DNA of 64,000 nt, taken from Humibacter albus DSM 18994. GTDB lineage: Bacteria; Actinomycetota; Actinomycetes; Actinomycetales; Microbacteriaceae. The notes beneath the pieces are model-generated. The model did not search any database and was not told where the DNA came from. It saw nothing but the letters and a program-made list of their open reading frames with translations. Made by a program: the position numbers and the translations under genes. Positions 1 through 64,000 of this stretch are shown piece after piece. How positions within the stretch are numbered: the stretch's first letter is position 1; the number at the start of each line of letters is the position of its first letter. The stretch lies in the NCBI RefSeq assembly GCF_000421825.1, contig NZ_ATXT01000016.1, positions 310,001 through 374,000 on the forward strand, in the 5' to 3' direction.

Positions 1-357
1 CCGTCCCTCGGCGAGTCCGTCGGAGGCATCCTGGTCGTTCGTCAGCACCCAGGTGAAGTTCGATCCGACCTGCGTGGCCTGCTGCGGAATTTGGCCCGTG
101 GGCGCCGAGCCCTTCATCAGGCCTGCGGCGAACTGCCGACCGAGCGGTGTGGACTTGCCGTTGATCGTGGCCGGCACGTCGTCGTTGACGATCGCCGCGC
201 TCACGCGGTCGAGGTGCAGCGCGGGCGTCGACAGACCCCAGGTGAGCAGCAGGCCCATGAGCAAAGGCAGCAGTACGACGACCACGATCGCCGGGATGCG
301 CAGCCGTTCCGCACCCGCGCGCGCCGACAGAGCGGCCGCGTGCATCCGATCGCCCAT
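1..357 (-). CDS. YhgE/Pip-family membrane protein, N-terminal fragment
   Basis: The reading frame opens with ATG at 357 and runs off the left edge of the window, giving 119 codons. The first ~20 residues are basic, followed by a strong membrane segment at about residues 20-44 (IPAIVVVVLLPLLMGLLL). After it come VNDD, a GK...GRQFAAGLM stretch and a WVLTNDQDASDGLAEG segment, the pattern of the YhgE/Pip (phage infection protein) family, whose members are large envelope proteins often found beside MMPL or ABC exporters. The MMPL stop codon ends one base before this ATG, so the two genes are very likely co-transcribed and translationally coupled. The function of Pip homologues in actinobacteria is not settled. 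The family call rests on the N-terminus alone. Confidence 0.75.
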   Translation of the reverse strand, partial: MGDRMHAAALSARAGAERLRIPAIVVVVLLPLLMGLLLTWGLSTPALHLDRVSAAIVNDDVPATINGKSTPLGRQFAAGLMKGSAPTGQIPQQATQVGSNFTWVLTNDQDASDGLAEGR

Positions 358-358
358 C

Positions 359-3277
359 TCAGCCCACCCCCGCGTCGGCGTGCACCTCGTCCACCGCACC
401 GGCACCGACGCTCGCACCTGCACCTGCACTCCGTACCGTCTCCCGGCCGGCGTCGACGCGAACCTCCTGCGTCACGAACGCCGTCAGCATGTCGCTCACG
501 TCGGCATCCACACCGCACGTCGCCACGACGGTGAGCGGTGCACGATCGAACGCCGCGTGCGCGGCCGAATCACGCCCTCGAGCGTGCCCGGAAGCCGATG
601 CGGATGAGTGATCGACGACATCCGCCGCCCGTCGCAGCACGTCGACCACGGCAGCACGGGCTCGGGTCGCGCCCACCTCGTCGAGGTCGCACAGCACGAG
701 CACTTCCACGCTCCCCGTCAGCGCCACTCGGATGTCGTCCGCAGGCTCCCGCGATCCGCCGAGCGTCACGAGCGCGGTGCGGCCGCGCACCCACGGCGCC
801 CGTGCCGGCAGCACGAGCCCGACGCACTTCAGGCGCCCGGATGCCACGGCGTGTCTTCCGCAGATCGCCGCGGCCAGGGCTGCGGCGGCCGCCCGGTCGT
901 CGGCGCGCAGCACCAGCGCGTCGCCGCGCGGCACGTGTGCGCTGAAGTCGGCGACGAGCACCAGGTCACCACGGCTGAGAGTGACGTCCGCCGCCGCTAT
1001 CGCGAGGTCGGCGCGCGCGGGCGGCGGCGGCCACACGGCCAGTTCGAGCTCCCTGGTGATGCTCTCGCCCTCGACGTCGAAGTGAGGGAGCAGACGATCG
1101 AGAGCGCGGGGCATCCACCAGGCGTGCCGGCCGAACAGGGTGAGGACGGCGGGGATCAGCGTCATGCGCACGACGAACGCGTCGATCGTGACGCCCACGG
1201 CCAGGCCGAGTGCGATCGGCTGGATGGCGGCATCACCGGACGGCACGAAAGCGGCGAACACGGCGAACATGATGAGCGCCGCTGCCGTGACGACGCGAGC
1301 CGAGCCCAGAAATCCGGACTCGATGGCACCGTGCGCGTCGTGGTGATGTACGTAGTCCTCGCGCATGCGGCTGACCAGAAAGACCTCGTAGTCCATGGCC
1401 AGGCCGAAGAGCACGCCCATCAGGATGATCGGCATGAAGCTGACGACGGACCCGAGGGATGCCACGCCGAGCGGCCCCGCGAGGAATCCGCTCTCGAAGA
1501 CCAGACTCGTGAACCCGAACGCCGAGCCCACTGACAGCAGGTATCCCAGCGCGGCCGTGATGGGCACGACGATGGAGCGGAACACCATCGCGAGCAGAAC
1601 GAGGGAGAGGCCGACCACCAGGATGGCGAACGGCAGCAGGGCCTGACCGAGCCGTTCCGAGACGTCGATGCCGGCCGCCGTATAGCCGGTGACCGAGACG
1701 TCGATCCCGTATTCCTTCTCGAAGGATCCGTGCATCCCGCGCAGCCGCGCAACGAGGTTCTCGGTGGCGGTCGAGTCCGGTGCCCCGTCGGGAATGACCT
1801 GCACGATGCCGGTGTCGCCGCTCTCGTTCGGCGTGGAGAGCGGCACCGCCACGACACCGCGCACCTTCGCCACGCTCGCGCCGAGGTCGTTCATGAGGCC
1901 GACGGGATCGGTGCTCTGGATGATCGACGCGGTGAGCAGCAGCGGCCCGTTGTAGCCCGGGCCGAAGTGGTCGGCGATGAGGTCGTAGGTGACACGGCCG
2001 GGCTCGTCGGCGGGCAGCGAGCCGGCGTCGGGAAGCGAGAGCCGCAGGCTCGCCGCCGGCACCGTGAGCAGCCCGAGACCTGCCACGATGACAACGACCG
2101 TGACGATCGGCCACTTCGTGGCGCCGCGCACCCAGCCGAAGAAGATTCCGCGACGAACATCGGCACGTCCTGAGTCCACGGAGCCTCCTGATGGAGCGGA
2201 TGAAGTCGGCTCTGCGGACTCGGGGGATGCGGCGCGCGCGCTCGGCCGATACTTGCGCCGCACGATGCGCCAGCCGGCGAAGCCGAGCAGCGCCGGTGTC
2301 AGGGTCATCGACACCAGCACGGCGATGGCGACCGCCCCGGCGGAGGCGACGCCCATCGTCGTGAGGAACGGGATGCCTGCCACGCTGAGTCCGAGCAGCG
2401 CGATGATGACCGTCACGGCCGCGAACACCACGGCGGAGCCCGAGGTCGCGATGGAACGTGCGGCGGACTCCTCCGGGTCGAGTCCGTGTTTCACCTGGTC
2501 CTGATGCCGCGACGTGATGAACAGCGCGTAATCGATGCCCACCGCGAGCCCGAGCATGAGCGCGAGCAGCGGCGTGGTCGACGTGATCGTGGTGACGGCC
2601 GTCATGGCCAGCACGATCGACAGCGACACCGCCACCCCGAGCAGCGCAGTGATCAGCGGCATCGCGGCGGCGAGCAGCGACACGAACGTGAACGCGAGAA
2701 CGATGAACGCCACCAGGATGCCGAGCAGCTCGGTCACACTGATCCCCGCCGCGGTCTGCGAGAAGAGCTGACCACCCATGGATGCCTGCGAGCCGTTCGG
2801 CAAGGCGCGTTGCAGCCGATACGCCTCGGCCTGCAGCGCGTCGGAGGTCGATTCGTGCACGGCGCTCTGCACCACGGAGAGCTGGATGGGCACGATGACC
2901 GCGGAGTCGTCCGAGCTGATGTTCGCACTCGTCGACGATCCGTACGGCGAAGTGGCCGAGCTCACCTGCGGGATGGCGGCCAGTCGGTCGACGCTCTGCT
3001 CCACGGCCGACTGGAACGAGGCATCCCGAACACTCCCGCCCTTGGGCGCCACCGCCACCAGCTGCGCCGACGTGCCGCTCACCTGGGGGAACGTGCGCGC
3101 GAGCGAGTCCAGCGCCTGCTGCGACTCGGTGCCGGGAATGGCGTAGGTGTTCTGCGTGCCGGTGCCCAGCAGGGCGGCGGCCGCGATCGCGGCGGCGACG
3201 AGCGCGAGCCAGACGATCAGCACGAGCACGCGGGCGCGGAACGCCCAGCGACCCACCGTGTAGAGAAAGGACGACAT
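359..3277 (-). CDS. MMPL-family exporter with a degenerate ABC-ATPase-like C-terminal domain
   Basis: Predicted RND-type MMPL transporter of the cytoplasmic membrane, 972 aa. The ATG at 3277 is chosen because the membrane segment starts ~15 residues later (VLVLIVWLALVAAAIA); the upstream extension is Arg/Ser-rich and not protein-like. Two MMPL halves are visible: large extracytoplasmic loops follow TM1 and TM7, and the conserved Asp-Tyr pairs sit in GIDYALF (about 247-253) and AMDYEVF (about 627-634). After the last membrane segment, residues ~757-972 look like a decayed ABC ATPase: an A-loop-like strand, then RADDRAAAAAL (~791-801) where Walker A should be, then a VEVLVLCDLDEVGA segment resembling Walker B. 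No intact P-loop remains. The substrate is unknown; relatives move lipids, siderophores or drugs. It is followed one base later by a YhgE/Pip gene. Confidence 0.85.
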   Translation of the reverse strand: MSSFLYTVGRWAFRARVLVLIVWLALVAAAIAAAALLGTGTQNTYAIPGTESQQALDSLARTFPQVSGTSAQLVAVAPKGGSVRDASFQSAVEQSVDRLAAIPQVSSATSPYGSSTSANISSDDSAVIVPIQLSVVQSAVHESTSDALQAEAYRLQRALPNGSQASMGGQLFSQTAAGISVTELLGILVAFIVLAFTFVSLLAAAMPLITALLGVAVSLSIVLAMTAVTTITSTTPLLALMLGLAVGIDYALFITSRHQDQVKHGLDPEESAARSIATSGSAVVFAAVTVIIALLGLSVAGIPFLTTMGVASAGAVAIAVLVSMTLTPALLGFAGWRIVRRKYRPSARAASPESAEPTSSAPSGGSVDSGRADVRRGIFFGWVRGATKWPIVTVVVIVAGLGLLTVPAASLRLSLPDAGSLPADEPGRVTYDLIADHFGPGYNGPLLLTASIIQSTDPVGLMNDLGASVAKVRGVVAVPLSTPNESGDTGIVQVIPDGAPDSTATENLVARLRGMHGSFEKEYGIDVSVTGYTAAGIDVSERLGQALLPFAILVVGLSLVLLAMVFRSIVVPITAALGYLLSVGSAFGFTSLVFESGFLAGPLGVASLGSVVSFMPIILMGVLFGLAMDYEVFLVSRMREDYVHHHDAHGAIESGFLGSARVVTAAALIMFAVFAAFVPSGDAAIQPIALGLAVGVTIDAFVVRMTLIPAVLTLFGRHAWWMPRALDRLLPHFDVEGESITRELELAVWPPPPARADLAIAAADVTLSRGDLVLVADFSAHVPRGDALVLRADDRAAAAALAAAICGRHAVASGRLKCVGLVLPARAPWVRGRTALVTLGGSREPADDIRVALTGSVEVLVLCDLDEVGATRARAAVVDVLRRAADVVDHSSASASGHARGRDSAAHAAFDRAPLTVVATCGVDADVSDMLTAFVTQEVRVDAGRETVRSAGAGASVGAGAVDEVHADAGVG

Positions 3278-3464
3278 GCGCGGCCCCCTGACCGCCCTGC
3301 AGAGGCGAGCATTGCTCGAATTCGGCGGCCTCCTGCTGAGGCTAGGCCCGACTCGGCTGTGCCGCTGGCCCCCGTACGCGGGGCCCGTGCTCGAACGAGC
3401 GAGTCCACGACCGGCAGCGCTCGGGCCGAGGGCGGGTGCAGGCCGGTGCACCAGAATGGTTCGG

Positions 3465-4754
3465 ATGTCGCAACCGGAACAGCCAGCGGCGAACCGGCCC
3501 GAGCAGACGGTGTCGTCGCCACAGCCGTCGCGCGTGCGCACCCTGCTGGCGGCGACAGGCGCGTTCTACTTTCCGATCGCGTTCATCGCGCGCTTCCCCT
3601 ACGCGATGATCGTCGTCGGCGTGCTCACGCTCATCGTCGCGGTGCGTGATTCGCTGGCGCTGGGCGGTCTGGTCTCCGCCTGCGTTGGCCTGGGCACGGC
3701 TGCCGTCGGCCCGCTGATCGGGGCCGCGGCAGACCGGTTCGGCCAGCGACGCGTCGTACTGCTGGCGGGCATCCTGAACGGAGTGACGCTTCTGCTGATG
3801 GCGGCCGCCGCGACGGCAGCACCGGAAGCGGTCGTACTGCTGATCGCCGTGCTCATCGGCGCCACCGCGCCGCAGGTGTCGCCGCTGTCGCGCAGCCGGC
3901 TTGTGGGGATCATCCAGACCCGGATGCCGGCATCCGCTCGCTCCAGCGTGCTGAACGCCACGTTCTCGTACGAGTCGGCGGCCGACGAGGTGACGTTCGT
4001 GTTCGGGCCGGTGCTCGTCGGCGTACTCGCGACGACCGCCGGCCCACAGGCCGCCGTCGTCGGGGGCGCGCTGCTCGAGTTCGTGTTCGTCACGGCGTTC
4101 GCACTACACTCCACGAGCAAGCTCGCCGCTCACGAGACGGCGGTGCACGACCGCGCGCCGGCGCGCGAACTGGTGCGGCCCCGACTGCTGGTGCTCGTGA
4201 CCGGTGCCACCGGCATCGGGCTGTTCTTCGGCGCGATGCTGACGGCACTGACGGCGCTCATGACCACGCTCGGAGACCCGGACCAGTCAGGGCTGGTCTA
4301 CGGCGCGATGGGTGTCGGATCCGCGGCGTTCGCACTGGGCATGGCGCTCATGCCCGAGCGCTTCAGCCTGCGTGCGCGATGGCTCGTGTTCGGCGTCGTC
4401 CTGCTGGGTGGCGCCTCCGCGTTCCCGCTCGCGGGCACCGTGCCGACGGCGCTGATCGTGCTGTTCATCACCGGAGTCGGCGTCGGTCCCACGCTGGTCT
4501 CCCTCTACAGCCTGGCCGCGCTGCGCAGCCCCGCGGGGCGTTCGGCGACGGTGATGACCATGCTCGGGTCCGGCGTCGTGGTCGGGCAGGCGGCGGCGTC
4601 CGGCATCGTCGGAGCGGTGGCATCCTCGGCCGGCTCGCACGCGGCATCCTTCTCACCGGCCATCGCTGCCGCGATCGTGCTCGCGGCGGCCGCCGTCAAC
4701 TGGATGCTGTCGCCTCGCCGCTCCCGCCCCTCACCGGAGACCCCCATGCCATAG
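3465..4754 (+). CDS. MFS transporter
   Basis: Major facilitator superfamily membrane protein, 429 aa from ATG 3465 (MSQPEQ); an in-frame ATG at 3456 is an alternative and no good Shine-Dalgarno separates them. About 12 hydrophobic segments begin near residue 30 (LLAATGAFYFPIAFIARFPYAM), and the MFS signature after TM2 reads DRFGQRRVVLLAG. The transported compound cannot be inferred. The gene is divergent from the MMPL exporter across ~190 bp and is followed by a second MFS gene only nine bases after its stop. That second gene appears to have its own leaderless promoter overlapping this stop codon. Confidence 0.8.
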   Translation: MSQPEQPAANRPEQTVSSPQPSRVRTLLAATGAFYFPIAFIARFPYAMIVVGVLTLIVAVRDSLALGGLVSACVGLGTAAVGPLIGAAADRFGQRRVVLLAGILNGVTLLLMAAAATAAPEAVVLLIAVLIGATAPQVSPLSRSRLVGIIQTRMPASARSSVLNATFSYESAADEVTFVFGPVLVGVLATTAGPQAAVVGGALLEFVFVTAFALHSTSKLAAHETAVHDRAPARELVRPRLLVLVTGATGIGLFFGAMLTALTALMTTLGDPDQSGLVYGAMGVGSAAFALGMALMPERFSLRARWLVFGVVLLGGASAFPLAGTVPTALIVLFITGVGVGPTLVSLYSLAALRSPAGRSATVMTMLGSGVVVGQAAASGIVGAVASSAGSHAASFSPAIAAAIVLAAAAVNWMLSPRRSRPSPETPMP

Positions 4755-4757
4755 GGT
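4752..4757 (+). promoter_or_regulatory. -10 box (TAGGGT) for a leaderless MFS mRNA
   Basis: The hexamer TAGGGT fits the actinobacterial TANNNT -10 box and lies exactly six bases before the ATG at 4764, so transcription would start at the start codon. It shares its first three bases with the TAG stop codon of the upstream MFS gene. No clear -35 is visible. This supports ATG 4764 over the in-frame GTG at 4758. Confidence 0.5.
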
Positions 4758-4763
4758 GTGCGC

Positions 4764-6131
4764 ATGACCGAGCACCCGACCGGCTCCGGCATCGACGCCG
4801 CGGCCACCGCTTCCGCTAGCGCACCGGCTTCGGCTGAGCCGATCGTGCCCACGAGCACCGGTCTCGGGCGCGTGCTGGCGTGGGGATCGTGGGACTGGGG
4901 CTCGGCCGCGTTCAACGCGGTGGCGACCACGTTCGTCTTCACCGTCTACCTCACCGGCAAGTCGTTCGGCGATCCCGATCAGCTCTCCGAGTTCCTCAGC
5001 TGGACCATCACCGCCGCCGGAATCGTGGTGCTGCTCCTGGCCCCCGTGCTCGGCCAGCGCACCGACACGTCCGGCCGGCGCAAGCTCTGGCTCGGTGTGA
5101 ACACCGCCGTGGTGGTCGCCTGTCTCGCGCTGATGTTCTTCGTGCAGGCGACGCCGTCGTACGTCTGGCTGGGACTCGCTCTGCTGGCGGTCGGCACCGT
5201 GTTCTTCGAGATCGCGGGGGTGAACTACAACGGGATGCTCCGCCAGATCTCCACGCCGAAGACGATCGGCAAGGTGAGCGGCCTGGGCTGGGGCATGGGA
5301 TACGTGGGCGGCATCGTGCTGCTGCTCATCGTGTACTTCGGCTTCATTCACCCGGATGTCGGGCTCTTCGGCGTGACGAGCGAGAACGGACTGTCGGTGC
5401 GGGTCTCGATGCTCATCGCGGCGCTGTGGTTCGCCGTGTTCGCGCTGCCCGTGCTGTTCGCCGTGCCGGAGAACCGGGCGATGCAGGATCTCGGCCGCCC
5501 CCGCGTCGGGTTCTTCCGCTCCTACGCCGTGCTCGGCCGCGACATCGCCCGACTGTGGAGCACCAGCCGACACACCGTGTACTTTCTGCTCGCCAGCGCG
5601 ATCTTCCGTGACGGTCTCACCGGCGTGTTCACGTTCGGCGGCGTGCTGGCCGCGGGCTCGTTCGGATTCACCTCCGGTGAGGTGATCATCTTCGCCATCG
5701 CCGCGAACGTGGTCGCGGGCATCGCCACGATCGCGATCGGCACCCTCGATGACCGGCTCGGGCCGAAGCCCGTCATCATCACGTCGCTGATCGGACTCGT
5801 CGTCAGCGGATCCCTCGTCTTCGTGCTGCACGGCGGCGGTCAGGTCGTGTTCTGGACGCTCGGTCTCGCCCTCTGCCTCTTCGTCGGACCCGCGCAGTCC
5901 GCGAGCCGCACGTTCCTCGGCCGCCTCATCCCGCCGGGTCGTGAGGGCGAGGTCTACGGCCTCTACGCGACCACGGGACGTGCCGCGACCTTCATCGCCC
6001 CGGCCATGTTCGGCGTCTTCGTGGCGATCGGCGGCAAGCAGTACTGGGGCATCCTGGGCATCGTCGTGGTGCTGGCCGTCGGCCTGGCAGTGATGATCCC
6101 GGTGAAGGGCAAGCAGGACCAGCTGCGCTGA
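4764..6131 (+). CDS. UMF1-type (Atg22-like) MFS transporter
   Basis: A 455-aa polytopic membrane protein. After a ~35-residue Ala/Ser/Pro-rich N-terminus the first membrane region starts at LAWGSWDWGSAAFNAV, and the sequence GVNYNGMLRQISTP followed by GLGWGMGYVGGIVLLL is typical of the UMF1/Atg22-like branch of MFS carriers. DDRLGPKP is the second-half cytoplasmic loop. Yeast Atg22 exports amino acids from the vacuole, but bacterial members have no agreed substrate. The start is ATG 4764 because a -10-like TAGGGT lies six bases upstream. It ends 38 bp before the convergent Gfo/Idh gene. Confidence 0.8.
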   Translation: MTEHPTGSGIDAAATASASAPASAEPIVPTSTGLGRVLAWGSWDWGSAAFNAVATTFVFTVYLTGKSFGDPDQLSEFLSWTITAAGIVVLLLAPVLGQRTDTSGRRKLWLGVNTAVVVACLALMFFVQATPSYVWLGLALLAVGTVFFEIAGVNYNGMLRQISTPKTIGKVSGLGWGMGYVGGIVLLLIVYFGFIHPDVGLFGVTSENGLSVRVSMLIAALWFAVFALPVLFAVPENRAMQDLGRPRVGFFRSYAVLGRDIARLWSTSRHTVYFLLASAIFRDGLTGVFTFGGVLAAGSFGFTSGEVIIFAIAANVVAGIATIAIGTLDDRLGPKPVIITSLIGLVVSGSLVFVLHGGGQVVFWTLGLALCLFVGPAQSASRTFLGRLIPPGREGEVYGLYATTGRAATFIAPAMFGVFVAIGGKQYWGILGIVVVLAVGLAVMIPVKGKQDQLR

Positions 6132-6169
6132 GTCCCGCCGGCGTCAGCGCTTTCGGCTCGGACACCGCG

Positions 6170-7120
6170 TCAGGCCAATTCCACCCACGCGCCGCCGGCA
6201 CGCACCGAGTCGCGGGCGGCCAGCGCCGTGCGCAGCGCCAGCACCGCGTCGCTCGTCGGTGCGATCGCCGACGGCGTTCCGGATGCCACACACTCCAGAA
6301 AGTGCGCCGCCTGCGTCGCGTACGGGTTGCGCGCTGCCCCGGCACCCTCAGCGGACCCTGCACCGGCAAGCTGCGGGACCGCGCTCGCTTCCTCGTCATC
6401 GCGGATACGCAGCATGCCGGCATCGCCGGTCACCTGCAGCGAGGTCGCGAACGGACGACTCGCCGGCATGCGCGCGTGGCTGAGCACCTGCGCGGTGCCG
6501 CCACCGGCGTAGCGCACGGTCGTCTCGACCGGACCGAGTGCATCGGCGGCGTATGACCGCACCGCGACGGGCGTGCCGAGCAACAGGTTCGCCTGGTCGA
6601 GGTCGTGGATGCCCACGTCGACCGCCACCCCACCGGAGAGGTCCTCGTCGTGCCACCACGGCGTGGTCGGCGGCGCGATCATGCGCTCGGCGCGCACGTG
6701 CAGCACGCGCCCGACCTCGCCTGCTGCCACCGCCTCCCGCACCCGCGCGTACGCGTCGAAGAAGCGCACGACGTGGGCGACCATGAGGACGCGGCCACAG
6801 GTATCCGCTTCGCGTGCGATCGACTCGGCGTCGGCGACGCTGAGCGCCATCGGCTTCTCGAGCAGCACGTGCTTACCCGCGCGCAGGGATGCCACGGCGA
6901 GCTCACGATGCGTCGGGGTCGGCGTGCAGATGGTCACGATGTCGAGCGTCGGATCGGCGAGCGCCTCGTCCAACCGGGTCACGGTGCGGGCGGCAGGGGC
7001 ATCGGCGAGCGCGGCATCCGACTGCCGGGCGACGAGATAGGCGACGTCAGCCCCGACCTGGCGCCAGGCGGCGGCGTGGGCGGCGCCGATGGATCCGGGG
7101 CCGACGATGGCGACTGTCAT
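6170..7120 (-). CDS. Gfo/Idh/MocA-family oxidoreductase
   Basis: NAD(P)-dependent dehydrogenase of the glucose-fructose oxidoreductase/inositol dehydrogenase family, 316 aa, cytosolic. The Rossmann motif VGPGSIGAAHAAAW (residues 5-18) binds the nucleotide. The family hallmark EKPMALSVADA (about 90-100) carries the catalytic-region Lys, and GGVAVDVGIHDLDQANLLLG (about 163-182) contains the usual substrate-site Asp and His. The start is ATG 7120, with GAGGA eight bases upstream. The sugar or polyol substrate is unknown, and no carbohydrate operon surrounds the gene. Confidence 0.85.
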   Translation of the reverse strand: MTVAIVGPGSIGAAHAAAWRQVGADVAYLVARQSDAALADAPAARTVTRLDEALADPTLDIVTICTPTPTHRELAVASLRAGKHVLLEKPMALSVADAESIAREADTCGRVLMVAHVVRFFDAYARVREAVAAGEVGRVLHVRAERMIAPPTTPWWHDEDLSGGVAVDVGIHDLDQANLLLGTPVAVRSYAADALGPVETTVRYAGGGTAQVLSHARMPASRPFATSLQVTGDAGMLRIRDDEEASAVPQLAGAGSAEGAGAARNPYATQAAHFLECVASGTPSAIAPTSDAVLALRTALAARDSVRAGGAWVELA

Positions 7121-7179
7121 CGAAGCATCCTCGCATGTGGTTTCCCGAGCTCACGCCGACCGGCCAGCTCGGTGACGGC

Positions 7180-7707
7180 TCAGCGCCGGCGCGTACCCTC
7201 GAGGTGCTCGACGAGCTTCCAGGTGGCGCCGTCGTCGTCGCTCACCCAGCCATCGAACGTGTACGAATCGTTGGTGATGGCGCTGAAGTTCCAGCGGATC
7301 GGCCGCTCGTCGTTCTGCGTTCCGTCCTGCCGCACGCCATCGCGCCAACCCTGGGCGACGAGGTTCGCGTACTGGTTGTTGGGCGGCGAGAAATAGCTGA
7401 CGCGCACGACGCCCGCGGCCGGGTCGTATACGCGCACGGCGACGGCCACGGTGGCGGGGCCGTCATCCGTCTGCACGACCTCGAGGTCTTCGAGGGCGCG
7501 GCCGTCCATGACCCACGACACCAGCCACGTGAAGTCGCGCTCGACCCACTCATCGGTGTCCTCATCGAGCCGGCTGCCCTTCACGTGCCATGACCCGACC
7601 ATCTGGCCGAACCTCGTCATGCGATTCGGATGCTCCGGCGCCACCTCCGCGCTGATCAACGCCTGGGCGAAGGACGCCGCCTCGTCGCGCCCACCCGATT
7701 CACTCAT
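7180..7707 (-). CDS. Conserved small protein coupled to dcd (heme/lipid-binding-like fold suspected)
   Basis: A 175-aa soluble protein with no signal peptide or membrane segment. It starts at ATG 7707, which overlaps the dcd stop codon (ATGA), with AGAGGT just upstream, so translation is coupled to dcd. The body contains [14 protein letters not shown] (about 30-43), alternating strand-like segments, and a C-terminal [27 protein letters not shown]. The G-x-W opening plus beta-rich layout is reminiscent of DUF1579-type or lipocalin-like beta barrels, but this is only a resemblance. A link to pyrimidine deoxynucleotide metabolism is suggested only by position. Confidence 0.6.
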
Positions 7708-8375
7708 GATGACCTCTGCCCTGCCGACGAAGGCTCCGGGGAACGCTCGTGCGCCTGTTCGACGTTCCCCCGCTCGGCGGGTTCGCCGACGCTCGTGCCA
7801 CTCACGTCGGTGCGGTGGAAGTTCAGGAACGAACGGGATGCCGTCGGCCCACGCTGTCCCTGATATCGCGAGCTGTACGCCGCCGACCCGTACGGCTCCT
7901 CCGCGGGAGACGACAGCTGGAAGAAGCACATCTGGCCGATCTTCATGCCGGGCCAGAGCTTGATCGGCAGCGTCGCGACGTTGCTCAGCTCGAGCGTGAC
8001 GTGACCGGTGAAGCCGGGGTCGATGAACCCCGCCGTGGAGTGGGTGAGCAGCCCCAAGCGCCCGAGCGAGCTCTTGCCTTCGAGCCGCGCCGCGATGTCG
8101 TCGGGCAGCGAGACCCGCTCGAACGTGGACCCGAGGGCGAACTCGCCGGGGTGCAGGATGAACGGCTGGTCACCGTCCACCTCGACGAGGTGCGTCAGTT
8201 CGGGCTGGTCCTGCGACGGATCGATGAACGCGTATTTGTGGTTGTCGAAGAGCCGGAAGAACCGGTCGAGGCGCACGTCGATGCTCGAGGGCTGGATCAT
8301 CGCCGGATCGTAGGGCTCCAGAGCGATGCGCTCCGCCTCGAGTTGGGCAGTGATGTCGCGATCAGACAGCAGCAC
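7704..8375 (-). CDS. dcd: dCTP deaminase (likely bifunctional dCTP deaminase/dUTPase)
   Basis: Trimeric cytosolic enzyme that deaminates dCTP to dUTP for dTMP synthesis, 223 aa. KSSLGRLG (101-108) is the phosphate-binding motif. [11 protein letters not shown] leads to TLELSN with the catalytic Glu at residue 129. This [10 protein letters not shown] version matches the actinobacterial type known from M. tuberculosis, which also hydrolyses dUTP to dUMP, rather than the E. coli type. The last ~30 residues (Ser/Glu-rich) extend beyond the usual ~190-200 aa. The GTG start has no leader; see the -10 box at 8382-8387. The downstream gene overlaps its stop by ATGA. Confidence 0.93.
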
Positions 8376-8381
8376 GGGGTC

Positions 8382-8387
8382 AGACTA
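8382..8387 (-). promoter_or_regulatory. -10 box (TAGTCT) for a leaderless dcd mRNA
   Basis: TAGTCT on the minus strand is separated from the dcd GTG by exactly six bases (GACCCC). Initiation would therefore fall on the start codon, which also explains the absence of a Shine-Dalgarno sequence. No recognisable -35 box. Confidence 0.5.
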
Positions 8388-8565
8388 TCCGACGGCAGTG
8401 GAGCGCGGGTGGGAGCGCGGCGGCGAGGGCACGGCGATGAGAGTGCGCGAGCGGAAGCGCGAGCGGGAGGTCGGCGCCGGCCGGGCATCGTCGGGCGTTC
8501 GTGGACAGGGCGCACGCGCGGTCGTAGCGTGAAGGCATCCGTGCTTCCAAGGGATGGGGGGATCC

Positions 8566-10425
8566 ATGGGTGGATGGACGGCGATCGAGGACCACGGCCT
8601 GATCGGAGATCTGCAGACGGCCGCTCTGATCTCGCGCGAGGGTGAGATCGACTGGTACTGCTGTCCTCGTTTCGACTCGCCGACGGTCTTCGCGTCTCTG
8701 TTGGACCGGGAGAACGGCGGCCGGTTCAGCATCCGACCGGTCGGCGGCGAATTCGTGACCAAGCAGCTCTACATGCCTGACACGGCGATCCTGATCACGC
8801 GGTTCATGTCGGACGACGGGGTGGGGGAGATCATCGACTTCATGCCGCTGCCGGACGACCCGCGGCGTGTGACTGCCCGCCACGACCTGATCCGGCTCGT
8901 GCACGTGGTGCGCGGGCGGATGCGTTTCGAGATCGAGTGCGCCCCTCGGTTCGACTACGGCCGCCTCGGTCACGAGTTGCGCGTGGAGCCGCACGGCGCG
9001 GTCTTCGAGACGGCGGACCTGCGTTTGAACCTGAGCACGGGCATCCCTCTGCGGCCGCACGATGGCGGCGTTCGGGGAGCATGCGACCTCTCGGCGGGGC
9101 AGGCGCGCGGGCTCGTGCTGTCATCCAGCGCCGAAACGGCCCCGAACCGCATCGACCCGGGAACCGTCTTCGACATTCTGGAGCACACCGGCCGCTTCTG
9201 GCGCCGCTGGGTGAACGCATCGACCTATCGCGGCCGGTGGCGTGAAGAGGTGATGCGTTCGGCCATGACGCTCAAGCTGATGACGTATGCCCCGACGGGC
9301 GGTCTCGTCGCGGCGCCCACGGCCGGACTGCCCGAGCAGGTCGGCGGCGAGCGCAACTGGGACTATCGGTACACCTGGGTGCGGGACTCGTCGTTTTCCG
9401 TGCAGGCTCTGCTCGGACTCGGATACACCGAGGAGGCACAGGCGTTCACGGCCTGGATCTCCGACCGCGTGCGCGAGCATGAGGGTGACGCCTCGGGTCC
9501 GCTGAAGATCATGTACCGGGTCGACGGCTCATCCGATCTCATCGAGGAGGAGCTCGCCCACCTCGCGGGATACCGGGATTCGCGGCCGGTGAGAATCGGC
9601 AACGGCGCGGCCGATCAACTGCAGCTGGATATCTACGGCGAGGTCGTGGGATGCCTCGCCCTGGCCGATCGCGCCGGCGGGGTCATCGACAACGCCGACT
9701 GGGACGGCATCGTCGCCATGGTCGACTGGCTGGGCGAGAACTGGGATCGGCCGGATGAGGGCATCTGGGAGACGCGCGGCGGAGCGCAGAACCACACGTA
9801 CAGTCGGCTCATGAGCTGGGTCGCCTTCGACCGCGCCATCCGCCTGGGCCAGGAGCACGGCTGGCCGGGTTCGATCTCCGATTGGACCCGGCAGCGGGAT
9901 GCCGTGTACCGACAGATCATGTCGCGCGGCTGGAACGGCGAGCGCGGGGCGTTCGTGCAGCACTACGGCTCCGATGTGCTCGACGCTTCGCTGCTGGTGA
10001 TGCCCACCACCGGTTTCCTCTCGCCGCGCGATCCGCGTTGGCGATCCACGCTCGACGCCATCCGCAACGAGCTCGTCTCCGACAGCCTTCTGTACCGGTA
10101 CAACCCGGCGGCGGCCCCGGACGGGCTCAGCGGCGACGAAGGCACCTTCTCGATCTGCACGTTCTGGTTCGTCGAAGCGCTGGCCCGCACCGGCATGGTC
10201 GAGCAGGCGCGCTGGACCCTCGAGAAGATGTTCAGCTACGCGAACCACGTCGGCCTCTACGGCGAGGAGCTGGGGCGACGCGGCGAGCACCTCGGCAACT
10301 TCCCGCAGGCGTTCAGCCATCTGGCCCTCATCAACGCGGCTCTCAGCCTGGATGCTCGGCTCGGCGAACACCCGTCCGTGCAGATCAGTGCTCGGGAACG
10401 GGCACGCCTTCTCGCGCAGCTCTGA
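8566..10425 (+). CDS. Glycoside hydrolase family 15 protein (trehalase/glucoamylase-like)
   Basis: A 619-aa cytosolic (alpha/alpha)6-barrel hydrolase. The N-terminal beta-sandwich begins IEDHGLIGDLQTAALISREG and contains IDWYCCPRFDSPTVFASLLD, hallmark sequences of actinobacterial GH15 proteins. The catalytic domain has ERNWDYRYTWVRDSSFSVQALL (two pieces of the usual N-W-D-Y-R-Y-x-W-x-R-D motif) and ends with GEELGRRGEHLGNFPQAFSHLALINAA, where the barrel's second conserved Glu lies. Actinobacterial relatives include characterised trehalases, but glucoamylase activity cannot be excluded. ATG 8566 is chosen because GGGGGG sits immediately upstream; ATG 8554 is in frame. It stands alone, divergent from dcd. 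Confidence 0.85.
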   Translation: MGGWTAIEDHGLIGDLQTAALISREGEIDWYCCPRFDSPTVFASLLDRENGGRFSIRPVGGEFVTKQLYMPDTAILITRFMSDDGVGEIIDFMPLPDDPRRVTARHDLIRLVHVVRGRMRFEIECAPRFDYGRLGHELRVEPHGAVFETADLRLNLSTGIPLRPHDGGVRGACDLSAGQARGLVLSSSAETAPNRIDPGTVFDILEHTGRFWRRWVNASTYRGRWREEVMRSAMTLKLMTYAPTGGLVAAPTAGLPEQVGGERNWDYRYTWVRDSSFSVQALLGLGYTEEAQAFTAWISDRVREHEGDASGPLKIMYRVDGSSDLIEEELAHLAGYRDSRPVRIGNGAADQLQLDIYGEVVGCLALADRAGGVIDNADWDGIVAMVDWLGENWDRPDEGIWETRGGAQNHTYSRLMSWVAFDRAIRLGQEHGWPGSISDWTRQRDAVYRQIMSRGWNGERGAFVQHYGSDVLDASLLVMPTTGFLSPRDPRWRSTLDAIRNELVSDSLLYRYNPAAAPDGLSGDEGTFSICTFWFVEALARTGMVEQARWTLEKMFSYANHVGLYGEELGRRGEHLGNFPQAFSHLALINAALSLDARLGEHPSVQISARERARLLAQL

Positions 10426-10590
10426 CTTTCTGACCTCTCGTGCCGTTCTGACTTTTGCCTTCTCATGCCGTTCTGAGCAGCCCGACCGGCGAGTTACCGC
10501 GCCGGCGGCCTGTCTCCCGACTCCGACTCCGACTCCGACTCGAGCGTTCTCGGGGAGCAGTTAGGATGTCTATGCTCGCTGAAGCGACGC

Positions 10591-10661
10591 GCCGATGTAG
10601 TTCAATGGCAGAACTTCTGCTTCCCAAGCAGACAGCGCGGGTTCGATTCCCGTCATCGGCT
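10591..10661 (+). tRNA. tRNA-Gly(CCC)
   Basis: The cloverleaf can be folded by eye. The acceptor arms GCCGATG (10591-10597) and CATCGGC (10654-10660) pair fully, with discriminator U at 10661. The anticodon stem is TCTGC/GCAGA (10616-10620 with 10628-10632), with loop TTCCCAA giving anticodon CCC (10623-10625). The T-arm is GCGGG-TTCGATT-CCCGT. CCA is not encoded. It decodes GGG glycine codons. Confidence 0.95.
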
Positions 10662-10664
10662 CCC

Positions 10665-10704
10665 ATGCTCCTGACGCCGCCCGCAAGGGTGGTGGCAGGA
10701 GCAT
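10665..10704 (+). terminator. Strong hairpin just after tRNA-Gly
   Basis: Inverted repeat beginning four bases after the tRNA: ATGCTCCTG, a single A/G mismatch, then CGCCGCCC, loop GCAA, and the complementary arm ending CAGGAGCAT. The 17-bp stem includes two G-U pairs. There is no clear U-tract after it, so it may act as a tRNA 3'-processing or termination structure. Confidence 0.55.
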
Positions 10705-10793
10705 CCGTGTAGTGGTCGGGGATCGAAGCCGCGGGTGGGTCCCGCCGCAGAGGCTCCGCGCAGCGCGAAGCGCTGGGTGGAGGAGCGGTGGGG

Positions 10794-10813
10794 CGATTCC
10801 CGTCATCGGCTCC
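10794..10813 (+). repeat. Exact 20-bp copy of the tRNA-Gly 3' end
   Basis: Bases 10794-10813 (CGATTCCCGTCATCGGCTCC) are identical to 10644-10663, which cover the T-loop to the acceptor end of tRNA-Gly. The copies are in direct orientation 150 bp apart. This is the arrangement of attachment-site repeats left by tRNA-integrating elements, but the interval contains no integrase or cargo. The rest of 10705-10926 shows no gene. Confidence 0.7.
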
Positions 10814-10926
10814 ACCGGCATCCGCACGCTTCCGCTGCCGCACAATGTGCCCCCACCCTCGAGGCCGCGATTCGTGACAGCGGAAGGGCTTCCCGCAACG
10901 CCGAATGCCGCGGAGCGCGGGGCGCC

Positions 10927-11256
10927 TTAATGCACCGCCTCCATCTGGGGTGGAAGCGCGGCGATCAGCGGGTGATCGAAGGGCAGCGGGCCGGTCTTCG
11001 CGGCGCCGCCCGGGCTGCCGAGCTCGGCGAAGAACTCGACGTTCGCGGAGTAGTAGTCGCTCCACTCGTCAGGCAGGTCGTCCTCGTAATAGATGGCCTC
11101 CACGGGGCAGACCGGTTCGCATGCGCCGCAGTCGACGCACTCGTCGGCGTTGATGTAGAGCGAGCGCTCGCCCTCGTAGATGCAGTCCACCGGGCACTCA
11201 TCGACACAGGCGCGATCCTTCACGTCGACGCACGGCAGCGCGATCACGTACGTCAT
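10927..11256 (-). CDS. fdxA: 7Fe-8S ferredoxin
   Basis: A 109-aa seven-iron ferredoxin, a soluble electron carrier. The N-terminal half has the C-x7-C-x3-C pattern (Cys near residues 9, 17 and 21, followed by PVDCIYEG) for the [3Fe-4S]/[4Fe-4S] pair. ECVDCGACEPVCPVEA supplies the four-Cys motif of the second cluster. The C-terminal ~45 residues are the helical tail typical of actinobacterial FdxA. Its ATG overlaps the stop of fprA (ATGA), so the two are coupled. The gene is last in the sulfur operon and is a likely electron donor to the sulfite reductase encoded first in the same transcript. Confidence 0.92.
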   Translation of the reverse strand: MTYVIALPCVDVKDRACVDECPVDCIYEGERSLYINADECVDCGACEPVCPVEAIYYEDDLPDEWSDYYSANVEFFAELGSPGGAAKTGPLPFDHPLIAALPPQMEAVH

Positions 11257-12716
11257 CGCGCGACCACCTCGCGGTTCGAGATGGCGACCTGTTCGTCGCG
11301 TGAGACGACTTTGATCCGCTCCCGCTGCATGCCGGGGAACTCCTCGCCGAGCGCTCGCTCGTGCTCGTCCAGCGCCAGCCAGCCGTCCCAGGTGGTGAAG
11401 CGCACGCCGCGGGAGCGCAGAAACGCGATGACGGCATCCTCGTCCGGACGTTCCGCGGCGCTCAGTGAGGCGTGGTCCTCGAGCAGCTTCTCGACCGTCT
11501 CGGCGGCGTCGCCCTTCGTGTGGCCGATCAGGCCGACCGGACCGCGTTTGATCCAGCCGGTCGCGTACAGCCGGGGCACGGCCGCGCCGTTCTCGTCGAG
11601 CACACGTCCGCCGTCGTTCGGGATGACCCCGGCCGCCTCGTCGAACGGCACGTCACGCACCGGCGTGCCCCGGTATCCGATCGCGCGATATACGGCTTGC
11701 ACGCCGTAGTCGACGAACTCGCCCGTGCCGCGGATGCCGCCGGCGCCGTCGGGCTCGGTGCGCTCGAAACGGATTGCGGTGACCCTCCCCGCACCTTCAC
11801 CGTCTCCATCGCCGTCGCCGAGGATCTCCACCGGACGGTGCCAGAAGTGCAGGTGCAGACGGCGCGGAGCATCCGTGCTCTCCCGCTCGCGCCAGGACTG
11901 CAGAATGCGGGCCATCACCTTCGCCTGATTGCCCACCGCCCGGCGTGCGCCATTCGCGGCCGCTTCACCCGCGCCCGCACGGCCGCCAGCACCCTTATCG
12001 GCACCGCCGACCGCCGTGCTGCCGTTCTCGAAGTCCTCGTCGTAGAGCACGATGTCGACGCCTGGCACCTCGCCCAGCTCACGCAGCTCGATGGGCGTGA
12101 ACTTGATGTCGTGAGGTCCGCGGCGGCCGAAGACGTGCACATCCGTCACCGGCGACGCCGCGAGACCGGCGTACACGTTCTCCGGGATGTCCGTGGTCAG
12201 CAGATCCACCGGGTGCTTCGCGAGCACCCGCGCGACGTCGAGCGCCACGTTGCCGTTGCCGAGCACCGCGATCTGCCGGGCGTTCAGCGGCCACTCGCGC
12301 GGCACATCCGGATGCCCGTCGTACCAGGACACGAAGTCCGCCGCGCCGAAGCTGCCGTGCTTCTCGAGTCCGGGAAGGTCGAAGTGCCTGTCGACCTGGG
12401 CGCCCGTGGCGAAGACGACCGCGTGGTACAGCTCCTGCAGCTCATCGACCGTGATGTCCGCGCCGATCTCGACGTTGCCCAGCAACCGCACCGCGCCGTC
12501 GGCGAGCATGTCGTGCAGCGACGTGACGATGCCCTTGATGCGCGGGTGGTCGGGTGCGACCCCGTAGCGGATGAGCCCGTACGGTGACGGCAGCGACTCG
12601 AAGAGGTCGATCTGCACCTCGATGCCGGCTTCGCCCGCGCGGGTGCGCAGGATGTTGCCCGCATAGATGCCGGCGGGCCCGGCTCCGACGACGGCGACGC
12701 GGAACGGTCGGGTCAT
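11253..12716 (-). CDS. fprA: FprA-type ferredoxin-NADP+ reductase
   Basis: A 487-aa flavoenzyme of the adrenodoxin-reductase-like family, which passes electrons from NADPH to ferredoxin. The FAD-binding VVGAGPAGIYAGN is at residues 8-20, and PSPYGLIRYGVAPDHPRIK (~49-67) is the family signature. The NADP site is VLGNGNVALDVAR (~155-167), and the C-terminal YATGWIKRGPVGLIGHTKGDA closes the FAD site. An insert of ~45 residues (Gly/Ala-rich) interrupts the NADP domain. It lies two bases after cobA and overlaps fdxA. The position implies a dedicated electron supply: NADPH to FprA to FdxA to sulfite reductase. Confidence 0.92.
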   Translation of the reverse strand: MTRPFRVAVVGAGPAGIYAGNILRTRAGEAGIEVQIDLFESLPSPYGLIRYGVAPDHPRIKGIVTSLHDMLADGAVRLLGNVEIGADITVDELQELYHAVVFATGAQVDRHFDLPGLEKHGSFGAADFVSWYDGHPDVPREWPLNARQIAVLGNGNVALDVARVLAKHPVDLLTTDIPENVYAGLAASPVTDVHVFGRRGPHDIKFTPIELRELGEVPGVDIVLYDEDFENGSTAVGGADKGAGGRAGAGEAAANGARRAVGNQAKVMARILQSWRERESTDAPRRLHLHFWHRPVEILGDGDGDGEGAGRVTAIRFERTEPDGAGGIRGTGEFVDYGVQAVYRAIGYRGTPVRDVPFDEAAGVIPNDGGRVLDENGAAVPRLYATGWIKRGPVGLIGHTKGDAAETVEKLLEDHASLSAAERPDEDAVIAFLRSRGVRFTTWDGWLALDEHERALGEEFPGMQRERIKVVSRDEQVAISNREVVAR

Positions 12717-12718
12717 TG

Positions 12719-13471
12719 CTATGCCTCTTTCTCAAGTGCAGTGGGAGCGTCTGGTGCAGTGGAATCCGCCAGTCGCACGACGTCGCCGACCACGACGACG
12801 GCCGGCGAGCGCACGTCACGCGCGGCGGCGATGGCCGCGATGGTGCCCAGCGTGCCGATCGTGACGCGCTGGCGTTCGCCGTAGCCGTCCTCGACGATGG
12901 CGACCGGGCATCCAGGACCGCGGATGCCGTGAGCCAGCACTGCGGCGGACCCCGCCAATCCCGAAATTCCCATCAGCAGCACGACTGTGTGGTCGCGGCC
13001 TCCCGGTACGTTCTCGATGCCGGCGTGCGCGGCGAGCACCGTGAACCCGGCGGCGATACCACGATGCGTGACGGGAATGCCTGCGATCGAGGGGACCGCG
13101 ACGGCGCTCGTGACCCCCGGAACCACCTCGACCGGGATGCCCGCGGCCCGGCAGTGCTCGGCCTCCTCGCCTCCGCGCCCGAACACGAACGGATCCCCGC
13201 CCTTCAGTCGCGCGACCCGCTTGCCCGCCGCGGCGCGTTCGACGAGCAGTTCGTTGATACGCCACTGCGGTACCGGATGCGACTGCGGCTGCTTTCCGAC
13301 GTCGATGATCTCGACGTCATCGCGCAGCTCGTCGAGGAGCGCGCGCGGCGCGAGCCGGTCGACGACCACCACGTCGGCGGACCGCAGCAGCCGCAGGCCC
13401 CGCACGGTGATCAGTTCGGGGTCGCCCGGGCCGCCGCCGATCAGCGCCACGGTGCCAGGGGCCACGCTCAC
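12719..13471 (-). CDS. cobA: Uroporphyrinogen-III C-methyltransferase
   Basis: A 250-aa SUMT that methylates uroporphyrinogen III twice with S-adenosylmethionine to give precorrin-2, the siroheme precursor. Motifs are GGGPGDPELITVRGLRLL near the N-terminus, PRALLDEL, KGGDPFVFGRGGEE (~89-102), and PGVTSAVAVPSIAGIPVTHRG in the substrate pocket. This is the methylase alone, without the CysG dehydrogenase/chelatase domain, so the chelatase role probably falls to the divergent gene at 16105. GTG 13471 overlaps the cysH stop (GTGA) and is the preferred start; ATG 13486 is the alternative. Confidence 0.92.
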   Translation of the reverse strand: MSVAPGTVALIGGGPGDPELITVRGLRLLRSADVVVVDRLAPRALLDELRDDVEIIDVGKQPQSHPVPQWRINELLVERAAAGKRVARLKGGDPFVFGRGGEEAEHCRAAGIPVEVVPGVTSAVAVPSIAGIPVTHRGIAAGFTVLAAHAGIENVPGGRDHTVVLLMGISGLAGSAAVLAHGIRGPGCPVAIVEDGYGERQRVTIGTLGTIAAIAAARDVRSPAVVVVGDVVRLADSTAPDAPTALEKEA

Positions 13472-14265
13472 AGGTGCAGCCCGCATTCGGTCTTGGCCAG
13501 CCCGGCCCAGCGGCCGGACCGGGGGTCCTCGCCCGGCGCGACGGGCCTCGTGCACGGCTCGCAGCCGATCGACGGATATCCGTTGCCGAGCAGCAGGTTC
13601 ATCGGCACCGCGTGGGCGCTCGCGTAGCCGATCACCTCGTCGAACGTCCACGCCGCAAGGGGGTTCACCTTCACGAGCCCGTTCTTCTCGTCGAAGGCCA
13701 CGAACGGCGTGGCCGAGCGCGTGGGTGCCTCCTCGCGGCGCACGCCGGTGAACCACAGTTCGTAGCCGGCGAGTGCGCGGTGCAGTGGTTCGACCTTGCG
13801 GCGAGCGCAGCACAGATTCGGATCGCGGGCGAACAGCTCGGCGCCGAGCTCGGCATCCTGCTCAGCCACCGTCTGCAGCGGTTTCACATCGATGACGCGC
13901 ACGTCGAGCGTGCGGGCCACCTCGTCGCGCGTCGCGTACGTCTCCACGAAGTGGTAGCCGGTGTCGAGGAACAGCACGTCCACGCCGGGCGTGACGCTCG
14001 AGACCAGGTGCGGGAGCACGGCATCCGCCATCGAGCACGCGACCGCCGTACGCTGCATCGCGAAGTTGTCGGCCACCCACCGCACGATCTGCTCTGCGGA
14101 TGCCTCGTGCAGCTCCTCCGCACCGCTCGCGGCGAGCGCGCGCAGCTCCTCGACCGGTCGCAGACCCGCCGCCCGCGGCACATCCGCGCCGTCCGCGACA
14201 CTCGTGCCCGCAGAGTCGCCCTTTGTCGCACCGACGCCCACGACCCCGATGTTCACGGCGCTCAT
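13468..14265 (-). CDS. cysH: Assimilatory APS/PAPS reductase
   Basis: A 265-aa cytosolic enzyme reducing activated sulfate to sulfite. VDVLFLDTGYHFVET is the nucleotide-binding segment and GVRREEAPTRS follows. Two cysteine pairs are present, CCARRKVEPL (about residues 150-159) and SIGCEPCTRPV near the C-terminus. This CC...CxxC set ligates the [4Fe-4S] cluster of enzymes that use adenylyl-sulfate (APS), so APS is the likely substrate and no APS kinase would be needed. ATG 14265 overlaps the sulfite reductase stop (ATGA). The first ~35 residues are a poorly conserved extension. ATP sulfurylase genes are not in the window. Confidence 0.93.
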   Translation of the reverse strand: MSAVNIGVVGVGATKGDSAGTSVADGADVPRAAGLRPVEELRALAASGAEELHEASAEQIVRWVADNFAMQRTAVACSMADAVLPHLVSSVTPGVDVLFLDTGYHFVETYATRDEVARTLDVRVIDVKPLQTVAEQDAELGAELFARDPNLCCARRKVEPLHRALAGYELWFTGVRREEAPTRSATPFVAFDEKNGLVKVNPLAAWTFDEVIGYASAHAVPMNLLLGNGYPSIGCEPCTRPVAPGEDPRSGRWAGLAKTECGLHL

Positions 14266-15977
14266 TGCAGCGCGTCCTCGTCCACTCGGTTCGCCCACTC
14301 GGCGAATGTCTCGTCACCGAGCCGGTCAGCGACGAACCGGCGCACCACGCGCTCGACGTAGTCCGGGATGCCGTCGGCCGGGATCTTCAGGCCGCGCACC
14401 GTGCGGCCCATGCCCGCGCTCTCGCGGTCGGTGGAGGCGACCCCGCCACCGAGGTGCACCTGGAACCCGGGCACCTGGTTGCCGTCCGCATCCGTGATCA
14501 GCTGTCCCTTGAGCCCGATGTCGGCGGTCTGCACGCGGGCGCAGGAGTTCGGGCATCCGTTCACGTGCAGACTGATCGGCGCCGGCAGCTCGATGCCCTC
14601 CAGGCGTCGCTCCAGCTCGAGTACAGCGGCGGTCGCCGTGTCCTTCGTCTCCACGATGGCGAGCTTGCAGAACTGGATGCCCGTGCACGCGATCGTCCCG
14701 CGCCGAAACAGCTCGGGGCGGGCGCTCAAACCGAGCTCGTCGAGCTCGCGCACGACCTGCTCGACGTCATCTTCCTCGATGTCGAGCACCAGAATCTTCT
14801 GGTGCGGGGTGGTGCGCAGCCGCTGAGAACCGTGTCTCTCGAGAAGATCGGCGAGCGCGGAGAAGGCGGTGCCGGACATCCGGCCGACGAACGGGGTGAC
14901 GCCGATGAAGTACCTGCCGTCCTTCTGCCTGTGCACCCCGACGTGGTCGCCCGCGCCGCTCGAGCGCGCCGGTTCGGGACCGTCGGGCAGCGGGGACTCG
15001 AGATACTCGGTCTCGAGTACCTCCCGGAAGCGCTCGGTGCCCCAGTCCGCGAGCAGGAACTTCAGCCTGGCCTTGTTGCGCAGCCGACGGTAGCCGTAGT
15101 CGCGGAAGATCTGCGCCACGCCGTGCCACACCTCGGGCACGCGCTCCGGCGGCACGAACGCACCAATCCGCTCGCCGAGGCGCGGGGTCGCCGAGAGACC
15201 GCCACCGACCCAGAGGTCGAAGCCGACGCCGAGCTCCGGATGCTCTACCACCACGAACGACACGTCGTTGAGCTCGTGCACCACGTCGTGGCTCGGATGC
15301 CCGCTGATCGCGGTCTTGAACTTGCGCGGAAGGTTCGCCAGCGAGTGATCGCCCAGGAACCGGCCGGTGATGTCGGCCAGGATCGGCGTGGGGTCGATCA
15401 GCTCGTCCGCGGCGATTCCCGCCACTGGGGACCCGAGCATGACGCGTGGCACGTCGCCGCAGGCCTCGGTCGTGCGCAGGCCGACCGATTCGAGGCGCCG
15501 CCAGATCTCCGGCACGTTCTCGATGCCGATCCAGTGCAGCTGGATGTTCTGCCTGTCGGTGATGTCGGCGGTGTCACGCCCGAAATCGGTCGAGATGCTC
15601 GCGATCGCGCGCATCTGGTCGGTGCTGAGCTGCCCTCCATCGACGCGGATGCGCAGCATGAAGTAGCGGTCCTCGAGCTCGTGCGGCTCGAGCGTGGCGG
15701 TGCGGCCGCCGTCGATCCCCGGGCGCCGCTGCGTGTAGAGCCCCCACCAGCGGAACCGGCCGTGCAGGTCGGTCGACTCGATCGAGTCGAAGCCCTGCTT
15801 GGCGTAGATGTTCTCGATGCGTTCCCGCACCTCGAGGGGCTCGCTCTCCTGCTTCCACACCTCGGTCGGGTTCAGCGGCGCTCTGCCGTCGACCTTCCAC
15901 TGACCGTTCGGACGGGAGCTCTGTCTGCGCGGCCGCGCGCCGGTGGGAACGCGGGTCTGCTGTTCGGAAATCGTCAC
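14262..15977 (-). CDS. Ferredoxin-dependent sulfite (or nitrite) reductase
   Basis: A 571-aa siroheme/[4Fe-4S] enzyme for six-electron reduction, here most likely sulfite to sulfide. Two ferrodoxin-like repeats are visible, with TDRQNIQLHWIGIENVPEIW and LRTTPHQKILVLDI as the siroheme-contact strands. Cluster cysteines lie in CTGIQFC and NGCPNSCARVQ (C-x5-C ... C-x3-C). Its place as first gene of a cysH-cobA-fprA-fdxA operon argues for sulfite over nitrite (SirA/NirA-type). GTG 15977 is preferred: GGGAGGACGGAG lies just upstream, whereas an upstream ATG at 16013 would include that Shine-Dalgarno in the coding region. All downstream genes overlap or nearly touch. Confidence 0.9.
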   Translation of the reverse strand: MTISEQQTRVPTGARPRRQSSRPNGQWKVDGRAPLNPTEVWKQESEPLEVRERIENIYAKQGFDSIESTDLHGRFRWWGLYTQRRPGIDGGRTATLEPHELEDRYFMLRIRVDGGQLSTDQMRAIASISTDFGRDTADITDRQNIQLHWIGIENVPEIWRRLESVGLRTTEACGDVPRVMLGSPVAGIAADELIDPTPILADITGRFLGDHSLANLPRKFKTAISGHPSHDVVHELNDVSFVVVEHPELGVGFDLWVGGGLSATPRLGERIGAFVPPERVPEVWHGVAQIFRDYGYRRLRNKARLKFLLADWGTERFREVLETEYLESPLPDGPEPARSSGAGDHVGVHRQKDGRYFIGVTPFVGRMSGTAFSALADLLERHGSQRLRTTPHQKILVLDIEEDDVEQVVRELDELGLSARPELFRRGTIACTGIQFCKLAIVETKDTATAAVLELERRLEGIELPAPISLHVNGCPNSCARVQTADIGLKGQLITDADGNQVPGFQVHLGGGVASTDRESAGMGRTVRGLKIPADGIPDYVERVVRRFVADRLGDETFAEWANRVDEDALQ

Positions 15978-16104
15978 GCGGAACTCCGTCCTCCCACCGG
16001 TGGCGGGTCGCAAGCGAACCTAGGAGGTGCACCTTGGCGGGAGAAAGCCAGAAGGTAATAAACCGACGCAAACGGGGGACAGCGTCAGCCGCTCAAGGAT
16101 GCTG

Positions 16105-16950
16105 GTGTCCGTCATGATCGCTCTGCTCACCGTCTCGCACGGCACCTCCGACCCACGGGGTCGCCGTGCCATCGCGCGCCTCGCCGAGGCCGCTCGTGCG
16201 CGCGTCGGAGCGGACATCGCGGCGCACGCGTTCGTCGACGTCGAGCGGCCCGATGTACCTACCGCCCTGGCGAAGCTGCCGACGGATGCCACGGTCGTCA
16301 TCGTGCCGCTGCTCCTGTCGCGCGGGTATCACCTGCACCACGACATCCGGTGCGCCGCGACCGCCGACCACCGGCGCGTGCTCGTCGCCGGAGCCCTCGG
16401 CCCCGACCCGCGCCTGGCGACCCTGCTCGCGCGGCGGCTGCACGAAACCGGGGTACAAGAAGACGACAGTGTCGTGCTGGCCGCGGCCGGGTCGAGCGAC
16501 CCGCTCGGCGTCGAGGATGCCCGTGCCGCGGCCGGTCTGCTCGCCGCGCACCTGCGGCGCCGGGTCGGTCTCGCGTTCCTCGGGGCGCTCGAGCCGTCGC
16601 TGGCGTCCGCGATCCGTACTGCCGCGGCCGACACAGTCACCACTCACGACGCGGCTCCCACGGCCGCAATGGCCACCGTGGGCACCGCTGCCGCCGCTGC
16701 CACCGACGCCATCGACGCAGGCCGCGCAGGCGGCGCCATCGACGCAGGCGGCCGCCACCCCCGCGTCGCCGTCGCCGGCTACCTGCTCGCGCCGGGCTAC
16801 TTCATGGACCGCGCCGCGGCATCCGACGCCGATCTCGTCACGCCGCCGCTCGTGCTGCCCGATCGCGATCCCGACGACGAACTCGTCGCTATCGTCGCCG
16901 ACCGATACGAGGCGGTGCTGAACGGCGCGCTGCTCGTCACGAACCATTGA
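16105..16950 (+). CDS. Sirohydrochlorin chelatase-like protein (CbiX/SirB family)
   Basis: About 281 aa. The N-terminus MIALLTVSHGTSDPRGRRAI carries the catalytic-site His of the HGS/HGT motif, and VVIVPLLLSRGYHLHHDI supplies the second metal-binding His region. A second, weaker half starts near VVLAAAGSSDPLG, with GYLLAPGYFMDRAA at the end, so this is the tandem two-domain form. It would insert Fe2+ into sirohydrochlorin to make siroheme for the sulfite reductase transcribed divergently. The GTG at 16105 has AAGGA five bases upstream; ATG 16114 is an alternative. The middle (about 190-230) is Ala/Asp-rich low complexity. Confidence 0.85.
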   Translation: MSVMIALLTVSHGTSDPRGRRAIARLAEAARARVGADIAAHAFVDVERPDVPTALAKLPTDATVVIVPLLLSRGYHLHHDIRCAATADHRRVLVAGALGPDPRLATLLARRLHETGVQEDDSVVLAAAGSSDPLGVEDARAAAGLLAAHLRRRVGLAFLGALEPSLASAIRTAAADTVTTHDAAPTAAMATVGTAAAAATDAIDAGRAGGAIDAGGRHPRVAVAGYLLAPGYFMDRAAASDADLVTPPLVLPDRDPDDELVAIVADRYEAVLNGALLVTNH

Positions 16951-17009
16951 CCTGAATACCTTCGGCGGCTCTCCCCGCACCGCGGACAGCCCCGGGAAGC
17001 CGACTCGGT

Positions 17010-17082
17010 GTCACTATTTCAGGACATATCAGGTCAGATCGATATATCTGTCGTCTGACCTGATATGTCCTGAAATCGTGAC
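17010..17082. repeat. 73-nt palindromic element, copy A (28-17-28)
   Basis: Left arm 17010-17037, loop 17038-17054, right arm 17055-17082. Apart from a single T/G position the two 28-nt arms are fully complementary. The left arm starts GTCACTATTTCAGG and the loop begins ATCGATATATC. It stands between the chelatase gene and the P-type ATPase gene. The same architecture with partly the same sequence recurs at 49001-49073. There is no U-tract, so it is not a classic terminator. The remainder of 16951-17252 holds the ATPase leader and nothing else recognisable. Confidence 0.85.
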
Positions 17083-17252
17083 GGGTGGCACCAGTCCTCA
17101 CGTACTCCGGTCCGGCAGCCGCCGTGTTCGCTGACCCCCTACCCGGCCCCGCCCGTCGCCACCCGCTCGGGGACCCTGCTCCCGCACCCCGTGCTCGGTT
17201 AGGCTCGCATCGAGTGCGGCTTCGCGCCGCTTCTGCGCCGACGGAGGGCTGG

Positions 17253-19673
17253 ATGACCGACACCGCCGATGCGCTCGCCGGACTGAGCGCGGCCGAGGTC
17301 GCCGAACGCGTCGCCTCCGGGCGCACGAACGCCTACACGGATGCCTCCAGTCGCTCGGCGTGGAGCATCGTGCGCGCCAACGTGTTCACGCTGTTCAACG
17401 GCATCATCGTGGCCTGCTTCGCCGTGCTGCTGGCGCTCGGTCGCTGGCAGGACGCCCTGTTCGGCCTGAGTGCCATCGCGAACACCATCATCGGCTCCGT
17501 GCAGGAGTTCCGCGCCAAGGCCGCGCTCGACAAGCTCGCGCTCCTGCACGCCCCGACCGCCCGCGTGGTGCGCGAGGGGCAACCGACCGACGTGACGATC
17601 GCCGACGTCGTGCTCGACGACATCCTGGTGCTGAGGGCAGGCGACCAGATCGCCGCCGACGGCGTGGTGTTGCGATCTTCGCGCCTGCAGGCCGACGAGT
17701 CGATGCTCACGGGCGAGTCGGATGCCGTCGACAAGCAGCCCGACGACGAGGTGCTCTCCGGGTCGATCGTGGTCGGCGGCGAGGGGGTCGTGCGCGTCAC
17801 GCGGGTGGGCGCCGACGCCTTCGCCAACAAGCTGGCGAGCGAAGCGAAGAGGTTCTCGCTGGTGTCCAGCGAGCTAAGGCGGTCCGTCGACCGCGTGCTC
17901 ACCTTCCAGGCGTGGATCATCGGGCCCGTCGCGATCCTGGTGCTCAACGCGCAGATGTACGTCTTCGGCGGCTGGGACGAGGCGATCTCCAGCGGCGAGT
18001 GGCGGCAGGCCGCGGTGAACGCCATCGCGTCGGTCATCGCGATGATCCCGCTCGGACTCGTGCTCATGACGAGCATCGCGTTCGCGGTCGGCGCCGTGAA
18101 GCTCGCGGCACGGCAGGTGCTCGTGCAGGAGCTGCCGGCGGTCGAGGGTCTCGCCCGCGTCGACGTGATCTGCCTCGACAAGACCGGAACGCTCACCGAG
18201 GGCGAGATCGTCTACGACGACCGCCACCCGGTCGTGGATGCCGCGCCTTCAGGTTGGGAGCGCGCGCTCGCCTGGTACGGCGCCGAGCCCGACGCGAACG
18301 CCACCGCCCGCTGCTTGGCGCAGCCGTTCCCGGTTCCGCGAGCGGGAGCAGAGCTCGGCCAGCTCGAGCCGGCCGGGCGCATCCCGTTCTCCTCCGCCCG
18401 CAAGTGGAGTGCCGTGTGCTTCACGCGCGACGCCGTGGGCACGTGGGTGCTCGGCGGACCGGAGATGGTGTTTCCGGGCGCGGAGCACGCGACGCTGCGC
18501 GAGCGTTCGGCGATGCTCGCCGCCTCTGGGAGGCGCACGCTCGTGCTCGCCCACTCGGCGCAGCTGCTCACTCCCACGAACCTCGACGACGAGACACTGC
18601 CGGCCGACCTCACTCCCGTCGCGCTGCTGACGTTCCGCGAGCGCGTGCGGCCGGACGCCGCCGAGACCCTCGGCTACTTCGCCTCCCAGGGTGTGGACGT
18701 CAAGGTCATCTCGGGGGACAACCCGCAGACGGTGGCGGCGATCGCCCGCGACCTCGGGCTCGACGCCCCGGTCGGCTTCGACGCGCGCGAACTGCCGGAC
18801 GACGAGGATGCCCTCGCCTCCGCCCTCGAGCAGCACACAGTCTTCGGCCGGGTCACCCCCACGCAGAAGAAGGCGCTGGTCACAGCGCTGCAGTCACGCG
18901 GGCACACCGTCGCGATGACCGGTGACGGTGTGAACGACGCCCTCGCGATCAAAGAAGCGGACATCGGGATCGCGATGGAGTCCGGCGCGGCGGCCACCAA
19001 GGCGGTCGCCCGCATCGTGCTCCTCGACGGCAAGTTCTCGCATCTGCCCGGCGTGGTCGCCGAGGGGCGCCAGGTGATCGCGAACATCGAACGCGTCTCG
19101 ATGCTGTTCCTCACCAAGACCGCGTACGCGACCGTGCTGGCGATCGTGTTCGGCGTCAGCCTGATGCAGTTCCCGTTCCTGCCCCGCCAGCTGTCGGTGA
19201 TCGACGGGCTGACCATCGGCATCCCGGCGTTCTTCCTGGCGCTCATGCCGAATGCGCGCCGCTACATCCCGGGCTTCCTGCGGCGCTCGCTGAGCTTCGC
19301 GATCCCGGCCGGCATCATCGTCGGGCTCGTGCTCTGGCTCTACTCCTGGGCGGCGACCGGTGCCGGGATCGAGCAGGACGAGCTGCGCACCGGGGCCACG
19401 CTCATCCTCACCATCGTCGGCCTCTGGGTGCTCGTGGTGCTCTCCCGGCCGATCGACGGCTGGAAGATCGTGATCATCGGCGCCATGATGATCGGCCTCA
19501 TCCTGGTCTACGCGATTCCCCTGGCGCGCGCGTTCCTCAATCTGGTCGATGCCTCACTCATCGACACGCTGCTGGTGATCGGGCTCTCCATTCTGGCGAT
19601 CGTGGCGATCGAGGCCGTGCGGTTCGGACACCGCCGCTATGTGCGCAGGCACGGTGGAGTCATCGAATACTGA
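17253..19673 (+). CDS. CtpE-like P-type cation ATPase
   Basis: An 806-aa cation pump of the cytoplasmic membrane. The actuator motif TGESD is near residue 160. The phosphorylation loop CLDKTGTLTEGE is near residue 305, with SSARKWSAVCF in the nucleotide-binding domain, and TGDGVNDALAIKEADIGIAM is the hinge. Six to eight membrane segments are visible. There are no CPx or heavy-metal-binding N-terminal domains. Length and layout resemble mycobacterial CtpE, a Ca2+-uptake ATPase, but the TM4 motif reads MIPLGLVLM with Leu where PEGL pumps have Glu, so the ion is uncertain. ATG 17253 has GGAGGG at proper spacing. It ends 29 bp from a convergent gene. Confidence 0.85.
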   Translation: MTDTADALAGLSAAEVAERVASGRTNAYTDASSRSAWSIVRANVFTLFNGIIVACFAVLLALGRWQDALFGLSAIANTIIGSVQEFRAKAALDKLALLHAPTARVVREGQPTDVTIADVVLDDILVLRAGDQIAADGVVLRSSRLQADESMLTGESDAVDKQPDDEVLSGSIVVGGEGVVRVTRVGADAFANKLASEAKRFSLVSSELRRSVDRVLTFQAWIIGPVAILVLNAQMYVFGGWDEAISSGEWRQAAVNAIASVIAMIPLGLVLMTSIAFAVGAVKLAARQVLVQELPAVEGLARVDVICLDKTGTLTEGEIVYDDRHPVVDAAPSGWERALAWYGAEPDANATARCLAQPFPVPRAGAELGQLEPAGRIPFSSARKWSAVCFTRDAVGTWVLGGPEMVFPGAEHATLRERSAMLAASGRRTLVLAHSAQLLTPTNLDDETLPADLTPVALLTFRERVRPDAAETLGYFASQGVDVKVISGDNPQTVAAIARDLGLDAPVGFDARELPDDEDALASALEQHTVFGRVTPTQKKALVTALQSRGHTVAMTGDGVNDALAIKEADIGIAMESGAAATKAVARIVLLDGKFSHLPGVVAEGRQVIANIERVSMLFLTKTAYATVLAIVFGVSLMQFPFLPRQLSVIDGLTIGIPAFFLALMPNARRYIPGFLRRSLSFAIPAGIIVGLVLWLYSWAATGAGIEQDELRTGATLILTIVGLWVLVVLSRPIDGWKIVIIGAMMIGLILVYAIPLARAFLNLVDASLIDTLLVIGLSILAIVAIEAVRFGHRRYVRRHGGVIEY

Positions 19674-19702
19674 GGCGGGTGCGGTGCGCGACTCCCGCGG
19701 CC

Positions 19703-20203
19703 CTACCGCGGCCCCCGGCGTGCCGCGGCGTCCAGCTCACTGATCTGCGTGAAGTAGCGCCCGGTGCGACCGAACCAGAGGACGAGGGTGATGAGCACGG
19801 TGACGGCCATCAGGGCGAGTTCGAACCAGAACGCCGACGGATCGATGATCAGCGCCACCACGGCCAAGAGGAACTCGACCGCCATCGCAATGGTCGTGAG
19901 AACGCGGGCGTAGTGCTTGCCGCGCGCCAGCGCCGACGCCATCGCCAGGATGAAGAACCCGAGCAGAATCACGATCGCGCCGATCAGCGTCACCGTGGAC
20001 TCCCCGCCGAGGAGACCGTTGTCCGCCACGTAGCGCAGCAGGATGAACAGGATGCCCACACCGATGGCCACGAACCCCGCCACGTAGGTGATCACCACGA
20101 CGAGAATGAGCTCGGCCGGCGGGCGACGGCGGCGCCCGGGTCGGCCCGCCGGAGGATGCGGCGCTCCGGAGCCGTTCGCGGGTTCACCGATGGACATGCC
20201 CAT
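19703..20203 (-). CDS. Small four-helix membrane protein, function unknown
   Basis: 166 aa. A Pro/Arg-rich cytoplasmic N-terminus (GRPGRRRRPPAE) precedes four hydrophobic segments at roughly residues 30-55, 66-90, 97-117 and 122-143, ending in a short basic tail. No known motif. The ATG at 20203 (MGMSIG) or the one at 20197 may be used. It lies convergent to the P-type ATPase. Similar small actinobacterial membrane proteins are annotated only as hypothetical. Confidence 0.65.
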   Translation of the reverse strand: MGMSIGEPANGSGAPHPPAGRPGRRRRPPAELILVVVITYVAGFVAIGVGILFILLRYVADNGLLGGESTVTLIGAIVILLGFFILAMASALARGKHYARVLTTIAMAVEFLLAVVALIIDPSAFWFELALMAVTVLITLVLWFGRTGRYFTQISELDAAARRGPR

Positions 20204-20251
20204 CAGCCTAGAATCCGCAGCCGATACAGAGCCAGACGGCGGCGTGAAGGC

Positions 20252-20293
20252 GCCGGCACACCGCGCTTTCGGCCGAATGTCCGGTGTGCCGGC
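20252..20293. repeat. 12-bp perfect inverted repeat upstream of the small membrane protein gene
   Basis: GCCGGCACACCG (20252-20263) pairs perfectly with CGGTGTGCCGGC (20282-20293) around an 18-nt loop. It lies ~50 bp upstream of the start at 20203, where an operator or leader hairpin could sit. The remainder of 20204-20784 shows no convincing gene. Confidence 0.6.
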
Positions 20294-20784
20294 CAGGTTC
20301 CGCTTCGGGTGAGCGGACGGACCTCGTCAATTCCCTGGCGGGATCCAGACGGCGTGCGCGTCGCTCCGCGTCACACCGACGACCTGACGTGCGATGACGG
20401 GGCCAGTGGGCGCGGTTGCGGCCCCCGCGGCATCCGCGCCCATGGCATCCCCACGTGAACCCGGCGCAGCGGCGAGCCCCCCGGCACCATGTGCGCTGCG
20501 CTCCTGGCTCATGCGAATCATCATGCACCCGTTCGACCGCGCTGACCAGAGGTAAACCATCGAATAGTGCCGGAGTCACCCGGCGATGTCTCCCCAGTTC
20601 GGGTGTCGGCCTTTCCAGCGCCCCTGGGAATGCTGCACGGACCGCATATCGATTCACCGAGCGTCCGGTGTGAGCCGGAGCGAACTGTCATGAGGCACGC
20701 GTACCGTGTACACCCCGGTACCGGTGCATCCGGCGCCCCGTCCGAGCCCCGCTCGGGATCCTCACGACGCGTAAGGAGAGCCCT

Positions 20785-21489
20785 GTGACGCAGGACCGCG
20801 CCATACATACGCCGCGTTCACCCCGCGCTCCGCTGCACATCGGCGTCATCGTGCGCGGTCGCCTCCGACGTCTCGCCAAGCGGGATGCCCGTGCCGGCGT
20901 CCCGCGCGCCGCGTACGAAGCCGAGCCGGTCGGCGACGTCACCCCCGCCGTGCACGCGCTGCAGGCGCACGCGGTCGGCTACGCGCAGCGCGAGGGGCAG
21001 CGCTTCTTCACCGACGCCCGCGCCGCGTGGACCGAGCACGAGGCCCTCGCCGAGATCATCACCCGTGAGCAGCGAGAATACGCCGAGCGGTCAAGCGGTC
21101 TGGAGCGCGCCGCCGCCGACGCCCTGCGGGATGCCAACAGCCCCGCCCACGAGGATCTCCGCCGTCTCGAGCGTCGCATCCAGCGCAACCATCGGCGCGA
21201 CGCGCATCTCAAGGCCATGATCCACACCCGGTTCACCGTCGCGCAGCTGCGCGCCCGGCGCTACTTCGACTACTCGGACGAGCTCGTCGCGATCTATTGG
21301 GTGACGCTCAGGCGCAGGCATCCCGCGGCCGAGAACATCAGCGACCGCCCGCCGGCGCTGCAGCGCCCGGCCTGGCTCACCGTCGACGACAGCCTCAGCG
21401 CCCTCGCGCTCTGGCACGGCAGCGACCCGTTCGGCGGCACATCGCTGCACATTCCCGCACCGCAAGGAGGCGACCGTGTCGGTTCGTGA
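20785..21489 (+). CDS. First gene of an uncharacterised envelope operon: helical cytosolic protein
   Basis: A 234-aa hydrophilic protein with no signal peptide or membrane segment and no recognised domain. Charged heptad-like stretches (ERAAADALRDANSPAHEDLRR, RRIQRNHRRDAHLK) suggest long helices or coiled coil from about residue 65 to 150. The C-terminal part has LTVDDSLSALALWHGSDPF. The GTG start has AAGGAG seven bases before it. It heads four genes in one direction with overlaps of 14 and 4 bp and a 9-bp gap, so they should be made together. No homologous function is claimed. Confidence 0.65.
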   Translation: MTQDRAIHTPRSPRAPLHIGVIVRGRLRRLAKRDARAGVPRAAYEAEPVGDVTPAVHALQAHAVGYAQREGQRFFTDARAAWTEHEALAEIITREQREYAERSSGLERAAADALRDANSPAHEDLRRLERRIQRNHRRDAHLKAMIHTRFTVAQLRARRYFDYSDELVAIYWVTLRRRHPAAENISDRPPALQRPAWLTVDDSLSALALWHGSDPFGGTSLHIPAPQGGDRVGS

Positions 21490-21880
21490 CTCGTCCGGCG
21501 CCGTCGTCGCCGTGGCACGACGCCACGACGCGTTCGGCATGGAGACGCCGGAATACCGGCTTTCCCGCACGAAACGCCTGTGGCGGCGGCTGCGCTGGCG
21601 CCTGTGGCGCATGCGACGGTCACTCGATATCGAGACGCTCGACGTGTTCGAGCACGAGATCTCGGCGTTCGAACGGGCCGGGCTGGCCGATCTTGCCCGG
21701 CAGCGCACACGGCACCGCAGCGCGATCGAGGCGCTGCAGACCGTCGCCCGGTCGCGCACCGAGCTCGTCGCCGGGGCACTCGCGTCCGTCGACGCGGACC
21801 TGAACAAGGCGGAGGCCGAGGCCGACATGCTCGAGCGCAAGCTCGCCGAACACGATCCGCAGTTCCACAACTACGCGTAG
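21476..21880 (+). CDS. Second gene of the operon: small basic coiled-coil protein
   Basis: 134 aa, starting with GTG 21476 inside the end of the previous gene, preceded by a strong AAGGAGG. The middle is very basic (RTKRLWRRLRWRLWRMRRS, about residues 32-50) and could lie on the membrane surface. The remainder (~51-128) is helical with heptad-like spacing (VDADLNKAEAEADMLERKLAEHD). No known domain. The basic patch before a coiled coil suggests a membrane-associated adaptor for the membrane protein encoded next. Confidence 0.65.
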   Translation: MSVRDSSGAVVAVARRHDAFGMETPEYRLSRTKRLWRRLRWRLWRMRRSLDIETLDVFEHEISAFERAGLADLARQRTRHRSAIEALQTVARSRTELVAGALASVDADLNKAEAEADMLERKLAEHDPQFHNYA

Positions 21881-21889
21881 GAGCACGCC

Positions 21890-22771
21890 ATGGCACGCGA
21901 CATCGTGATCAGGCCGCCACGCGGCGGCACCCGTCCGGGGCGGCTCGCACCGCTCACGCACATCCTCGTCTACCTGCTGCTGCTCGGCATGGTGGCGGTC
22001 GACTACTACTTGCTCTCGCAGACGCTCACACTGCTGCTGCGCGACGACAGCCAGTACGGATCGATCGGCGCACTGATGTACATCATCACGGCCGGCATCT
22101 CCGGCGCGGTCGTGACGCTGCCGCACCTGATCGCCATCCTCATCCGGCGGGTGGAGAGCGGCATCACGACCAAAGGCTGGGCCGGCGTGGCAACCGTGCT
22201 CGGAGTACTCTGGGTCGCCATCCTCGCCATCGTCACGCTCGCCAGGATCAAGGCCGGCATGGATGCCCAGAGCTCGGGCAGCCTCTCCGGTCTCGTCGGA
22301 GAGTCGTCGACGACGACCGCGACGTTCTCGTGGACCGCGCCCGACACGATCATGGCGTTCCTCATGCTGGGCGTGCTGCTCACCTCGGGATGCCTCGCCT
22401 TCGTCACCGCCTGGCTCACGACTCGCCCCTTGGTCACCGCCATCGAGCGCGCCAGGCGGCGGGTCGCGAAGATGCGCCTCTATCGCGACCGTCTGCTCGC
22501 CGAGCAGGTGAAGGCCTCAGAGTCCGTGGGCCAACAGGTCGCACAGGATGCCGCCGACCTGCAGCGCTACACACTCGCGCAGGCGACGCTGCAGTCGGAT
22601 CTCGAGCAGGTGCGAGCGCGACTCGCGACGCGGCTTGCGCAGTTCCAGCGCGACCCGCAGGGCACGAGCCAGATCATCCACGAGCTGCAGCTGCGCGAGG
22701 CGACACCCCTGTCGCCGGCCGGCGGTACCGCGGACGCGTCGACCGCGCCGGCCGAAGGGAGCACCGCGTGA
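21890..22771 (+). CDS. Third gene of the operon: four-TM protein with cytosolic coiled-coil tail
   Basis: 293 aa. Four membrane segments at roughly residues 24-50, 62-85, 99-122 and 146-168 are followed by a basic helix (ERARRRVAKMRLYRDRLL) and a coiled coil to about residue 260, then a disordered tail. TM1-TM2 and TM3-TM4 enclose short outer loops. The layout (paired TMs, long cytosolic coiled coil, partner with an OmpA-like domain next door) recalls MotA/TolQ-type proton-channel partners, but no channel motif is visible. Start ATG 21890. Its stop overlaps the next GTG (GTGA). Confidence 0.7.
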   Translation: MARDIVIRPPRGGTRPGRLAPLTHILVYLLLLGMVAVDYYLLSQTLTLLLRDDSQYGSIGALMYIITAGISGAVVTLPHLIAILIRRVESGITTKGWAGVATVLGVLWVAILAIVTLARIKAGMDAQSSGSLSGLVGESSTTTATFSWTAPDTIMAFLMLGVLLTSGCLAFVTAWLTTRPLVTAIERARRRVAKMRLYRDRLLAEQVKASESVGQQVAQDAADLQRYTLAQATLQSDLEQVRARLATRLAQFQRDPQGTSQIIHELQLREATPLSPAGGTADASTAPAEGSTA

Positions 22772-23949
22772 GGCATCCGGCACGACTGGTCGCGCCCACG
22801 CTGGCGGCCGCCCTGGTCGCCGTCGCGCTCGTCGGATGCTCGTCGTCCGGCTCGACCGGCGCGTGCAGCCAGACGAACAAGCGCAACATCGGCGTGGTGG
22901 CCGGGGACACCGCGAACGCGCCCGCGGTCGAGGTGACGTCGTCTGCGGAAGAGCAGCTGAAGGCATCCAGCTCGAGCAACGGCAGCGTCACGATCGTCAT
23001 CCCGTCGGGCACACCGGAAGCACGGGGGACGACGCTGCTCGGGTCGACGGCGAACGACGCGATCGTGTGCACGAGCGATCAGCGCGACAAGCTCGCCAGC
23101 GTGACGAAGTACATCGAGTCACTGAAGGCGAGCAAGGCACAGGTCGACTTCCTGGATGCCATCGACGCGTCCGCGCGCAGCCTCGGCTCCGACCCGGTCG
23201 GCGTCCTCGTCATCGGCAGCGGCCTGCAGACCGTCGACCCGCTGAACTTCAGCGTCGCCGGACTGCTGTCGGCCACGCCGAAGCAGGTCGCGGCCGACCT
23301 GAAGTCGAAGGGCGAGCTGCCGACGAACCTGAAGGGCGTCACCGTGTACTGGGCGGGCATGGGCGACGTCGCCGGTGACCAGCAGGCCCTGAGCATCGCG
23401 GAGCGCAGCAATCTCGAGGCCATCTGGAACGCGATCATCACGGCGGCGGGAGGCACGCTCTCACTGCTGCCCGAGCCGGCGTCGGGCGCCGCCGCGTCGG
23501 GCCTGCCCGCGGTGACCGCCGTGCCGGTCGCCACCGCGGCCACCAGCACCGACTGGTCGCAGCCCGTCGTGGTGCGCGACAGCGATCTCCTGTTCACGAA
23601 GAACACCGCCACGTTCTCCGACCCGGCGACCGCCCAGAAGGTGCTCGCCGCCCTCGTGCCGGCCATCGAACAGAACGGGCAGGTGATCACGATCACCGGC
23701 ACGGCTTCGAAAGATCAGGCGACGAGCAACGCCTCGGATCTCACGCTCTCCGAGCAGCGCGCCGATGCCGTGAAGCAGGCACTGGTCGCCCTCGGCGTCT
23801 CCGCGTCGCTGCTGAAGACCGCCGGCGTCGGGCACGACTGGTGCGGTTTCAAGTCCGAGACGGATGCCTCCGGGAAGTACTCCGAGTCCCTCGCCGAGCA
23901 GAACCGCACGGTCATCCTCACGTCGCCGGGTGTCGCGCTCTGCGGGTGA
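22768..23949 (+). CDS. Fourth gene of the operon: OmpA-like-domain lipoprotein
   Basis: A 393-aa predicted lipoprotein. The signal peptide is RHPARLVAPTLAAALVAVALV with lipobox LVGC, so the mature protein is anchored outside the membrane. The middle domain (about 40-245) has VLVIGSGLQTVDPLNF, LPTNLKGVTVYWAGMGD and NLEAIWNAIITAAGG, a pattern seen in actinobacterial OmpA-family lipoproteins. The C-terminal ~120 residues are OmpA-like (LTLSEQRADAVKQALVALGV ... LAEQNRTVILT). The Arg of the peptidoglycan-binding NR pair is present, but the usual GHTD reads GTASK, lacking the ligand Asp. The GTG overlaps the previous stop, with GGGAG upstream. Confidence 0.8.
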   Translation: MRHPARLVAPTLAAALVAVALVGCSSSGSTGACSQTNKRNIGVVAGDTANAPAVEVTSSAEEQLKASSSSNGSVTIVIPSGTPEARGTTLLGSTANDAIVCTSDQRDKLASVTKYIESLKASKAQVDFLDAIDASARSLGSDPVGVLVIGSGLQTVDPLNFSVAGLLSATPKQVAADLKSKGELPTNLKGVTVYWAGMGDVAGDQQALSIAERSNLEAIWNAIITAAGGTLSLLPEPASGAAASGLPAVTAVPVATAATSTDWSQPVVVRDSDLLFTKNTATFSDPATAQKVLAALVPAIEQNGQVITITGTASKDQATSNASDLTLSEQRADAVKQALVALGVSASLLKTAGVGHDWCGFKSETDASGKYSESLAEQNRTVILTSPGVALCG

Positions 23950-24003
23950 GCCCGCGGCGGAGTGAGAACCTCCGACCGATGGCGCGGCCGCTCGCGAGCG
24001 CCC

Positions 24004-24522
24004 TCAGCCGCGCACGTCCCAGAGGTGGTGCACCGGGTCGTGAATGTAGTACCGCGCGAGCGACTCGACGGTGAACGACGAGCCGTCGCCGCGGCGTCCG
24101 GTGCGCCCCAGCGCCTCGTCGGGCACCCGATCGTAGGCGGCGGCGAGCGCGAGCCCGGCGTCGTGCAGCTCGGTGGCGATCACGGCCGGGTCCTGGTCCG
24201 CATAGTGCTCGGCCACCGCCGTCGCGTCCTGGTCCCAGTTCTCGAACGCCGGGTCATCCTCGTCGAGCATCAGGCGCAGCCGCGCCGCGAAGACGCGGAA
24301 CACGTCTCGGGTGTGCGCGGCGTACTCCAACGGCGACCAGGTGTGGTCATCGGGACGCAGGCGAACGTCATGGCGCTCGAGCACGGGCATCCACGCCTTC
24401 ACGTTCCGGCGGGTGAGACCGGGGATGTCGCGGAATGCGACGCTGCTCGCGTCGAAGCCGCAATCCGGGCACGGGCGTTCGAGGACCCAGGTCCAATTCT
24501 TGGTGTCGGGAACGATCGGCAT
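24004..24522 (-). CDS. DinB-family protein
   Basis: A 172-aa protein of the DinB/YfiT four-helix fold. PCPDCGF near the N-terminus (Cys 18, Cys 21) could bind a metal. WSPLEYAAHTRDVFRVFAARL (about 61-81) carries the first conserved His. The C-terminal YYIHDPVHHLWDV has the H-x3-H pair expected of the metal-dependent DinB-like superfamily. Some members are mycothiol- or bacillithiol-dependent enzymes, and most have no known reaction. ATG 24522. It is convergent with the OmpA-like lipoprotein gene, 54 bp away. Confidence 0.8.
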   Translation of the reverse strand: MPIVPDTKNWTWVLERPCPDCGFDASSVAFRDIPGLTRRNVKAWMPVLERHDVRLRPDDHTWSPLEYAAHTRDVFRVFAARLRLMLDEDDPAFENWDQDATAVAEHYADQDPAVIATELHDAGLALAAAYDRVPDEALGRTGRRGDGSSFTVESLARYYIHDPVHHLWDVRG

Positions 24523-24632
24523 GCGCCGAGCATACTGGCCGCCGGCGACAGCCCGGTGGGGCGAAGCACGACGGTCTGCGACAGCCGCCCGAAGCGTCGC
24601 CACGATCGCCCGAGCGCGACGCAGCGCCCGGT

Positions 24633-25979
24633 TCAGTTCGAGGGCAGCGGCTGGTAGGCGGCGCCCTTTGCGGCGGCCGGCTTGGGTGCGGGTGACGAGC
24701 CCGCCGGCCTGCAGACCGCGAGCTGGTCGAGGGTGGCAGCAGCGGCATCCGCGGTCCACGGGAGCGAGATGCTCGGCGCCTTCTGTCCGCTGGCCGGCTT
24801 GAAGCCGGCGGCGATCGCGGCGAGCTGCATGGCGAGCGACTGCGCGTAGGCAGCGCCCGACGTCGAGTTGTTCAGCATCACGATGACGGTCAGGCCAGAG
24901 GTGGGATCGCTGAGCACCGACGTGATGTAGCCCGGGACCTCGCCGTCGTGCCCACGCATCGGGCCGAGCTCCACGCCACCCATGCCGTACTTCTGCCACG
25001 CGGCCACGGCGGTGCCGAGGGGGACCGCGTCCCACGCCGCCTTCTTCGTCGCGCCGTCCAGCAGCGACGATTTCGCAAACGACTGCCCGAAGGTCTTGAG
25101 GTCGGCGAGCGTCGAGACGACCCCCTTCGCGGTCCACGACGCGCTCGGCGCCTGGGCCGTGTCATCGATGACCGTGCCGCACTTCGGGTCGCCGGTGACG
25201 GCATCCAGCGATGTCGCGTAGCCGTGCAGATGCGAACCCGGGATGCTCGTGCCGCTCGGCAGGGTCGTGGCGGACATGCCCAGCGGGCCGAAGACCTCAT
25301 CGGCGTAGAGCGTCTGCCAGTCCTTGCCGGTGGCGGCCTTCAGTGCCATGCCGAGCAGGATGTAGCCGGCGTTCGAGTACGACCACTTCTCGCCGGGCGC
25401 GCCCGCGCGGGGCTCGCCCATTCCGTCCGAGACCAGCTCCAGCGGGACATAGCTGCGCAGCGGGTTGTCGACGAACTGCGGGGCGAGCGCCCCTTCGTAG
25501 TCGCCGAGTCCCGACGTGTTCTGGCAGAGTTGGCCGAGCTTGAGGTCGTCGATGCCGACGAGCCTCGGCAGGTACTTCGTCACCGGATCGTCCAGCGACA
25601 CCGTGCCCTTCTGGGCCAGCGAGAGCAGCACGGTGCAGGTCATGGGCTTGGTGACCGAGCCGATGCGCCACGCCATGTCGACGTTCACCGGCGTCTTCCC
25701 CTTGGCCGTAGTCGTGCCGAGCCCCGCTGTGTAATCGCCCGCCCACGGCGCCCACACACCCACGATCGCCCCGGATGCCGACGCGAGCTTCATCGCGGCC
25801 GTCACCGTGGTCTTGATCTGTGCGGATTCGGACGCAGGAAGCGTGTTGGATGCCTGCGCCGAGGTCGTCTGCGACGGCGTGCTCGAGGTGCATCCTGCGA
25901 GCGCACCGGAGACGGCAAGCACCGTGGCGATGCCGAGCGCGATCACTCCGCGTCGGCTCCGACCGTTCCGCCTTGACAT
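24633..25979 (-). CDS. Serine hydrolase lipoprotein (class C beta-lactamase/DD-peptidase fold)
   Basis: 448 aa, secreted and lipid-anchored: signal segment GVIALGIATVLAVSGALAGC with lipobox LAGC. The penicillin-binding fold is clear: SVTK (S-x-x-K nucleophile, about residue 109), YSNAGY (Y-x-N) and MRGHDGEVPG (the H-x-G third element). Such proteins are usually D-alanyl-D-alanine carboxypeptidases, esterases or amidases acting on cell-wall or peptide substrates; true beta-lactamase activity is not implied. ATG 25979 is chosen, with GGGGG upstream; a GTG at 25985 is in frame. It stands alone between the DinB gene and the Pif1-like helicase. Confidence 0.87.
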   Translation of the reverse strand: MSRRNGRSRRGVIALGIATVLAVSGALAGCTSSTPSQTTSAQASNTLPASESAQIKTTVTAAMKLASASGAIVGVWAPWAGDYTAGLGTTTAKGKTPVNVDMAWRIGSVTKPMTCTVLLSLAQKGTVSLDDPVTKYLPRLVGIDDLKLGQLCQNTSGLGDYEGALAPQFVDNPLRSYVPLELVSDGMGEPRAGAPGEKWSYSNAGYILLGMALKAATGKDWQTLYADEVFGPLGMSATTLPSGTSIPGSHLHGYATSLDAVTGDPKCGTVIDDTAQAPSASWTAKGVVSTLADLKTFGQSFAKSSLLDGATKKAAWDAVPLGTAVAAWQKYGMGGVELGPMRGHDGEVPGYITSVLSDPTSGLTVIVMLNNSTSGAAYAQSLAMQLAAIAAGFKPASGQKAPSISLPWTADAAAATLDQLAVCRPAGSSPAPKPAAAKGAAYQPLPSN

Positions 25980-26105
25980 GTACACCCCCGTGGTCCCCCC
26001 GGTCCACCTCCAGGGTAATCGGCGCTCGGCGTCGGACCGGGCGTGGCGCGTAACGAGACGGTATCTTGCGGTGCCAAATCATCCGATCGGATGACGAACG
26101 CGATG

Positions 26106-26257
26106 GCTCAGCGCATCAGCGGCTCGCGAGTCGGCGGCTCGACGCGTCAGCGGCCCAGCGCGTCAGCGGCCCAGCGCGTCAGCGGCCCAGCGAGTCGGCG
26201 GGCCCAGCGCATCGGCGGCTCAGAGCGTCGGCGGCTCAGAGCGTCGGCCGCACAGCG
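26106..26257. repeat. 16-bp tandem repeat
   Basis: About eight to nine degenerate copies of a 16-bp unit (core CAGCGGCCCAGCGCGT) fill the gap downstream of the helicase gene and run ~20 bp into its last codons. Copies near 26148-26195 are almost identical; outer copies are diverged. Overlap with the 3' end suggests the array has grown into the coding sequence. Confidence 0.75.
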
Positions 26258-27534
26258 GGCTCCCCATGCATGAATCGGTCGACGTCGCGATCGACCATGA
26301 TGTCGCTGGGGCGCAGTGGGCGGGTGAGGTAGAGGCCGTCGAGCGTGGTGAGCCGGCTGAGGGCGACATACGTCTGGCCCGGGCTGAAAGCGCGGGCACC
26401 GAGGTCGACGATCGCGCTGTCATACGTCTTGCCCTGAGACTTGTGAATGGTGACCGCCCACGCCAGCCGCAGCGGGAACTGCGTGAACTCGGCGGCCACA
26501 TCTTTCGTCAGCTTCTTGGTGAGCGGGTTGTACGTGTACTTGAACCGTTCCCACACGGTGGGCTCGACCTCGTGCACCTCGCCGTCGACCTCCACGAACA
26601 CGTTGGAGTCGATGCGCACGACGGTGCCGATGGTGCCGTTCACCCATCTCGGGGCGTCGCCTCCCGCGCCGGTGTCATTGCGCAGGAACATCACCTGGGC
26701 CCCGACCTTCAGTTCGAGGGTCTCGTCGGCGGGGTAGTTGCGCTGGCCGAAGTCGCCGGAGATCTCGGCCTTGGCCGTGAGCGCGCGGCCCGGCAGCCGG
26801 GCGAGCGCGGACGCGTTGATGCGATTCACCGTGTCGTTGCGGGTCGCCAGCGTGATCGTGCCGTCCCGCGGCGCGGGCCGCGCGCCCATCGCGTTGAGCC
26901 GGTCCGCGATCTCTTTGGTGACCACGCCGTGCCGCACCGCGTTGAGCATGTGCTTGAAGTCCAGCTCGTGCTGCCGGTGGATCTCGGTGAGTTCGAAGCG
27001 ACGCAGGGATGTCTGTTCCCACACCTTCGCGTCGAAGAACCACATCGACCGGTAGTGATCGGCGAAGTACGCGCGCTCCTCCAAGCCGCCCGGTACGGGC
27101 GCCAGCTGATAGGGATCGCCGAACAGCACGATCTGCGCGCCGCCGAACGGTTCGTTCTTACGGGCGCGAGCCTGACGGAGGGCACGGTCGATGGCATCCA
27201 TCAGGTCGGCGTTGACCATGGACACCTCGTCGATCACCAACGTGTCGATGGAGTTGAGCAGCCGGGTGAGCTCTCGCGGCTGGTCGAGATCGTGGTCGGC
27301 GATGACACCGATCGGGAGCCGCATCAGGGAGTGGACGGTCTGGCCTCCCACGTTCAGCGCCGCCACACCGGTGGGCGCGCTGATCACGATCTGCTTCTCG
27401 GTGCTCCAGCTCAGGTGGTTCAGAAGCGTGGACTTTCCGGTGCCGGCCCGGCCCGTCACGAACACGTGGTCGCGCGTGTTCTCGATGGCGTCGTAGACGG
27501 CGTTCTGCTCCGCCGTCAGTTTCACTGCGCTCAA
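26236..27534 (-). CDS. Pif1-like superfamily 1 DNA helicase
   Basis: A 432-aa cytosolic 5'-3' helicase. Motifs in order: Walker A GRAGTGKSTLL (~28-38), Ia SAPTGVAALNVGGQT, Walker B VIDEVSMVN (~100-108), III GDPYQLAPVPGG, then the two RecA-2 motifs AWAVTIHKSQGKTYD and YVALSRLTTLDGLYL. This is the compact Pif1/RecD2-like core seen in many actinobacteria, implicated in unwinding G-quadruplex or stalled-fork DNA, which would suit this GC-rich genome. The start is TTG 27534, overlapping the upstream stop (TTGA); GTG 27525 is possible. The C-terminus overlaps a tandem repeat. Confidence 0.9.
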   Translation of the reverse strand: MSAVKLTAEQNAVYDAIENTRDHVFVTGRAGTGKSTLLNHLSWSTEKQIVISAPTGVAALNVGGQTVHSLMRLPIGVIADHDLDQPRELTRLLNSIDTLVIDEVSMVNADLMDAIDRALRQARARKNEPFGGAQIVLFGDPYQLAPVPGGLEERAYFADHYRSMWFFDAKVWEQTSLRRFELTEIHRQHELDFKHMLNAVRHGVVTKEIADRLNAMGARPAPRDGTITLATRNDTVNRINASALARLPGRALTAKAEISGDFGQRNYPADETLELKVGAQVMFLRNDTGAGGDAPRWVNGTIGTVVRIDSNVFVEVDGEVHEVEPTVWERFKYTYNPLTKKLTKDVAAEFTQFPLRLAWAVTIHKSQGKTYDSAIVDLGARAFSPGQTYVALSRLTTLDGLYLTRPLRPSDIMVDRDVDRFMHGEPAVRPTL

Positions 27535-29657
27535 CGCTCCGACTCCGGCACAACGGTGGACCCGTCCGACCCGGTGCCGTCGCTTTCGGCGGAAGCGGGA
27601 CGTTCGGCCGTCAGCACGCCGCCGGCGGCTTCGCGCTCGGCACCGGCAGGAGCACGATCCGCTCCCGCGGACCCTCGCGGTGCACCCCTTCCGTCGGCGA
27701 CGCCTTCGGATGCCATGCGTTGCAGCATCGCGTTGTACGCCACCAGCTCCGGGTCGCCCGTGCGGTCCGCGAACCGGTCGTGACGCTTCGTCTCCTTGTC
27801 ATCGCTGCGGCTCCACTGGATCGCCACCACGATCGCCAGCATCAGCGTCGGGATCTCGCCGATGCTCCAGGCGATACCGCCGGCGAGCTGCTGATCCGCC
27901 ATCGGGGTGTCACCCCAGGTGCGGCCCATGGCGCCGTACCAGTTGGCGAGGAACAGCCCGTTGGCCGTGAGGATGGAGAGACCGAAGAACGCGTGGAAGG
28001 CCATCGTGCCCAGCAGGAGCAGGAGCCGAAGGGGATAGGGCGGCCGATACTTCACGGGATCGATGCCGATCAGTGTCTGCGCGAAGAGGTATCCCGTGAT
28101 GAGGAAGTGGATGATCATCCACTCATGGCCGATGTGGTCGGTTGTCGCCCAGCGGAACAGCGGCGAGTAGTAGAAGACCCAGAGGGATCCCGCGAACAGC
28201 GCCGCAGCGACGATCGGCTGGGTGAGTACCGCGGCGAACTTCGAGTGGACGGCGAGCATGATCCACTCGCGAGCCCCTCGGGAGCCGTCGGTGCGCTTCA
28301 CGATGGTGCGCAGCGCGAGCGTCACGGGTGCGCCGGGCACCAGCAGCACCGGGATGAGCATCGTCAGCAGCATGTGCGCAAGCATGTGGCTGGAGAACAG
28401 ATACTTCTCGTAGACGTTGATGCCGCCGTTGGTGACCCAGAGCAGTGCGACGATGCCCGCGATCCACGAGATGGTGCGCCCGATCGGCCACTTGTCGCCA
28501 CGCCGATGAAGGCGCACCACGCCGGCGATGTAGAAGAACAGCGCGAAGGCGCATCCGATCAGCCACAGCGGATCCACGTTGATGCCGGTCAGGTAGTGCT
28601 CGAAGGTGAGGGGCGCCGGCAGCGGCTCGCCGGTGAGCACCTCCGCTGGCGTCGGCCGCGCGACCGTCGTCTGCGCGATGGGTGTCGCGGTGCGAGCAAG
28701 GGCGGCGGCCACGCCGGAGGCGATACCCATGAACGCGAGCTCCGCTGAGACCATCCACCAGAACGTGCCGCGTCCGCCGCGGCGCTTGAGTCGCCTGATG
28801 AGGTATCGCCGCTGCACCATGCCGAAGAGACCCAGCACGACGAGCGCGAGCGACTTGATCAGCACCAGCACGCCGTACGCGGTGAGCAGGTTGCGCAGGG
28901 TACCGATGCGCAGGTCGGCGTTGATGATCCCGGAGAACGCCACCACGAAGAAGCAGATGATGGCGAGCGTGGAGAACCGTTCGAGCACCTCCACCAGACG
29001 CTCGCCGCGCAGGGACTTGCGGATCAGCACGATCGTGAGCAGCCCGCCGATCCAGATGGCGGCGAAGACCAGATGCAGGCCCAGCGACGTGATCGCCTGG
29101 TCGTGGCCTGCTGTGCCGGCGGCGTGGCCGCTCAGCGCCATCGGCACGAGCGAACTCAGCGCGATGACCGTCACGAAGACGAGTAGCGTCTGGTTGCGCA
29201 CCGCGAAGCACAGCACCGTCGTCACGGCTGCGATGAGCGTGATCGCCAGCCACACCTGTCCGACGGCGACCTGCGTGGCGAACTGGCTGATGCCATCACT
29301 GAACTGCTGATCGAACGAGAGACCGGAACCGGTCACGTCGAGGTAGGTGAGCACCCCGGTGACCGCGCTGGCGACGGTCATGATGGCGGCCGAGGCGGCG
29401 GCGACATCCAGAGTCTTGTCGAATTCCGGCTTCTGGGGGCTGAGCGCGAAGCAGGCCATGACGAGCGCACCGATCATGCCGGCGGCGCTCAGGTTGACGA
29501 ACAGATTGGCGACCGGAAGGCCCCAGCGCACGACCGGGCCCGGGTCGAGCAGGGCCGGCGCCGACGCCGCACCACCGTAGGCGAGCGCCGCCAGAATCGC
29601 CAGGAGAGCGAACACGACCAGGGCGACGGGACCCGCGACGCGCTGCACTCTCTTCAC
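27531..29657 (-). CDS. CopD-CtaG fusion: copper import / cytochrome c oxidase assembly protein
   Basis: About 708 aa with ~15 membrane segments. The N-terminal half is CopD-like (LSGHAAGTAGHDQAI, LHLVFAAIWIGGLLTI), with His residues that can bind copper. The C-terminal half is CtaG/caa3-assembly-like (YLFSSHMLAHMLLTMLIPVLLVPGAPVTL, HEWMIIHFLITGYLF, MAFHAFFGLSIL). Such fusions are common in actinobacteria and are thought to move Cu to the CuB site of cytochrome oxidase. The C-terminal ~80 residues are hydrophilic and Gly/Ala-rich. GTG 29657 or 29648 fits the start of hydrophobic sequence. It is coupled to the Pif1-like gene by TTGA. Confidence 0.85.
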   Translation of the reverse strand: MKRVQRVAGPVALVVFALLAILAALAYGGAASAPALLDPGPVVRWGLPVANLFVNLSAAGMIGALVMACFALSPQKPEFDKTLDVAAASAAIMTVASAVTGVLTYLDVTGSGLSFDQQFSDGISQFATQVAVGQVWLAITLIAAVTTVLCFAVRNQTLLVFVTVIALSSLVPMALSGHAAGTAGHDQAITSLGLHLVFAAIWIGGLLTIVLIRKSLRGERLVEVLERFSTLAIICFFVVAFSGIINADLRIGTLRNLLTAYGVLVLIKSLALVVLGLFGMVQRRYLIRRLKRRGGRGTFWWMVSAELAFMGIASGVAAALARTATPIAQTTVARPTPAEVLTGEPLPAPLTFEHYLTGINVDPLWLIGCAFALFFYIAGVVRLHRRGDKWPIGRTISWIAGIVALLWVTNGGINVYEKYLFSSHMLAHMLLTMLIPVLLVPGAPVTLALRTIVKRTDGSRGAREWIMLAVHSKFAAVLTQPIVAAALFAGSLWVFYYSPLFRWATTDHIGHEWMIIHFLITGYLFAQTLIGIDPVKYRPPYPLRLLLLLGTMAFHAFFGLSILTANGLFLANWYGAMGRTWGDTPMADQQLAGGIAWSIGEIPTLMLAIVVAIQWSRSDDKETKRHDRFADRTGDPELVAYNAMLQRMASEGVADGRGAPRGSAGADRAPAGAEREAAGGVLTAERPASAESDGTGSDGSTVVPESER

Positions 29658-29789
29658 TCTGTCCAGCGTAGGCGTTGCGACCTGGATGCCCGACGTGACG
29701 ATGGATGTCTGTGAGCGGCTCTCGCGCGCCGCCGCCGGGGACGCAGAGTGCGGCCACGTACTCCCGGGAGCCGGGCCGCGCCCTTTCTC

Positions 29790-30006
29790 CTCGGTGACCC
29801 CCGTTGTCGTCGGGGCGCCTCGTTGCGGAGCCACCCCGTTGTCACCGAGCTACCCCCGTGGCCATCGGCCACCCCGGGCCGCCTCGTTGCCGAGCCACCC
29901 CGTGGCCATCGCGCCACCCCGTTGTCGTCGGGCCACCCCCGTGGCCATCGCGCCACCCCGGGCCGCCTCGTTGCCGGGCCACCCCGTTGTCGTCGGCCCA
30001 CCCCGC
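29790..30006. repeat. CCACCCCG-type tandem repeat block
   Basis: Roughly eight copies of CCACCCCG alternate with GTTGTCGTCGGG, GTGGCCATCGCG and GGCCGCCTCGTTGCC segments, giving irregular units of about 19-26 bp. It occupies most of the 29658-30138 gap upstream of the CopD-CtaG gene and downstream of the HU gene. No gene is supported here. The rest of the gap holds the HU terminator at 30091-30126. Confidence 0.75.
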
Positions 30007-30090
30007 GATTCACGTCAACAGGGCGCGGGTTCGACAAGAAGAGGGTGGCCCCAAGCAGTGTGCCGCTCGACGAGCTATGCGCACGCAAGC

Positions 30091-30126
30091 GAAGAGGGGA
30101 CGCCGGCGAACCGGCATCCCCTCTTC
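30091..30126 (-). terminator. Hairpin terminator of the HU gene
   Basis: On the minus strand, thirteen bases after the HU stop, GAAGAGGGGATGCCGG pairs with CCGGCGTCCCCTCTTC across a TTCG tetraloop: 16 bp with one G-U. A short GCTTGCG follows rather than a U-run, as is usual in high-GC actinobacteria. Confidence 0.75.
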
Positions 30127-30138
30127 AGGCGCTTGTTG

Positions 30139-30426
30139 CTACTTGACGGAAGCCTTGAGCTTGCTGCCCGCGGTCAGCTTGACGCGGTGGCCGGCCGGGA
30201 TCTTGATCTCGGCGCCGGTCTGCGGGTTGCGACCCGTACGCGCGGCCGTCTCCGTGCGCTCAGCGGCGAGCCAGCCCGGGATGGTGACCTTGCCCCCACC
30301 TGCGACGGTCTCGGCGATGGTCGCGAAGAAAGCGTCGACCACAGCCCCCACGGCGGCCTGGCTCTGACCGGTCGACGCGGCAACCGCGGCCACGAGCTCG
30401 GTCTTGTTCAGCGACTTGTCAGCCAT
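30139..30426 (-). CDS. hup: HU-family histone-like DNA-binding protein
   Basis: A 95-aa nucleoid protein. It shows the complete HU fold: NKTELVAAVAAST, the dimer helices, GGGKVTIPGW, and the DNA-clasping arm RTGRNPQTGAEIKIPA (about residues 60-75), ending AGSKLKASVK. It lacks the long Lys/Ala-rich tail of mycobacterial HupB. ATG 30426 is preferred because GAGGAGGA lies seven bases upstream; a further in-frame ATG at 30495 would add 23 unlikely residues. It is monocistronic with its own hairpin terminator. Confidence 0.95.
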   Translation of the reverse strand: MADKSLNKTELVAAVAASTGQSQAAVGAVVDAFFATIAETVAGGGKVTIPGWLAAERTETAARTGRNPQTGAEIKIPAGHRVKLTAGSKLKASVK

Positions 30427-30782
30427 TGAGTGTCCTCCTCGGACGTTCTGCTGCGAAGCAGCGTTGGTGTTGAAGTTCACGGCGGTAAGCCGCATGGAGT
30501 GGTTTTCGGGGAGGAGTCCCCTGAACCGCCCTCAAAGTACCAAGAAACCGCGGAATCACGCGGATTTCCGACCTATTGAGGGCATTTCGGGCGGTTCGGC
30601 GCACTTCAGCGCGTTTCCGGCGCCGGTTATGCACAGAACCAAGGGAGTTATGCACAGGATGCCCATGCTCCCGCGGCCACGCGCTCCACCCGAGTGAACG
30701 TGAAACATACGGATCCGGCCGAAACCTCGCTCGTCGCGGGTGGTCTCGGCCGAAGAGGTATGTCTCAGCGACGACGGCGCGC

Positions 30783-30814
30783 AAAAGGGGCGCCGTCCCG
30801 AAGGACGACGCCCC
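30783..30814 (-). terminator. Rho-independent terminator after the L28-L33-S14 operon
   Basis: On the minus strand GGGGCGTCGTCC pairs with GGACGGCGCCCC around TTCG, followed immediately by TTTT. It lies ~70 bp beyond the rpsN stop. The rest of 30427-30884 shows no gene; an imperfect inverted repeat (CATAC...GTATG, CGGCCGA...TCGGCCG) spans about 30705-30767, and the HU leader occupies the left part. Confidence 0.85.
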
Positions 30815-30884
30815 GTGAAGCGTGTTGCGACGCGAGCGGATGTCCGCTCAGGCGTGAGTGCCGGCGAACCGGCTCCTCGACGAC

Positions 30885-31190
30885 CTACCAGCTCGACTTC
30901 GTGATGCCGGGCAGCTCGCCGCGGTGGGCCATGTCGCGGAAGCGAACACGCGAGATGCCGAACTTGGTCAGCACGCCACGGGGGCGACCGTCGACGGCGT
31001 CACGGCTGCGAAGGCGAACCGGCGAAGCGTTGCGGGGCAGCTTCTGCAGTGCCACGCGGGCCTCTTCGCGCTGCTCGTCGGTCGACTCGGGGCTCACGAG
31101 CTGCTTCTTCAGCGCGAGACGCTTCTCGGCGTAACGGTCGACGACCACCTGGCGCTGCTTGTTGCGCGCGATCTTGCTCTTCTTAGCCAT
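30885..31190 (-). CDS. rpsN: 30S ribosomal protein S14, zinc-free (C-minus) form
   Basis: 101 aa, the long S14 variant without the CxxC...CxxC zinc ribbon. It begins [20 protein letters not shown] and ends [25 protein letters not shown], the conserved 16S-binding C-terminus. It is third in a tight L28-L33-S14 operon, three bases after the L33 stop. C-minus S14 proteins commonly replace zinc-binding paralogues in zinc-poor conditions. Whether a C-plus S14 exists elsewhere in this genome cannot be seen here. Confidence 0.96.
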
Positions 31191-31193
31191 GCT

Positions 31194-31361
31194 CTACCGC
31201 TCCTCGCGGAATTCGACGTGCTTGCGCACGATGGGGTCGTACTTCTTCAGCACGAGTCGGTCGGGGTCGTTGCGGCGGTTCTTCTTGGTCACGTAGGTGT
31301 AACCGGTGCCCGCCGTGGAACGGAGCTTGATGATCGGACGGACGTCCTGCTGCTTGGCCAT
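31194..31361 (-). CDS. rpmG: 50S ribosomal protein L33, zinc-free (C-minus) form
   Basis: A 55-aa ribosomal protein. Translating the minus strand from ATG 31361 gives [20 protein letters not shown], then [23 protein letters not shown] and a [11 protein letters not shown] end. It contains no cysteine at all, so it is the C-minus form. Its ATG shares one base with the L28 stop (TGATG), so the pair is translationally coupled. The gene is short, but sequence conservation leaves little doubt. Confidence 0.95.
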
Positions 31362-31597
31362 CAGATCTTCTCCCCACGGGCCAGGATGTCCTTGACCACG
31401 GCCTCGATGCCGCGAGCATCGATCACCTTGATGCCCTTGGCGCTGACGTTCAGAGTGACGTTACGGCGCAGCGACGGCACGTAGTACGTCTTCTTCTGGA
31501 TGTTCGGGTCGAAACGACGCTTCGTGCGTCGGTGCGAGTGCGAGATGTTGTGTCCGAAACCGGGCACAGCTCCCGTCACCTGGCAGACAGCTGCCAT
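31361..31597 (-). CDS. rpmB: 50S ribosomal protein L28, C-minus form
   Basis: 78 aa: [32 protein letters not shown], split here as an N-terminal VCQVTG segment and the KRRFDPN rRNA-contact region, ending with the conserved [21 protein letters not shown]. It has one Cys only, so no zinc ribbon (E. coli-like form). ATG 31597 follows GGAGGAAATC. It is first gene of the operon, with a credible promoter at 31734-31762. In mycobacteria the equivalent C-minus operon is Zur-repressed. Here zur lies 480 bp away, but no Zur box is seen in this promoter. Confidence 0.95.
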
Positions 31598-31733
31598 GAT
31601 TTCCTCCATCGATACCGAAGGGCGGATGCCCTTCCCAAGATCTCTTGTCGGCGCACGCAAACCTGCCCAGGTTCTTCCGAGAAGGGGATTGTGAGCGCGA
31701 ACTGCGCAGAGGAGCCCGCGCAGACGAAGAACA

Positions 31734-31762
31734 AGTCTACGCGACACGCCGCACCTGCCCAA
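31734..31762 (-). promoter_or_regulatory. Promoter for rpmB-rpmG-rpsN
   Basis: Minus strand: -35 TTGGGC (31757-31762), 17-bp spacer, -10 TAGACT (31734-31739). The -10 matches TANNNT and the spacing is ideal. Transcription would start ~130 bp upstream of rpmB, leaving a leader long enough for regulation. No Zur-like dyad overlaps it. Confidence 0.6.
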
Positions 31763-31772
31763 ATCGAGGCAT

Positions 31773-31926
31773 CCGGGGGGCGCGGGAGCGCGGGGGGCGC
31801 GGGAGCGCGGGGGGCGCGGTTCGAGCGGGGGCACGGTTCGAGCGGGGGCACGGTTCGAGCGGGGGCACGGTTCGAGCGGGGGCCGGTTCGGGCGGGGGCA
31901 CGGTTCGGGCGGGGCCGGCGGCCTCA
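31773..31926. repeat. 17-bp G-rich tandem repeat
   Basis: About eight to nine copies of a 17-bp unit: first GGGGGGCGCGGGAGCGC-type, then CACGGTTCGAGCGGGGG-type. Runs of five to six G on the plus strand recur every 17 bp, so G-quadruplex formation is possible. It lies immediately upstream of the rpmB promoter. No gene is supported between 31598 and 32074. Confidence 0.8.
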
Positions 31927-31939
31927 ACAGGACATCGGC

Positions 31940-31970
31940 CCGAGAACATGCCGGTTCGGCATGTTCTCGG
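31940..31970 (-). terminator. 13-bp hairpin downstream of zur
   Basis: CCGAGAACATGCC (31940-31952) pairs perfectly with GGCATGTTCTCGG (31958-31970) around a 5-nt loop. It is ~105 bp past the zur stop and is the best candidate for terminating the znu-zur transcript. There is no U-run. Confidence 0.55.
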
Positions 31971-32074
31971 CTAGAGAGCGCGATCTGTCATGTCGGGGGC
32001 GTGGCCGCGGATCGGACGGCCGAGGGCGTGACCGCGGATCGGACCGAAGGTGTGCCGCTGCCGGACGGCGGTCG

Positions 32075-32491
32075 TCAAGTGGGGTGGCCCAACGGGACCG
32101 GGGGCGGCGGGAACCGGGAGCACTCCGCGCAGAGCCCGAAGATGTCGACGACGTGGCGGGCGTCGGTGAAGCCGTGCTCGGATGCCACGCGTCCGGCCCA
32201 CTCCTCCACGTCGTCCGCGGCGATCTCCACCGTCAAGCCGCAACGACGGCAGATCAGGTGATGGTGGTGCCCCGTGGAGCAGGCGCGGTAGAGCGCTTCG
32301 CCATCGGGCGACTGCAGCGAGTCCGCCTCGCCCTCCAGCGCGAGATCGGCCAGCGCGCGGTAGACGGTGGCGAGCCCGATAGAGGAACCGTGCTCGCGCA
32401 GCTGCACGTGCAGGCTCTGCGCGCTCACGAAGCCCTCGTTGGAGGCGAGGGCTTCGCGCACGGACTCGCGCTGCCAGGTGTTGCGCTTCAC
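32075..32491 (-). CDS. zur: Zinc uptake regulator (Fur family)
   Basis: A 138-aa metal-dependent repressor. The winged helix is the N-terminal half (TWQRESVREALASNEGFVSAQSLH, then GLATVYRALADLALEG). The metal-sensing half has GHHHHLICRRCG (His cluster and CxxC), with a second pair CAEC near the C-terminus, so the structural zinc site is complete. Co-transcription with znuACB identifies it as Zur rather than Fur. GTG 32491 overlaps the znuB stop (GTGA). It probably represses its own operon through the dyad at 35677-35691. Confidence 0.92.
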   Translation of the reverse strand: MKRNTWQRESVREALASNEGFVSAQSLHVQLREHGSSIGLATVYRALADLALEGEADSLQSPDGEALYRACSTGHHHHLICRRCGLTVEIAADDVEEWAGRVASEHGFTDARHVVDIFGLCAECSRFPPPPVPLGHPT

Positions 32492-33657
32492 GATGCGCCC
32501 TCCGATGTGGACCGCGCCTCGGGCGCGACCTGACGCGTGGCGGCGATCGGGCTCGTGCCCGTAGCACGACCACCGACATCACCAGCAGCACCACCAGAAC
32601 CTCCACCGACGCCCGCAGCACCACCGACACTCGCAGCACCACCGACACTCGCAGCACCAGCACCAGCACCAGTACCAGCAGCACCATGGACAGCCGCGGC
32701 GCCGGCGACCGTCGCACCAGCTCCAGCACCGGCTCCAGCACCAGCTCCAGCACCAGCACCAAAGCGAGCACCGCTCGGCACCGCCGACGGCATCCGCCCG
32801 TGACTGCTGCGGCGCTTGCGCACGCCCGCGATCACGCGGCACACCACGTAGATCAAGAACGAGATGGTCGTCACGTACGGGCTGATCGGCACCGAACCGC
32901 CGAGCGCCAGCATGATGCCGCCCACCATCGACACCATCCCGAACACCACGCTGAGCAGCGGCACGACCAGCGGCGACGACGAGACCTTGAGTGCGGCGGC
33001 GGCCGGCGTCACCAGGATCGACAGCACCAGCAGCGCCCCCACGATCTGCACCGAGACGGCCACGGCAAGGCCCAGCAGCAGCATGAAGACGATCGAGAGC
33101 GCGCGGGTGGGGACGCCGCGCGCGGAGGCGACGTCGACATCCAGGCTGGAGAACGTGAGCGGCCGCCACACGATGGCGAGGCCGATCACGACGATCACCG
33201 CGATCACCAGCAGTGCGCCGATCTGCGGGGTGTCGATGGCCACGATCTGCCCGGTGAGCAACCCGAATTTGTTCGCGGAGCGTCCGGGATAGAGAGCGAG
33301 GCACAGGATGCCCAGACCGAGTCCGAAGGGCATCAGCACGGCCGTGATCGAATTGCGTTCTCGGGCCTTGGACCCCAGCAGCCCGATGAGCAGGGCAGCG
33401 ATCAGCGATCCGACGATCGAGCCCTGCACGACTCCGACACCGAGCAGAAGGCCCGCGGATGCCCCGGCGAACGACAGTTCGCTCACGCCGTGCACCGCGA
33501 ACGCCATGTCCCGCGACATGACGAACACGCCGATCAGGCCGCCGACCAGACCGAGCATCGCTCCGGCCAGGATCGAGTTGTGCAGCAGCACGACGAGCTG
33601 CCCGTAGTCGGTGAAGTTGAAGATCTGCGACCACCAGCCGGCATCCATGTGCGTCAC
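32488..33657 (-). CDS. znuB: Zinc ABC transporter permease with an Ala/Gly-rich tail
   Basis: 389 aa. The first ~280 residues are a ZnuB/AdcB-type permease with about eight membrane segments (HNSILAGAMLGLVGGLIGVFV, GVSELSFAGASAGLLLG). The final ~105 residues form an odd low-complexity tail: GAGAGAGAGAGAGAGA, AASVGGAASVGGAAGVGG and similar, coded by short DNA repeats at about 32560-32765. The tail is cytosolic, lacks metal ligands and is not part of the family. GTG 33657 overlaps the znuC stop (GTGA), with GGAGGG upstream; GTG 33660 and ATG 33648 are alternatives. Confidence 0.9.
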   Translation of the reverse strand: MTHMDAGWWSQIFNFTDYGQLVVLLHNSILAGAMLGLVGGLIGVFVMSRDMAFAVHGVSELSFAGASAGLLLGVGVVQGSIVGSLIAALLIGLLGSKARERNSITAVLMPFGLGLGILCLALYPGRSANKFGLLTGQIVAIDTPQIGALLVIAVIVVIGLAIVWRPLTFSSLDVDVASARGVPTRALSIVFMLLLGLAVAVSVQIVGALLVLSILVTPAAAALKVSSSPLVVPLLSVVFGMVSMVGGIMLALGGSVPISPYVTTISFLIYVVCRVIAGVRKRRSSHGRMPSAVPSGARFGAGAGAGAGAGAGAGATVAGAAAVHGAAGTGAGAGAASVGGAASVGGAAGVGGGSGGAAGDVGGRATGTSPIAATRQVAPEARSTSEGAS

Positions 33658-34634
33658 CACGCCCTCCCCTCGTGCGACTCGGCCGCGTGGTGCGGGTCGT
33701 GGTGCTCGTCGTGAAGGGAGTGAGGCCCGTCGGGATGCGCGTGCGGGGCATCCGCCGTGCCGACCACGACGATGCGCCCCCGAGTGCGGATGACGTCGAC
33801 CGGGGAGTCGTACAGCTCGCTGAGCACTTCGCTGCGCAGCACCTGGTCGGGGGTTCCGATGCGGAAACGTCCCCCGGCGAGGTAGAGCACGCGATCGACG
33901 AGGTCGAGCACCGGGTTCACATCGTGCGTCACGAACAGCACGCCGAGCTGCCTCTCGCGGCGGTGCCGGTCGATGAGCTCGCTCACCGCGCGCTGGTTCG
34001 GGAGGTCGAGCGAGAGCAGGGGCTCATCGCAGAGCAACAGTCGCGGGTCGCCGGCGAGCGCCTGACCGACGCGCAGCCTCTGCTGCTCGCCGCCGGAGAG
34101 GAGTGAGATCGGGACCTTGCTGTACGGGGCGGCACCGACGGCATCCAACAGGTCGTCGATTCGCTGATTGCGGCGCTTCGACGGCCAGGAGACTCCCCAT
34201 CTCTCCCCGTCGAGACCGAGACCGACGAGGTCGCGGGCGCGCAGCGGTGTGCCCTCGTCTGCGAGCTTCTGCTGCGGGATGTACCCGATGCGGCGGTTGC
34301 CGCGCGCGACGGGCTCACCGAGAAAGTCGACCGAGCCCGACTCGAGCCGGTGCTGGCCCAGGATGACCTTGAGCAGGCTGGTCTTGCCCGATCCGTTCGC
34401 GCCGAGCACGGCGATGAACTCCCCGGCGTGCACGTCGAGGTCGAGGCCCGACCAGAGGGTGCGGTCGCCGAGCCGCAGCGTCGCATCCCGCAGGCTGAGC
34501 ACGCTCTCGAGGGAGGCCGCCTTCGGCGGGGCGCCGATGGACGACTGCGGCGCAGGCCCTTCGGCGGACAACTCCGGCGCGGAGCCGTCGGCCGGGTGCG
34601 CTCGCTCAGGGATGTCGGTGGGCACGGACATCAT
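33654..34634 (-). CDS. znuC: Zinc ABC transporter ATP-binding protein with His-rich tail
   Basis: 326 aa. The ATPase core begins near residue 45: Walker A GANGSGKTSLL, Q-loop YIPQQKL, signature LLSGGEQQR, Walker B LLLCDEPLLSLD, H-loop FVTHD. The C-terminal ~30 residues are rich in His (APHAHPDGPHSLHDEHHDPHH), a likely zinc-binding or zinc-sensing tail. The N-terminal ~45 residues are a Pro/Ala/Ser extension with no counterpart in short homologues. ATG 34634 overlaps the znuA stop (ATGA). Confidence 0.93.
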   Translation of the reverse strand: MMSVPTDIPERAHPADGSAPELSAEGPAPQSSIGAPPKAASLESVLSLRDATLRLGDRTLWSGLDLDVHAGEFIAVLGANGSGKTSLLKVILGQHRLESGSVDFLGEPVARGNRRIGYIPQQKLADEGTPLRARDLVGLGLDGERWGVSWPSKRRNQRIDDLLDAVGAAPYSKVPISLLSGGEQQRLRVGQALAGDPRLLLCDEPLLSLDLPNQRAVSELIDRHRRERQLGVLFVTHDVNPVLDLVDRVLYLAGGRFRIGTPDQVLRSEVLSELYDSPVDVIRTRGRIVVVGTADAPHAHPDGPHSLHDEHHDPHHAAESHEGRAW

Positions 34635-35575
34635 GATCCTGCCTTCTGCAAGGCGGCGCCGATGGCATCCAGGTTGGCGCGCATCCACGAGATGTAGGTC
34701 TTGCCCCGCGGCAGCGTCTCGGTCACCGGCACCACGGGCACGTCGTTCGCCTTGGCCGCGTCGAGCACCTTCTGCGTCTGCGCCCCGGTCGTCTGCTCGT
34801 TGTAGGCCAGCAGGGCGACTTTGTGGGACGAGAACAGCGCGAGGGTCTCGTTGAGAACGCTGGGGGCGACATCCGTGTCGTTCTCGATCGCCTCGCTGAA
34901 CTTCTGGGGTGTCTTGTCGACGAGGCCGATCGCCTCGAGCATGTAGAGGGGCACGGGCTCGGTGATGGCCGCGCCCTCGCCGGCGTACGTCGACTTCAGC
35001 TGGGACTCCCTGGTCTGGAGTTCGGCGACGGATGCCGCGAACCTCGTCTCGTTCGCCTCGAACGTCGCCGCGCTGCCCGGGCGCGCCTTCGCGAAAGCCT
35101 TCTCGAGCTTCGCCGCCACGTTCGTCACGGTGGGGAGGTCGTACCAGAGGTGCTCGTTGAACTCGCCGTTGGACGGGTTCTGGTCGTAACCGGAGATGTC
35201 GGCGGCGTTCAGCACGGTCGGCTTCGTCTTCAGCGCGTGGAGCATCTCGTCGACGAAGTCGTCGTATCCGCCGCCGTTCGTGATGACGACCTGCGCCTTG
35301 GAGAGCGCGAGCTGATTCTGGCCGCTGGCGCTGTACTCGTGCGGATCCTTGTCGGGGTCGTCGATGATCGACGTCACCGCGACCTTGTCGCCGCCGATCT
35401 GCTTCGCGACGTCGCCCCACACGTTCGTGGAGGCGACGACTGTGATGCGACCGGAGCCGGCGGGACTCGCCGAGGTGCCGGCAGCGGGATCGGCTGAGGC
35501 GGAGCATCCGGTCAGCGTGAGGGCGAGTGCCGCGAGGGAGGCCGACGCGGCGAGGGTGAAGGCAGAGCGCTTCAT
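34631..35575 (-). CDS. znuA: Zinc-binding lipoprotein of ABC transporter
   Basis: A 314-aa cluster A-I metal-binding protein. The signal peptide ends in lipobox LTGC (Cys 24). Metal ligands are visible as DPHEY (His ~79), NEHLWYD (His ~142) and downstream acidic/His positions; the charged loop between them is short. It captures Zn2+ (Mn2+ cannot be fully excluded) for ZnuBC. Zur in the same operon supports zinc. ATG 35575 is preceded by AGG in a C-rich leader. First gene of the znuA-C-B-zur operon. Confidence 0.92.
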   Translation of the reverse strand: MKRSAFTLAASASLAALALTLTGCSASADPAAGTSASPAGSGRITVVASTNVWGDVAKQIGGDKVAVTSIIDDPDKDPHEYSASGQNQLALSKAQVVITNGGGYDDFVDEMLHALKTKPTVLNAADISGYDQNPSNGEFNEHLWYDLPTVTNVAAKLEKAFAKARPGSAATFEANETRFAASVAELQTRESQLKSTYAGEGAAITEPVPLYMLEAIGLVDKTPQKFSEAIENDTDVAPSVLNETLALFSSHKVALLAYNEQTTGAQTQKVLDAAKANDVPVVPVTETLPRGKTYISWMRANLDAIGAALQKAGS

Positions 35576-35676
35576 GAAAGGGGGAACCTGTCTAAGTCAC
35601 GTGGAGATGGATGCCGGGCGCCCTTCGTTCGCGCCCGCTCCGGCCGTCGGTGGCGTGACTGGCGCCGACGGCTTAT

Positions 35677-35691
35677 TGATAATGATACTCA
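35677..35691 (-). promoter_or_regulatory. Zur-box-like dyad in the znuA promoter
   Basis: Read on the minus strand, TGAGTATCATTATCA differs at only two positions from TGATAATCATTATCA, the core of the mycobacterial Zur operator as I recall it. It sits ~100 bp upstream of znuA, inside the spacer of a possible promoter (-35 TTGCAT, 17 bp, TAAGCC). Binding of Zn-Zur here would block the whole operon, including zur. Confidence 0.7.
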
Positions 35692-35804
35692 GATGCAACA
35701 GTGCTCGTGACCGCTAGTGCGCGCCCTTCGCCTTGGCCGCATTTCGGTGCACTCGGCGAAGGCGACGGCACTCGCCTGTGGCAGGAGGATGCGAGGATCG
35801 AGTC

Positions 35805-36746
35805 ATGGGCCGGACGATGCTGCTCGACACCGCTTCCCTGTACTTCCGCGCGTTCTACGGCGTTCCCGAGAGCGTGACGTCGCCGGACGGGATGCCCGTG
35901 AACGGCATCCGCGGACTGCTCGACATCATCGCCAAGCTCGTCACCGAGTACGAGCCGACCGCGCTCGTCGCCTGCTGGGACGACGACTGGCGCCCGCGCT
36001 GGCGCGTCGAGCTGATCCCGTCGTACAAGGCGCACCGCGTAGCCGAGGCGGTGCCCGGCGGCGTCGACGTGGAGGACACGCCCGAAGGACTCGTGCCGCA
36101 GGTGCCGGTGATCAGGGAGCTGCTCGGTCTGCTCGGCATCCCGATCGTGGGCGCCGAGCAAGCCGAGGCCGACGACGTGATCGCCTGCCTCGCACGCCGC
36201 GCCGCCGACCGGAGTGAGGGCTCCGTCGATGTGGTCACCGGCGATCGCGATCTGTTCCAGCTGGTCGACGACGACGCCGGCGTGCGCATCGTCTACACGG
36301 CGCGCGGCATGAGCAAGCTCGAGATCGTGACGAATGCCGTCGTCGAAGCGAAGTACGGCATCTCGCCGAGGCAGTACGCGGCGTTCGCGGCGATGCGGGG
36401 CGACCCGTCCGACGGGCTGCCCGGTGTTGCGGGCGTCGGCGAGAAGACAGCGGCGGGACTGCTGCGCGAGTACGGCGACCTGAACGAAATCCTCACCGCC
36501 GCAGGCGACGCAGGGAGCGCGATGGCGGCGGGCGTGAGGGCGAAGCTGGCGGCATCCGCGGAGTATCTCGAGCGAGCCGTGCCCGCGATCGCGGTCGGCG
36601 AGCGCGTGCAGCTGCCGCCGGTCGACGGGACGATACGGGCGTTGGATGCCGCGCGGAAGGCATCCGTGCGGGAATTCGGGGAGCGCTACGGGCTCGGCGG
36701 CCCGTTGGACCGGGCGCTGAAGGCGCTGGCCGCTCGCGTGGCCTGA
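35805..36746 (+). CDS. 5'-3' exonuclease (FEN/PolA N-domain-like)
   Basis: A 313-aa stand-alone structure-specific nuclease. The N-terminus MLLDTASLYFRAFYGV carries the first catalytic Asp. VACWDDDWRPRWR, AEADDVIACLA and VVTGDRDLFQLVDDD provide the metal-binding acidic cluster. The helix-hairpin-helix GDPSDGLPGVAGVGEKTAAGLL binds DNA. It resembles the PolA 5' nuclease without polymerase, as found in many actinobacteria; it would process flaps or Okazaki primers. ATG 35805, with AGGA upstream. It is divergent from znuA. Confidence 0.9.
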   Translation: MGRTMLLDTASLYFRAFYGVPESVTSPDGMPVNGIRGLLDIIAKLVTEYEPTALVACWDDDWRPRWRVELIPSYKAHRVAEAVPGGVDVEDTPEGLVPQVPVIRELLGLLGIPIVGAEQAEADDVIACLARRAADRSEGSVDVVTGDRDLFQLVDDDAGVRIVYTARGMSKLEIVTNAVVEAKYGISPRQYAAFAAMRGDPSDGLPGVAGVGEKTAAGLLREYGDLNEILTAAGDAGSAMAAGVRAKLAASAEYLERAVPAIAVGERVQLPPVDGTIRALDAARKASVREFGERYGLGGPLDRALKALAARVA

Positions 36747-36771
36747 CGCCCGACGACGCGGGCCCGGAATA

Positions 36772-37671
36772 ATGGGGCCGGTGGATGCCACGCCGACCCC
36801 CGATGAGCCCGACGCCGCCGACGCGAGGGGGATCGCTCCCGACAAGAATCGGCCCAGTGCCACGACCGGCACGGATGATGACCCGGCGACCACGGGCAAG
36901 GATGTGTTGCGGCTCTGCGTCACGGTGCCGGCGATCGTGACGCTGGGCGCTGGGGTGATCATCACCGTCGTCGGAGAGATTCTCGCGATCCCCGACGCCG
37001 AGGGTGACACCGTGTGGGGCAACCTCCCCTTCCTCGGACCGATCCTGGCGGGGATCATCGCGGTGCTGCAGCCGCTGTGGCGCCCGCCGCGTACTCTCGC
37101 CGCGTTCTTCGGACCGCTGTTCCTCCTTCCTCTCGCCGCCGCGGTGCTGTGCTCGATCGCCTCGATCGTCGTCTGGGTGATGCCGTCGTTCCAGTCGGCA
37201 GTGGCTGCGGCCACGTCGACCGACGGTTTCCACTACTGGTTCGACGGAGGCGCGCCGTGGCCCGCGTTCCTTCTCGTCGGTTATGCCGTAGGACTGATCA
37301 TCGGGCTCATCGCGTTTCTCGTCGTGTCGCTTCCCGTCATCGTGATGACGAACACTCGTGAGTTCGTCGTGATGAACATGCTCGATCGTGACCCGCAGTA
37401 TCTGCGCCGCAACCGCATCAGTGGAATCGCGCTTTCGCTGACCTTGCTCAGCGTGTTCGGCGTGCCGAGCGGTTTCGTGTTCGGGTACCCCGCCGTCGGA
37501 TGGATCTTCGTGGTGCTGGGCGTGGCGTCCTGCGCCACCGTGGTCCTCACGCAGCGAGTCGACCGGCGACGCCGTGCGGAAGCACTCGGCGATCGACGCG
37601 TCGGCCTCGAGCTCCCGCGCACGAACGACAAGGCTGCGAGGCCCGACGCGACCGAGCACGGCGACAGCTGA
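36772..37671 (+). CDS. Six-TM membrane protein, function unknown
   Basis: 299 aa. A disordered Asp/Pro/Ala N-terminus of ~40 residues precedes about six hydrophobic segments (GAGVIITVVGEIL; LGPILAGIIAVLQPL; FLLPLAAAVLCSIASIVVWVM; AFLLVGYAVGLIIGLIAFLVV; GIALSLTLLSVFGVPSG; WIFVVLGVASCATVVL). The C-terminus is basic and hydrophilic. No recognised family. It follows the exonuclease by 25 bp and may share its transcript. ATG 36772 or GTG 36781 could start it. Confidence 0.65.
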   Translation: MGPVDATPTPDEPDAADARGIAPDKNRPSATTGTDDDPATTGKDVLRLCVTVPAIVTLGAGVIITVVGEILAIPDAEGDTVWGNLPFLGPILAGIIAVLQPLWRPPRTLAAFFGPLFLLPLAAAVLCSIASIVVWVMPSFQSAVAAATSTDGFHYWFDGGAPWPAFLLVGYAVGLIIGLIAFLVVSLPVIVMTNTREFVVMNMLDRDPQYLRRNRISGIALSLTLLSVFGVPSGFVFGYPAVGWIFVVLGVASCATVVLTQRVDRRRRAEALGDRRVGLELPRTNDKAARPDATEHGDS

Positions 37672-37687
37672 ACGCTGCCATCACCAC

Positions 37688-37882
37688 CCAACACGCTCCA
37701 CAAGGCGGCGGCGTGCACGCCGCCGAACGCGACACGTACGAGAGCCGACCGCCGCGCGCCCGGCGGGGACGGGCACCACCCTCGCAACGCAACACGCTCC
37801 ACAAGGCGGCGGCGTGCACGCCGCCGAAGGCGACACATACCCAAGCCGACCGCGGCGCGCCCGGCGGGGACGGGCGCGCAAA
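37688..37882. repeat. Direct repeat (~101 bp, two copies) each with a 20-bp palindrome
   Basis: Two tandem copies start AACACGCTCCACAAGGCGG and contain the perfect palindrome CGGCGGCGTGCACGCCGCCG (37706-37725 and 37807-37826), then a C/G-rich tail ending CCCGGCGGGGACGGGC. It fills the gap between two convergent genes, where it could act as a double bidirectional terminator. Confidence 0.85.
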
Positions 37883-37887
37883 ACAAC

Positions 37888-39324
37888 TCAGTCCAGCAGC
37901 AGCGCCGGCTCCTCGATGATCGACGCGACGTCCGCGAGGAAGCGGCTGGCGACATCCCCGTCGACCACGCGGTGATCGAAGGATGCCCCGAGCGTGGTCA
38001 CGAAACGCGGCCGCACCTCGCCGTCCACGACCCACGGCTTCTGCTTGATGGTGCCGAGCGCCACGATCGCCACCTCGCCGGGGTTCAGGATGGGCGTTCC
38101 GGTGTCCATGCCGAAGACGCCGATGTTGGTCACCGTGATGGTGCCGCCCGCCATGTCCTTCGGCGGGGTCTTGCCGTCCCGCGCCGTGAGCGTGAGGTCG
38201 CCGAGGGCGCTCGCGAGTTCGAGCATGCTCATCGACTGCGCTTCCTTCACGTTCGGCACGATGAGCCCGCGCGGGGTCGCGGCGGCGACGCCGAGGTTCA
38301 CGAAGTGGTGAACGATGATCTCCTCGTCGGTCCACGTCGAGTTCACGGTGGGGTTGCGGCGCACGGCCCAGATCATGGCCTTGGCCATGATGAGCAGCGG
38401 TGACACCCGCACGCCCGCGAAGTCCGGCGACTTCTTGAGCCGCTGCACGTACTCCATGGTGCGCGTGGCATCCACATCGACGAACAGGCTCACATGCGGC
38501 GCGGTGTAGGCGCTCTGCACCATGGCCGTGGCGATCGCCTTGCGCACGCCCTTCACGGGGATGCGGTCCTCGCGGGCATCCGGCCATGCCGGCGTCTGCA
38601 GATTGTGGAACACGCTCGCCTGGCTGGCCTGCCGAATGACGTCGTCGCGCGTGATCTCTCCGGCGATGCCCGTGCCGGCCACGAGCGCCAGGTCGACGCC
38701 GAGGTCTTTCGCGAGCTTGCGGATCGGCGGCTTCGCCACCACGGGCACGGCTCGCGCGGCCGGGACCAGGTCGGCGGCCGCCGGAACATGGCGCCCCTGC
38801 TCGGGCGACCGCGCCTGACTACGGCGCCGGCTCGTGCCGTGCCCTGCCGAGCCGTAGCCCACGAGCACCGCGCCCGGCTTGGGCTCGTCGCCGTCGCGTT
38901 CGATGAGCGTGGATGCCGCCGCCTCCGCAGCCGCTGCGGCCTCGGCACGCGCAGACCCTGCCGCTGCGCCGGGAGCGGGAGCGCTGGCATCCGCTGCGCT
39001 GTTCACATCGGATGCCTGCGCCTCGTCGTCGACTTCGATCACATTGTCGAGACCCTCGGCCTCGAGCACGGCTCCGCCGGAAGCGCCGGCTCCGACGATG
39101 ATGATCGGGGTTCCGACCTCGACGGTCTGACCCTCGTTGACGAGCAGTCGATCGACGACGCCGTCGAACGGCGAGGGCAGCTCGACGAGCGACTTGGCGG
39201 TCTCGATCTCGCACAGCACGTCGTTGACGTGCACGCTGTCGCCTGCGGCGACCTTCCATGAGACGATCTCGGCCTCGGTGAGGCCCTCGCCGACGTCCGG
39301 CAGCAGGAACTCGGACTCGGTCAT
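37888..39324 (-). CDS. 2-oxoacid dehydrogenase E2 (branched-chain type)
   Basis: A 478-aa dihydrolipoyl acyltransferase. The single lipoyl domain (residues ~1-80) has the lipoylated Lys in [14 protein letters not shown] long Ala/Gly/Glu linker leads to a peripheral-subunit-binding domain ([21 protein letters not shown]). The catalytic domain ends with [16 protein letters not shown], carrying the His and Asp of the acyltransferase site. Grouping with the E1 alpha/beta genes just upstream indicates a branched-chain or related 2-oxoacid dehydrogenase complex (BkdC-like). Its gap from the E1 beta stop is 102 bp, without a visible terminator. No E3 gene is nearby. Confidence 0.9.
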
Positions 39325-39426
39325 GGCACTCCTCGCGTTGCGGGCTGAAGTCGGTGGGTGGATCAGGTCTGTGAACGGATCAGGTGCGAGCCCTCGCGTC
39401 GATCACGACGACCGGACGGGAAGGCA

Positions 39427-40467
39427 TCAGTACGCCAGCGCCCTGTCGACCGCCTCGAGCACGCGGTCCGCGTCGGGCAGATAGAGGTCTTCGAGCTTGG
39501 CGGGCGGGAAGGGGGTGTCGAAGCCGGCGACGCGCAGCACCGGGGCCTCGAGTGAGTAGAACGCCTTCTCGGCGATGGTGGCCGCCACCTCGCTGCCAAC
39601 GCTCACGAACCCCTGGGCCTCCTGCGCGACGACGAGGCGGCCGGTCTTGCGCACGGACCCGAGCAGCGGGCCGAAGTCGATGGGCGACAGCGAGCGCAGG
39701 TCGACGACCTCGACGCTCGTGCCCTCCTCCGCCGCGATCTCGGCCGCGCGCAACAGCACGCTGACCATGGCGCCGTGGCCGACCACCGTGACATCCGTTC
39801 CGGTGCGCACCACGCGGCTGGCGTGCAGCGGCACGGCGCCGGTCTCGAAGTCGACCTCGCCCTTCGGCCAGTACCGGCTCTTCGGCTCGAGGAAGACGAC
39901 CGGGTCGTCGGAGGCGATGGCATCCTGAATCATCCAGTACGCGTCGTTCGGCGTGGACGGGCTCACGACCCGCAGTCCGGGAGTGTGCGCGAAGTACGCC
40001 TCGGGGCTCTCCTGGTGGTGTTCGACGGCACCGATGTGGCCGCCGTACGGGATTCGGATGACCACCGGCATGCGCAACGCGCCTTCGTGCCGCGCGGTGA
40101 TCTTGGCCAGCTGGGTGGTGATCTGGTCGAACGCGGGGAACACGAATCCGTCGAACTGGATCTCGCACACCGGCCGGTACCCGCGCATGGCCAGGCCGAT
40201 GGCGGTGCCCACGATGCCCGCCTCGGCGAGCGGGGTGTCGATCACGCGCCGCGCGCCGAACTCGTCCTGCAGGCCCTCGGTGATGCGGAACACGCCGCCG
40301 AGAGCACCGATGTCTTCGCCCATGAGCAGCACGCGCGGGTCGTCGGCGAGCGCCTGGCGCAGCCCGGCGTTCAGCGCCTTCGCCATCGGCAGGCTCGCGG
40401 TCCCGGTGCGGAACGGCGTGCGAGCGGATGTCCGACCCGCCTGCTGCGCGGTCGTCACGTCGGTCAT
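39427..40467 (-). CDS. 2-oxoacid dehydrogenase E1 beta subunit
   Basis: A 346-aa transketolase-like partner of E1 alpha. Conserved stretches: LLMGEDIGALGGVFRITEGL, DTPLAEAGIVGTAIGLAMRGYRPVCEIQF, RIPYGGHIGAVEHHQESPEAYFAHTPGL, and the C-terminal VVDLRSLSPID. Its length and EHHQESPEAYF loop are those of BCKDH/PDH beta chains. ATG 40467 overlaps the E1 alpha stop (ATGA). With E1 alpha it forms the ThDP-dependent decarboxylase for branched-chain 2-oxoacids, feeding branched fatty-acid primers, which suits an actinobacterium with iso/anteiso lipids. Confidence 0.93.
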   Translation of the reverse strand: MTDVTTAQQAGRTSARTPFRTGTASLPMAKALNAGLRQALADDPRVLLMGEDIGALGGVFRITEGLQDEFGARRVIDTPLAEAGIVGTAIGLAMRGYRPVCEIQFDGFVFPAFDQITTQLAKITARHEGALRMPVVIRIPYGGHIGAVEHHQESPEAYFAHTPGLRVVSPSTPNDAYWMIQDAIASDDPVVFLEPKSRYWPKGEVDFETGAVPLHASRVVRTGTDVTVVGHGAMVSVLLRAAEIAAEEGTSVEVVDLRSLSPIDFGPLLGSVRKTGRLVVAQEAQGFVSVGSEVAATIAEKAFYSLEAPVLRVAGFDTPFPPAKLEDLYLPDADRVLEAVDRALAY

Positions 40468-41738
40468 GCTCCCGCCCCCTGCGTCGTGGCGGCACCAGCC
40501 GTGCCGGCGGCCGTACCGACCTCCGCCTCGAACGACTTCTCGTAGCGCTCCAGCCACGCCTGCTGCTCCACGAGGCCGGCGTGCGGCTCGGAGTAGACGT
40601 GCTCGAAGATCAACTCTGCGGTGGGCGCGACCAGTTCCAGCGTGCGACGGCGGATGTCTGCGGCATAGTCGGCCGCCTCCTCGTCGATGGAATCGAACCA
40701 CTCGTCGCCGACACCGCGGGACGACAGGAACGTGCGCATGCGGGCGATCGGGTCGCGGCCGCGCCAGTGCTCATCCTCGTCGGAAGTGCGGTAGCGGGTC
40801 GGGTCGTCGCTCGTGGTGTGCGCGCCCATGCGATAGGTGACCGCCTCGATGAGGCTCGGACCGCGGCCGCCGCGCGCGGCATCCAACTGTTTGGCCGACA
40901 CGATGTAGCTGGCCAGCACGTCGTTGCCGTCCACCTGGATGCCGGGCATTCCGAAGCCGCCCGCGCGGAGGTAGAGCGGCGCACGGGACTGCGTCTTCAC
41001 CGGCACCGAGATGGCCCACTGGTTGTTCTGCAGGAAGAACACCTGCGGGGTCTGGAAGCTGCTGGCGAAGACGAACGCCTCGCTGACCTGGCCCTCGGAG
41101 CTGGCGCCGTCGCCGAAATAGACCATGACGGCTTCGCGGGCGGAGGCATCCGGCTCTGCGTTGCCGACACCGCCGTGCACGCTGACCGCAGCCGGGCTCG
41201 TCCGGTCGAGGGGGGCAGCGGGATTCGTCCGGTCGAGGTCGATGCCCATGGCGTAGCCGGTGGCGTGCAGCGCCTGCGTTCCGAGCACGAGCGTGTAGAC
41301 CCGCACGTTGCCGTTCTTCGGGTCGGTGGGGTTCCAGCCGCTGTTGGTCACGCCGCGCATGACGCGAATGATGTCGAGCGGGTCGACGCCGCGGATGGTG
41401 GCCACGGCGTGCTCGCGATACGACGGGAAGATCGTGTCCTGAGGCGCCGCAGCGCAGGCGGATCCGACCTGGGCGGCCTCCTGTCCGCTGCTCGGCGGCC
41501 ACAGGGCGAGCTGTCCCTGGCGCTGTAGGTTGGTGGCCTCGGTGTCGAAGCTGCGCACGCGCACCATCTCACGGTAGAAGCGCGAGTAGTCGTCGTCGGT
41601 CAGCTTTTCGAGGTACGGCAGGAACTCGGTCGCGGCATCCGTCGGTTCGAATCGACCGTCGTCGGTCAGCACCTGCACCGTCGCGGAGGAGAGTCCCGTC
41701 GATGACGCGAATCGGTCGTTCGTTGCAGACATCCTCAC
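40464..41738 (-). CDS. 2-oxoacid dehydrogenase E1 alpha subunit
   Basis: A 424-aa ThDP enzyme subunit. The ThDP motif is GDGASSEGQVSEA ... QNNQWAIS (about 210-240), and PSYREHAVATIRG and YRMGAHTTSDDPTRYR are typical E1 alpha phosphorylation-loop-like regions. A ~25-residue insert (PAAPLDRTSPAAVSVHGGVG) precedes the ThDP motif. GTG 41738 shares a base with the hisC stop (TAGTG); ATG 41732 is an alternative. It is second in the hisC-E1a-E1b-E2 operon. Confidence 0.92.
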   Translation of the reverse strand: MRMSATNDRFASSTGLSSATVQVLTDDGRFEPTDAATEFLPYLEKLTDDDYSRFYREMVRVRSFDTEATNLQRQGQLALWPPSSGQEAAQVGSACAAAPQDTIFPSYREHAVATIRGVDPLDIIRVMRGVTNSGWNPTDPKNGNVRVYTLVLGTQALHATGYAMGIDLDRTNPAAPLDRTSPAAVSVHGGVGNAEPDASAREAVMVYFGDGASSEGQVSEAFVFASSFQTPQVFFLQNNQWAISVPVKTQSRAPLYLRAGGFGMPGIQVDGNDVLASYIVSAKQLDAARGGRGPSLIEAVTYRMGAHTTSDDPTRYRTSDEDEHWRGRDPIARMRTFLSSRGVGDEWFDSIDEEAADYAADIRRRTLELVAPTAELIFEHVYSEPHAGLVEQQAWLERYEKSFEAEVGTAAGTAGAATTQGAGA

Positions 41739-42844
41739 TAACCTAACCGCTCACCTGCGGGCAATTTCCGTAGTGTCTCGACAAGGGTTTCCGCGGTCTT
41801 TAGAACAGCATCCACAGACTCCTCTTCGCCCACCCCCACGCGGATGCCATATGGCGCGAACCCGCGCACCGCCAGTCCGGCGTCGAAGAACACGTCGGCG
41901 CAGTACGGCGTGTGCTCGCCCGTCGGCAGCCACACGAAGTTGCCCTGCGCCTGCGGAACGTCCCAGCCCTGCGCCAGCAGCCCGTCGCGCAGTCGGCCGC
42001 GGCGCTCCGCGATGACCGCGACACGTTCGAGCAGTTCGTCCTCGCGTTCCAGGGATGCCAGTGCCGCCGCCTGCGCCGTATCGGTCACGCTCATCGGGAT
42101 GGCCGTCGCGCGCGCCGCGTTCAGCAGCCGCTCGGGCCCGACCGCGTAGCCGATGCGCAGACCGGCCAGGCCGTATGCCTTGGAAAATGTGCGGAGCACG
42201 ATGAGGTTCGGATATCTGCCGATGAGCGCACGGCCGTCCACGTGGCCCGGGTCGGTGACGAATTCCACGTACGCCTCGTCGAGCAGCACGAGCCGGTCGG
42301 AGGGCACCTGCTCCATGAACCGTTCGAACTCCGCGGCGGTGACGATAGGCCCCGTCGGGTTGTTCGGCGTGCAGACGATGATGGCGCGGGTGCGATCGGT
42401 GATCGCGGCGACCATGCCGTCGAGGTCGTGCCGCGCGTCGGGAAGCAGCGGAACCGTGACGCTGGATGCCCCGGCCACCGTCACGAGACCGGGATACGCC
42501 TCGAAGGATCGCCACGCGTAGAGAACCTCGTCGCCGGGACCGGCGGCCGCGCTGATCAATTGCGCCAGGAGCGCCACGGATCCGGCGCCCAGGTGCACCT
42601 CTGCTGTGCCGACGCCGAATCGCTCGGCGAGGCGGTCGCGCAGAGCGAGAGCCGCACCGTCGGGATACCGGTTCAGCGCGGTCTTCGCGCGGACGGCATC
42701 CAACACCCCGGGCAACGGGTGGAACGGGTTCTCGTTGCTCGACAGCTTGAATCCGTCTTCAGCGGGCACCCGGCCCTGCGCGTAGGCGGCGAGGCCGGCG
42801 ATCTCCGGGCGCAACAGCACCCGTTCGACGTTCTGGGGATCCAC
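41738..42844 (-). CDS. hisC: Histidinol-phosphate / aromatic aminotransferase
   Basis: A 368-aa PLP-dependent class I/II aminotransferase. It has [10 protein letters not shown] near the N-terminus, [16 protein letters not shown] (Asp for the pyridine N), the PLP Lys in [15 protein letters not shown] (~227-240), and the C-terminal GIRVGVG. Family members either make L-histidinol phosphate or transaminate aromatic amino acids (Pat). Its place at the head of a branched-chain dehydrogenase operon, away from other his genes, leaves an aromatic or broad-range amine donor role open. The GTG start is probably leaderless. Confidence 0.85.
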
Positions 42845-42850
42845 ACCGAC

Positions 42851-42856
42851 AACTTA
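42851..42856 (-). promoter_or_regulatory. -10 box (TAAGTT) for a leaderless hisC mRNA
   Basis: TAAGTT on the minus strand is followed by six bases (GTCGGT) and then the hisC GTG. This matches the actinobacterial leaderless layout. No ribosome-binding site is present. No strong -35. Confidence 0.45.
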
Positions 42857-42878
42857 CCCGCGGCGGTATTCCCCGAGC

Positions 42879-42975
42879 CGAAAACGAGCTGTGCCGAGCT
42901 GTGCCGAAAACGAGCTGTGCCGAAAACGAGCCGAGCCGCAACACGCTGTGCCGCAACCCGCTGTGCGCACCCCTT
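42879..42975. repeat. GCCGAAAACGAGCTGT tandem repeat
   Basis: About five to six degenerate copies of a 15-16-bp unit (GCCGAAAACGAGCTGT, drifting to GCCGCAACACGCTGT) lie between divergent hisC and the holin-like gene. Confidence 0.7.
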
Positions 42976-43008
42976 TCCCGGCGGCCCCCGTCCTGGAACA
43001 CTGTGGGG

Positions 43009-43401
43009 ATGAAGTTTCTGCTGAAGCTGATCATCAACGCGTTCGCGCTCTGGGTGACCACTCTGATCGTCGCCGGCGTGACGGTGGAGTCGTACGACCC
43101 GTCGAACGGCACGTTCTCGCTGATTCTGACCTATCTGCTGATCGCGCTCATCTTCGGACTCGTCAACGGCATCGTCGGCACGGTGCTGCGCATCGTCGCA
43201 CTGCCGCTGTACATACTGACGCTCGGTCTCATCTCGCTGATCGTGAACGGGCTGCTGCTGCTGATCGTGTCGTGGATCAGCGACGCCATGGGCTTCGGGC
43301 TGCACGTCGACGGCTTCTGGGCCGGTGTCTGGGCGGCGCTCATCCTGGCGATCATCAGCTGGCTGCTGGGCCTCATCTTCCGGCCCGCGCTGCGGCGGTA
43401 A
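43009..43401 (+). CDS. Phage-holin-family small membrane protein (four-TM)
   Basis: 130 aa with four membrane segments: LLKLIINAFALWVTTLIVAGV, LILTYLLIALIFGLVNGIVG, LYILTLGLISLIVNGLLLLIV, and WAALILAIISWLLGLIF. It is a typical member of the actinobacterial/cyanobacterial 'phage holin family' (Mycobact_4TM-like), which is not phage-derived and has no known function. ATG 43009. It stands alone, convergent with the hydrolase gene. Confidence 0.8.
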   Translation: MKFLLKLIINAFALWVTTLIVAGVTVESYDPSNGTFSLILTYLLIALIFGLVNGIVGTVLRIVALPLYILTLGLISLIVNGLLLLIVSWISDAMGFGLHVDGFWAGVWAALILAIISWLLGLIFRPALRR

Positions 43402-43451
43402 CGCAGCCGCCGCAGCAGATGCGGCGCGTCTGAGCGTTCCGCTCCGTCGCC

Positions 43452-45026
43452 TCACCACGCTCCACCACCGCCGCTCGCGTGCGGCACGTTCGGTCCGGCG
43501 AGATGCACCCGGGTCCCCTGATAGAGCCCGGCGTCGCCGGCGCCACCGTGCGGGAGGGTTGCCAACGCAGCGGACAGGCGGGCGTCGCTCGAGGCATCCA
43601 TCTTCTGCGCCGTGAGCGCGTACTCCTTCATCAGGTGAGCATCGATCGGAGAGGAACCTGCCGGAATCTCGCCTGTGAACGTCTGACGCGTGACGACGAT
43701 GCGGTCGCCGCCGTGCGCGTCGTCGGCCCGGGGCTCTCCGCCGAGCGCCGGTACGAGGTCGTCGGTGTGCTCGACCGCCACGTCGACGGTGCCGTCGGCG
43801 ACATCGATGCCGGCAGTCGGTGACCCGAAGGTCACGAGTGCTGGAATGTCGTAGTCGCCCGACGTCGCAATGCTCGTCGCCACGATGCCGCCCTGGGAGT
43901 AGCCGACCGGGATCACGGTGTCGCCCGGCTTCACCCCGGCCTGCGCCATCGCTTCTTCGGTGGTGCGCAGGGATGCCGGATCACCCTGCGCCACGCCGAT
44001 GAGGTCGCTCGTGATGTCGAAGGGCTCGCCGGTGGCGACCGGACTCGTGTCGACCGTGCCGCCGACGTAGACGATGTAGGTCGATTCGCCGGCCGCATCC
44101 GAATAACGCTCCACACGCACCTGCGGCGCGTCGGCCCGCGTCGGAGGAACGCGTGCCGCGAGGTCCGCGAAACCCGTCGGCGGTGCCACGGCTGCCGACG
44201 AGGCGCGGCGCACGTGCACGGGGGTGTCCTTCAGCAGACCGAGCGCCGCGCCGGCGCCAACGACCAGCGTGGCGGCGCCGTGCAGCCCGAACGCGCCGTC
44301 ACCTCTGTCGTCGACGGATGCGACGAGGTTGAGCGGAAGGCCGAGGGCGCCCAGCATCGCGTCGTCGGCGGCCGAGACGGCGAACCGGATGAGCGAGACG
44401 ACGCGCGGATCACGCAGCAGAAAGGCGCGTGACTCGGCAAGCTCACCGAGGCCGGACAGCACGACGCGAGCAGCCTGCGGAGCTTGGCGTCCGGCCGCGA
44501 ACAGCGTGGTGAGCGCCAGCAGCAGACTCGGCAGCGAGGCGATTCCGATGGCTGCCATCAGCGGCGCCAGTGTGCCCAGTGCCCAGCCGCTGATCGTGGA
44601 GAGGTCGGCGATGCCGGCGCCGGCGCGACGATCGGCGTCGTCGTAGAGGTCGGCGGCCGTGCCGAGCTCGTCGGCGAGCCTGTGGGAGTCGGCCGCCGCT
44701 GTTCGGATGCCGTGGGCGGCCGCGTTCGCGAGCCTCGCTGCAGCCGGTCCGGTGGACCCGACCGTTTCGGAGGCGCTTCCGGCCGGCATCCCGGTCGCAG
44801 CCATCCCCGCTGAGGCGGTCACCGAGGAACCCATCCCCGAGGAGGCCATCCCCACTGACGTGAGCGTGGACGCTCCGGCTCCGGTGGCCAGCGCGAGCGC
44901 GGGGCGCAGCGCATGGTCGACGTCGTCGAGCTCATTGCCGATCGCCGCCAGCGTCGCCCGTGCCGCACGCAGCGCCTCTGACGACACCCGCGTGCTTCCG
45001 CCGGTGATCGTGATACCGCTACCCAT
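43452..45026 (-). CDS. Two-domain protein: ESX-like helical N-terminus plus alpha/beta hydrolase
   Basis: 524 aa without a signal peptide. The N-terminal ~190 residues are helical and Ala/Gly/Met-rich (SEALRAARATLAAIGNELDDVDHALR; repeated GMASSGMGSS-like turns) and resemble long ESX/T7SS-type substrates. A hydrophobic patch follows (LAPLMAAIGIASLPSLLLALTTLF). The C-terminal domain is an alpha/beta hydrolase: nucleophile elbow VGYSQGGIVA, FGSP, Asp in HTDDLVPALGG and a late His. ATG 45026 overlaps the stop of the WXG100-like gene. Together they look like a secreted hydrolase and its chaperone-like partner. The substrate is unknown. Confidence 0.75.
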   Translation of the reverse strand: MGSGITITGGSTRVSSEALRAARATLAAIGNELDDVDHALRPALALATGAGASTLTSVGMASSGMGSSVTASAGMAATGMPAGSASETVGSTGPAAARLANAAAHGIRTAAADSHRLADELGTAADLYDDADRRAGAGIADLSTISGWALGTLAPLMAAIGIASLPSLLLALTTLFAAGRQAPQAARVVLSGLGELAESRAFLLRDPRVVSLIRFAVSAADDAMLGALGLPLNLVASVDDRGDGAFGLHGAATLVVGAGAALGLLKDTPVHVRRASSAAVAPPTGFADLAARVPPTRADAPQVRVERYSDAAGESTYIVYVGGTVDTSPVATGEPFDITSDLIGVAQGDPASLRTTEEAMAQAGVKPGDTVIPVGYSQGGIVATSIATSGDYDIPALVTFGSPTAGIDVADGTVDVAVEHTDDLVPALGGEPRADDAHGGDRIVVTRQTFTGEIPAGSSPIDAHLMKEYALTAQKMDASSDARLSAALATLPHGGAGDAGLYQGTRVHLAGPNVPHASGGGGAW

Positions 45027-45321
45027 CGCGGAAGCCTCTCCCTCCTCGTGATGCGGTCGTTCCCGACGCAGTGCCCGCCGACGTCGCTGCCAGTGCGGCA
45101 GCGCGAGCCGCCACGTCGAGAGCGTCGGCGGTGAGTTCGAGCGTGGTGAGGGCATCCCGCATGCTCCGGCGAAGCTCGTCGACTCGAGTGCGGAACCGGC
45201 GCTGTGCTTCGGAGCGCCACTCGAGGGCGTCAGCATCGGGCAGCTGGGCGATGTTCGCCGCAAGCTCCGTGCGCGCGTAGTCCACCGCCGACTGCGCGGC
45301 GGCGAGCGATGTCGGGTTCAG
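45019..45321 (-). CDS. WXG100-like small helical protein with apparent CTG start
   Basis: A perfect-looking AGAGGAGG Shine-Dalgarno lies about seven bases upstream of an in-frame CTG at 45321, and there is no ATG or GTG nearby. Starting there gives 100 aa, the usual WXG100 length. Two helices are predicted around EWRSEAQRRFRTRVDELRR (about 35-53), where W-R-S replaces W-x-G. The protein ends in a short Gly/Ser/Arg tail. The gene overlaps the hydrolase start by 8 bp. If real, the CTG start is notable; a longer N-terminus is the alternative. Confidence 0.55.
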   Translation of the reverse strand: MNPTSLAAAQSAVDYARTELAANIAQLPDADALEWRSEAQRRFRTRVDELRRSMRDALTTLELTADALDVAARAAALAATSAGTASGTTASRGGRGFRDG

Positions 45322-45513
45322 ACGACCACCTCCTCTTCTGCCCGGCTCCGCCTGCGCGTCGGGGTGTTCCGGCCTCGTTTCCTCCAGCCTGGTCGGATCG
45401 CCGGGCCCGGATGCCGGCGATGCGGCACATCGGGGAGAACTCGGCGTCTCACAGACGTGGGGACGACAAGGAGCGATGCGCGAGGCATCCCTCACCTGCA
45501 GCACAATGGAGGC

Positions 45514-46119
45514 ATGAGCTTCGCGCCGGACCCGATTCGGGCGCAGTCGCCGCAGGCCGAGTCCCTTGACGAGCACGTCGTGGATCCGAATGAGCCGACG
45601 CCTGTGGCGCCGCGCTTCCGACTGTGCTTCGTGTGCAGCGGCAACATCTGCCGCTCGCCGATGGCCGAGGTCGTCTTCCGCGAGCTGGCCGAGCAGGCCG
45701 GCGTCGCCGACCGGGTGCAGGTCTCGTCGGCCGGCACCGGCGATTGGCATGTCGGGGAGCAGGCCGATCCGCGGGCGATCGACGCCATGGCTGCGCACGG
45801 GTATGACGGATCGCTGCACCGCGCCCGGCAGTTCGATCCGGAGTCGTTCGCCGACCTTGATCTCGTCGTGGCGCTCGACCGCAGCCATTTCCGCATCCTC
45901 AAGAACTGGGCCACGAACGACCTCGACCGCAGCAAGGTGCAGTTGCTGCGCAGCTTCGAGAGTCCTCGATCCGATTCCCTGGATGTGCCTGACCCCTACT
46001 ACTCCGACCACAGCTTCTTCGCGGCAGTGCTGGGAATGATCGAGCGCGCCGACCGCGCTCTTCTCGACCAGCTCGCGCCCGCGTTGCGCACGCCGACCCC
46101 TCAGCAAGGACGACCATGA
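45514..46119 (+). CDS. Low-molecular-weight protein-tyrosine phosphatase
   Basis: 201 aa. The P-loop CSGNICRS (residues 41-48) has the catalytic Cys 41 and Arg 47, and the general-acid Asp is in DPYYSD near the C-terminus. A ~33-residue N-terminal extension precedes the domain. It dephosphorylates protein tyrosines, often with roles in capsule or stress signalling. ATG 45514, with GGAGG just before it. The stop overlaps the purB ATG (ATGA). Confidence 0.93.
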   Translation: MSFAPDPIRAQSPQAESLDEHVVDPNEPTPVAPRFRLCFVCSGNICRSPMAEVVFRELAEQAGVADRVQVSSAGTGDWHVGEQADPRAIDAMAAHGYDGSLHRARQFDPESFADLDLVVALDRSHFRILKNWATNDLDRSKVQLLRSFESPRSDSLDVPDPYYSDHSFFAAVLGMIERADRALLDQLAPALRTPTPQQGRP

Positions 46120-47498
46120 CTTCTCTTCCTCCCCAGCCGCTCAGCCCGCTCGACGGCCGCTACCGCGTCGCCGTCTCCGCGCTCGGCGACTACCTCTCCG
46201 AGGCCGGCCTGAACCGTGCCCGCGTGCAGGTCGAAGTCGAATGGCTGCTATATCTGACCTCGCACCGCATGTTCGGGAGCGAACCGCTCAGCGAGGCACA
46301 GGCATCCGCTCTGCGTGCCCTCGTCACCGACTTCGGTCAGGACGAGATCGACCGGCTCGCGACGCTCGAGGCCACCACCCGGCACGACGTGAAGGCCGTC
46401 GAATACCTGGTGCGCGAGAAGCTGCGCGAGCTCGGCCTGGATGCCATCGCCGAGCTCACGCATTTCGCGTGCACGAGCGAGGACATCAACAATCTCTCCT
46501 ACGCGCTCACGGTGAAGTCCGCGGTGTCGCAGATCTGGCTGCCGAAGCTGAACTCCGTGGTCGACGCCCTGCACGCCAGGTCACTGGAGATGCGGGATGC
46601 CTCCATGCTCGCCCACACGCACGGCCAGCCCGCGACGCCCACGACGATGGGCAAGGAGTTCGCGGTGTTCGTGTACCGCCTGCAGCGCATCGCCGGGCAG
46701 ATCGCCGCCGGCGAGTACCTCGGAAAGTTCAGCGGTGCGACAGGAACGTTCTCGGCGCACGCAGTGGCCGATCCGAGCGCCGACTGGCCCTCGATCTCTG
46801 AAGAGTTCGTCACGTCGCTCGGCCTCACCTGGAATCCCCTGACCACGCAGATCGAGTCGCACGACTGGCAGGCAGAGCTCTACGGCCGCGTGGCGCATGC
46901 GAACCGCGTGCTGCACAACCTCGCCACGGATGTCTGGACCTACATCTCGCTCGGCTACTTCCGTCAGATCCCGCAGGCCGGTGCCACCGGCTCGTCGACC
47001 ATGCCGCACAAGATCAACCCCATTCGGTTCGAGAACGCCGAGGCGAACCTCGAGCTGTCGTGCGCGGTGCTCGACTCGCTCGCCTCCACGCTCGTCACGA
47101 GCCGCATGCAGCGCGACCTCACCGACTCGACGACGCAGCGCAACATCGGCGTCGGGCTCGGGCATTCGCTGCTCGCGCTCGACAACATCCAGCGGGGCCT
47201 GACCGAGATCGCGCTCGACGAGGATGCCCTCACTCGCGATCTCGAGACCAACTGGGAGGTTCTCGGCGAGGCCATCCAGACGGTGATCCGCGCCGAGGTC
47301 ACCGCCGGACGCTCCTCGATCAGCGATCCGTACGCGCTGCTGAAGGAGCTGACACGCGGCAAGCGGGTCGACCGCGAGGGACTGGCCGAGTTCATCCGAA
47401 CGCTGGACATCGGCGAGGGCGCCAAGGCCCGTCTGCTCGCGCTGACTCCCGCGGGATACGTCGGGCTCGCGCCGCAGCTGGTCGACCGGTTGGGGTAG
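46116..47498 (+). CDS. purB: Adenylosuccinate lyase
   Basis: A 460-aa fumarase/aspartase-superfamily enzyme that cleaves SAICAR and adenylosuccinate in purine synthesis. LSPLDGRYRVAVSALGDY opens the protein. HTHGQPATPTTMGKEFAVF holds the general-acid His, and the superfamily signature is SSTMPHKINPIRFENAEAN (about 288-306). It has the long (E. coli-type) C-terminal domain. ATG overlaps the tyrosine phosphatase stop, an unusual pairing that implies co-expression. Confidence 0.96.
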   Translation: MTSLPPQPLSPLDGRYRVAVSALGDYLSEAGLNRARVQVEVEWLLYLTSHRMFGSEPLSEAQASALRALVTDFGQDEIDRLATLEATTRHDVKAVEYLVREKLRELGLDAIAELTHFACTSEDINNLSYALTVKSAVSQIWLPKLNSVVDALHARSLEMRDASMLAHTHGQPATPTTMGKEFAVFVYRLQRIAGQIAAGEYLGKFSGATGTFSAHAVADPSADWPSISEEFVTSLGLTWNPLTTQIESHDWQAELYGRVAHANRVLHNLATDVWTYISLGYFRQIPQAGATGSSTMPHKINPIRFENAEANLELSCAVLDSLASTLVTSRMQRDLTDSTTQRNIGVGLGHSLLALDNIQRGLTEIALDEDALTRDLETNWEVLGEAIQTVIRAEVTAGRSSISDPYALLKELTRGKRVDREGLAEFIRTLDIGEGAKARLLALTPAGYVGLAPQLVDRLG

Positions 47499-47542
47499 TG
47501 CGGCGGGCCCTTCGGCCGCAGACCCGGGTGCGGCAGACGGCG

Positions 47543-47621
47543 GCGAAAACAGCAAGGTCGGCTGAGAACAGCAGCGTCTCTGCTGTTCTCGCCGCGAACC
47601 CGCGATCGTTGCTGTTTTCGC
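47543..47621 (+). terminator. Nested inverted repeats after purB
   Basis: The outer pair GCGAAAACAGCAA (47543-47555) matches TTGCTGTTTTCGC (47609-47621). Inside it GAGAACAGCAG (47564-47574) pairs with CTGCTGTTCTC (47580-47590) around five bases. The outer right arm contains TTTT. It is ~45 bp past the purB stop, facing a convergent gene. The rest of 47499-47766 is GC-rich without a gene. Confidence 0.65.
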
Positions 47622-47766
47622 GACGATGCGACAATTACGCGGCGCGTCACGCGTCGGGGCGCCAGCCGTGCGACACGTCACGCGCCACAGCACGTCAGGC
47701 GCACAGCACGCCACGCGCGCCGCGGGTTATGCGTACGGCGCGTAGCAATCCGGCGCCGTCTGGGCG

Positions 47767-48123
47767 TCAGTCGTGCGGATTACGCGGGGCCGTGGGGCCC
47801 GACCCGTCGGCGGTGGGGCCGTCCGTCGGGCGGTGAGCACCGGCATCCGGAAGTTCAGGATGCTCGTGGTTCTGCTCCGCGAGATCCTGTCGCTCGTCCT
47901 CGTCGGGCTTGGATCCGAGCACGAAAAGCGCGATCACCACGAGCGTCACGATGAACGCGACGCCGAAGAACACGAGGGCCAACAGCGGCTCGCGCGTGGA
48001 CAGCAGCACGATCAGGCCGACGAACAGCGCCAGAACCGCAGACATCCCGACGAACTCCGCAGGACGCATGCGGTCTCGCAGGCTGGGTGTGCGCCCCTCG
48101 GGCGTCTTCTTGTCGTCGCTCAC
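47767..48123 (-). CDS. Small two-TM membrane protein
   Basis: 118 aa from GTG 48123, overlapping the upstream stop (GTGA). A basic N-terminus (DDKKTPEGRTPSLRDRMRP) leads to two close membrane segments (FVGMSAVLALFVGLIVLLS and LLALVFFGVAFIVTLVVIALFVLG), then a long acidic/Pro/His tail. It probably works with the HdeD-like protein encoded before it. No family recognised. Confidence 0.7.
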   Translation of the reverse strand: MSDDKKTPEGRTPSLRDRMRPAEFVGMSAVLALFVGLIVLLSTREPLLALVFFGVAFIVTLVVIALFVLGSKPDEDERQDLAEQNHEHPELPDAGAHRPTDGPTADGSGPTAPRNPHD

Positions 48124-48722
48124 GCGTGTCTCTCCGATGCGTTCTCGTCCGTGTTCTCGTCGACGGCGTTTTCGTGCGCCAGGCCGAACTTGAGGGTGAA
48201 GGCCCCGATCCCCACGTAGACGCCGACGATGACGGCGTAGGCGCCGAACAGACCGACGGTCAGGAGCGCGTCGGAGGGGATGAGCAGGTAGACGATGGCG
48301 AGGATCACGGTCAGCCCGCCGATGACCATCCAGTCGCGAGACTGCTCCGCGCGGCGGCGGCCGCGCACGCCGCAGTACAGCTCGGCGAACCCGGTGAGCA
48401 ATGCCCAGACGCTCACGCCGTAGAGAAGGACACCGAGTCCGGCACCGTTCAGCACCAGCGCGGCGACGCCCATGACCACGCCGAGTGCGCCCTGTGCGAC
48501 GAAGAGCCACTTGGTGAGCGCGTCTTTCAGCAGCAGGCCGCTGACGCCGACCACGATGCCCTCAACGAGCGCGTAGCCGCCGAAGACGAGCAGACCGACT
48601 CGCGATGAATGCTCGGGATCGAACGTGATGAACCCGCCGGCGACGAGCGCGACGATCGCGCGCACGAAGGCGGCGATCCAATAGCGATCGGCGCTGGCGC
48701 GCTCAGGCGCGGCTGTACTCAC
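48120..48722 (-). CDS. HdeD-like (DUF308) membrane protein
   Basis: 200 aa with about six membrane segments in HdeD/DUF308 arrangement: WIAAFVRAIVALVAGGFITF, SRVGLLVFGGYALVEGIVVGVSGLLL, GALGVVMGVAALVLNG, SVWALLTGFAELYCGVR, WMVIGGLTVILAIVYLLIP, VGLFGAYAVIVGVYVGIGAF. Family members are linked to acid or envelope stress without a known mechanism. GTG 48722. Coupled to the next gene. Confidence 0.75.
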   Translation of the reverse strand: MSTAAPERASADRYWIAAFVRAIVALVAGGFITFDPEHSSRVGLLVFGGYALVEGIVVGVSGLLLKDALTKWLFVAQGALGVVMGVAALVLNGAGLGVLLYGVSVWALLTGFAELYCGVRGRRRAEQSRDWMVIGGLTVILAIVYLLIPSDALLTVGLFGAYAVIVGVYVGIGAFTLKFGLAHENAVDENTDENASERHA

Positions 48723-48841
48723 GGGGCTTCTTTCGTGCGAGGGTCTTCGGGTCCGGCGCTCGATTCGGCACGCGGGGAACAGCCGGATGCCGGAACCGCC
48801 TCGATTCTATCCGCCGCGGTTGAGAGTCCGTTCGGGGCACC

Positions 48842-49020
48842 TGAGCGGTGCTCTCAGGGGCGCTGCACAACGGTCTCACTGTTACTAACTCAGGCCACAG
48901 CGGGTCAGGCTGTCAGGGTCGCTGCACAACGGGTCTCATTGTTGCCAACTCAGGCCACAGCGGGTCGGGCTCTCCGGGTCGCTGCACAACGGGTCTCATT
49001 GTTACTAACTCAGGCCACAG
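48842..49020. repeat. 60-bp tandem repeat array
   Basis: Clear units begin at 48862 (59 bp), 48921 (60 bp) and 48981 (partial), each starting GCTGCACAACGGGTCTCATT and containing GTTACTAACTCAGGCCACAG. A more decayed unit precedes 48862. The last GTTACTAACTCAGGCC is also the arm of the palindromic element at 49001-49073, so array and element share a sequence origin. The open 20-residue-period frame across it is not considered a gene. Confidence 0.9.
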
Positions 49021-49073
49021 AGCGTCAGAACGCGGATATATCGATCTGACGCCGCTGAGCCTGAAATAGTGAC
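49001..49073. repeat. 73-nt palindromic element, copy B (28-17-28)
   Basis: Read on the minus strand: arm beginning GTCACTATTTCAGG, loop ATCGATATATCCGCGTT, and arm ending GTTAGTAAC. Arm, loop and total length equal those of copy A at 17010. The first 14 nt and a 16-nt block GTCAGATCGATATATC are identical to A with the same 9-nt gap. The stem is weaker: inner 7 bp and most of the outer 14 pair, with mismatches between. Confidence 0.85.
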
Positions 49074-49077
49074 GACT

Positions 49078-49217
49078 CGACCGGCGACGGCGCGACCGGC
49101 GACGGCGCGACCAGCGACGGCTCCACCGGCGGCGGACCGACCAGCGACCGGCGCGACCGGCGACGGACCGACCAGCGACCGGCTCGACCGGCGGCGGCGC
49201 GACCAGCGACGGCTCCA
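49078..49217. repeat. 15-bp tandem repeat
   Basis: About nine copies of a 15-16-bp unit (CGACCGGCGACGGCG, varying to CGACCAGCGACGGCT) begin five bases after copy B of the palindromic element. With the 60-bp array they make up most of the 48723-49284 gap; no gene is supported there. Confidence 0.8.
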
Positions 49218-49284
49218 CCGTGGTGCCAGCCGCTGCATGGCGGAATCCACGGCATGGCGGAAGCCGCCGTGCGCCCCGGAGGCG

Positions 49285-50481
49285 TCAGCGGCCCGTGACG
49301 CCGCCCGCCGTGGCCACCACAGCGGTGCCGTCCACTTCGTCATCCCGCACGATCACGGCAGCGAAGCCGGCCGCCTCGAGGATGCCCGCGGTCGCCACCG
49401 CCTGCCGCCTGCTCGTCTCGATGATCACGTGCCCGCCCGCCGCGAGCCATTCCGCGGCGCCCTCGGCGACCCTTCGCTGCAGGTCGAGGCCGTCGGAGCC
49501 GCCGTCGAGAGCGGCGAGCGCCTCGTGCTCGCGCGCCTCGGGCGGCATCAGACGGATGTCCTCGGTCGGCACATACGGCGCGTTCGCCGTGATCACGTCG
49601 ACACGACCGCGCAATGACGCGGGCAACGGCGCATAGAGGTCGCCGGTGTGCACGTGCGGGACGGTGACGGCTCTCGAAGAAGCGGCATCAGGTCGACACG
49701 CATCGGGCGAGCCCGTGCCTGCCAGGTCCGCACTGCCCGGATCCGCACCCAGGTTCGCACTGCCCGACTCCGCACCACCCGGGTCCGCACCCCCCGGGTC
49801 CGCACCCCCCGGGTCCGCACCACCCAGACCCGCACCACCCGGGTCCGCACCACCCAGGTCCGCACCACCCGGGGCGGCGCTGCCCGTGACCGCGAACGGG
49901 GTCGGCTCGGCGTACGCGCTCGGACGGCCGGACCACACGGCATCCAGGGTGCGTCGCGCACACTTCGTCGCCGCGGGGTCGATGTCGACGGCGTGCACTT
50001 CGGTGTCCGGCCGGGCAGCCAGGATCGCCGCGCCGATCGCTCCGGCACCGCAGCAGAGGTCGAGCACGACCGGCGTCGGCGAGTCGAGGAACGAGCCCAC
50101 GCCGCCCGCATCCGGCGAGCGACCCGACCCATGGAAGGTGCCCGGCGCTGAAGCCGCACCCTCCCGTGGCACCGCCGGCAGAACCCGGAGCGCCTCGCGC
50201 ACCACGATTCCGGTGCGCAGTCGCGGCACGAACACCCCGGGCGCCACGACCACCCGCAACCCTCGGAACTGAGCCCATCCGAGGATGTACTCGACGGGCT
50301 CCCCGGCCACGCGTCGCGCAAGGAACTGCTCGAGTTCCTCGGCATCGTGCGCCTCCGCGACGAACAGCTGCGCCTCCTCCTCGGCGAAGACGCACCCGGC
50401 GGCGCGCAGGCGCGCGACGATCGTGCCGGTGCCCGTGCCGGTGCCGGTGCCGGTGCCGGTGCCGGTGCCGCGAGCATCCAT
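49285..50481 (-). CDS. PrmC/HemK-like N5-glutamine methyltransferase with repeat insertions
   Basis: 398 aa. The PrmC N-terminal helical domain (VARLRAAGCVFAEEEAQLF) is preceded by (Gly-Thr)8 coded by a hexanucleotide repeat. The SAM motif VVLDLCCGAGAIGAAIL is followed by VHAVDIDPAATKCA. Then comes an insertion of ~50 residues, GGADPGGADPGGAD-like pentapeptides coded by 15-bp repeats (49735-49876), before the catalytic NAPYVP (N-x-P-Y motif). The enzyme should methylate Gln, classically in release factors, though a second substrate is likely if a true prmC exists elsewhere. ATG 50481 overlaps the regulator's stop (TGATG). Confidence 0.82.
   Translation of the reverse strand: MDARGTGTGTGTGTGTGTGTIVARLRAAGCVFAEEEAQLFVAEAHDAEELEQFLARRVAGEPVEYILGWAQFRGLRVVVAPGVFVPRLRTGIVVREALRVLPAVPREGAASAPGTFHGSGRSPDAGGVGSFLDSPTPVVLDLCCGAGAIGAAILAARPDTEVHAVDIDPAATKCARRTLDAVWSGRPSAYAEPTPFAVTGSAAPGGADLGGADPGGAGLGGADPGGADPGGADPGGAESGSANLGADPGSADLAGTGSPDACRPDAASSRAVTVPHVHTGDLYAPLPASLRGRVDVITANAPYVPTEDIRLMPPEAREHEALAALDGGSDGLDLQRRVAEGAAEWLAAGGHVIIETSRRQAVATAGILEAAGFAAVIVRDDEVDGTAVVATAGGVTGR
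50422..50471. repeat. Hexanucleotide repeat in the start region of the methyltransferase gene
   Basis: About eight copies of GTGCCG (plus strand) encode the (Gly-Thr)n stretch at the protein N-terminus. Changes by whole units keep the frame, so length variation would alter the tail but not switch the gene off. Confidence 0.85.
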
Positions 50482-51449
50482 CAGGTTTCCGGCTCCGCCG
50501 CACTCCGCGATGTCGACGCCGCGACATCGGTCCCGGACAAGATCGCTGCGCCGGCCGTCGCCCCGTCTACCGCACCGGCTCCCGCCAGTAGCCGTGCGAG
50601 CCGGTCCGCGGTGTCCGTACCAGCCGAGGGCGTGTAGATGACCATATGGAGGTCGGGGTGGTCCGACGGGACGAGCTGGTGATGCTCGACGGTGAGCAGA
50701 CCGGCTTCGGGATGCCGGAACGTCCGCTCCCGAGACACGAAACCCTCGATGTCGCGCGACGCCCACACGTTGCGGAATGGCCCGCTGGCCTCTTCGAGGC
50801 GCGCGATGAGCGACAGATAATCGGGGTCGCCGAGCCGCGGCCCCGCTTCGGCGCGGAACTCCGCCGCGAACCGGCTGCTGGTGATCTCCCAGTCGGGCAA
50901 CAACTCATGCACATAGGGGTCGGTGAAGACGAGCCAGAGCAGGTTGCGGTCCTCGGCGGGCACCGTTGCGACGCCGGGGTACAGCGCCTGGTAGGCGGAG
51001 TTCCAGCCGGCGATGCGCCAGTCGGCGGTGAGCGTGAACGCGGGAGACCCGGCGAGGGCATCCATGAGACGCTGCACCTGCGGCGGCGCCACCGCGACGG
51101 GCGCCGGAGCGGTCACGGGTGCGGGCGCATACCCCGCGAGCGAGAGCAGGTAACCGTGTTCGCTGACGGTGAGGCGCAGGGTACGGGCGAGCGCATCCAG
51201 AACCTGACGGGACGGATGGATGTCGCGCCCCTGCTCGAGCCACGTGTACCAGGTGACGCTCACCCCGCTGAGGAACGAGACCTCTTCGCGGCGCAGACCG
51301 GATGTGCGACCCCGGTTGATCGACGGAAGACCGGCATCCGCCCGGGTCAGGTTCGCGCGGCGGGCGCGCAGGAAGGCGCCGAGCTCGGTGCGGCTCGCGG
51401 ACGCGGGGTCGCCAGCGTCAGCGCTCGCCGCCGACCCGCTTTTCACCAC
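50481..51449 (-). CDS. XRE-family regulator with MmyB-type ligand domain
   Basis: 322 aa. The N-terminal helix-turn-helix (ELGAFLRARRANLT ... GLRREEVSFLSGVSVTWYTWLEQGRDI) and the C-terminal PAS-like domain (PAFTLTADWRIAGWNSAYQALYP, LLWLVFTDPYVHELLPDWE, LLTVEHHQLVPSDHPDLHMVIYTP) are those of the MmyB group, which bind fatty-acid-like ligands in the known case. Such regulators usually control an adjacent oxidoreductase or transporter. Here the coupled partner is the PrmC-like methyltransferase. GTG 51449 or GTG 51446 starts it. Divergent from ilvD. Confidence 0.9.
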   Translation of the reverse strand: MVKSGSAASADAGDPASASRTELGAFLRARRANLTRADAGLPSINRGRTSGLRREEVSFLSGVSVTWYTWLEQGRDIHPSRQVLDALARTLRLTVSEHGYLLSLAGYAPAPVTAPAPVAVAPPQVQRLMDALAGSPAFTLTADWRIAGWNSAYQALYPGVATVPAEDRNLLWLVFTDPYVHELLPDWEITSSRFAAEFRAEAGPRLGDPDYLSLIARLEEASGPFRNVWASRDIEGFVSRERTFRHPEAGLLTVEHHQLVPSDHPDLHMVIYTPSAGTDTADRLARLLAGAGAVDGATAGAAILSGTDVAASTSRSAAEPET

Positions 51450-51525
51450 GACACAACGCTAGTACCCCCACTACTAGCATGAGCGCCGTCTTCTGCTCGG
51501 CCGGCGGCATCCGCATGCTGTAGAC

Positions 51526-53421
51526 ATGCCCGCACTCCGTTCTCGCACAGTCACCCATGGCCGCAACATGGCTGGAGCCCGCGCCCTGATGCGCGCCTCC
51601 GGCGTCGACGCCGGCGACTTCGGCAAGCCGATCATCGCCGTCGCCAACAGCTTCACGGAGTTCGTTCCCGGCCACACCCACCTGCAGCCCGTCGGCCGCA
51701 TCGTCAGCGAGGCGATCAAGCAGGCCGGCGGCATCGCTCGCGAGTTCAACACGATCGCCGTCGACGACGGCATCGCCATGGGCCACAACGGCATGCTCTA
51801 CTCGCTGCCGTCGCGCGACCTCATCGCCGACTCCGTCGAATACATGGTCAACGCGCACTGCGCCGACGCTCTGGTCTGCATCTCGAACTGCGACAAGATC
51901 ACGCCCGGGATGCTCCTGGCCGCGCTGCGCCTGAACATCCCGACGGTCTTCGTCTCGGGTGGCCCGATGGAGTCCGGTCGCGCCATTCTGGTCGACGGCT
52001 CCGTGCGCACACTCGACCTCATCGACGCCATCAGCGAGGCGGCGAACGACGGCGTCTCGGATGCCGACCTGCTGCGCATCGAGGAATCCGCCTGTCCGAC
52101 CTGCGGCTCGTGCTCAGGCATGTTCACCGCCAACTCGATGAACTGCCTCGTCGAAGCCATGGGTCTCGCCCTGCCGGGCAACGGCTCTACGCTCGCCACG
52201 CACACCGCGCGCCGCGCGCTGTACGAGAACGCCGGCGCGCTCGCGGTGCGGATCGCGCACCGCTACTACGACGAAGACGACGCCTCCGTGCTGCCGCGCA
52301 ACGTCGCCACGCCGGCGGCGTTCGGCAACGCGATGGCACTCGACATCGCCATGGGCGGCTCGACGAACACGATCCTGCACCTGCTCGCCGCCGCGCACGA
52401 AGCCGGCGTCGACTTCGGTCTCACCGACATCGACGCGCTGTCCCGACGCGTGCCGTGCCTGGCGAAGATCGCGCCGAACATCGCCCACGACCGCACGTAC
52501 TACATGGAGGATGTGCACCGCGCCGGCGGCATCCCGGCCATTCTCGGCGAGCTGCGCCGTGGCGGGCTGCTCGACGAAGGCGTGCATTCCGTGCACTCGC
52601 CCTCGCTGGCCGCGTGGCTCGACGCCTGGGACGTGCGCAGCGGAATGGCCTCCGAGGAATCGCTCGAACTGTGGCACGCCGCGCCGGGCGGCAAGCGCTC
52701 GTCGACCGCGTTCTCGCAGTCGGAGCGCTGGGCCGCGCTCGACACGGACGCCACGAACGGCTGCATCCGCGACAAGGAGCACGCTTACACCGTGGACGGC
52801 GGCCTGGCCGTGCTGCGCGGCAACCTCGCCGAGAACGGCTGCGTGGTCAAGACCGCGGGAGTGGACGCATCCATCCTGAAGTTCACCGGCCCCGCGGTCG
52901 TCTTCGACTCCCAGGAGGCCGCGTGCGACGGCATCCTGAACAAGAAGGTCAAGGAGGGCGACGTCGTCGTCATCCGCTACGAGGGCCCGCGCGGTGGCCC
53001 CGGCATGCAGGAGATGCTGTATCCGACGTCGTTCCTGAAGGGTCGCGGCCTCGGCAAGGCGTGCGCACTGATCACCGACGGCCGGTTCTCCGGCGGCACG
53101 TCGGGCCTCTCGATCGGCCACGTGGCCCCCGAGGCGGCCGCCGGCGGCACCATCGCCCTGGTGCAGGACGGCGACACGATCGCGATCGACATCCCGTCGC
53201 GCTCGATCGCGTTGGATGTCCCGGCCGACGTTCTCGAGGAGCGCCGCCTCGCCCTCGTGGCCGGCGACGGCTACCGCCCGCAGGGCCGCGAGCGCGTGGT
53301 CTCGGCCGCGCTGCGCGCCTATGCACTGATGGCGACCTCGGCGGACACCGGCGCGGTGCGCGACGTGGACTCGGCGGAGGCCGCGGTCGCGGCACGTCGC
53401 GCGGCCGACGTGCTCGCGTAG
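51526..53421 (+). CDS. ilvD: Dihydroxy-acid dehydratase
   Basis: A 631-aa Fe-S enzyme making 2-oxoisovalerate and 2-oxo-3-methylvalerate for valine, isoleucine and pantothenate. The N-terminus [17 protein letters not shown], cluster/Mg region [13 protein letters not shown], and [21 protein letters not shown] match the long E. coli-type IlvD. The C-terminal [20 protein letters not shown] is also diagnostic. The downstream branched-chain 2-oxoacid dehydrogenase operon is 10 kb away. ATG 51526; no Shine-Dalgarno is obvious. Confidence 0.96.
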
Positions 53422-53425
53422 AACG

Positions 53426-53515
53426 CGAGCTCCCTGAGCGGAGCGCGAAGCGCGGAGTCGAAGGGCGGTTCGCCGCCGGATCCCCTTCGACTCGCTTCGC
53501 TCGCTCAGGAACTCG
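53426..53515. repeat. Long imperfect palindrome between ilvD and MFS
   Basis: The left arm (53426-53464, containing CTCCCTGAGCGGAGCGCGAAG and ending GAGTCGAAGGG) is matched with small bulges by CCCTTCGACTCGCTTCGCTC (53483-53502) plus GCTCAGGAACTCG. This is the widespread actinobacterial extragenic palindrome type and probably ends the ilvD transcript. Confidence 0.8.
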
Positions 53516-53589
53516 GGGCGGGGTCCGAGGCAAGGTCGACACGCAGACCGTTTAGCCTCGGTAGGGTCCACGAACAGAAACGAGGAATC

Positions 53590-54870
53590 GTGCCGCCCAC
53601 CGCTCCCGTGCGTGCGAACGCCTCCGGCATGCTGCGCGGCGGCCTCCTCTTCATCGGGCTGCTGCTGATCGCCGCCAACCTGCGCACCGCCATCACGTCG
53701 GTCGGGCCGGTGCTGGGTGACATTCGGGCGGACCTCGGCATCAATGCGGTCACCGCGTCGGTGCTGATCTCCATTCCGTTGGTGGCCTTCGGAGTCTTCT
53801 CGCCCGTGGCACCCCTGCTGTCGTCGCGTTTCGGTCTCGAGCGCACGCTCGGCGGCGCGCTCATCGTGCTCGCGGTCGGCATCATCGCCCGCTCGTTGCC
53901 CGGCATGTGGCTGCTCTGGACCGGCACGGCGCTGCTCGGTCTGGCGATCGCCGTGCTCAACGTGCTGCTGCCGGCCCTCGTGAAGCGGGACTATCCGGCG
54001 CGGGTCGGATCCGTCACCGGCACGTACTCGGCCGTGCAGACCGGCCTGGCGGCGGTGGCGGCGGGCGTCGCCGTTCCGATCGCCGGCGCCGATGGCCACG
54101 GCTGGCGCCTGTCGCTGGGTATCTGGGCCGGGCTGGCGCTGATCGCGTTCGCGGTGTTCCTGCCGCAGCTGCGGTTCGGGCCGGGGCCGCGGACCGCATC
54201 GAACGCGCCCGGATCGAGGCAGGCATCCAAGGCTCCGGACGACGGCAGCGCGGCGGCGCCGACTGCGCCCGGTCGCCGGTTCCGGTCACCGTGGGGTGCA
54301 GCGCTCGCCTGGCAGGTGACGCTCTTCATGGGACTGCAGTCGACCATCTACTACACGGTCGTCACATGGTGGCCGCAGGTGGAGCAGTCCACAGGAGTCT
54401 CGGCCGCCGTGGCCGGCTGGCACCAGGTCGCGTATCAGATGTTCGGGCTGCTCGGCACGCTGCTCTGCGCGGCGACCATCAGCCGCCTCCGCGATCAGCG
54501 CGCGATCGCGATCGCGATCAGTGCGTTGATGTTCATCGGCATCCTCGGTCAGCTGACATTGCCGTCGTTCGGCCTGGTCTGGATCTCCTCGATCGGCATC
54601 GGCTCAGGCGCATCGATCGTGCTCGCGCTCGCTCTGCTCGGCCTGCGCACGCATCACCACGGTCAGTCCGCAGCGCTCTCCGGTATGGCGCAGTCGATCG
54701 GCTACCTGCTCGCGGCGACCGGCCCCATCGTGATCAGCGTGCTGCACGACGCGACCGGCGGGTGGATGCTGTCGCTCACCGTGCTTCTCGCGGTGGTCGT
54801 CGCGCAGGTGGTGTTCGGCATCCTCGGGTCCCGCAACCGTCTGATCGAGGAACGCGTTCCGCGCCGATAG
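53590..54870 (+). CDS. CynX/NimT-type MFS transporter
   Basis: A 426-aa, 12-TM carrier. The N-terminus LLLIAANLRTAITSVGPVLGDIRADLGI is the signature of the CynX/NimT subfamily (cyanate and nitroimidazole-related transport in E. coli homologues). SSRFGLERTLGGALI is the cytoplasmic A-motif loop. A ~40-residue hydrophilic central loop (TASNAPGSRQASKAPDDGS) separates the halves. The substrate is unknown. GTG 53590 follows ACGAGGAATC. Confidence 0.85.
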   Translation: MPPTAPVRANASGMLRGGLLFIGLLLIAANLRTAITSVGPVLGDIRADLGINAVTASVLISIPLVAFGVFSPVAPLLSSRFGLERTLGGALIVLAVGIIARSLPGMWLLWTGTALLGLAIAVLNVLLPALVKRDYPARVGSVTGTYSAVQTGLAAVAAGVAVPIAGADGHGWRLSLGIWAGLALIAFAVFLPQLRFGPGPRTASNAPGSRQASKAPDDGSAAAPTAPGRRFRSPWGAALAWQVTLFMGLQSTIYYTVVTWWPQVEQSTGVSAAVAGWHQVAYQMFGLLGTLLCAATISRLRDQRAIAIAISALMFIGILGQLTLPSFGLVWISSIGIGSGASIVLALALLGLRTHHHGQSAALSGMAQSIGYLLAATGPIVISVLHDATGGWMLSLTVLLAVVVAQVVFGILGSRNRLIEERVPRR

Positions 54871-54894
54871 GACGACGCCGGATCAGCGACGCTG

Positions 54895-55614
54895 TCAACG
54901 ACGGCGGGCTGCTCGCCGCTCACGACGCGCGGCGCGCCCGATTCCCGGAACCCGGAACGGAAGCAGGAGAAGCACCGCGACGATGAGGTAGCCGAACACC
55001 GCCGCCTTCGGGTACACGAGTCCGAGCAGGATCAAGATCACGTATCCGCCGAGCCCCGGCGTGAGCCGGCTGCTCAGCAGGGTGATCTCGTCGTCGTCGA
55101 GGTTCGGCTCGACGAGTTTCGCCTTGACGGCATAGCGCCACACCACCGACAGCTGCACCGAGCAGAGCAGCAGCATGACGCCGTACGTGACGGTCGCCAC
55201 TCGCTCCGCATCTTCGCCCTTCTCATTGATGAACTCGGAGAGAAGACCTGTCGTGAACGGCAGCACGCACACGAACAGGAGCAGCAGAAGGTTGAGGCGC
55301 TGGAAGACCGGATCCACGCGGTCCAGATACTCGGTCATGCCGCTGTGTCCGAGCCAGATCACGCCGATCGTGGCGAAGCTGACGAGGTACGCCAGGTAGC
55401 CGGGCCATTCGCGAAGCAACGCCCCGATCAGGTCGCTCGATGTGCGGTGCGTGAGCGGAATGGCGAGGTCCAGCGCGAGCAGTGTGATCGCGACGGCGAA
55501 GACTCCGTCGCTGAGAGCCTCCATGCGCCCCTTGCTCTGTCTGCGACGATCCGCGCGCGCACCCTTGCGTCCGGGACGATGGTGGGAGCCCGTGTACTCG
55601 TCGTCATCGCTCAC
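54895..55614 (-). CDS. TMEM175/DUF1211-family channel protein
   Basis: A 239-aa membrane protein. The diagnostic RMEALSDGVFAVAITLLALDLAIP (first pore helix, residues ~30-53) identifies a bacterial TMEM175 homologue, a tetrameric K+-permeable channel family in characterised cases. About six membrane segments follow (ATIGVIWLGHSGM, LLLLLFVCVLPFTTGLL, TYGVMLLLCSVQLSVVW). The N- and C-termini are strongly basic. GTG 55614 starts the protein (SDDDEYTG). It is convergent with the MFS gene. Confidence 0.88.
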   Translation of the reverse strand: MSDDDEYTGSHHRPGRKGARADRRRQSKGRMEALSDGVFAVAITLLALDLAIPLTHRTSSDLIGALLREWPGYLAYLVSFATIGVIWLGHSGMTEYLDRVDPVFQRLNLLLLLFVCVLPFTTGLLSEFINEKGEDAERVATVTYGVMLLLCSVQLSVVWRYAVKAKLVEPNLDDDEITLLSSRLTPGLGGYVILILLGLVYPKAAVFGYLIVAVLLLLPFRVPGIGRAARRERRAARRR

Positions 55615-55670
55615 GCCGCCATTGTGGCGCCACGCGATATTCGCCAGACCGCACGGACCGGGCGATTCCG

Positions 55671-56372
55671 TCACAATCCGCTGTAGCCTCCCTCCGGCCA
55701 CGCCGGGTGCGAGCTCGGCGGGGCGCTGAAGATGCGCGTGTAGATGTCGTCGATGACGGCGTTCTTGTCGAGGTTGTACGAATCCGGGTCGTCGGCCGTC
55801 TCGACCGCGAGGCGGCGCTTCGCCGCCGCGTACAGATCACGGTCGGCGTCGTGCGTGCGCAACCAGTCTCGGAACAGCAGGTGGCGCAGCGGCTCCGGAG
55901 AACCCGCCTGGAACACGTGCAGGTTCACGCCGCCGTCCGCGCGCACGAGCATCCGGTGCCCGTTCCACCACGGCTCGCGCAGCACGTGCACATAGCCGGC
56001 CCGCGTGAGGGCCGGCACGTAGGCATCCTCGTCGGAGCTGTCAGGCACCTGCACGTCGATGTCGAGGATGGGCTTGGCGGGCAGGCCGGGCACCGAGGTC
56101 GATCCGACGTGCTCGATGCGCACGACGAGGTCGCCGAGCGCGTCGGCGATGTTCGCGGACTCGACCGCGGCCGCGTCGGGCCAGCCCGGTTCGGGGTCGA
56201 CGACGACGATCGGATCCACCGGCGGGGCGGCGTCGCCGACCCAGCGGGCGACCTGCTGGTCCTCGTCGCCGACCCGGCGCTCGGTCAGCTCCCGTGGATA
56301 GTTCTCGAAAGGGTGCGGCTCGCCGTGCGGTTCGCGGTGTGATTCATCGTGCGGCTCGGACTGTGCGGTCAC
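55671..56372 (-). CDS. GrpB-family (UPF0157) nucleotidyltransferase-like protein
   Basis: 233 aa. The domain begins near residue 50: VVVDPEPGWPDAA, then RIEHVGSTSVPGLPAKPILDIDVQV (Gly-Ser and the Asp pair of a nucleotidyltransferase-like fold), and YVHVLREPWWNGHRMLVR ... NLHVFQ. The GrpB family is related to adenylyl-/uridylyltransferases but has no firm role; some are dephospho-CoA kinase fusions. The first ~45 residues are His/Glu/Pro-rich and unusual for the family. ATG 56372. Confidence 0.87.
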   Translation of the reverse strand: MTAQSEPHDESHREPHGEPHPFENYPRELTERRVGDEDQQVARWVGDAAPPVDPIVVVDPEPGWPDAAAVESANIADALGDLVVRIEHVGSTSVPGLPAKPILDIDVQVPDSSDEDAYVPALTRAGYVHVLREPWWNGHRMLVRADGGVNLHVFQAGSPEPLRHLLFRDWLRTHDADRDLYAAAKRRLAVETADDPDSYNLDKNAVIDDIYTRIFSAPPSSHPAWPEGGYSGL

Positions 56373-56451
56373 GTCGACCTCCTGGTCGTGCGGAGACGGA
56401 TGGGTGAAGCAAAGTCCTCCAGGCTACGCCCGCCCTCCCCGTAGCGGCCGG

Positions 56452-57234
56452 TCAGCGTGGTCGCGGTCGCACCGTCAGCCCCTGCACGCACGTGCCGATC
56501 ACGCCACGCTCGTCGTGCAGCACGGTGTGCGTGACGCCGAGGCCGGTGCCGCCGTATGCCACCGTCGTGTCGAATCCGAGCCACTCACCCTGCGGTTGCG
56601 CGATCAGGTGCGCCGTGAGGTCGATGTTCGGGAACAGCAGCTCTTGCGGGGGCAGACGCGGCGTGATGCCGTTCGCGATGTCCAGGATGCTCAGCAGCCG
56701 AACCGTAGGACTGATCGGCTCGTCGGCCAGCAGCGGCACCCGCGGACGTAACCAGCCCTGCAACCGACCTGGCGCCAGACGGCGGCCACGGGCATCCACG
56801 GTGTGGACGAACTCGCCGGGCCAGATGTCGAACTCGTTCCACTCGGGGAACTCGTCGACACACGGCATCGGGTCGAACGCGTCGCCCGCGATGTCTTCGG
56901 TGTCGTGCCGCGCCATGAGCCACGCGCGCAGAGTGGCGGCCGCCCGCCCGCCGTGGCTCAGCCGCGCCTCGACGAGCTCGACGGTGCGTCCCGGACGCAG
57001 CACGTGCGCCTCCAGCTCGACGACGTCGATCGGCAGCGTACCCAGGATGTCGAACGAGAGCCGCCCGAGCTGCAGACCGTCGGCGAGACGGCCGGCGAAC
57101 GCGCGCTCCACTGTGTGCGTGAGCAGGCCGAGTGCGGGCGCGATGTGCTGTTCGGTCGGATCCCAGGCGCCGCCGACCGCCGGAGTCGCGCGAAAGTGCG
57201 TGTCATCGAGTCGCTCGAAGTAGGAAGTCACCAT
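56452..57234 (-). CDS. Acyl-CoA thioesterase-like (double hot-dog) protein
   Basis: 260 aa. Two hot-dog halves are visible: YFERLDDTHFRATPAVGGAWDPTEQHIAPALGLLTHTVERAF with GRLSFDILGTLP, and a second ending EWLGFDTTVAYGGTGLGVTHTVLHDERGVIGTC with a Gln/Asp-containing active-site turn. This is the TesB-like/acyl-CoA thioesterase arrangement, acting on fatty acyl-CoA. ATG 57234 or the next GTG (57231) starts it; TACGAT lies six bases before that GTG, so a leaderless GTG start is possible. Confidence 0.82.
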   Translation of the reverse strand: MVTSYFERLDDTHFRATPAVGGAWDPTEQHIAPALGLLTHTVERAFAGRLADGLQLGRLSFDILGTLPIDVVELEAHVLRPGRTVELVEARLSHGGRAAATLRAWLMARHDTEDIAGDAFDPMPCVDEFPEWNEFDIWPGEFVHTVDARGRRLAPGRLQGWLRPRVPLLADEPISPTVRLLSILDIANGITPRLPPQELLFPNIDLTAHLIAQPQGEWLGFDTTVAYGGTGLGVTHTVLHDERGVIGTCVQGLTVRPRPR

Positions 57235-57280
57235 CGGATCGTAGTCACGGCGCTCGCGCGCCTTGTGCCCTCGGCGGCCA

Positions 57281-59668
57281 TCACGTCAGGATCACCAGTC
57301 GCTGCGTCGAACGCGTCATCGCCACGTAGCGGTCGACCGCCCCCTCGATGCCGCCGTCGCCGACGCCCTTCCCATCAGCGCCCTCGACACCGGCGCTCTG
57401 GCCTCCAACGCTCGGGCCCACAACATCCTCGTCAGCGCCGAACCGCTGCGGGTTCACGAGCACGACGAGATCGAACTCGAGCCCCTTCGCCGTGATCGGC
57501 GTGAGAGAACGCACGCGGGGCCGCTCGGCGAACTCCGGTGCGCCGATCACGCAGGCCACGCCCTCGCCCTGTTCCGTCAGCCAGTCGGCGACGATCGCCT
57601 CGAGATCGGAGACCGAGCCGTGCTGCACCGGGATGCCGCTGCTGCGAATGGATGTCGGCACGTTCGCATCCGCCAGTGCAGCACGGATCACCGGTTCCGC
57701 CACTGCCATCACCTCTCGCGGAGTGCGGTAATTCACGGCGAGGGATGCCTGCCTCACCCCGCCCAACCCGATTCGCCCCAGCCGCTCGGCCCACGTTCCG
57801 GAGAACCCGCGTCGCGCCTGCGCGCGATCACCCACGATCGTGAGACTGCGCGACGGACAACGCCGCAACAGCATCTGCCATTCGGCGTCGGTCAACTCCT
57901 GCGCCTCGTCCACGATCACGTGCGCGAACGGGCCCGCGAGCGCCTCCGCTTCGGCGATCATCCGCGCGCCGACGTCGGCGTGCGACCCGTTTCCGGTCGC
58001 CGCGCTCGACGCGTCTGTCACCCCGGCTCGCTCGGTCGCGTCCGACGACAGCAGGGACTCGTCGACCAGAGAGTTCTCGAAGTCCTGGCCCGTGAGCATC
58101 CGCATGATCAGCATCTCGGAGTCGTCGGAGGCGATCAGGTCCTCGGTGACGCGCGCACGTTGCTCGCGCTCCGCGGCGAGCGCGGCGGCACGCCGGCGGG
58201 AGCGACGCACGGCCTCAGGGTCGCCGATGCGGTGGCGGGCGGCGTCGAGGATCGGAAGATCCGCGACGGTGAAGGCACGGGCATCCGCTCGCTGCAGCTC
58301 GAGCACCTCGTCGCCCGAGAGGTGCGGCGCGCACTGCGCCAGGTACGCCGGCACCGACCACAGGTCTCCGACCACGCCGGCGGGGTCGAGCAGCGGCCAG
58401 GCGCGGGCGAAGGCACCGCTCACGTCGTCGTCCTGCGCCAAATAGCGGCGCACGAGGTGCGGTGCCGCGTCACCGGCCGTTTCGTCGTCGGACTCCTCGG
58501 TCTCCGCGACGATCCGGTCCACCGCGATCTCCAAGAGCGTGTCCCACACGACCGCGCGCGCCTCGTTGTGCGGCGTGCCAGGCTCCGGAGCGTCGAACGC
58601 TTCGGCCCAGGCGCGGACATCCAGCTCGACGTCGGCCCACGGCGTCTGCACCACGAGCCCGTCGTGCGGCGGCCGCTCGTAGTGACGCACGGCCGCGTCG
58701 AGAAGCGCCGTCGGATCGAGGGATGCCTTCAGCCGAGCCACCCGCCCGTCGCGTTCCTCCACGGCCGCCGCGCCCTCGGGAACGAGATCGCGCAGCGTGC
58801 AGATGCGCACGCTGTCCTCGCCGAGGCTGGGCAGCACGTCGTCGACGTAGTCGAGATACGCCTGGTGCGGACGGACGAAAAGCACCCCACCACCGCCGGA
58901 GACGATGCGGGGCTCTGAGTAGAGCAGGTAGGCCGCCCGATGCAGCGCGACCACGGTCTTGCCCGTGCCTGGACCCCCGTCGACGACGAGCGGGCCGTGC
59001 GAGTCCGCCCGGATGATGGCGTCTTGATCCGCCTGGATCGTGCTGAGCACATCGCGCATCTGCGGCGACCGGCTACCGCCGAGGCTCGCGATGAACGCGG
59101 ACTGGTCGTCGAGCGCCGCGCCGTCCGCGGCGCCGATGCTGCCGCTTTCGAGTGCGCGCTCGTCGAGCACCTCGTCCCAGTAGTCCGTGATGCGGCGGTT
59201 CGTCCACTGGTAGCGACGGCGGGTGGCGAGACCCATCGCGTGCGCCGGTGTGGCGGCGAAGAACGGTTCGGATGCCGGTGCCCGCCAATCCACGAGCAGT
59301 CGCCTCCCCGCAGAGTCGGTCAGCCCCATGCGCCCGATGTAAAGCGGGTCGCCGCCGCCGGCAGGCGTCATGCGGCCCAGGCACAGGTCGATGCCGAATC
59401 TCCGCAGCAGCCGGAGACGTGCCGCGAGGCGACGCACCTCGGTGTCACGGTCCATGGCGGCCTGGCCCGCGGCATCCACACTGTTCGAGTCGTGGTCGTC
59501 AGGCACGCGGCGCGCCGCCGCGAGACGATCAGTCGCCTCGGCGATCTGCTCGTCGAGCGCGGCGCCGAGCGCCGCGAAGAGCTCCTCGTCCTGGCCGATC
59601 AGCGCGGGGTCGGCCTTCGGCCGAAGGCGAGTCGGAAGGTCGAAGGCGGCTAATCGGGTGGTGGTCAT
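57281..59668 (-). CDS. helR: HelR-type RNA-polymerase-associated helicase (HelD family)
   Basis: A 795-aa UvrD-like SF1 ATPase. A coiled-coil N-terminal arm (EELFAALGAALDEQIAEATDRLAAARR) leads to Walker A GGPGTGKTVVALH (about 233-245), Walker B VIVDEAQELTDAEW, motif III GDRAQARRGFSGTW, and motif VI YVAMTRSTQRLVIL at the C-terminus. HelD proteins pull RNA polymerase off DNA; the Streptomyces HelR subgroup also ejects rifamycins and confers rifampicin tolerance. That assignment is supported by the rifamycin-associated element upstream (59750-59772). ATG 59668, with GAGGGG upstream. Confidence 0.87.
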   Translation of the reverse strand: MTTTRLAAFDLPTRLRPKADPALIGQDEELFAALGAALDEQIAEATDRLAAARRVPDDHDSNSVDAAGQAAMDRDTEVRRLAARLRLLRRFGIDLCLGRMTPAGGGDPLYIGRMGLTDSAGRRLLVDWRAPASEPFFAATPAHAMGLATRRRYQWTNRRITDYWDEVLDERALESGSIGAADGAALDDQSAFIASLGGSRSPQMRDVLSTIQADQDAIIRADSHGPLVVDGGPGTGKTVVALHRAAYLLYSEPRIVSGGGGVLFVRPHQAYLDYVDDVLPSLGEDSVRICTLRDLVPEGAAAVEERDGRVARLKASLDPTALLDAAVRHYERPPHDGLVVQTPWADVELDVRAWAEAFDAPEPGTPHNEARAVVWDTLLEIAVDRIVAETEESDDETAGDAAPHLVRRYLAQDDDVSGAFARAWPLLDPAGVVGDLWSVPAYLAQCAPHLSGDEVLELQRADARAFTVADLPILDAARHRIGDPEAVRRSRRRAAALAAEREQRARVTEDLIASDDSEMLIMRMLTGQDFENSLVDESLLSSDATERAGVTDASSAATGNGSHADVGARMIAEAEALAGPFAHVIVDEAQELTDAEWQMLLRRCPSRSLTIVGDRAQARRGFSGTWAERLGRIGLGGVRQASLAVNYRTPREVMAVAEPVIRAALADANVPTSIRSSGIPVQHGSVSDLEAIVADWLTEQGEGVACVIGAPEFAERPRVRSLTPITAKGLEFDLVVLVNPQRFGADEDVVGPSVGGQSAGVEGADGKGVGDGGIEGAVDRYVAMTRSTQRLVILT

Positions 59669-59749
59669 GCGGGTCCCCTCTGCCGGAATCGCTGCGCGGG
59701 AGCCGCGGCGGCTCGATTCGCGGCGCGACCTGCGATTCTGCACCACACC

Positions 59750-59772
59750 GGGGCACTTGCCGCAAGGCCCCC
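59750..59772 (-). promoter_or_regulatory. Rifamycin-associated element (RAE) upstream of helR
   Basis: Minus-strand GGGGGCCTTGCGGCAAGTGCCCC holds the dyad CTTGCGGCAAG between G and C runs, closely matching the RAE motif GGGGCTTGCGGCAAGGCCC that I recall from rifamycin-inactivation and helR genes. It is ~80 bp before the helR start. TTGCGG within it could double as a -35, with CAGAAT 19 bp on as a -10. Confidence 0.75.
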
Positions 59773-59796
59773 TCGAGGAGGGATAATGGAAATGCG

Positions 59797-59818
59797 GGAG
59801 GCGGAAGCCTCCTTTTTT
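59797..59818 (+). terminator. Plus-strand intrinsic terminator antisense to the helR leader region
   Basis: GGAGGC, loop GGAA, GCCTCC followed by TTTTTT: a textbook terminator, but on the plus strand, where there is no plus-strand gene within 2 kb. It sits 25 bp from the RAE and may end an antisense or divergent transcript. On the minus strand the hairpin lacks a U-run. Confidence 0.7.
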
Positions 59819-59841
59819 GCGCCACCATTCCGATCGCGCGA

Positions 59842-60435
59842 CTATCGCGACTTGCGCCACCAGCGGCGGCGATGGGCTCGCTCGGCCGCCTCTGCGGCCC
59901 GCCGCTCCTGCTCGGCCGCCCGTTCCGCGGCTCGTCGCCGATCGCGGCGCTCTTCCCAGGCCGCCACCTCGGCGTCGATGTCGCGAGTGGGCGTGACCAC
60001 CGGCGGGCCACCGAGAAGCTGCCTGCGGGCTTCGACCACGCGCCGGTTGAAGTCCTCGAGCGCATCGCGCACATCCGATTCGCGCACGAGAGCGTCGAGG
60101 CGGTCGTCGAGCTCGACGTTCTCTACGCGCAGAGTGAGTGCAGGGGGACCGAGCCCCGTCAACCGTTCGGTCTCGATCTTGCGGCGTATCCACCAGTCCG
60201 GATCATGCGGATGGCCGAGCCCCTCGAGCGGCTTGCGCGCGCCGGGAAGGTCGTCGAACTCGCCGCGGCGGATCGCCTGCTGGATGGCCGTCTCCACGTA
60301 GGCGGCGCGCTGCAGATCACTCGGGCCGGCGGCGCCTGCCCCGCTCTGGGCGGCATCATCGGGGTCGTCCCCGGATGCCTTCCCCAGCTTCTCGAGCCGG
60401 TAGCGGGCTGCCTCCACCCGCCGATCGTGGGTCAT
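59842..60435 (-). CDS. DUF1992 (DnaJ-subfamily-C28-like) protein
   Basis: A 197-aa soluble protein. The DUF1992 core is AAYVETAIQQAIRRGEFDDLPGARKPL (about 42-68), then HDPDWWIRRKIETERLTG. The C-terminal third is a charged helix (EERRDRRRAAERAAEQERRAAEAAERAHRRRWW). The same domain occurs in eukaryotic DNAJC28; the bacterial role is unknown. ATG 60435 follows GGAGGA closely. It lies upstream of helR, but an intervening hairpin separates the two. Confidence 0.85.
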   Translation of the reverse strand: MTHDRRVEAARYRLEKLGKASGDDPDDAAQSGAGAAGPSDLQRAAYVETAIQQAIRRGEFDDLPGARKPLEGLGHPHDPDWWIRRKIETERLTGLGPPALTLRVENVELDDRLDALVRESDVRDALEDFNRRVVEARRQLLGGPPVVTPTRDIDAEVAAWEERRDRRRAAERAAEQERRAAEAAERAHRRRWWRKSR

Positions 60436-60561
60436 TCCTCCACGGTAGGCGCTCCGACGCGGCCCGCGTGCGCCGCCGCCACCCTCCGCTCTCACAACCG
60501 GCGATCTGCACAGGCAACTCGTCGCGCTTCGTGACAGCGGAACTGACGCGCCGCCCGCCAC

Positions 60562-61185
60562 TCAGTCCGCGGGCGGCGCGGCTGCTTCCCCGCTGGCGAA
60601 GCCCAGCTGCGCGATCGCCTCGGCCGCGATCCGTTCGGCCTCATCCTGCGTCGCCGCCGAGCGCACGCCGAGCAGCCGTTGACGGTGGCGTTCGCCGAGC
60701 AGCAGCGAGAAGAGCGCGGACGCGAGCCGAGCGGCATCCTCGCCGTATTGGCGAACGAGGTAGGCCCGCAGCGCCGAGATGTGCCGCACGTCCGTCTGGG
60801 CGTGGAATGTGCGAGCGAGTTCCGGGAATCGCGGCGACTCGGCGATCACGAGCCGGTGCAGCCCCACCAGCTCGTCGGAGTGGATGCGGAACACGATGCG
60901 CGCCGAGAGCGCCTGCAGCGTCTCGCCGTCGGTGCCCGGCTCGTGGCTGATGCCGCCGGCCAGGCTCTCCACCATCGCGGCGAACAGCCCCTCCTTGTCG
61001 CCGTAGTCGGTGTAGATGGTGCGCTTCGTGACCCCGGATGCGCGTGCCAGCTCTTCGAGAGTCGACCCCTGGTATCCGCGCTCGAGAAAGATCTGCAGCG
61101 AGCGGTCCAGCATGCGGCGACGGCGCTCCTCCCGCTGCGCCGTCGTGGGACGCCCCCGCCGCGGCTCATCGAGTTCAGCGCCCAT
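60562..61185 (-). CDS. TetR-family regulator, probably controlling itself and pdh
   Basis: 207 aa. The N-terminal HTH is RRRRMLDRSLQIFLERGYQGSTLEELARASGVTKRTIYTDYGDKEGLF, a standard TetR/AcrR motif. The C-terminal dimer/ligand domain (residues ~70-200) includes LHRLVIAESPRFPELARTF, as in the TetR_C-type multidrug and metabolic regulators. ATG 61185, with GAGGGAGAG upstream. Divergent from pdhA across ~210 bp that hold a likely TetR operator (61327-61348). Confidence 0.9.
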   Translation of the reverse strand: MGAELDEPRRGRPTTAQREERRRRMLDRSLQIFLERGYQGSTLEELARASGVTKRTIYTDYGDKEGLFAAMVESLAGGISHEPGTDGETLQALSARIVFRIHSDELVGLHRLVIAESPRFPELARTFHAQTDVRHISALRAYLVRQYGEDAARLASALFSLLLGERHRQRLLGVRSAATQDEAERIAAEAIAQLGFASGEAAAPPAD

Positions 61186-61317
61186 CGGTCTCTCCCTCGA
61201 CTTCTTCCCGGCTGCGGATCCCTCCGCGGCCGGCCCGCGGAACCGCCTGCGGCACCGGATGCGGCGGCGACCACGCAAGACGATTCCAGCGTGCCGATCC
61301 CCGTCACACGGCGTAGT

Positions 61318-61347
61318 ATTGTAGGTAATGATACCCGATAGTGTCAT
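61318..61347 (-). promoter_or_regulatory. Promoter of the TetR gene
   Basis: Minus strand: -10 TACAAT (61318-61323), 18-bp spacer, -35 ATGACA (61342-61347). The -35 lies inside the dyad at 61327-61348, so repressor binding would block it. Confidence 0.55.
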
Positions 61348-61348
61348 T
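61327..61348. promoter_or_regulatory. TetR-type operator between tetR and pdhA
   Basis: AATGATAC, six bases, GTGTCATT: seven of eight positions in each half are symmetric. The site is midway between the divergent tetR and pdhA genes, overlaps the -35 of tetR and lies ~50 bp upstream of pdhA, so it can govern both. Confidence 0.65.
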
Positions 61349-61396
61349 TGACTGATCGATGGCGTTCAGAAGACGCCTCGAAATGAGGAGGACCCC

Positions 61397-62530
61397 ATGG
61401 CCGCTCCGGCGAAGACGACGCGGAGCGCGTCGACTCGCACGGCAGGCAAAGCCGGATCCCGCTCGCCCCGTCGGCCCAAGATCGACGATGCCGAGCGCGC
61501 CCGACTGACCGCGTACTACAAGCAGATGCTGCTGATCCGCCGGTTCGAGGAGCGCGCACAGCGCGCCTACACCGAGGCGCTGATCGGCGGCTACTGCCAC
61601 CTCAACCTCGGCGAAGAGGCTGCGGTGGCCGGTCTGCTCGGCGAGCTGAACCCCGGCGACTACCTGTTCACGAACTACCGCGAGCACGGCTACGCCCTCG
61701 CGCGCGGCATCGACCCGCGCAAGGTGATGGCCGAGCTCTACGGCCGCGTCGACGGCGTCTCCAAGGGCTGGGGCGGATCGATGCACATGTTCGACGTGAC
61801 GCACCGCATGCTCGGCGGATACGGCATCGTCGGCGGCCAGCTGCCGATCGCCACCGGTGCCGCGCTCGCGCTGCAGTACCAGAGCAGGCCCGACATCGTG
61901 ATGTGCACCATGGGCGACGGCACCGTCGCCACCGGCGCATTCCACGAGTCGCTGAACCTCGCCGGTCTCTGGGACCTCCCGATCGTGTACGTCATCATCA
62001 ACAACGGCCTGGGCATGGGCACGGATGTCGCCCACTCGTCCGCCGAGCCCGACCTGTACAAGCGGGGTGCGGCCTACCGCATCGAATCCGCGCGCGTGAA
62101 CGGACTCGACCCCGAGGAAGCCGCGGCCGGCGCGAAGCGTGCGGTCGAGGTGGCCCGCGGCGGCCGTCCCTACCTGCTCGAGGTGATGACCGAGCGCCTG
62201 CGCGGCCACTCCGTCGTCGACCCCGCCAAGTACCGCAGCCCCGAGGACGTCGCGGCGCTCAAGCTGAACGACCCGGTGCAGACCTTCGCGGCCAAGCTGA
62301 AGGACGCCGGCGTTCTCGATGACGACGCCGTGGCCGAGTTCGACCGCGAGGCGATCGCGATCGTGGATGACGCGGCGGCGTTCGCGGCGGATTCTCCGAC
62401 ACCCGAGACATCCACTCTCTTCGACTACACCTACGCCACCCCGGTGCCGAACGATTCACGTCGTTACCCGGGCGAGGCGCTCTTCCCGGCACTGCCGGTC
62501 GCGGCCGGCGCCGCGGGGAGGAACGCATGA
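61397..62530 (+). CDS. pdhA: Pyruvate dehydrogenase E1 alpha subunit
   Basis: A 377-aa ThDP-dependent decarboxylase chain. After a basic ~35-residue N-terminus (KTTRSASTRTAGKAGSRSPRR), LTAYYKQMLLIRRFEERAQRAY and LGEEAAVAGLLGEL are E1 alpha. The ThDP motif GDGTVATGAFHESLN ... NNGLGMGT and ERLRGHSVVDPAKYRS are PDH-specific. ATG 61397 has GAGGAGGA upstream. The pdhB ATG overlaps its stop. The complex feeds acetyl-CoA, or may act on acetoin; PDH is preferred because the third gene is a PDH-type E2. Confidence 0.92.
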   Translation: MAAPAKTTRSASTRTAGKAGSRSPRRPKIDDAERARLTAYYKQMLLIRRFEERAQRAYTEALIGGYCHLNLGEEAAVAGLLGELNPGDYLFTNYREHGYALARGIDPRKVMAELYGRVDGVSKGWGGSMHMFDVTHRMLGGYGIVGGQLPIATGAALALQYQSRPDIVMCTMGDGTVATGAFHESLNLAGLWDLPIVYVIINNGLGMGTDVAHSSAEPDLYKRGAAYRIESARVNGLDPEEAAAGAKRAVEVARGGRPYLLEVMTERLRGHSVVDPAKYRSPEDVAALKLNDPVQTFAAKLKDAGVLDDDAVAEFDREAIAIVDDAAAFAADSPTPETSTLFDYTYATPVPNDSRRYPGEALFPALPVAAGAAGRNA

Positions 62531-63522
62531 CCGAGATGACCTACCGTCAGGCGCTGCACGACACGCTGCGCTCCGAGCTGCAGCGGGACGAGAACGTCAT
62601 GCTGATGGGCGAGGAGATCGGCATCTTCGACGGCTCCTACAAGATCACCGCCGGCCTGCTCAAGGAGTTCGGCGAGCGCCGCGTGCGCGACACCCCGATC
62701 GAAGAGCTCGGCTTCACGGGCGCCGCGATCGGCGCCGCGATGCTCGGTCTGCGTCCCGTCGTCGAGATCATGACGATCAACTTCTCGCTCCTCGCGCTCG
62801 ATCAGATCGTGAACCATGCGGCCAAGATCCACGGCATGTTCGGCGGCCAGATGAGCGTTCCGATGGTCATCCGCACGCCCGGCGGCGGCGGACAGCAGCT
62901 GGGTGCCTCGCACTCGCAGAACATCGAGCTGTACTACGCGTTCGTGCCGGGTCTGAAGGTGGTCGCGCCGTCGACGCCGGCCGAGGCGAAGGCGCTGCTG
63001 ATGGCATCCATTCGGGATGACGACCCCGTGCTGTTCCTCGAGAACCTGGCGCTCTACAACACGAAGGGCGAGGTTCCCGACGGCCTCGAGCCTGCCGTGA
63101 TCGGCAAGGCGAAGGTGACACGCGAAGGCAAAGACCTCACGCTCATCGGATACTCGCGGATGGCGCTGGTCGCCCAGCAGGTGGCCGATCGCCTCGCCGA
63201 GAGCGAGGGCCTCGACATCGAGGTCATCGACCTGCGCAGCCTGCGCCCGCTCGACCGCGACACCGTGGTCGAGTCGGTGAAGAAGACCAACGCGGCCGTC
63301 GTGCTCGAAGACGACTGGCTGACCTACGGAATCGGTGCCGAGATCGCGGCCACGATCTCGGACGGCGCCTTCGACTACCTGGATGCTCCCGTGCGGCGCG
63401 TCGCAATGGCCGAGGTGCCGATGCCCTACGCGAAACCGCTCGAGACCGCGGCGCTGCCCTCCGTGGACGACGTGATCAACGCCGTGCACGAGACGCTCGA
63501 CGCCGTCGGACGCCGTCGCTGA
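62527..63522 (+). CDS. pdhB: Pyruvate dehydrogenase E1 beta subunit
   Basis: 331 aa. [20 protein letters not shown] and [28 protein letters not shown] are the ThDP/alpha-contact region, [28 protein letters not shown] the substrate side, and [25 protein letters not shown] the C-domain. The [13 protein letters not shown] loop with no EHHQ-type His pair differs from the branched-chain-type beta at 39427. ATGA overlap with pdhA; the E2 gene starts 36 bp on. Confidence 0.93.
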
Positions 63523-63557
63523 CAGCGGACGCTCACGGCGACAGACAAGGAACCGTC

Positions 63558-64000
63558 ATGAAACAGATCACGATGCCGCGCCTCTCCGACACCATGGAAG
63601 AGGGCGCCATCTCCACCTGGAACAAGAAGGTCGGCGACAAGGTCGAGCCCGGCGACGTTCTCGTCGAGATCGAGACCGACAAGGCCAACATGGACTTCGA
63701 GGCCTACGAGTCGGGAACGCTCACGAAGATCCTGGTGCCCGAGGGTCAGACCGTCGCGATCGGGACTCCGATTGCGGAGCTCGACGGTGAACCGGCCGGC
63801 TCCGGCGACGACGACGCGGCTCCGGCCGCGGGTGCGGAGCCCGGGACCGCCGCAGAGCCGGAGGCCGGCGCCGCCGCATCCGCGGGATCGGAGACCGCCA
63901 CCGCCGAAGAGACGACGCCCGCCGACGCCGAGACGCCAACGCAGGCACCGGCGCAGGCTGCTGCCCCGGAAGCGGATTCGGCAGACACCGCAGCTTCGAC
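63558..64000 (+). CDS. pdhC: Pyruvate dehydrogenase E2, cut by the window edge
   Basis: 147 codons remain. [20 protein letters not shown] opens a lipoyl domain with the lipoylated Lys in [17 protein letters not shown] (residue ~43). A Gly/Ala/Glu/Asp-rich linker starts near residue 80 and runs off the window, so the subunit-binding and catalytic domains are not seen. AAGGA lies 8 bases before ATG 63558. Third gene of pdhABC, so the operon encodes a complete E1-E2. Confidence 0.9.

What the first reader, a model, noticed from the sequence alone, without database searches (positions are those of the whole stretch)
17010..17082. A 73-nt palindromic element with conserved loop but divergent stem, present twice 32 kb apart
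Copies at 17010-17082 and 49001-49073 (opposite strand) both have 28-nt arms around a 17-nt loop. They share GTCACTATTTCAGG, a 9-nt variable gap, and GTCAGATCGATATATC at the arm-loop junction. Copy A pairs almost perfectly; copy B has a different arm middle yet keeps partial pairing at the outer and inner ends. Identical architecture with partly changed stem sequence suggests selection on shape, as for a REP-like element, a palindromic mini-transposon or a structured RNA. I know of no named family with this sequence.
Basis: seen in the sequence. Interest (0 to 1): 0.72.

Follow-up and report, generated by a model that had tools for sequence, protein, structure and literature searches.

The report
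Extragenic palindrome family, transposon landing site
Dozens of 73-base hairpin-shaped DNA elements are scattered between the genes of this bacterium and some of its relatives, built to one plan, and a jumping gene has twice inserted itself exactly into the hairpin's loop.

Summary
The window copies belong to a dispersed family: at least 36 elements in this Humibacter genome, two of them split by an insertion sequence. Copies occur in three of four other Humibacter genomes and in some other Microbacteriaceae. None of the 38 own-genome hits overlaps a predicted gene by more than 25 nt; sites are enriched between convergent genes. The plan is a 73-nt hairpin: 29 pairs, a 15-nt loop, a CAGG/CCTG block kept in every copy aligned. 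Outer stems differ between subfamilies yet stay paired. No RAYT-type (Y1) transposase was found in 16 genomes tested; palindrome ends show no target-duplication signal. An IS481-family element and a deletion derivative sit in two palindromes, each with a 15-bp duplication identical to the loop. IS ends carry TCAGGACAT starting at base 10; TCAGG starts at palindrome column 10. Best reading: a REP-like palindrome family recognised at its dyad by an IS481-type transposase or a protein of like specificity. Recognition is inferred, not shown.

The parts
17010..17082 (+). Element copy A, complete 73-nt palindrome
   Evidence: 28 of 29 pairs; best R2 hit of the six genomes, 92.4 bits
17010..17017 (+). 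Copy A outer stem, left (columns 1-8); partner 17075-17082
   Evidence: in 31 own copies, own-copy pairing 188 of 248 against 171.9 in shuffles, 0 of 3000 as high
17018..17027 (+). Copy A conserved block TTCAGGACAT (columns 9-18); partner 17065-17074
   Evidence: columns 11-14 and 60-63 (CAGG, CCTG) invariant in the 34 rows of A2 and in 41 of 41 relative 73-mers; columns 9-14 read TTCAGG in 27 of 31 own and 33 of 41 relative 73-mers
17028..17038 (+). Copy A inner stem, left (columns 19-29), variable between copies; partner 17054-17064
17039..17053 (+). Copy A 15-nt loop (columns 30-44), centred on the dyad; the same columns form the 15-bp target duplication of the two IS481-type insertions elsewhere in the genome
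49001..49073 (-). Element copy B, complete 73-nt palindrome, 20 of 29 pairs
49030..49044 (-). Copy B 15-nt loop
48872..48991 (+). Two 60-nt tandem units (a third continues into copy B), each holding a half-palindrome arm GTTRCYAACTCAGGCCACAGCGGGTC
   Evidence: no second array in the genome, the only other match being 26 nt at the IS-split palindrome of C16

Best explanation
A family of REP-like extragenic palindromes. SHOWN: dispersed, lineage-specific copies of one plan (73 nt; 8-nt outer stem free in sequence but paired; invariant CAGG/CCTG, usually within TTCAGGAYAT/ATRTCCTGAA in relatives; variable inner stem; 15-nt loop), between genes with a bias to 3' ends; an IS481-family IS and its internal-deletion derivative sit exactly at the dyad of two copies with the loop as a 15-bp target duplication. 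INFERRED: a dimeric protein recognises the two inverted TCAGG blocks and the dyad. The likeliest candidate is an IS481-type transposase, whose own ends carry TCAGGACAT starting at base 10 from the tip, the column where TCAGG starts in the palindrome. The palindromes would thus be non-autonomous or landing-site elements that persist because they give insertions a harmless extragenic target, and the paired stem would be kept as DNA (cruciform or symmetric binding site) rather than as an RNA of one fixed strand.
For: At least 36 elements here. Distinct sites with R2, my count: 19 in G001, 13 in G003, 13 in G004, 11 in G219, 0 in G002. 19 of 299 family genomes (own included, 4 of them in the genus) and 11 of 85 genera have an R2 match at E<=1e-3, with 16 candidates scored per genome. 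0 of 38 own hits overlap a predicted gene by more than 25 nt. Gaps with an element: 29 convergent, 35 tandem, 9 divergent of 73; gaps without: 26, 111, 40 of 177; convergent enrichment p 4e-5; divergent depletion p 3e-5 against gaps >=60 nt but 0.08 against all gaps. Covariation on A2, 34 of 36 available sequences: 76.1% of cells paired vs 69.4 +/- 0.9; 81 double-change cells vs 44.2 +/- 5.1; four of five measures 0 of 500 shuffles, the fifth 3 of 500. Outer stem within genomes: G000 0, G001 0, G003 1, G004 1, G219 188 of 3000 shuffles as high. Two insertions, each with a duplication that is letter for letter the loop but differs between the loci, hence taken as independent. The transposase matches NCBIfam IS481 best (E 2.9e-59; 200.9 bits, below its 224-bit cutoff) and Pfam rve and rve_3 above cutoff. 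TCAGGACAT starts at base 10 of both IS ends. GT+TG 109 vs AC+CA 112 mismatches in 72 copies: no sign of strand-specific RNA pairing. No Y1 transposase in 16 of 16 genomes, 5 of 14 controls positive.
Against: No target-duplication signal at the palindromes' own ends, so their spread by a DDE transposase is not shown. The palindrome tips vary and are not TGT/ACA. Only two insertions are known; a search for such insertions in 398 genomes found none, but the pattern was badly chosen and misses even the two known ones. The other IS481 relatives found (one at C11 here, others in G002 and G003) showed no palindrome around them by eye, and R1 and R2 list no hit at the C11 place. The inner stem within this genome and within G004 does not clearly pair above shuffles (593 and 2575 of 3000), so 'shape' is constrained only in part. 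Shuffles ignore relatedness, and symmetric changes could also come from hairpin-templated repair without selection. The motif match was noticed after looking.
Confidence: 0.55

Rival explanations
1. Bidirectional transcription terminator or 3'-end RNA hairpin family: the hairpin forms in mRNA at gene ends and stops transcription or protects the transcript.
For: Convergent gaps enriched, divergent gaps depleted against gaps >=60 nt; three relatives' elements (L109, L114 in G001, L142 in G208) lie within 20 nt of both convergent gene ends; strong predicted RNA folding of the window copies.
Against: 9 of 73 gaps are divergent; distance to 95 3' ends is broad (median 71 nt, up to 835); no excess of G-U over A-C mismatches; no TTTT within 14 nt after the stem on either strand in 34 of 34 own and 42 of 42 relative copies; an invariant block with near-fixed spacing is not needed for a terminator.
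Confidence: 0.2
2. Dyad-symmetric binding site of a host chromosome-organising or repair protein, spread by selection and gene conversion; IS481 hits it by chance or because it is cruciform.
For: Near-fixed spacing of the CAGG and CCTG blocks (31 of 34 own copies and 41 of 42 relatives are exactly 73 nt); in four cases an element sits by the same gene in two Humibacter species; each genome has its own majority sequence.
Against: Copy number differs strongly between congeners (0 in G002, though that assembly is 87% complete; 19 in G001; at least 36 here). Elements at shared places are not clearly more alike than other inter-genome pairs (five pairs: 0.56, 0.67, 0.67, 0.53, 0.52 against means 0.59, 0.59, 0.59, 0.57, 0.55; the two at 0.67 are reached by 19 of 142 other pairs).
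Confidence: 0.15
3. Neutral debris: an old MITE family, now decaying, whose pairing reflects a symmetric birth and quasipalindrome correction by template switching.
For: Pairing ranges from 12 of 28 to 28 of 29 among 26 copies; copy A nearly perfect; inner arm not clearly covarying within the genome; 3 of 34 own copies have lost the exact length.
Against: CAGG/CCTG invariant in the 34 rows of A2 and 41 relatives despite drift elsewhere, though copies lacking it would be harder to find; outer-stem pairing kept across subfamilies with different sequence.
Confidence: 0.1

Closest known systems
REP / BIME elements of Enterobacteria and Pseudomonas (GTAG class) and REPINs
   Same: Dispersed extragenic imperfect palindromes in many copies, variable stems with a conserved motif, lineage-specific subfamilies, IS insertions inside them (Tobes and Pareja 2006, PMC1525189, passages read; REPIN details recalled).
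   Different: 73 nt instead of 20-40; GTAG at the ends in 0 of 34 own and 0 of 42 relative copies; no RAYT/Y1 transposase in 16 of 16 genomes; the conserved block lies within the stem.
CGTC-tagged REPs (PMC3733652, passages read)
   Same: Palindromic repeats said to lack a dedicated transposase; CGTC occurs near the left edge in 11 and near the right edge in 9 of 34 own copies.
   Different: CGTC is rare in the relatives (1 and 3 of 42); their stems are 8-9 bp with 4-5 nt loops, here 29 and 15.
IS1397 / ISKpn1 (IS3 family), IS621 (IS110 family): insertion sequences that target REPs
   Same: IS inserted into a repeated extragenic palindrome.
   Different: Here the IS is of the IS481 type; PMC1525189 (passages read) lists IS3, IS110, IS4, IS256 and IS5. 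The duplication is 15 bp and equals the loop.
MITEs, in particular IS481-derived ones
   Same: Short inverted-repeat element without gene; TCAGG at the same offset as in the IS ends; a real 349-bp IS481 deletion derivative is present in this genome.
   Different: No duplication signal at the palindrome ends; tips not TGT/ACA; outer 8 nt vary between subfamilies.
IS481 family insertion sequences
   Same: The inserted IS: 1424 bp, TGT...ACA ends, rve-type transposase; 15-bp duplications are within the 2-15 bp range reported for the family (PMC10045372, passages read).
   Different: Use of a palindrome dyad as target; not mentioned in the passages read.

Membership tests
REP (GTAG/CGTC, RAYT-linked) | Multiple extragenic imperfect palindromes | tested here: met
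   38 hits, 0 overlapping a predicted gene by more than 25 nt (2 overlap a gene end by about 11 nt)
REP (GTAG/CGTC, RAYT-linked) | Unit of about 20-40 nt tagged GTAG or CGTC at one end | tested here: not met
   73-nt unit; GTAG 0 of 34 own and 0 of 42 relatives; CGTC near the left edge 11 and right edge 9 of 34 own, 1 and 3 of 42 relatives, so not a family-wide tag
REP (GTAG/CGTC, RAYT-linked) | Associated Y1 transposase (RAYT, PF01797) | tested here: not met
   0 of 16 genomes, 5 of 14 controls positive. Per the PMC3733652 abstract (passage read), CGTC REPs also appear to lack one
MITE | Terminal inverted repeats | tested here: met
   29-nt arms
MITE | Target site duplication at the ends | tested here: not met
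   in 34 copies, k 3 to 10, the best-scoring offsets listed matched in at most 3 copies
MITE | Ends shared with an autonomous element in the genome | tested here: inconclusive
   TCAGGACAT at matching offset in the IS481-type ends, but the tips differ
IS481 family (the inserted IS) | IS481-type DDE transposase | tested here: met
   NF033577 E 2.9e-59, best of 5 families but 200.9 bits against a 224-bit cutoff; Pfam rve and rve_3 over cutoff
IS481 family (the inserted IS) | TGT...ACA terminal inverted repeats and target duplication | tested here: met
   52 of 60 terminal bases match; two 15-bp duplications
Known Rfam RNA family | Match to a curated covariance model at gathering score | tested here: not met
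   the only match in the window is one tRNA
Integron attC site | Conserved R'/R'' core sites (recalled) | not tested
   considered from memory only

The most novel reading that the evidence does not exclude
The palindromes are a host-wide set of docking sites that share their recognition motif with IS481-family transposon ends: an IS481 transposase reads two inverted TCAGGACAT-like half-sites, opens or bends the dyad, and inserts with cuts exactly at the two stem-loop borders, so that element and transposon are kept together as a targeted, gene-sparing pair independent of RAYTs, in Humibacter and partly in other Microbacteriaceae.
Probability: 0.3. Interest if true: 0.65.

Novelty: new variant of a known kind. 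Interest (0 to 1): 0.5.

Why it matters
REP-type palindromes are mostly explained through RAYT transposases. A family with a rigid hairpin plan and no Y1 transposase found, in an actinobacterial family for which my word searches of the held papers (listings only) showed no description, raises directly testable questions: what spreads it, and does a DDE transposase find its target by a motif shared with its own ends? The loop-exact 15-bp duplication gives a sharp prediction for an insertion assay, and such sites could serve as gene-sparing insertion points.

Tried and rejected
RAYT-driven REPs: rejected for lack of PF01797 in 16 of 16 genomes. L010 as a REPtron-like unit: the gene between the copies looks by eye like an alpha/beta hydrolase, not a transposase. 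Target duplications of the palindromes: no signal. Covariation of the inner arm within this genome: weak or absent (517 of 2000, 109 of 3000, 593 of 3000), against my first expectation; it does exceed shuffles in G001 (8 of 3000), G219 (9) and G003 (39), not in G004 (2575). RNAalifold on own copies alone (A1) predicted only 9 pairs, with a covariation term of -0.03. Recurrent neighbour gene as a partner: none evident among 263 flanking proteins compared all against all. Exact own-type pattern in GTDB genomes and viral contigs: 0 and 0 (the own genome may be left out there). A broader pattern gave 10 loci, 7 in Humibacter sp. RRB41 and 3 in Microbacterium sp. ASV49, 0 in viral contigs. IS-in-palindrome pattern over 398 genomes: 0, but the pattern required A after CAGG and so also misses the two known cases; not informative. 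The weak matches in other genera mostly share a CAGG...CCTG stem but mostly differ in length (54-97 nt); kept as possible distant kin only, and R2 scores hairpins in general. Papers: searches (listings); passages only were read of PMC1525189, PMC3733652, PMC10045372, PMC2516522. Rows dropped: A2 holds 34 of 36 available 73-mers (the second of two neighbouring C13 copies and one of two similar C16 copies were left out); pairing statistics use 31 of 34 uninterrupted own copies and 41 of 42 relatives (odd lengths left out). The gap statistics use my own gene caller and count the two IS-split elements as hits with the IS gene as a neighbour.

Full report
OBSERVATION. Copies A (17010-17082, +) and B (49001-49073, -) are present as described. 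Strict counting gives 29-nt arms and a 15-nt loop. Copy A pairs at 28 of 29 positions, copy B at 20 of 29. Both fold below all 200 shuffles on both strands. Rfam's only match in the window is a tRNA elsewhere.

GENOME-WIDE FAMILY. BLAST with copy A gave 37 matches in the genome, both strands counted. Covariance model R1, built from 26 copies, gave 38 distinct places: 34 uninterrupted elements and two elements split in halves, i.e. at least 36 elements. R1 scored 150 of 814 candidates, so the count is a lower bound. With a simple codon-score gene caller of my own, none of the 38 hits overlaps a gene by more than 25 nt; two overlap a gene end by about 11 nt.

WHO IT IS. G004 has contigs of the same lengths as Humibacter sp. 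RRB41 (501602, 164102, 576317, 1219923, 209761), and the window's genome is in the same genus (g1), hence Humibacter (inference from matching lengths).

RELATIVES. R1 at E<=1e-6 found matches in 2 of 40 genomes, the own one included. R2, built from 34 sequences of which five are from relatives, with the 29-pair structure given by me, found 19 of 299 family genomes and 11 of 85 genera at E<=1e-3, 16 candidates scored per genome; 15 of the 19 lie outside the genus and most of these are weak. With 150 candidates scored, distinct sites (my count) are 19 in G001, 13 in G003, 13 in G004, 11 in G219 (another genus) and 0 in G002 (110 contigs, 87% complete). Some of these sequences helped to build R2. 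Of 42 copies taken from relatives 41 are exactly 73 nt, and of 34 uninterrupted own copies 31 are. CAGG and CCTG (columns 11-14, 60-63) are invariant in 41 of 41 and in the 34 rows of A2. TTCAGGAYAT/ATRTCCTGAA is typical of relatives. The outer 8 nt differ by subfamily but pair: CGCCCGTT with AACGGGCG, CGCCACAA with TTGTGGCG, GTGCACAA with TTGTGCAC, GTCACTAT with ATAGTGAC. Matches in further genera mostly share a CAGG/CCTG stem but vary in length; they may be distant kin or generic hairpins.

IS SHAPE SELECTED? On A2, which mixes 29 own copies and 5 relatives, covariation exceeds shuffles (76.1% cells paired vs 69.4; 81 double-change cells vs 44.2; four of five measures 0 of 500, pairs with change on both sides 21 vs 16.0, 3 of 500) and all slid versions. 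The structure was chosen from these sequences, which flatters it against the slides, and the shuffles ignore relatedness. On own copies alone RNAalifold gave almost no covariation. Within genomes the outer stem pairs above shuffles in G000, G001, G003 and G004 (0, 0, 1, 1 of 3000), weakly in G219 (188 of 3000). The inner stem does so in G001 (8), G219 (9) and G003 (39 of 3000), but not in the own genome (593 of 3000) or G004 (2575 of 3000); over columns 15-24 the own genome reaches 109 of 3000. Selection is not the only way to get there: hairpin-templated correction makes palindromes symmetric too (general knowledge). G-T and A-C mismatches are about equal (109, 112 in 72 copies), so there is no sign that one defined strand acts as RNA.

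POSITION. Pooled over genomes, gaps with an element are 29 convergent, 35 tandem, 9 divergent; gaps without are 26, 111, 40. Convergent gaps are enriched (p 4e-5); divergent ones are depleted against gaps of at least 60 nt (p 3e-5), not clearly against all gaps (p 0.08). Three of 42 relative sites overlap a predicted gene. Four places seem shared by gene neighbourhood between two Humibacter species (L135/L111, L131/L115, L134/L117, L137/L126) and one less surely with G219 (L140/L143). The elements there are not clearly more alike than other pairs (identities 0.56, 0.67, 0.67, 0.53, 0.52 against means 0.59, 0.59, 0.59, 0.57, 0.55), so either the places are re-used or the sequences turn over quickly. 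In G001 an element lies between the 3' end of the P-type ATPase gene and its neighbour; here copy A is on the other side of that gene and the 3' junction is 29 nt with no element.

MOBILITY. No Y1 transposase was found in 16 of 16 genomes, while 5 of 14 controls are positive. The palindromes show no target-duplication signal. Two elements are split: at L045 by a 1424-bp IS, at L038 by a 349-bp deletion derivative with the same ends. In both, the 15-bp duplication is exactly columns 30-44, the loop, and it differs between the loci, so I take the events as independent. If insertion were random over 3.69 Mb, the chance of hitting the dyad of one of 36 elements is about 1e-5 per event (inference). 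The transposase is of the IS481 type (below the NCBIfam curated cutoff). IS481-like copies elsewhere (C11 here, G002, G003) showed no palindrome around them by eye, so targeting is not a habit of the whole IS group.

LINK BETWEEN IS AND PALINDROME. The IS ends have three TCAGGACAT copies at one end and two at the other, the outermost starting at base 10. In the palindrome TCAGG starts at column 10 and continues ACAT in copy A and most relatives, usually CCAT in other own copies. ISLxc2 of Leifsonia, also IS481, has CTCAGGGACG at a similar offset (PMC2516522, passage read). Shared specificity is therefore plausible but not proven, and the motif match was noticed after looking.

LITERATURE. REPs as IS targets are known for IS3, IS110, IS4, IS256 and IS5 families (PMC1525189, passages). 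IS481 makes 2-15 bp duplications (PMC10045372, passages). Searches returned no paper whose listing describes a palindromic repeat family of Microbacteriaceae or Humibacter; this covers only the held open library and those words.

VERDICT. A genuine REP-like palindrome family without a detected RAYT and with an IS481-type insertion pattern at its dyad; a new variant of a known kind.

Noticed in passing
window 48850-49060: A 60-nt tandem array (about three units) contains half-palindrome arms and runs into copy B; no second array in the genome, only a 26-nt match at the IS-split palindrome of C16.
   Followed up: partly
window 49058-49235: A GC-rich minisatellite with 15- and 31-nt spacing (CGGCGCGACCGGCGA-like) directly abuts copy B.
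   Followed up: no
L038:1678-2026: A 349-bp IS481-derived deletion element (MITE-like) with intact ends, inserted in a palindrome loop with a 15-bp duplication.
   Followed up: yes
L069:260-285: CTCCTGAATG, like the end of a palindrome arm, lies just outside the left end of the C11 IS481 relative, though no complete palindrome was seen.
   Followed up: no
L010:1936-2156 and 3380-3457: Two palindromes in direct tandem and a third in inverted orientation flank a single hydrolase-like gene, BIME-like.
   Followed up: partly
L038:3650-3690: A partial extra arm (CACTAACTCAGGCCATA) in tandem just before a complete palindrome, suggesting arm-level slippage.
   Followed up: no
L085-L097 (other genera): Hairpins mostly with a CAGG/CCTG stem but different lengths (54-97 nt); possibly a wider superfamily in Microbacteriaceae.
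   Followed up: no
window 10591-10661: tRNA gene, the only Rfam match of the window.
   Followed up: no
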